NCBI GenBank assembly: GCA_903930515.1
Contig: CAIYYW010000041.1
Location: 1 to 15,259, forward strand
Direction: 5' to 3'
Origin: an uncultured delta proteobacterium
Lineage (GTDB): Bacteria; RBG-13-61-14; DRUE01
DNA length: 15,259 bases
Shown here: piece after piece, positions 1-15,259 of the stretch
How positions within the stretch are numbered: position 1 is the stretch's first letter
How the letters are laid out: each line of letters begins with the position of its first letter
Made by a program: the position numbers and the translations under genes
Notes under the pieces: generated by a model
Databases searched by the model: none
Told to the model about the DNA's origin: nothing
What the model saw: only the letters and a program-made list of their open reading frames with translations

Positions 1-1
1 A

Positions 2-22
2 GGGGGAGTATTGCGCTCCCCC
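2..22. terminator. GC-rich hairpin at the end of the minus-strand gene train
   Basis: A perfect 7-bp stem (GGGGGAG at 2-8, CTCCCCC at 16-22) closes a 7-nt loop. It lies about 60 nt past the stop of the last minus-strand gene, where a terminator for the train would be expected. The T-tract that would complete an intrinsic terminator in the minus direction would fall outside the window, so it cannot be checked. On the plus strand no T-tract follows. Confidence 0.4.
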
Positions 23-84
23 GAAAGTCACAGTTTAGCGATCAACAATTCCCGGGTTTATTTTTCCGGTTTTACTTTTGTCTT

Positions 85-1038
85 TCATTTACCGTTCACC
101 GCAACAATACCCTTGACCCACTCAATCTCTTCTTTCAATCCCAGTTCCACCGAGCCTTTGGGATCATAGCCGAGTTCGGTCCGGGCCTTGGTGGTGTCTG
201 CCAGGGTTTCCTGGACATCGCCTTTCACTTTGGGCTCGTATTTGATTTCCGCGCTTTTTCCGCACAGCTTGAAAATGGTCTGGATCGCATCCATCAGTTT
301 GGTCTGATGACCGCCGCCCAAATTATAAGCCTCCCCGGTCCGGCCTTTGGCAAATCCGGCCGCGATCCCGGCGACAATATCTTTAACATAGGTGTAATCC
401 CGGAGCTGGTTGCCGTCCCCGTAAACCGGGATCGGCTCGTTGAGCAAGGCGCCGCGGATGAATTTATGGAACGCCATATCCGGCCGCTGGCGCGCCCCGA
501 ACACGGTAAAATACCGGAGCGCGACAAAATTGACCCCGTAGTTTTTGTAATATAGATAACAAAGGCCCTCGCAGGCGAGTTTGGTCGCGCCGTAGGGGGA
601 GAATGGACGCTTTTGGGAATCCTCCGGGGTGGGATATTGGTCGGTGTCCCCGTAAACCGAGCTGGTGCTGGAAAAGACCATCCGGAGTTTGGGGAATTCT
701 TTCATCGCTTCCAGGATCAACTGGGTGACCTTGATGTTGTGCTGAAGGTAATGGTCAAAATCCCTCCCCCAACTGTTCCTCACCCCGGCTTGGGCCGAGA
801 GATGAAAAATACCGTCCACCCCTTTGAGCAAGGGCTTCAGCTCCAGGCTGAGCAGGTTCGCTTCCAGGAACTCAAAATCCTTCCGGCCCTTCAAACCGGC
901 CAGATTCTTTTCCTTGATCCAGCGCGGGTAAAAATCAGTGAAGCCATCCACTCCCAATACGGAATCGCCCCGGCCCAGCAGATGCTCGGCCAGGTGCGAG
1001 CCGATGAATCCGGCCACGCCCGTTACCAGGTATCGCAC
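85..1038 (-). CDS. NAD-dependent sugar-nucleotide epimerase (UDP-glucose / UDP-glucuronate 4-epimerase-like)
   Basis: An extended short-chain dehydrogenase of 317 aa, the usual length. Seen: the N-terminal Rossmann motif TGVAGFIGSH (residues 6-15, GxxGxxG), the catalytic Ser region SSTSSVYG (123-130), the Y149-xxx-K153 pair in SPYGATK, and the downstream block RYFTVFGARQRPDMA. That last block is characteristic of GalE/UDP-glucuronate 4-epimerase relatives. Such enzymes use bound NAD to invert C4 of a UDP-sugar and supply precursors for surface glycans; the exact substrate cannot be read from sequence. The start is GTG at 1038, preceded by GAGGAG with 7-nt spacing. The mtnA-like stop lies 12 nt upstream, so this is the last recognisable gene of the train. 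GDP- or dTDP-sugar dehydratase is a less likely alternative. Confidence 0.9.
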   Translation of the reverse strand: MRYLVTGVAGFIGSHLAEHLLGRGDSVLGVDGFTDFYPRWIKEKNLAGLKGRKDFEFLEANLLSLELKPLLKGVDGIFHLSAQAGVRNSWGRDFDHYLQHNIKVTQLILEAMKEFPKLRMVFSSTSSVYGDTDQYPTPEDSQKRPFSPYGATKLACEGLCYLYYKNYGVNFVALRYFTVFGARQRPDMAFHKFIRGALLNEPIPVYGDGNQLRDYTYVKDIVAGIAAGFAKGRTGEAYNLGGGHQTKLMDAIQTIFKLCGKSAEIKYEPKVKGDVQETLADTTKARTELGYDPKGSVELGLKEEIEWVKGIVAVNGK

Positions 1039-1050
1039 TTTTTATCTCCT

Positions 1051-4449
<3,399 letters not shown>

Positions 4450-4453
<4 letters not shown>

Positions 4454-5685
4454 GGGCCGCTCCGGCAATTTTGCTGGAATTTTTGAAAACCGGGCAGGCC
4501 CTCAATCATCGAGTCCAGGTGATCGGAAATGATCCGGTTGCCCCAGGCATTGGGATGACCGCCGTCAACCATAATATATCCAAGCGGATATTTCCGGACC
4601 TGGCCGCCCAGCTCTTGCCGGTATTTTTTCTTGAACTCGGAATCCAGTTGGCCGCTGACAATTTCCTGTTCCGATTCCGCGAACAATCCGCGCAAATCCA
4701 GCAGGGGCGTCTGGATTTTATCCGCGGCCTGCCGGTTGATCTTAAGTAGATCCCATTCTTCCCAGCTCGGGGGCAACTGCAAATTCATTTGGCGCGCGTT
4801 TTTGATAAAGGTGTCGGTCACCGGGTCCACCGGCAGGGAAGGGAAATCGCTGTTCAGGATGATCAGATCGCACCCGCTCCGGCCGCATTCCTGTTTGAGC
4901 AGCGCCAAATTATTCTGATATTCTTCCGGGCTGACCTTCCGCTTCACCCGCATCGCCAGTTTTTGCGGACTGAATTTGAATCCTTCTTCAGCCCGCTCAG
5001 CAAGGATCACCCCGCATTTGAGCAGCAGATAAACCTGGCTCTGGCTTAAAAATAAATCCAGTTTGCTCCGGTTCCAGGATCCTTTTTCAAACTGCTCCTG
5101 GTCGGAGAAGATCGCCGGCATCCGGTCGTTCTGTCCGAAGCCGACTATCACCAGGTCCGGGCGCAGGTTTTTGGCAAAGCGGAAAAATAATTGACGGCCC
5201 TGGAAGGAGGAGTATCCGGAAGTTCCCAGGTTGATCACTTCCATCTTGCAGCCGGGATGCTTTTGCCGGAGCAGGTTTTGAAGCTGGGCCGGGTAGGTTT
5301 CGGAATCCTCCAATGACCAGCCAAAGGTCACGGAATCCCCCAGGCAAATGATCCGGTAAACTCCGGACGGCTTTGGCATCTGGAAATCTGGTCCGCGGAA
5401 TCCGAAGTTGTTGATCCGGGCCGGCTTGAGATGGACGCCCTTGACCTGGAGCGACTGGTTGGGGCGCAGTCTCCAGAACAAATCTTTGTCAAAGATGATG
5501 GTCCGGTTGTAGCGGCGCATCGCTTTGGACATATCCAGAACCGGCAGTCCCAGCGCCGCAACCGGCAGGTTGAAATAAAAATTGAAATCGTGGACCCGAA
5601 GAATGGTTTCCACGCTCCCGAAAAAAAAGCAGACGACCAGCAGGGAATAAAATAATCGGCGCCGGAAAGGGATATTATTTTTCAT
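4450..5685 (-). CDS. Membrane-anchored SGNH/GDSL hydrolase-like protein (second of three)
   Basis: 411 aa. Positively charged N-terminus (PFRRR) then one membrane segment (about residues 11-28), predicting an exported, anchored catalytic domain. Conserved linker RINNFGFRGPDF (90-101) precedes the SGNH core: GDSV with Ser118, NLGTSGYSSFQG with Gly157, GFGQND with Asn186, and VDGGHPN with Asp374/His377. Ser118, Gly157 and Asn186 have the same residue numbers as in the next protein upstream, which indicates a tandem duplication. The ATG at 5685 lies 11 nt inside the preceding gene; only a weak GGGT-type Shine-Dalgarno is visible, so translational coupling is likely. Function is probably ester hydrolysis or acyl transfer on an exported glycan; the substrate is unknown. 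Confidence 0.88.
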
Positions 5686-6859
5686 AATTCAATGACCCTT
5701 TGTCAGAATCAGTAGGTTGATCCGGGTTGACCAGCTCCTCAATCCTTTGCGCAAGATTTTCCGCGATCAAGCGATGGCCCGACTGATTGGGGTGGCCGTT
5801 GTCAACCATCAGGGATTTCCAGACATCGGTTTTGCCCCGGCCGAGGTGATCGGCGAAAATAGATTTCAGGTCAAGCAGGGGGATCCGGGATGGGCCGGCG
5901 ATTTTTTGGTTCAGCTCCAGGGAATTCCATTCCCGCCAATTTGCCGGCAAACCCGCATCATATTTCTTTCCCATTTGCTCCAGGCTTTGGGTGACCGGAT
6001 CAAGCGGCAGGCTGGGGAAATCCAGATTGAGCAAAATCATTTTGCAACCCAGCCGGTCGCATTCCTGTTTGATGGTTTCAAAATTATGTTGATATTCCTC
6101 CAGGCTGACCTTGCGCTTGAGCTTGTGGAAAAATGTTCGGGGATTCAGGCTTAACCCCTGGGTCCTGCGTTGTAAATAGATCACGCCGGCCTTGAGCAGT
6201 TTGTAAACCTGGCTGTGGCTGAGGAGCAGGTCCAGTTTATTCTTTTGCCAGGCGCGCGAATCGTACAATTCCTGGTCGCTGGAGAGGGCGGGGAGGCGGT
6301 CATTGGGTCCGAAGCCGAAAATGATCAGGTCGGGTTTCAGCTTTTGGGCGAAGGCAAGAAAAAGCTCCTTGCCCTGGAAAGAGGTGTAGCCGGTGACGCC
6401 GAGGTTGATTACTTCAATGGTTCGGCCCGGATATTTTATCCGCAAAAGGGATTGCAATTGCGCCGGATAGGTTTCCGAGTCCCCCACGCTCCAGCCGAAA
6501 GTGACCGAGTCTCCCAGGCAGATGATCCGGAAGGTGTCGGGCTTTTTCTCCAACTGGAAATCGGGACCGCGGAAGCCGAAATGGTTGATCCGAACCGGCT
6601 TGCGGTAAATTCCTTTGGTATCGAGGATTTGATCGGGCTTGAATTTCCAGAACACCGCCTGATCAAATTCCACCGTGTTATTCGCCACCCTCCGGAATTT
6701 GCTCAGGTCCAAAAGCGGCATTCCCAAAAGGTCCGCGGAGAAGTTGAAGTAAAACGGGAAATCATAAGCCCGCAAAATCGTTTCCAGGCCGCCGAAAAAA
6801 ATCACCAGCACGATCAGGGCAAAAGTCAGTTTGCGGCGGACCGGGATGGAATCAGGCAC
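5675..6859 (-). CDS. Membrane-anchored SGNH/GDSL hydrolase-like protein (first of three)
   Basis: 394 aa. An N-terminal anchor (VRRK, then a hydrophobic run at about residues 11-28) is followed by the RINHFGFRGPDF linker and an intact SGNH core: GDSV Ser118, NLGVTGYTSFQG Gly157, GFGPND Asn186, VDNGHPN Asp353/His356. It is clearly paralogous to its downstream neighbour over most of its length, including the N-terminal region (ETILRxxDFxFYFN). The start is GTG at 6859, with GGAGG 9 nt upstream inside the end of the GT4 gene, giving an 8-nt overlap. The charged C-terminal tail after the His block is short and non-conserved. Expected role: anchored esterase or acyltransferase acting outside the inner membrane; the substrate is not visible from sequence. 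Confidence 0.88.
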   Translation of the reverse strand: MPDSIPVRRKLTFALIVLVIFFGGLETILRAYDFPFYFNFSADLLGMPLLDLSKFRRVANNTVEFDQAVFWKFKPDQILDTKGIYRKPVRINHFGFRGPDFQLEKKPDTFRIICLGDSVTFGWSVGDSETYPAQLQSLLRIKYPGRTIEVINLGVTGYTSFQGKELFLAFAQKLKPDLIIFGFGPNDRLPALSSDQELYDSRAWQKNKLDLLLSHSQVYKLLKAGVIYLQRRTQGLSLNPRTFFHKLKRKVSLEEYQHNFETIKQECDRLGCKMILLNLDFPSLPLDPVTQSLEQMGKKYDAGLPANWREWNSLELNQKIAGPSRIPLLDLKSIFADHLGRGKTDVWKSLMVDNGHPNQSGHRLIAENLAQRIEELVNPDQPTDSDKGSLNYEK

Positions 6860-7850
6860 TCTTCAAAACCTCCAGGTATGCGCTGAGCAGGCTTTCCCGC
6901 ATCTTATCCATGGAAAAATTTTCTTTCACGAACTTCTGGCCTCTCCGGGCCAGGTTTTTGCGCAATTCCTCATTTTCCAGCACCGCCTGGATTTTCGCGG
7001 CCAGCTCCAGATTTTCTCCGGAAGCGAACAAAATCCCGGTCTTGCCGTCCTGGATCACTTCCGGAATGCCCCCGGCATCGGATCCCACCGCCACGCATCC
7101 CGCGGCCATCCCTTCGGCCAGGCTCAGCCCGAACCCTTCCTGCCAGGAGCCGAGGTAGATGATCATTGCCCGCTGATACTCTTTGATCAGTTGCTCAAAG
7201 GATCTCCCGGAGCGGAATTCCAGATGGATCCCGAGCGAAAACAGTTTGCCCAAAATTTCCCCGTGCAGATATTCGTCCCCGATCACTTCCGCGCGGAAGG
7301 GATTTCCGGGGAAATCCTTTCTCAAAATCCGGAGCGCGGAGATCAGGGTTCCCAATCCCTTTCTCCAGTCATCCCTTCCCACTAATAGGATCAGGGGCTC
7401 CCGGGCGGATTCCGGGTTCGCGTAGAGTTTCTCGTATTCAACCGCGATCGGCACCAAAAAAACTTTCGGGTTCATAACATATTCCCGCACCGCCCGGCTG
7501 TGCACGATCACCGCATCCGCGGAATCCAATATTTTTTGGTAACGCGGTTTCCTCCTCTTCTGGAACAGCCACCGGAGCGGCGCGTCCACGCTCCAGAAAA
7601 AGCGGTACTCGGCCCAATAATAATCGTGCAAGTCCGCGATCACCGGAACCGTTTGCTTGCGAGCGTCATCCAGGGTCGCGCCTTTGACATCGAGGATATG
7701 GACCAGGTCAAAACCGGATTTGGGCAGATGAGAAAAAAACTCTATTTCCACGGCGCCGGCCAGGGCCTTTTTCAAGCGGTCCGCGTAGCTGGACACGCCG
7801 GTCCGGGCCTTGCCCGGCCGGTACAAGCCGGCCACCCTGATCAAGCTCAT
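6852..7850 (-). CDS. Glycosyltransferase family 4 (GT-B fold)
   Basis: 332 aa, somewhat short for GT4. Seen: an N-terminal glycine-rich acceptor-side region (PGKARTGVSSY), the nucleotide-binding-domain opening LVGRDDWRKGL (about 156-166), and the diagnostic E-x7-E motif in QEGFGLSLAEGMAAG (Glu238, Glu246), followed by GSDAGGIPEVI. Such retaining enzymes transfer sugar from a nucleotide-sugar at the cytosolic face of the membrane; donor and acceptor cannot be predicted. The chosen ATG at 7850 overlaps the preceding stop as ATGA and has GGAG 9 nt upstream. A GTG 15 nt earlier (7865) would add five residues and cannot be excluded. It overlaps the first SGNH gene by 8 nt. Confidence 0.9.
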   Translation of the reverse strand: MSLIRVAGLYRPGKARTGVSSYADRLKKALAGAVEIEFFSHLPKSGFDLVHILDVKGATLDDARKQTVPVIADLHDYYWAEYRFFWSVDAPLRWLFQKRRKPRYQKILDSADAVIVHSRAVREYVMNPKVFLVPIAVEYEKLYANPESAREPLILLVGRDDWRKGLGTLISALRILRKDFPGNPFRAEVIGDEYLHGEILGKLFSLGIHLEFRSGRSFEQLIKEYQRAMIIYLGSWQEGFGLSLAEGMAAGCVAVGSDAGGIPEVIQDGKTGILFASGENLELAAKIQAVLENEELRKNLARRGQKFVKENFSMDKMRESLLSAYLEVLKSA

Positions 7851-9421
7851 TTTTCTATTCTCCACCAGAATTCAAAATCTTCAATCTGTTCCCCCCGCCG
7901 GTAATTGCGGTTCAGCCAGGACCAGAAACCATCAAACCCGATCGCCTGGCGATAAGAGTCAACCGGCTCCAAGGCGTTGATGTCGTTATGAACCAGAACC
8001 ACCAGCTTCGGCTTTTTCCGCTCCAGGTCGGAAAGAAAAATCGCGCGCCATCGCCCCTGCAATCTTTTTGCGAATGGCCCTTTGGCCGAAAAATCCAGCG
8101 GGTAGTCGGAATGGAAGCGGGAAGGGGCGCGGCGGGCGGAGAGATAGTTGATGCCCGGCTCATAGCCGAAGATCAGCACATAGTCTTCGGCAGATGTCCG
8201 CTCGCGGATCCAATTGGCCGCCATCCAACTGGCATAGGCGTTGAAATCGCGCCGATTCCCTTGGAGCGGCTCCTGGAACCGGGCGTAATATTGGCCGCGG
8301 TCAATTTCCCCTTTCAGATAGCCCATGGTCTGGTAATGGGCCTGGAGCAGGAAATATACGCGGGCCGACCCGAGCAGCCAGATGATCGCGAGCAATGAGG
8401 CGATACTTTTCCAGGAACGGCGGAACCGGCCTTCAATTCCAAAAAATCCGACGGCAAAGATCAGGGAGCAGGGCGGGATCAGGATCAGGAGATGATAAAA
8501 GAAAAAACGACCCTGAGTCAGGATTTCCGATAAGGCCGCCCCGAACCAGATCAATGCGAGCAAATAAGCCGGCTCCCGGATTTTTTTTACACTTATATAT
8601 ATACCCGCCAGGCCCAGGATCATCCCCGGGCCGAAAATTTTCCATAATTCCCATCCGAACAGACGGGCCAGTTGGTCTGGCCGGGGCCTGACTCCCTGGA
8701 GATGGACCAGGTTGAATAGGATCACCTCTTCAAAAAATTCCCGGCCGATCCCGCGCAGCCGGAAATAAAAAATCCAGATGGCCAGGCCCAAGCCTAATCC
8801 GAACGAGAACCAGGCGAGTCCTGACTTTTTATCTTTGGCGCGGTCGCTTAAAAAAAACGCCAGGCCCAGGATCAGCCAGAGACCGCTCGGCTTGAGCATC
8901 AGCATCTGGCTCAGGACCGCTCCGGCTCCAAAGCTGAAAATTTTCAGGCGGCCGGAAGATTTACTCTGCGCCGCTTCAAAGGCTGATATTGCGGCCAGGA
9001 TAGTAACCGGCATAATGAAAGTCTCGGCCTGGGCGTTCCACCAGCAGGAACTGAACACGCAGAGCAGCGGGATGAACGCGAACAAGGCTGCGAGCAAAGC
9101 CAGTTTTTGATGGAACATTCTTTTCGCCAAGATCCAAAGCAGAACCACCGCGCTGATCCGGCTCAGCAGGTCGGCCAAATTCGGTCCCCACATCGCGCCC
9201 GCGCTGACTTTAAGGAAGATCGCGTAGATCAGGTAGAGCCAGGGGCCTTTGTGCTCAAACGCGTATTGGTAAGGCCACCATTCGCCCAGCCAGCACCAGG
9301 CCACATAGGCGTAAATCCCCTGGTCGCGGGTGAAGGGAATGGGAAGGAAAAGGATCGCGGAGAGCGCGAAAATGACCAGCAGGATGACCAGTCCGATCAG
9401 GCTGAGGTTACCTTTTTTCAT
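7847..9421 (-). CDS. Multi-pass GT-C glycosyltransferase, GT39/ArnT-like
   Basis: 524 aa. One N-terminal membrane helix is followed by a luminal loop with the acidic motif FTRDQGIYAY (Asp33) and EHKGPWLYLIY (56-66). This arrangement matches polyprenyl-phosphate-sugar-using GT-C enzymes (PMT/ArnT/GT83-GT39 clan). Many further hydrophobic helices follow to about residue 360, then a soluble C-terminal domain of about 150 aa. Family knowledge: these enzymes take a sugar from a lipid-linked donor and attach it to lipid, protein or glycan on the periplasmic face. The acceptor here is unknown. The ATG overlaps the preceding GT2 stop as ATGA, with GGAG 9 nt upstream. Neighbouring GT2 and GT4 genes could make the lipid-linked donor or the acceptor chain. 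Confidence 0.88.
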   Translation of the reverse strand: MKKGNLSLIGLVILLVIFALSAILFLPIPFTRDQGIYAYVAWCWLGEWWPYQYAFEHKGPWLYLIYAIFLKVSAGAMWGPNLADLLSRISAVVLLWILAKRMFHQKLALLAALFAFIPLLCVFSSCWWNAQAETFIMPVTILAAISAFEAAQSKSSGRLKIFSFGAGAVLSQMLMLKPSGLWLILGLAFFLSDRAKDKKSGLAWFSFGLGLGLAIWIFYFRLRGIGREFFEEVILFNLVHLQGVRPRPDQLARLFGWELWKIFGPGMILGLAGIYISVKKIREPAYLLALIWFGAALSEILTQGRFFFYHLLILIPPCSLIFAVGFFGIEGRFRRSWKSIASLLAIIWLLGSARVYFLLQAHYQTMGYLKGEIDRGQYYARFQEPLQGNRRDFNAYASWMAANWIRERTSAEDYVLIFGYEPGINYLSARRAPSRFHSDYPLDFSAKGPFAKRLQGRWRAIFLSDLERKKPKLVVLVHNDINALEPVDSYRQAIGFDGFWSWLNRNYRRGEQIEDFEFWWRIEK

Positions 9422-10366
9422 CTTCGCGCGCTCCAGAGTTCACGCAAACCCGGATACCGGCTTGAAATCAAATGGCCAAGTTTAAATCCCGGAGCGGTTT
9501 TGGAAAAATTGCTCTTCCGGAATCGGAGGTCCGCGGGGAGGAAATGCAGGAAATCCATGCGGGCCTTGAGCGCCTGGGTCTTGCCGGAGAGAAGCGCGCC
9601 CAGCAAGGATGCCCATTCGTAAACCAAAATCCAGGGGAGGTTTTTCAGGATCAGGGTTGCCTCCCAATTCCGCAGCAGGCTGCGCAGGCGATTCCGGGGG
9701 AGATAGTAATTCTTGATCCCCATCCCGGAGGTGGTTGCCGACCCGAGATGATACACCAGCGATCCCGGCTGATAAACCGCCTTCCAGCCGGCCCGCTGGG
9801 CGCGATATGCCAAATCCGCGTCCTCGTAATAAATGAAAAAATCCTCCGGATAAAAACCAAGCTCCTGGAGCATCTTGCCCCGGTACAGTCCGGCCACGCC
9901 GCAGGCTCCGAAAACTTCGGAGCGCGCGTCGTTTTTTTCCGGCTTAAGAAGATAGACCAATCCGTTCCGGCCCGGATAAATTCCGCCGGATTCGAATTTA
10001 TTGCTTTTTTTTGCCGATCACCTTGCAGGCCACCATCCCGATCTTTTGATCCGAGTCCAGGGCCGCGACCATTTCCCCGATCCAATCTTTATCCGCGACC
10101 GCGTCATTATTGAGCACGGCAAGATCCTCTCCCCGGCTCTCTTTCCAGCCCGCGGCGCAGGCATAAGCAAATCCCCGGTTTGCCCCCAGTTCAATCAGTT
10201 TGACGCGCGGGAATTGCCCGCGGATTTTTTCCAAAGACCCGTCGCTCGATCCGTTGTCAACCACGATCACTTCAAAATCCTTAAATCCCTGGCCCGACAG
10301 GCTTGCCAGGGATTCCAAAATAAAAGGATCGCCGTTGAGATTAACCATTATTACCGAAACCCTCAT
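9418..10366 (-). CDS. Glycosyltransferase family 2, reading frame broken by a homopolymer frameshift
   Basis: Two frames together make one GT2 protein of about 315 aa. The N-terminal part (10366 to 9998, 122 aa) starts MRVSVIMVNLNG and carries VVDNGSSDGS and the DxD-like LNNDAV. It ends in KKKQ-stop just after a run of eight A (plus-strand T at 10005-10012). Dropping one A continues into the C-terminal part (stop at 9418), with ESGGIYPG, YYEDADLAYRAQRAGW and VYHLGSAT, in the order expected for rhamnosyltransferase-type GT2 enzymes. The ATG at 10366 overlaps the previous GT2 stop as ATGA; an ATG at 10396 is too early. Either a sequencing or assembly error, a real inactivating mutation, or transcript slippage at A8 could explain the break. 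It is paralogous to the GT2 upstream. Confidence 0.82.
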
Positions 10367-11343
10367 TGGATTTCCCGCCGGCCCTTTTTCATCCAACTCA
10401 ACAACTCGCCCAGTTTGATCGTCCTGATCTTTTTTACCGCTTTCCGCTTTTTCCCGCGGAGCGGAAATGAAAAAAATCCCGTTACGGTCCCGGCCAGGAA
10501 CTGAAGGATCCGTCCGGAATAAAACAGGTGATACCCGAATCCCCTAAGCCATCCCCAGCAGACCCAGGGCCAGAGCAGCGCGATAATAGGGAGCGGCCAA
10601 TTATCCCCGATCAAATACCATCGGTTCCGGCTGATCCAGTAAACCCGCTTCCCGCTCTCCATCCTTTTCCCGCCCGGCTGATCGCTCAAATCCGTGCCCG
10701 CGGAAAAATGATAGATCACCGCCCCCGGAACCAGCATCCCCTTGGCCCCGGCCAGGCGGGCTCTGAGGAAAAAGTCTATGTCTTCAAGGTAAGCGAAATA
10801 ATCCGGATCAAATTTACCGATCCGGTCCAGTAATTTTTTCCGGATCATCACCCCGGCGCCGGAGGCGAGGAACACCTCGGCAGGTTTGAGCAGTGCGGGA
10901 ACCGTTTCATTTTCCAGGAACGGATAGGGCCGTGCTTGCCAGGAATATCCCACCCCGGCGCTTTCAATTTTCTCGCGCGACTCCGATTGGAGGATGAGGG
11001 AGGCGAAGAAATCCATCTCTGGAAAATTGGCCGCGGCTTCTGAAAGTTGTTCCAGCCAGGCCGGCTCCGCGATGGCGTCATTGTTGAAAAGCGCGACCAG
11101 TTCGCCCCGGCCCTGCTCAATTCCCAAATTCACCGCTTGCGCGAACCCGAAATTCTGGTCCAGCCGGATTAGTTTGGGCCGGATCGGATGTTGCTCCAGA
11201 ATCCGGAGCGAGTCGTCCTGCGAGCCATTATCAGCCACGATCACTTCAAAGTCGCGGCAATCCTGACGGCCGAGCGAATCCAGGCATTGGCCGAGAAAGG
11301 CCGCGCCGTTATAGTTCGGGATGATGACGCTGATTTTCGGGAT
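10363..11343 (-). CDS. Glycosyltransferase family 2, apparent ATC start
   Basis: 326 aa when read from position 11343. The first residues (PKISVIIPNYNG) are the classic GT2 beginning and are required for a complete GT-A nucleotide-binding fold. They are followed by VIVADNGSQDDS, the DxD-like FNNDA (87-90) and YLEDIDFFLRA (about 185-195). The C-terminus has a hydrophobic segment (LPIIALLWPWVCWG) and a basic tail, suggesting membrane association. The first conventional start, GTG at 11244, would delete about 33 residues and has no ribosome-binding site. AAGGAGG lies 5 nt before an ATC codon at 11343-11341, and an in-frame stop just upstream (near 11370) leaves no ATG, GTG or TTG. It is the first gene of the train. 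ATC may be a true rare start or a base error for ATG. Confidence 0.85.
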   Translation of the reverse strand: MPKISVIIPNYNGAAFLGQCLDSLGRQDCRDFEVIVADNGSQDDSLRILEQHPIRPKLIRLDQNFGFAQAVNLGIEQGRGELVALFNNDAIAEPAWLEQLSEAAANFPEMDFFASLILQSESREKIESAGVGYSWQARPYPFLENETVPALLKPAEVFLASGAGVMIRKKLLDRIGKFDPDYFAYLEDIDFFLRARLAGAKGMLVPGAVIYHFSAGTDLSDQPGGKRMESGKRVYWISRNRWYLIGDNWPLPIIALLWPWVCWGWLRGFGYHLFYSGRILQFLAGTVTGFFSFPLRGKKRKAVKKIRTIKLGELLSWMKKGRREIQ

Positions 11344-11348
11344 CTTGA

Positions 11349-11355
11349 CCTCCTT
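11349..11355 (-). promoter_or_regulatory. Strong Shine-Dalgarno that decides the first GT2 start
   Basis: AAGGAGG on the minus strand, followed by the 5-nt spacer TCAAG and then ATC. It is the strongest ribosome-binding site seen in the window and sits exactly where the GT2 N-terminus begins, so it marks the true start in spite of the non-standard codon. Confidence 0.75.
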
Positions 11356-11363
11356 ATCTTTAT

Positions 11364-11391
11364 ATTCTCAATTTTTCCCGGTTTTGAGCAA
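11364..11391 (-). promoter_or_regulatory. Possible promoter for the minus-strand gene train
   Basis: TTGCTC (11391-11386), a 16-nt spacer and GAGAAT (11369-11364) form a weak sigma70-like pair giving a leader of about 14 nt that just includes the Shine-Dalgarno. An alternative -10 (TAATAT, 11409-11404) lacks a visible -35. Only the position before the first gene of the train makes this worth listing. Confidence 0.3.
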
Positions 11392-11397
11392 GCCGGG
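11377..11397. repeat. Short inverted repeat in the divergent intergenic region
   Basis: CCCGG (11377-11381) pairs with CCGGG (11393-11397) across 11 nt; after one mismatch two more A/T pairs extend the stem. It overlaps the candidate -35 and spacer of the minus-strand promoter, so it could be an operator, but GC-rich short stems are common by chance in such DNA. Confidence 0.3.
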
Positions 11398-11435
11398 TAT
11401 GCCATATTAGATAAACATCCCCGGGATTGGTTCGG

Positions 11436-11464
11436 TTGCTTAGGGGGGCGGGTATGGCTAGAAT
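11436..11464 (+). promoter_or_regulatory. Sigma70-like promoter of the dehydratase-like gene, leaderless arrangement
   Basis: TTGCTT (11436-11441), exactly 17 nt, then TAGAAT (11459-11464, five of six consensus -10 bases). The expected transcription start, about 7 nt further, falls at 11470-11473, on or just before the ATG. No Shine-Dalgarno is visible before the ATG, which fits a leaderless transcript. The -35 matches only its TTG core. Confidence 0.5.
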
Positions 11465-11472
11465 AAATTTTA

Positions 11473-12450
11473 ATGAGGCAGGTTGGAATCACCACCACGG
11501 TCCCGATTGAGATTATGATGGCCGGAGGAGCGACCCCGGTGGACCTGAACAATATTTTTATGCTCAGTTCTGAGCGCGATTGGCTCCTGAGCCGCGCAGA
11601 GAATTTCGGTTTCCCCAATAACCAATGCTCCTGGGTGAAAGGGGTTTTCCAGGTCGCGCGCGAAACCGGGATCAAGGAAGTGGTGGGGGTGACGCGGGGG
11701 GATTGCTCGAGCACGGAAAAGCTCCTGGAGATATTTCAGATGCTCGGGATCAAGAGCATCCCCTTCGCGTATCCCGCGGACCGGAGCCTTCCCGATCTGA
11801 TCAAGGAATTGAAAAAATTCGCGCGCCGCTTCCGGACCGATCTCGGGAAAGCGGAGCAGGCGCGTGGAAAACTTTCCGGGATCCGGAAGAAACTGGCGGA
11901 GCTGGACCGGCTGACCTGGCAGACCAACCAGGTCTCCGGTTTTGAAAACCATCTCTGGCTGGTATCGGCCAGCGATTTCAACCGCGATCCCGCCCGGTTT
12001 GAAAAGGAGCTGGAGGCGTTTTTAAAAATGGCCAAAGTCCGTCCGGCTTTTCCGCAAGCGGTCCGGATCGCATATCTGGGCGTGCCCCCGATCTTTGACG
12101 ATCTTTACCAGGTGATTGAGCAGATGGGCGCGAGGGTGGTTTACAACGAGGTCCAACGCGAGTTCGCGATGCTCAAGCCGGCCCGGAATTTGGCGGAACA
12201 ATATCTGAAATACAGCTATCCCAACGATATATTTTACCGGGTGAGCGAGATCAAAAAGGAAATCAAGAAGAGGCAAGTCCACGCGGTCATTCACTACGCG
12301 CAGACCTTTTGCCACCGTCAGATGGAGAGCCTGGTTTTACGAAGGGCGTTGGAATTGCCGCTGTTGACCCTGGAAGGGGACCGGCCGGGGCCGATCGAGG
12401 CCAGGGCGCGCACCCGGCTGGAGGCTTTTATGGAGATGCTGGCGAAATAA
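11473..12450 (+). CDS. 2-hydroxyacyl-CoA dehydratase D-component-like protein (HgdB/FldC/BcrB superfamily)
   Basis: 325 aa. Seen: three well-spaced cysteines, Cys52 (NNQCSW), Cys78 (TRGDCSS) and Cys280 (QTFCHRQ), at positions typical for the [4Fe-4S] ligands of this superfamily. The C-terminal signature LTLEGDRPGPIEARARTRLE is the family's usual closing block. Catalytic family members remove water from 2-hydroxyacyl-CoA, or reduce aryl-CoA, after ATP-driven electron injection by a BadF/HgdC-type activator. They normally act as two-subunit complexes. Here neither a partner subunit nor an activator is in the window, so the substrate is unknown and a stand-alone role is possible. It is the only plus-strand gene, transcribed divergently from the glycan train, with a probable leaderless promoter. 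The C-terminal residues abut an inserted repeat element. Confidence 0.8.
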   Translation: MRQVGITTTVPIEIMMAGGATPVDLNNIFMLSSERDWLLSRAENFGFPNNQCSWVKGVFQVARETGIKEVVGVTRGDCSSTEKLLEIFQMLGIKSIPFAYPADRSLPDLIKELKKFARRFRTDLGKAEQARGKLSGIRKKLAELDRLTWQTNQVSGFENHLWLVSASDFNRDPARFEKELEAFLKMAKVRPAFPQAVRIAYLGVPPIFDDLYQVIEQMGARVVYNEVQREFAMLKPARNLAEQYLKYSYPNDIFYRVSEIKKEIKKRQVHAVIHYAQTFCHRQMESLVLRRALELPLLTLEGDRPGPIEARARTRLEAFMEMLAK

Positions 12451-12478
12451 GCCAAAAAGGGTCAGCCAAAAAGGGTCA
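12451..12478. repeat. 14-bp tandem duplication
   Basis: GCCAAAAAGGGTCA occurs twice head to tail (12451-12464 and 12465-12478), starting at the base after the dehydratase-like stop codon. The second copy runs into the left end of the inverted-repeat element. It may be a duplication made during insertion or excision. Confidence 0.85.
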
Positions 12479-12609
12479 ACGCTTCACTTTAAACTTAAGG
12501 CGCTTCCGCTTTGCGCCTGCTTAATGAACGATTTATCTGATACCGGCGAAGTTCCTCTGGATCAAACGCTTGGAGAGATATCGTTAAGTTTAAAGTGAAG
12601 CGTTGACCC
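12473..12609. mobile_element. MITE-like element, 137 bp with perfect 26-bp inverted ends
   Basis: The left arm 12473-12498 (begins GGGTCAACGCTTCACTTT) and the right arm 12584-12609 (ends AAGCGTTGACCC) are exact reverse complements over 26 bp, separated by 85 bp. A second, asymmetric hairpin (GGCGC 12499-12503, GCGCC 12513-12517) lies just inside the left arm. No transposase is present. The right arm ends 6 bp before the radical SAM stop codon, and the left side abuts the dehydratase-like gene. No clear target-site duplication is seen. Structure suits a non-autonomous miniature transposable element or a large REP-type palindrome; the family cannot be named from sequence alone. There is no T-tract, so intrinsic termination is unlikely. 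Confidence 0.7.
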
Positions 12610-12615
12610 CATAAA

Positions 12616-14019
12616 TCAGGTCCATTTCAGGCTGTATTTAAGGAAGAGCCAGAGGAGATAGGGGAGTTGTTTTTTGTTGGGGAAGAGTCGGAGGATGCGG
12701 TAGAGTCGTCTGGGGTTGAGGTAGAATTTGACGAAGGTTTTTTTGGCCATCCGGTGAAGCTCCTGGTTGGGGACTTCGCAAATCCCCGAATATTTCGGGA
12801 AGAAATAAGTGGAATCATCGGCATCCATCTCAATCTGATATCCGAGTTCTTTGGCCTGCCGGAATAATTCCGTCCCTTCAAAAGGGGTGACGAAAAAGAT
12901 GTTGAGAGAATGGAGCTTGCTGGAGAGCGCGAAGTTCAGGGTCTGCTCCACTTCGCTCCGTTTCTCGCCGGGAAAGCCGATCATAAAAAAGCCGTCCACC
13001 AAGATATTTTTCCGGTCGGTCAGTTCAATGGCTTTGCGCACTTTTTCCAAATCCAGGTTTTTCTTGATAAATTTCTGCATCCGCTCGCTCGCGGTTTCCA
13101 CCGCGTAAGTGATCCGGTAGGTTCCCGCGGCTTTGAGCTTGTCCAGCAATTCTTCGTCAAAAATATCTCCGCGCAACCCGTTGGGGAAGTTGATGGAGAA
13201 TTTCAAGCCGCGCTCCCGGATCAGGTCGCAAATGCTCTTGGCGCGGGAGGGCTTGCAGTTGAAGCAATCGTCCACGAAATATATTTCCTTGATCCCGAAT
13301 TTATTTTGGAGGACTTCCAATTCTTCCAGCACCTTTTCCGGACTGCGGGCGCGGAAGCCGACCCCGAAAATCCGGTGGCAATAGGTGCAATGGAAGGGGC
13401 ATCCCCGGCTGGTCATCACCTGCATATATTCCTTGTGCACATAGGCGGTTCCGAACCGGGGCAGGTCGAAATATTTTTTCAGTTGGATCAGGTCCCATGC
13501 GGGAAAGGGCAGGGGATCCAGGTTTTCCATAAAGGGCCGGTCCGGGGCGATTTTGAATTCGCCGTTTTGCCGGAAACCAAGCCCGAGGATTTGCTCAAGT
13601 CCGGCCCGGGCATAGAAAAGATGGTTGACCAGTTCGAGCAAGGTCTGCTCGCCTTCGCACCGGACAATGAAGTCAAGGTTCGGGTCGGCCGCGGCCTGCT
13701 TCGAGGCAGTGGTGAGATAAGGTCCGCCGGCCACGATCGGCATTTTCGGAAAAATCTTTTTCGCGGCCCCTGCGAGTTGATGCAATTCTTTCGCCTCAAA
13801 ACTCATGGCGCTGATCCCGAGCAGGTCGGGCTGGAAAGATTCCACCTTTTTCGCCAGGTCCGAGGAATTCAATCCTTCCGGGAGCATATCCACGAGCTGG
13901 AGTTCGAGGTCGGGCAGGTATTTTCTCAGAGACCCGGCCAGATACATTATCCCGAGCGGCTGTCCGAATTTTTGCCGGGCAGTGGGATGTCCGACCTTGA
14001 TCAGTTGAATCCGGGGCAT
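12616..14019 (-). CDS. B12-binding-domain radical SAM protein
   Basis: 467 aa. The N-terminal half of the fold (about residues 1-135: IQLIKVGHPTAR, GISAMSFEAKEL, IVAGGPYLTTA, FIVRCEGEQTL) matches cobalamin-binding domains of class B-type radical SAM proteins, which often lack the classical B12 His motif. The radical SAM cluster motif is TSRGCPFHCTYCH, with Cys207, Cys211 and Cys214 binding the [4Fe-4S] used to cleave S-adenosylmethionine. A C-terminal extension rich in aromatic and basic residues follows. Relatives methylate or rearrange lipids, tetrapyrroles, antibiotics or peptides; the substrate here is unknown. The start is the ATG at 14019, one base after the Hsp70-like stop (TGAGATG). 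A longer reading from 14166 would overlap that gene by 146 nt with a low-complexity basic leader and is rejected. Coupled translation with the Hsp70-like gene is likely. Confidence 0.9.
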   Translation of the reverse strand: MPRIQLIKVGHPTARQKFGQPLGIMYLAGSLRKYLPDLELQLVDMLPEGLNSSDLAKKVESFQPDLLGISAMSFEAKELHQLAGAAKKIFPKMPIVAGGPYLTTASKQAAADPNLDFIVRCEGEQTLLELVNHLFYARAGLEQILGLGFRQNGEFKIAPDRPFMENLDPLPFPAWDLIQLKKYFDLPRFGTAYVHKEYMQVMTSRGCPFHCTYCHRIFGVGFRARSPEKVLEELEVLQNKFGIKEIYFVDDCFNCKPSRAKSICDLIRERGLKFSINFPNGLRGDIFDEELLDKLKAAGTYRITYAVETASERMQKFIKKNLDLEKVRKAIELTDRKNILVDGFFMIGFPGEKRSEVEQTLNFALSSKLHSLNIFFVTPFEGTELFRQAKELGYQIEMDADDSTYFFPKYSGICEVPNQELHRMAKKTFVKFYLNPRRLYRILRLFPNKKQLPYLLWLFLKYSLKWT

Positions 14020-14020
14020 C

Positions 14021-15259
14021 TCAATCTTGTTTGGAGAAAATTTTTCCGAGAATATTTTGGAAAAAGCCCGGCCGCGATTTGCGCTTTTTCCCGGACGGTT
14101 TGGTCTTTTTTGAAACGGCCGGGGAAGGCGCAGACTCTTTGGCCGGAGCGGAATCGCTGAAATCAACCTCCACCTTTTGCGGTTTCTCCTCGGCCTTTTT
14201 CGGGCCGGTTTCCGGGACTTTGATATGCCGCTCCCGGGTCAGGGTCCTGGTGATCACGGTCTCGGCGGCGCCGGAGGAGGCGGCTTTTTTCGGCTCGATC
14301 AGGTTTTGATGCAAGGTCTTGCTTTGGGTTCCGGATACCTGGATGATGGATTTTTCCTGCTTGCCGGTGTCGGGGTCAAGTGCGGAAACGGACAGGATCC
14401 CTTCGGGGGAGATGGTGAAAGTGACTTCCATCCGGGCCTGTCCCTTGAGGGCCTGTCGTAATCCGGAGAACTGGAACTCTCCGATCGGGATGCATTCTTT
14501 GGCATTGGGGCTGTCTCCCTGGAGGATGGAGAGGGTGAGGCTGGCCTGGTTGTCTTTGCTGGTGGTGAAGATTTTTTGCTTCTGGTTGGGCACGGAGGAG
14601 TTGCGCGGGAAAATGCTCATCACATTATTGCCCCCGACCTTGATCCCGATCGTGATCGGAAGAACATCCAGAAGCATCAGGTCCTGGTCCCGGCCCCTGG
14701 CGATAGTGTCCGCGAGAATGGCGGCCCCGATCGCAACCGCCTCGTCCGGATTCACCGCCTTGCTCAGGGGTTTTTGGAAAAATTCCGCCACCTTGGTCGC
14801 CACTATCGGGATCCGGGTGCTGCCTCCCACCAGGATCACCGAGTCCAGTCCCTCCGGCTTGATCTTGGCGTCCGCGAGCACCTGGTCGCAGGTCTTGAGG
14901 GTGGAATTCACCAAGTCCATAATCAATTGCTCAAAGGACTCGCGCTCCACCGTGAGGTCTATATTCACCGGCCCGCTTTCGCCCATCGCGATGTAGGGGA
15001 TATTAATCCGGGCGCTGGTCCGTCCGCTTAGTTCGATCTTGGCCTGCTCGCAGGCGTCCAGAATCCGCTGGTGCGCGACCGGGTCTTTGGAGAGGTCCAG
15101 GTCGTGATCTTTTCCGAATTTATAGAAAACCCATTCGGTGAGCCGTTGATCGAAATCCACTCCTCCCAGGAAGGTGTCCCCGCCGGTGGCCTTGACTTCA
15201 AAAATATGGTTGCGCACTTCCAGGATGGACATATCAAAAGTTCCTCCGCCCAAATCATA
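14021..15259 (-). CDS. Hsp70/DnaK-like protein, partial, apparently without the alpha-helical lid
   Basis: Only the C-terminal 412 aa are in the window; the gene enters at the right edge in YDLGGGTFDMS, the phosphate-binding loop of the Hsp70 ATPase domain. Visible: LGGVDFDQRL, the adenosine-site block VILVGGSTRIP, NPDEAVAIGAA, linker LLDVLPITIGI, then the substrate-binding beta domain (SVPNQKQKIFTT to SIIQVSG). After about residue 308 from the first in-window Gly-Gly-Gly block the long helical lid expected in DnaK is replaced by about 100 residues of Ala/Glu/Lys/Pro-rich tail ending in a short basic/hydrophobic segment (RPGFFQNILGKIF). This suggests a specialised Hsp70 paralog rather than the housekeeping DnaK. 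No grpE or dnaJ is visible. It is followed directly by the radical SAM gene. Confidence 0.85.
   Translation of the reverse strand, partial: YDLGGGTFDMSILEVRNHIFEVKATGGDTFLGGVDFDQRLTEWVFYKFGKDHDLDLSKDPVAHQRILDACEQAKIELSGRTSARINIPYIAMGESGPVNIDLTVERESFEQLIMDLVNSTLKTCDQVLADAKIKPEGLDSVILVGGSTRIPIVATKVAEFFQKPLSKAVNPDEAVAIGAAILADTIARGRDQDLMLLDVLPITIGIKVGGNNVMSIFPRNSSVPNQKQKIFTTSKDNQASLTLSILQGDSPNAKECIPIGEFQFSGLRQALKGQARMEVTFTISPEGILSVSALDPDTGKQEKSIIQVSGTQSKTLHQNLIEPKKAASSGAAETVITRTLTRERHIKVPETGPKKAEEKPQKVEVDFSDSAPAKESAPSPAVSKKTKPSGKKRKSRPGFFQNILGKIFSKQD

Follow-up and report, generated by a model that had tools for sequence, protein, structure and literature searches.

Where does translation begin in a gene that has a strong ribosome-binding site but an ATC in place of a start codon? 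The window analysed here, a 15,259-nucleotide stretch of DNA from an uncultured delta proteobacterium (contig CAIYYW010000041.1), carries on its minus strand a GT2 glycosyltransferase gene (PF00535) that, read from this ATC, spans 10363-11343 and comprises 326 codons plus a TGA stop (10365-10363). Around its 5' end the minus strand reads, in codons, TGA GAA TAT AAA GAT AAG GAG GTC AAG ATC CCG AAA ATC AGC GTC ATC ATC CCG AAC TAT AAC GGC. The arrangement described in the original prediction, AAGGAGG, 5 nt and then ATC ahead of the GT2 N terminus, is thus present: the Shine-Dalgarno (SD) core (11349-11355) is separated by the spacer TCAAG (11348-11344) from the putative near-cognate start (11341-11343). 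The core forms part of an extended SD, TAAGGAGGT (11348-11356), whose 9-nt match is the longest among the called genes of the window (enolase comes second with 7 nt), in keeping with the earlier view of this site as the best in the window. The upstream stop that had been described is a TGA at 11368-11370, eight codons 5' of ATC, and inspection of the frame between this stop and residue 34 revealed no ATG, GTG or TTG. As had also been predicted, the frame offers no canonical start codon before the GTG of residue 34 (11242-11244), the likely pick of automated callers.

The locus was compared across three genomes of the phylum, namely the window genome, one congener and one order-level relative. 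The congener contig CAIUDS010000347.1, from an uncultured delta proteobacterium in a sediment sample, shares the gene order of this region and encodes a syntenic ortholog with 66% amino acid identity to the GT2 gene. Identity at the three codon positions (71%, 79% and 50%) follows a pattern of constraint, and a pseudogene was rejected because the GT2 frame is both intact and constrained. The congener reads TGA GAA TAG ATG GAG GAG GCT GTC ATA CCG AAG GTT AGC, with ATA at the homologous codon; AGGAGG is kept at the same 5-nt distance, while all 5 of the spacer bases differ. The same frame also contains an ATG five codons before this ATA, and that ATG might be used as a start. No SD was found before the upstream ATG, whereas GGAGGAGG, 5 nt before ATA and inside the ATG frame, is able to serve ATA alone. 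The order-level relative, reading ATG AAC CGC TCC CTC CCC GAG ATC, has CTC at the codon homologous to ATC and an ATG four codons further out. Uniform ATG starts among orthologs, set beforehand as the pattern that would speak against a near-cognate start, were therefore not what was found. Conservation of an AUH start within the genus is supported by these sequences but falls short of proof because of the in-frame upstream ATG of the congener and the canonical ATG of the order-level relative. A +1-frame start with a subsequent frameshift was rejected, as the matching upstream frame of the congener stops at a TGA before the site. A conserved leader structure was also sought, but the predicted folds of the window and congener leaders disagree.

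How unusual such a site is within the genome was surveyed through all occurrences of AAGGAGG followed, after 4 to 8 nt, by ATC, ATA or ATT (ATH), each tested with its surrounding sequence for a convincing coding frame lacking a canonical start upstream and within the next few codons. Of the 126 distinct sites, just 2 precede a convincing gene that has no canonical start available. One is the GT2 gene; the other is infC, recovered by a survey not aimed at it and hence a positive control. Because 5 nt is also the commonest distance between AAGGAGG and canonical starts in the genome, and so few of the sites are convincing, the SD before ATC goes beyond chance. Among 786 sampled genes with a visible 5' end (~1.1 Mb, partly picked for contigs with AAGGAGG-ATC sites, so that proportions are approximate), the best SD of a canonical start was as long as 9 nt in four. 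Inspection of the same 1.1 Mb and 786 genes, with SDs of at least 5 nt and with CTG included, yielded no convincing further near-cognate gene. Four sampled genes had no canonical start: the GT2 gene, prfB, an open reading frame (ORF) apparently interrupted at a T7 run, and one more ORF. The prfB gene (L110, G000:C310, minus strand, ~1608 in reverse-complement coordinates) was rejected as a near-cognate case, being explained by an apparent programmed +1 frameshift at CTT TGA within CGG GGG TTT CTT TGA C. The first of these ORFs (L084, G000:C11, minus strand, ~7926 in reverse-complement coordinates) is long and coding; its 5' part continues in a different frame across the T7 run, which looks like a further frame break at a homopolymer.

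In all three genomes, infC itself appears by inspection to start with a near-cognate codon: AAGGAGGGAAGTCCC-ATA in the window genome, AAGGAGGCAAGTTCC-ATA in the congener and AAGGAGGAGAACG-ATC in the order-level relative (loci L111, near 14569-14600 of G000:C292, L042 and L041). It therefore seems that AAGGAGG followed by a near-cognate AUH start is in use in this lineage. Together with the congener's ATA and its SD at the same distance, these infC starts support the earlier proposal that the GT2 gene has a rare start of the infC type. A gene for IF3 is present in the window genome, where ATA makes up 5.9% of Ile codons (a figure for this genome alone). The pattern for the 16S 3' end, and with it the anti-SD, was not found in the three genomes, so the function of the SD is argued from AAGGAGG enrichment and general knowledge; a scan for sigma-70 promoters gave no site.

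Three other explanations of the ATC were weighed. That the gene starts instead at GTG 11244 is hardly credible, even though no canonical start codon comes before it in frame and an automated caller would choose it. A reading of the sequence showed no SD suitably spaced before it, and the coding signal in codon usage already spans the frame from its 5' end. Read from ATC, the protein matches PF00535 with 97.6 bits over profile positions 1-166 of 168 (Pfam cut-off, 23.3), whereas from GTG the match falls to 58.1 bits and begins at profile position 30. The GTG start would thus truncate the N terminus as the original prediction warned, at a cost of 39.5 bits and profile positions 1-29, and the N-terminal GT2 domain is complete only when the gene is read from ATC. 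Solved GT2 enzymes likewise align from query residues 1-4, chain residue 1 of the SpsA structure being aligned to query residue 2. By comparison with other GT2 glycosyltransferases the encoded protein is ordinary, and its start codon alone is unusual. A base error or minority variant, with ATG in the true genome at 11343-11341 where the assembly gives ATC, is more plausible yet still unlikely. The source is a 401-contig metagenome-assembled genome (a status taken from its fragmentation and from the record of the congener), assembly breaks occur nearby, including one at an A8 run in the next GT2 gene where the congener frame is intact, and roughly 2-3 of the 74 orthologs lie in more than one frame, a count that omits two of five listed rows judged by inspection to be one paralog and one antisense match. 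However, no fewer than two of the other breaks are one-base shifts inside homopolymer runs, whereas an error here would be a G-to-C change, and near-cognate starts occur in this genome anyway, as infC indicates. Since the congener was assembled independently and has ATA rather than ATG at the homologous codon, an error at ATC would need to coincide with that independent ATA. Both this ATA and the SD kept 5 nt before it therefore favor a near-cognate start rather than a base error.

The remaining explanation concerns history rather than data quality: an ancestral upstream ATG could have been lost in the window species, leaving AUC as an accidental fallback, or the gene in decay, with no selected control. 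Indeed, points against an AUC start are that the ancestral start may have been canonical and upstream, given the ATG of the congener (ATG GAG GAG GCT GTC ATA) and that of the order-level relative (ATG AAC CGC TCC CTC), and that the latter has CTC where the window genome has ATC. We nevertheless consider such a loss rather improbable: the congener ATG lacks the SD that ATA has, the remaining gene is intact and constrained, and the SD before ATC ranks with the genome's strongest. We thus return to initiation at AUC, which is argued for by the absence of any other usable start, a near-perfect and optimally spaced SD, coding from the 5' end and the AUH codon of the congener. The GT2 gene probably begins at AUC, which is likely a genuine, weak near-cognate start that keeps output low.

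If so, the extended SD would hold the 30S subunit at the site, and initiator fMet-tRNA would pair with the AU of AUC despite the mismatch at the third base. IF3 would reject most of these complexes, reducing output to a fraction of the AUG level, and the N-terminal peptide of the product would be MPKISVIIPNYNG or PKISVIIPNYNG. A second GT2 gene follows, and its ATG (10364-10366, minus strand) overlaps the stop of the first as ATGA, an overlap also seen in the congener; infrequent initiation at the first gene should therefore limit the second too, by translational coupling. The two glycosyltransferases heading a glycosyltransferase/GDSL-hydrolase cluster would likely be kept at a low dosage, which may be sensitive to IF3. 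Considerably more tentative is the possibility that the genus has retained AUH as a class of codon (AUC/AUA), placing the glycosyltransferase pair under infC-like, IF3-dependent control; were this true, such control would tie glycan synthesis to the capacity for translation initiation.

Near-cognate starts have published precedents. In Escherichia coli, infC starts with AUU and is the classic self-regulated initiation-factor gene. The GT2 gene resembles infC in pairing a strong SD with an AUH codon and lacking a usable canonical start, and the two share the same AAGGAGG core in the window genome. It differs in that its codon is AUC and its product a glycosyltransferase, such that any effect of IF3 would be one-way, whereas the infC product regulates its own gene. 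In Staphylococcus aureus, infC (AUA), cvfC1 (AUU), ccpN (AUA) and citZ (AUA) combine such starts with extended SDs; reporters of the latter three yielded ~10% of the AUG level, a figure that for ccpN reached as much as 30% in rich medium. Conservation in relatives was seen for cvfC1 and ccpN, the former of which opens its operon (PMC13009471). All of cvfC1, ccpN and citZ share with the GT2 gene an extended SD and an AUH start; in those genes initiation and its efficiency were measured, whereas the GT2 start, in another gene and phylum and with AUC, is known from sequence alone. As far as the citing account goes, E. coli pcnB, with an AUU start (Binns and Masters 2002, cited in PMC13009471), is likewise a chromosomal gene other than infC with a near-cognate start, which limits pcnB; it is a different gene with a different codon, and its start, unlike that of the GT2 gene, was tested experimentally. 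We judge that the GT2 gene joins this known kind, as a translation-dampening near-cognate start heading a glycosyltransferase cluster. What sets the case apart is its AUC codon, its being one of two such genes found in the genome, and the ATA of its sister. A full-text search found natural bacterial AUC starts to be scarcely documented, its three matches being two papers on eukaryotic initiation and one on Bacillus subtilis RNase Y. Callers limited to ATG, GTG and TTG would mis-start the GT2 gene and cut away the first part of its domain. Such genes could be screened for cheaply by a strong SD and an AUH codon without a canonical start, with infC as a built-in positive control.

The surroundings of the gene have features of their own. 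The second GT2 gene (10366 to 9418, minus strand) is split into two frames at the A8 run GGCAAAAAAAAGCAATAA (window positions 9998-10017), where the congener counterpart is one intact frame; the break may be an assembly indel, a real frame break or A-run slippage. Three consecutive and mutually similar GDSL/SGNH-hydrolase-like genes lie at 3380-6859 (minus strand), adjoining enolase; the Pfam check covered the first of these (5678-6859), and two neighboring copies are ~47% alike across species. On the other side, a gene of the 2-hydroxyglutaryl-CoA dehydratase D-component family (PF06050; 11473-12450, plus strand) runs divergently, 129 bp from ATC, and the intergenic stretch between them shows, in parts, good conservation with the congener.
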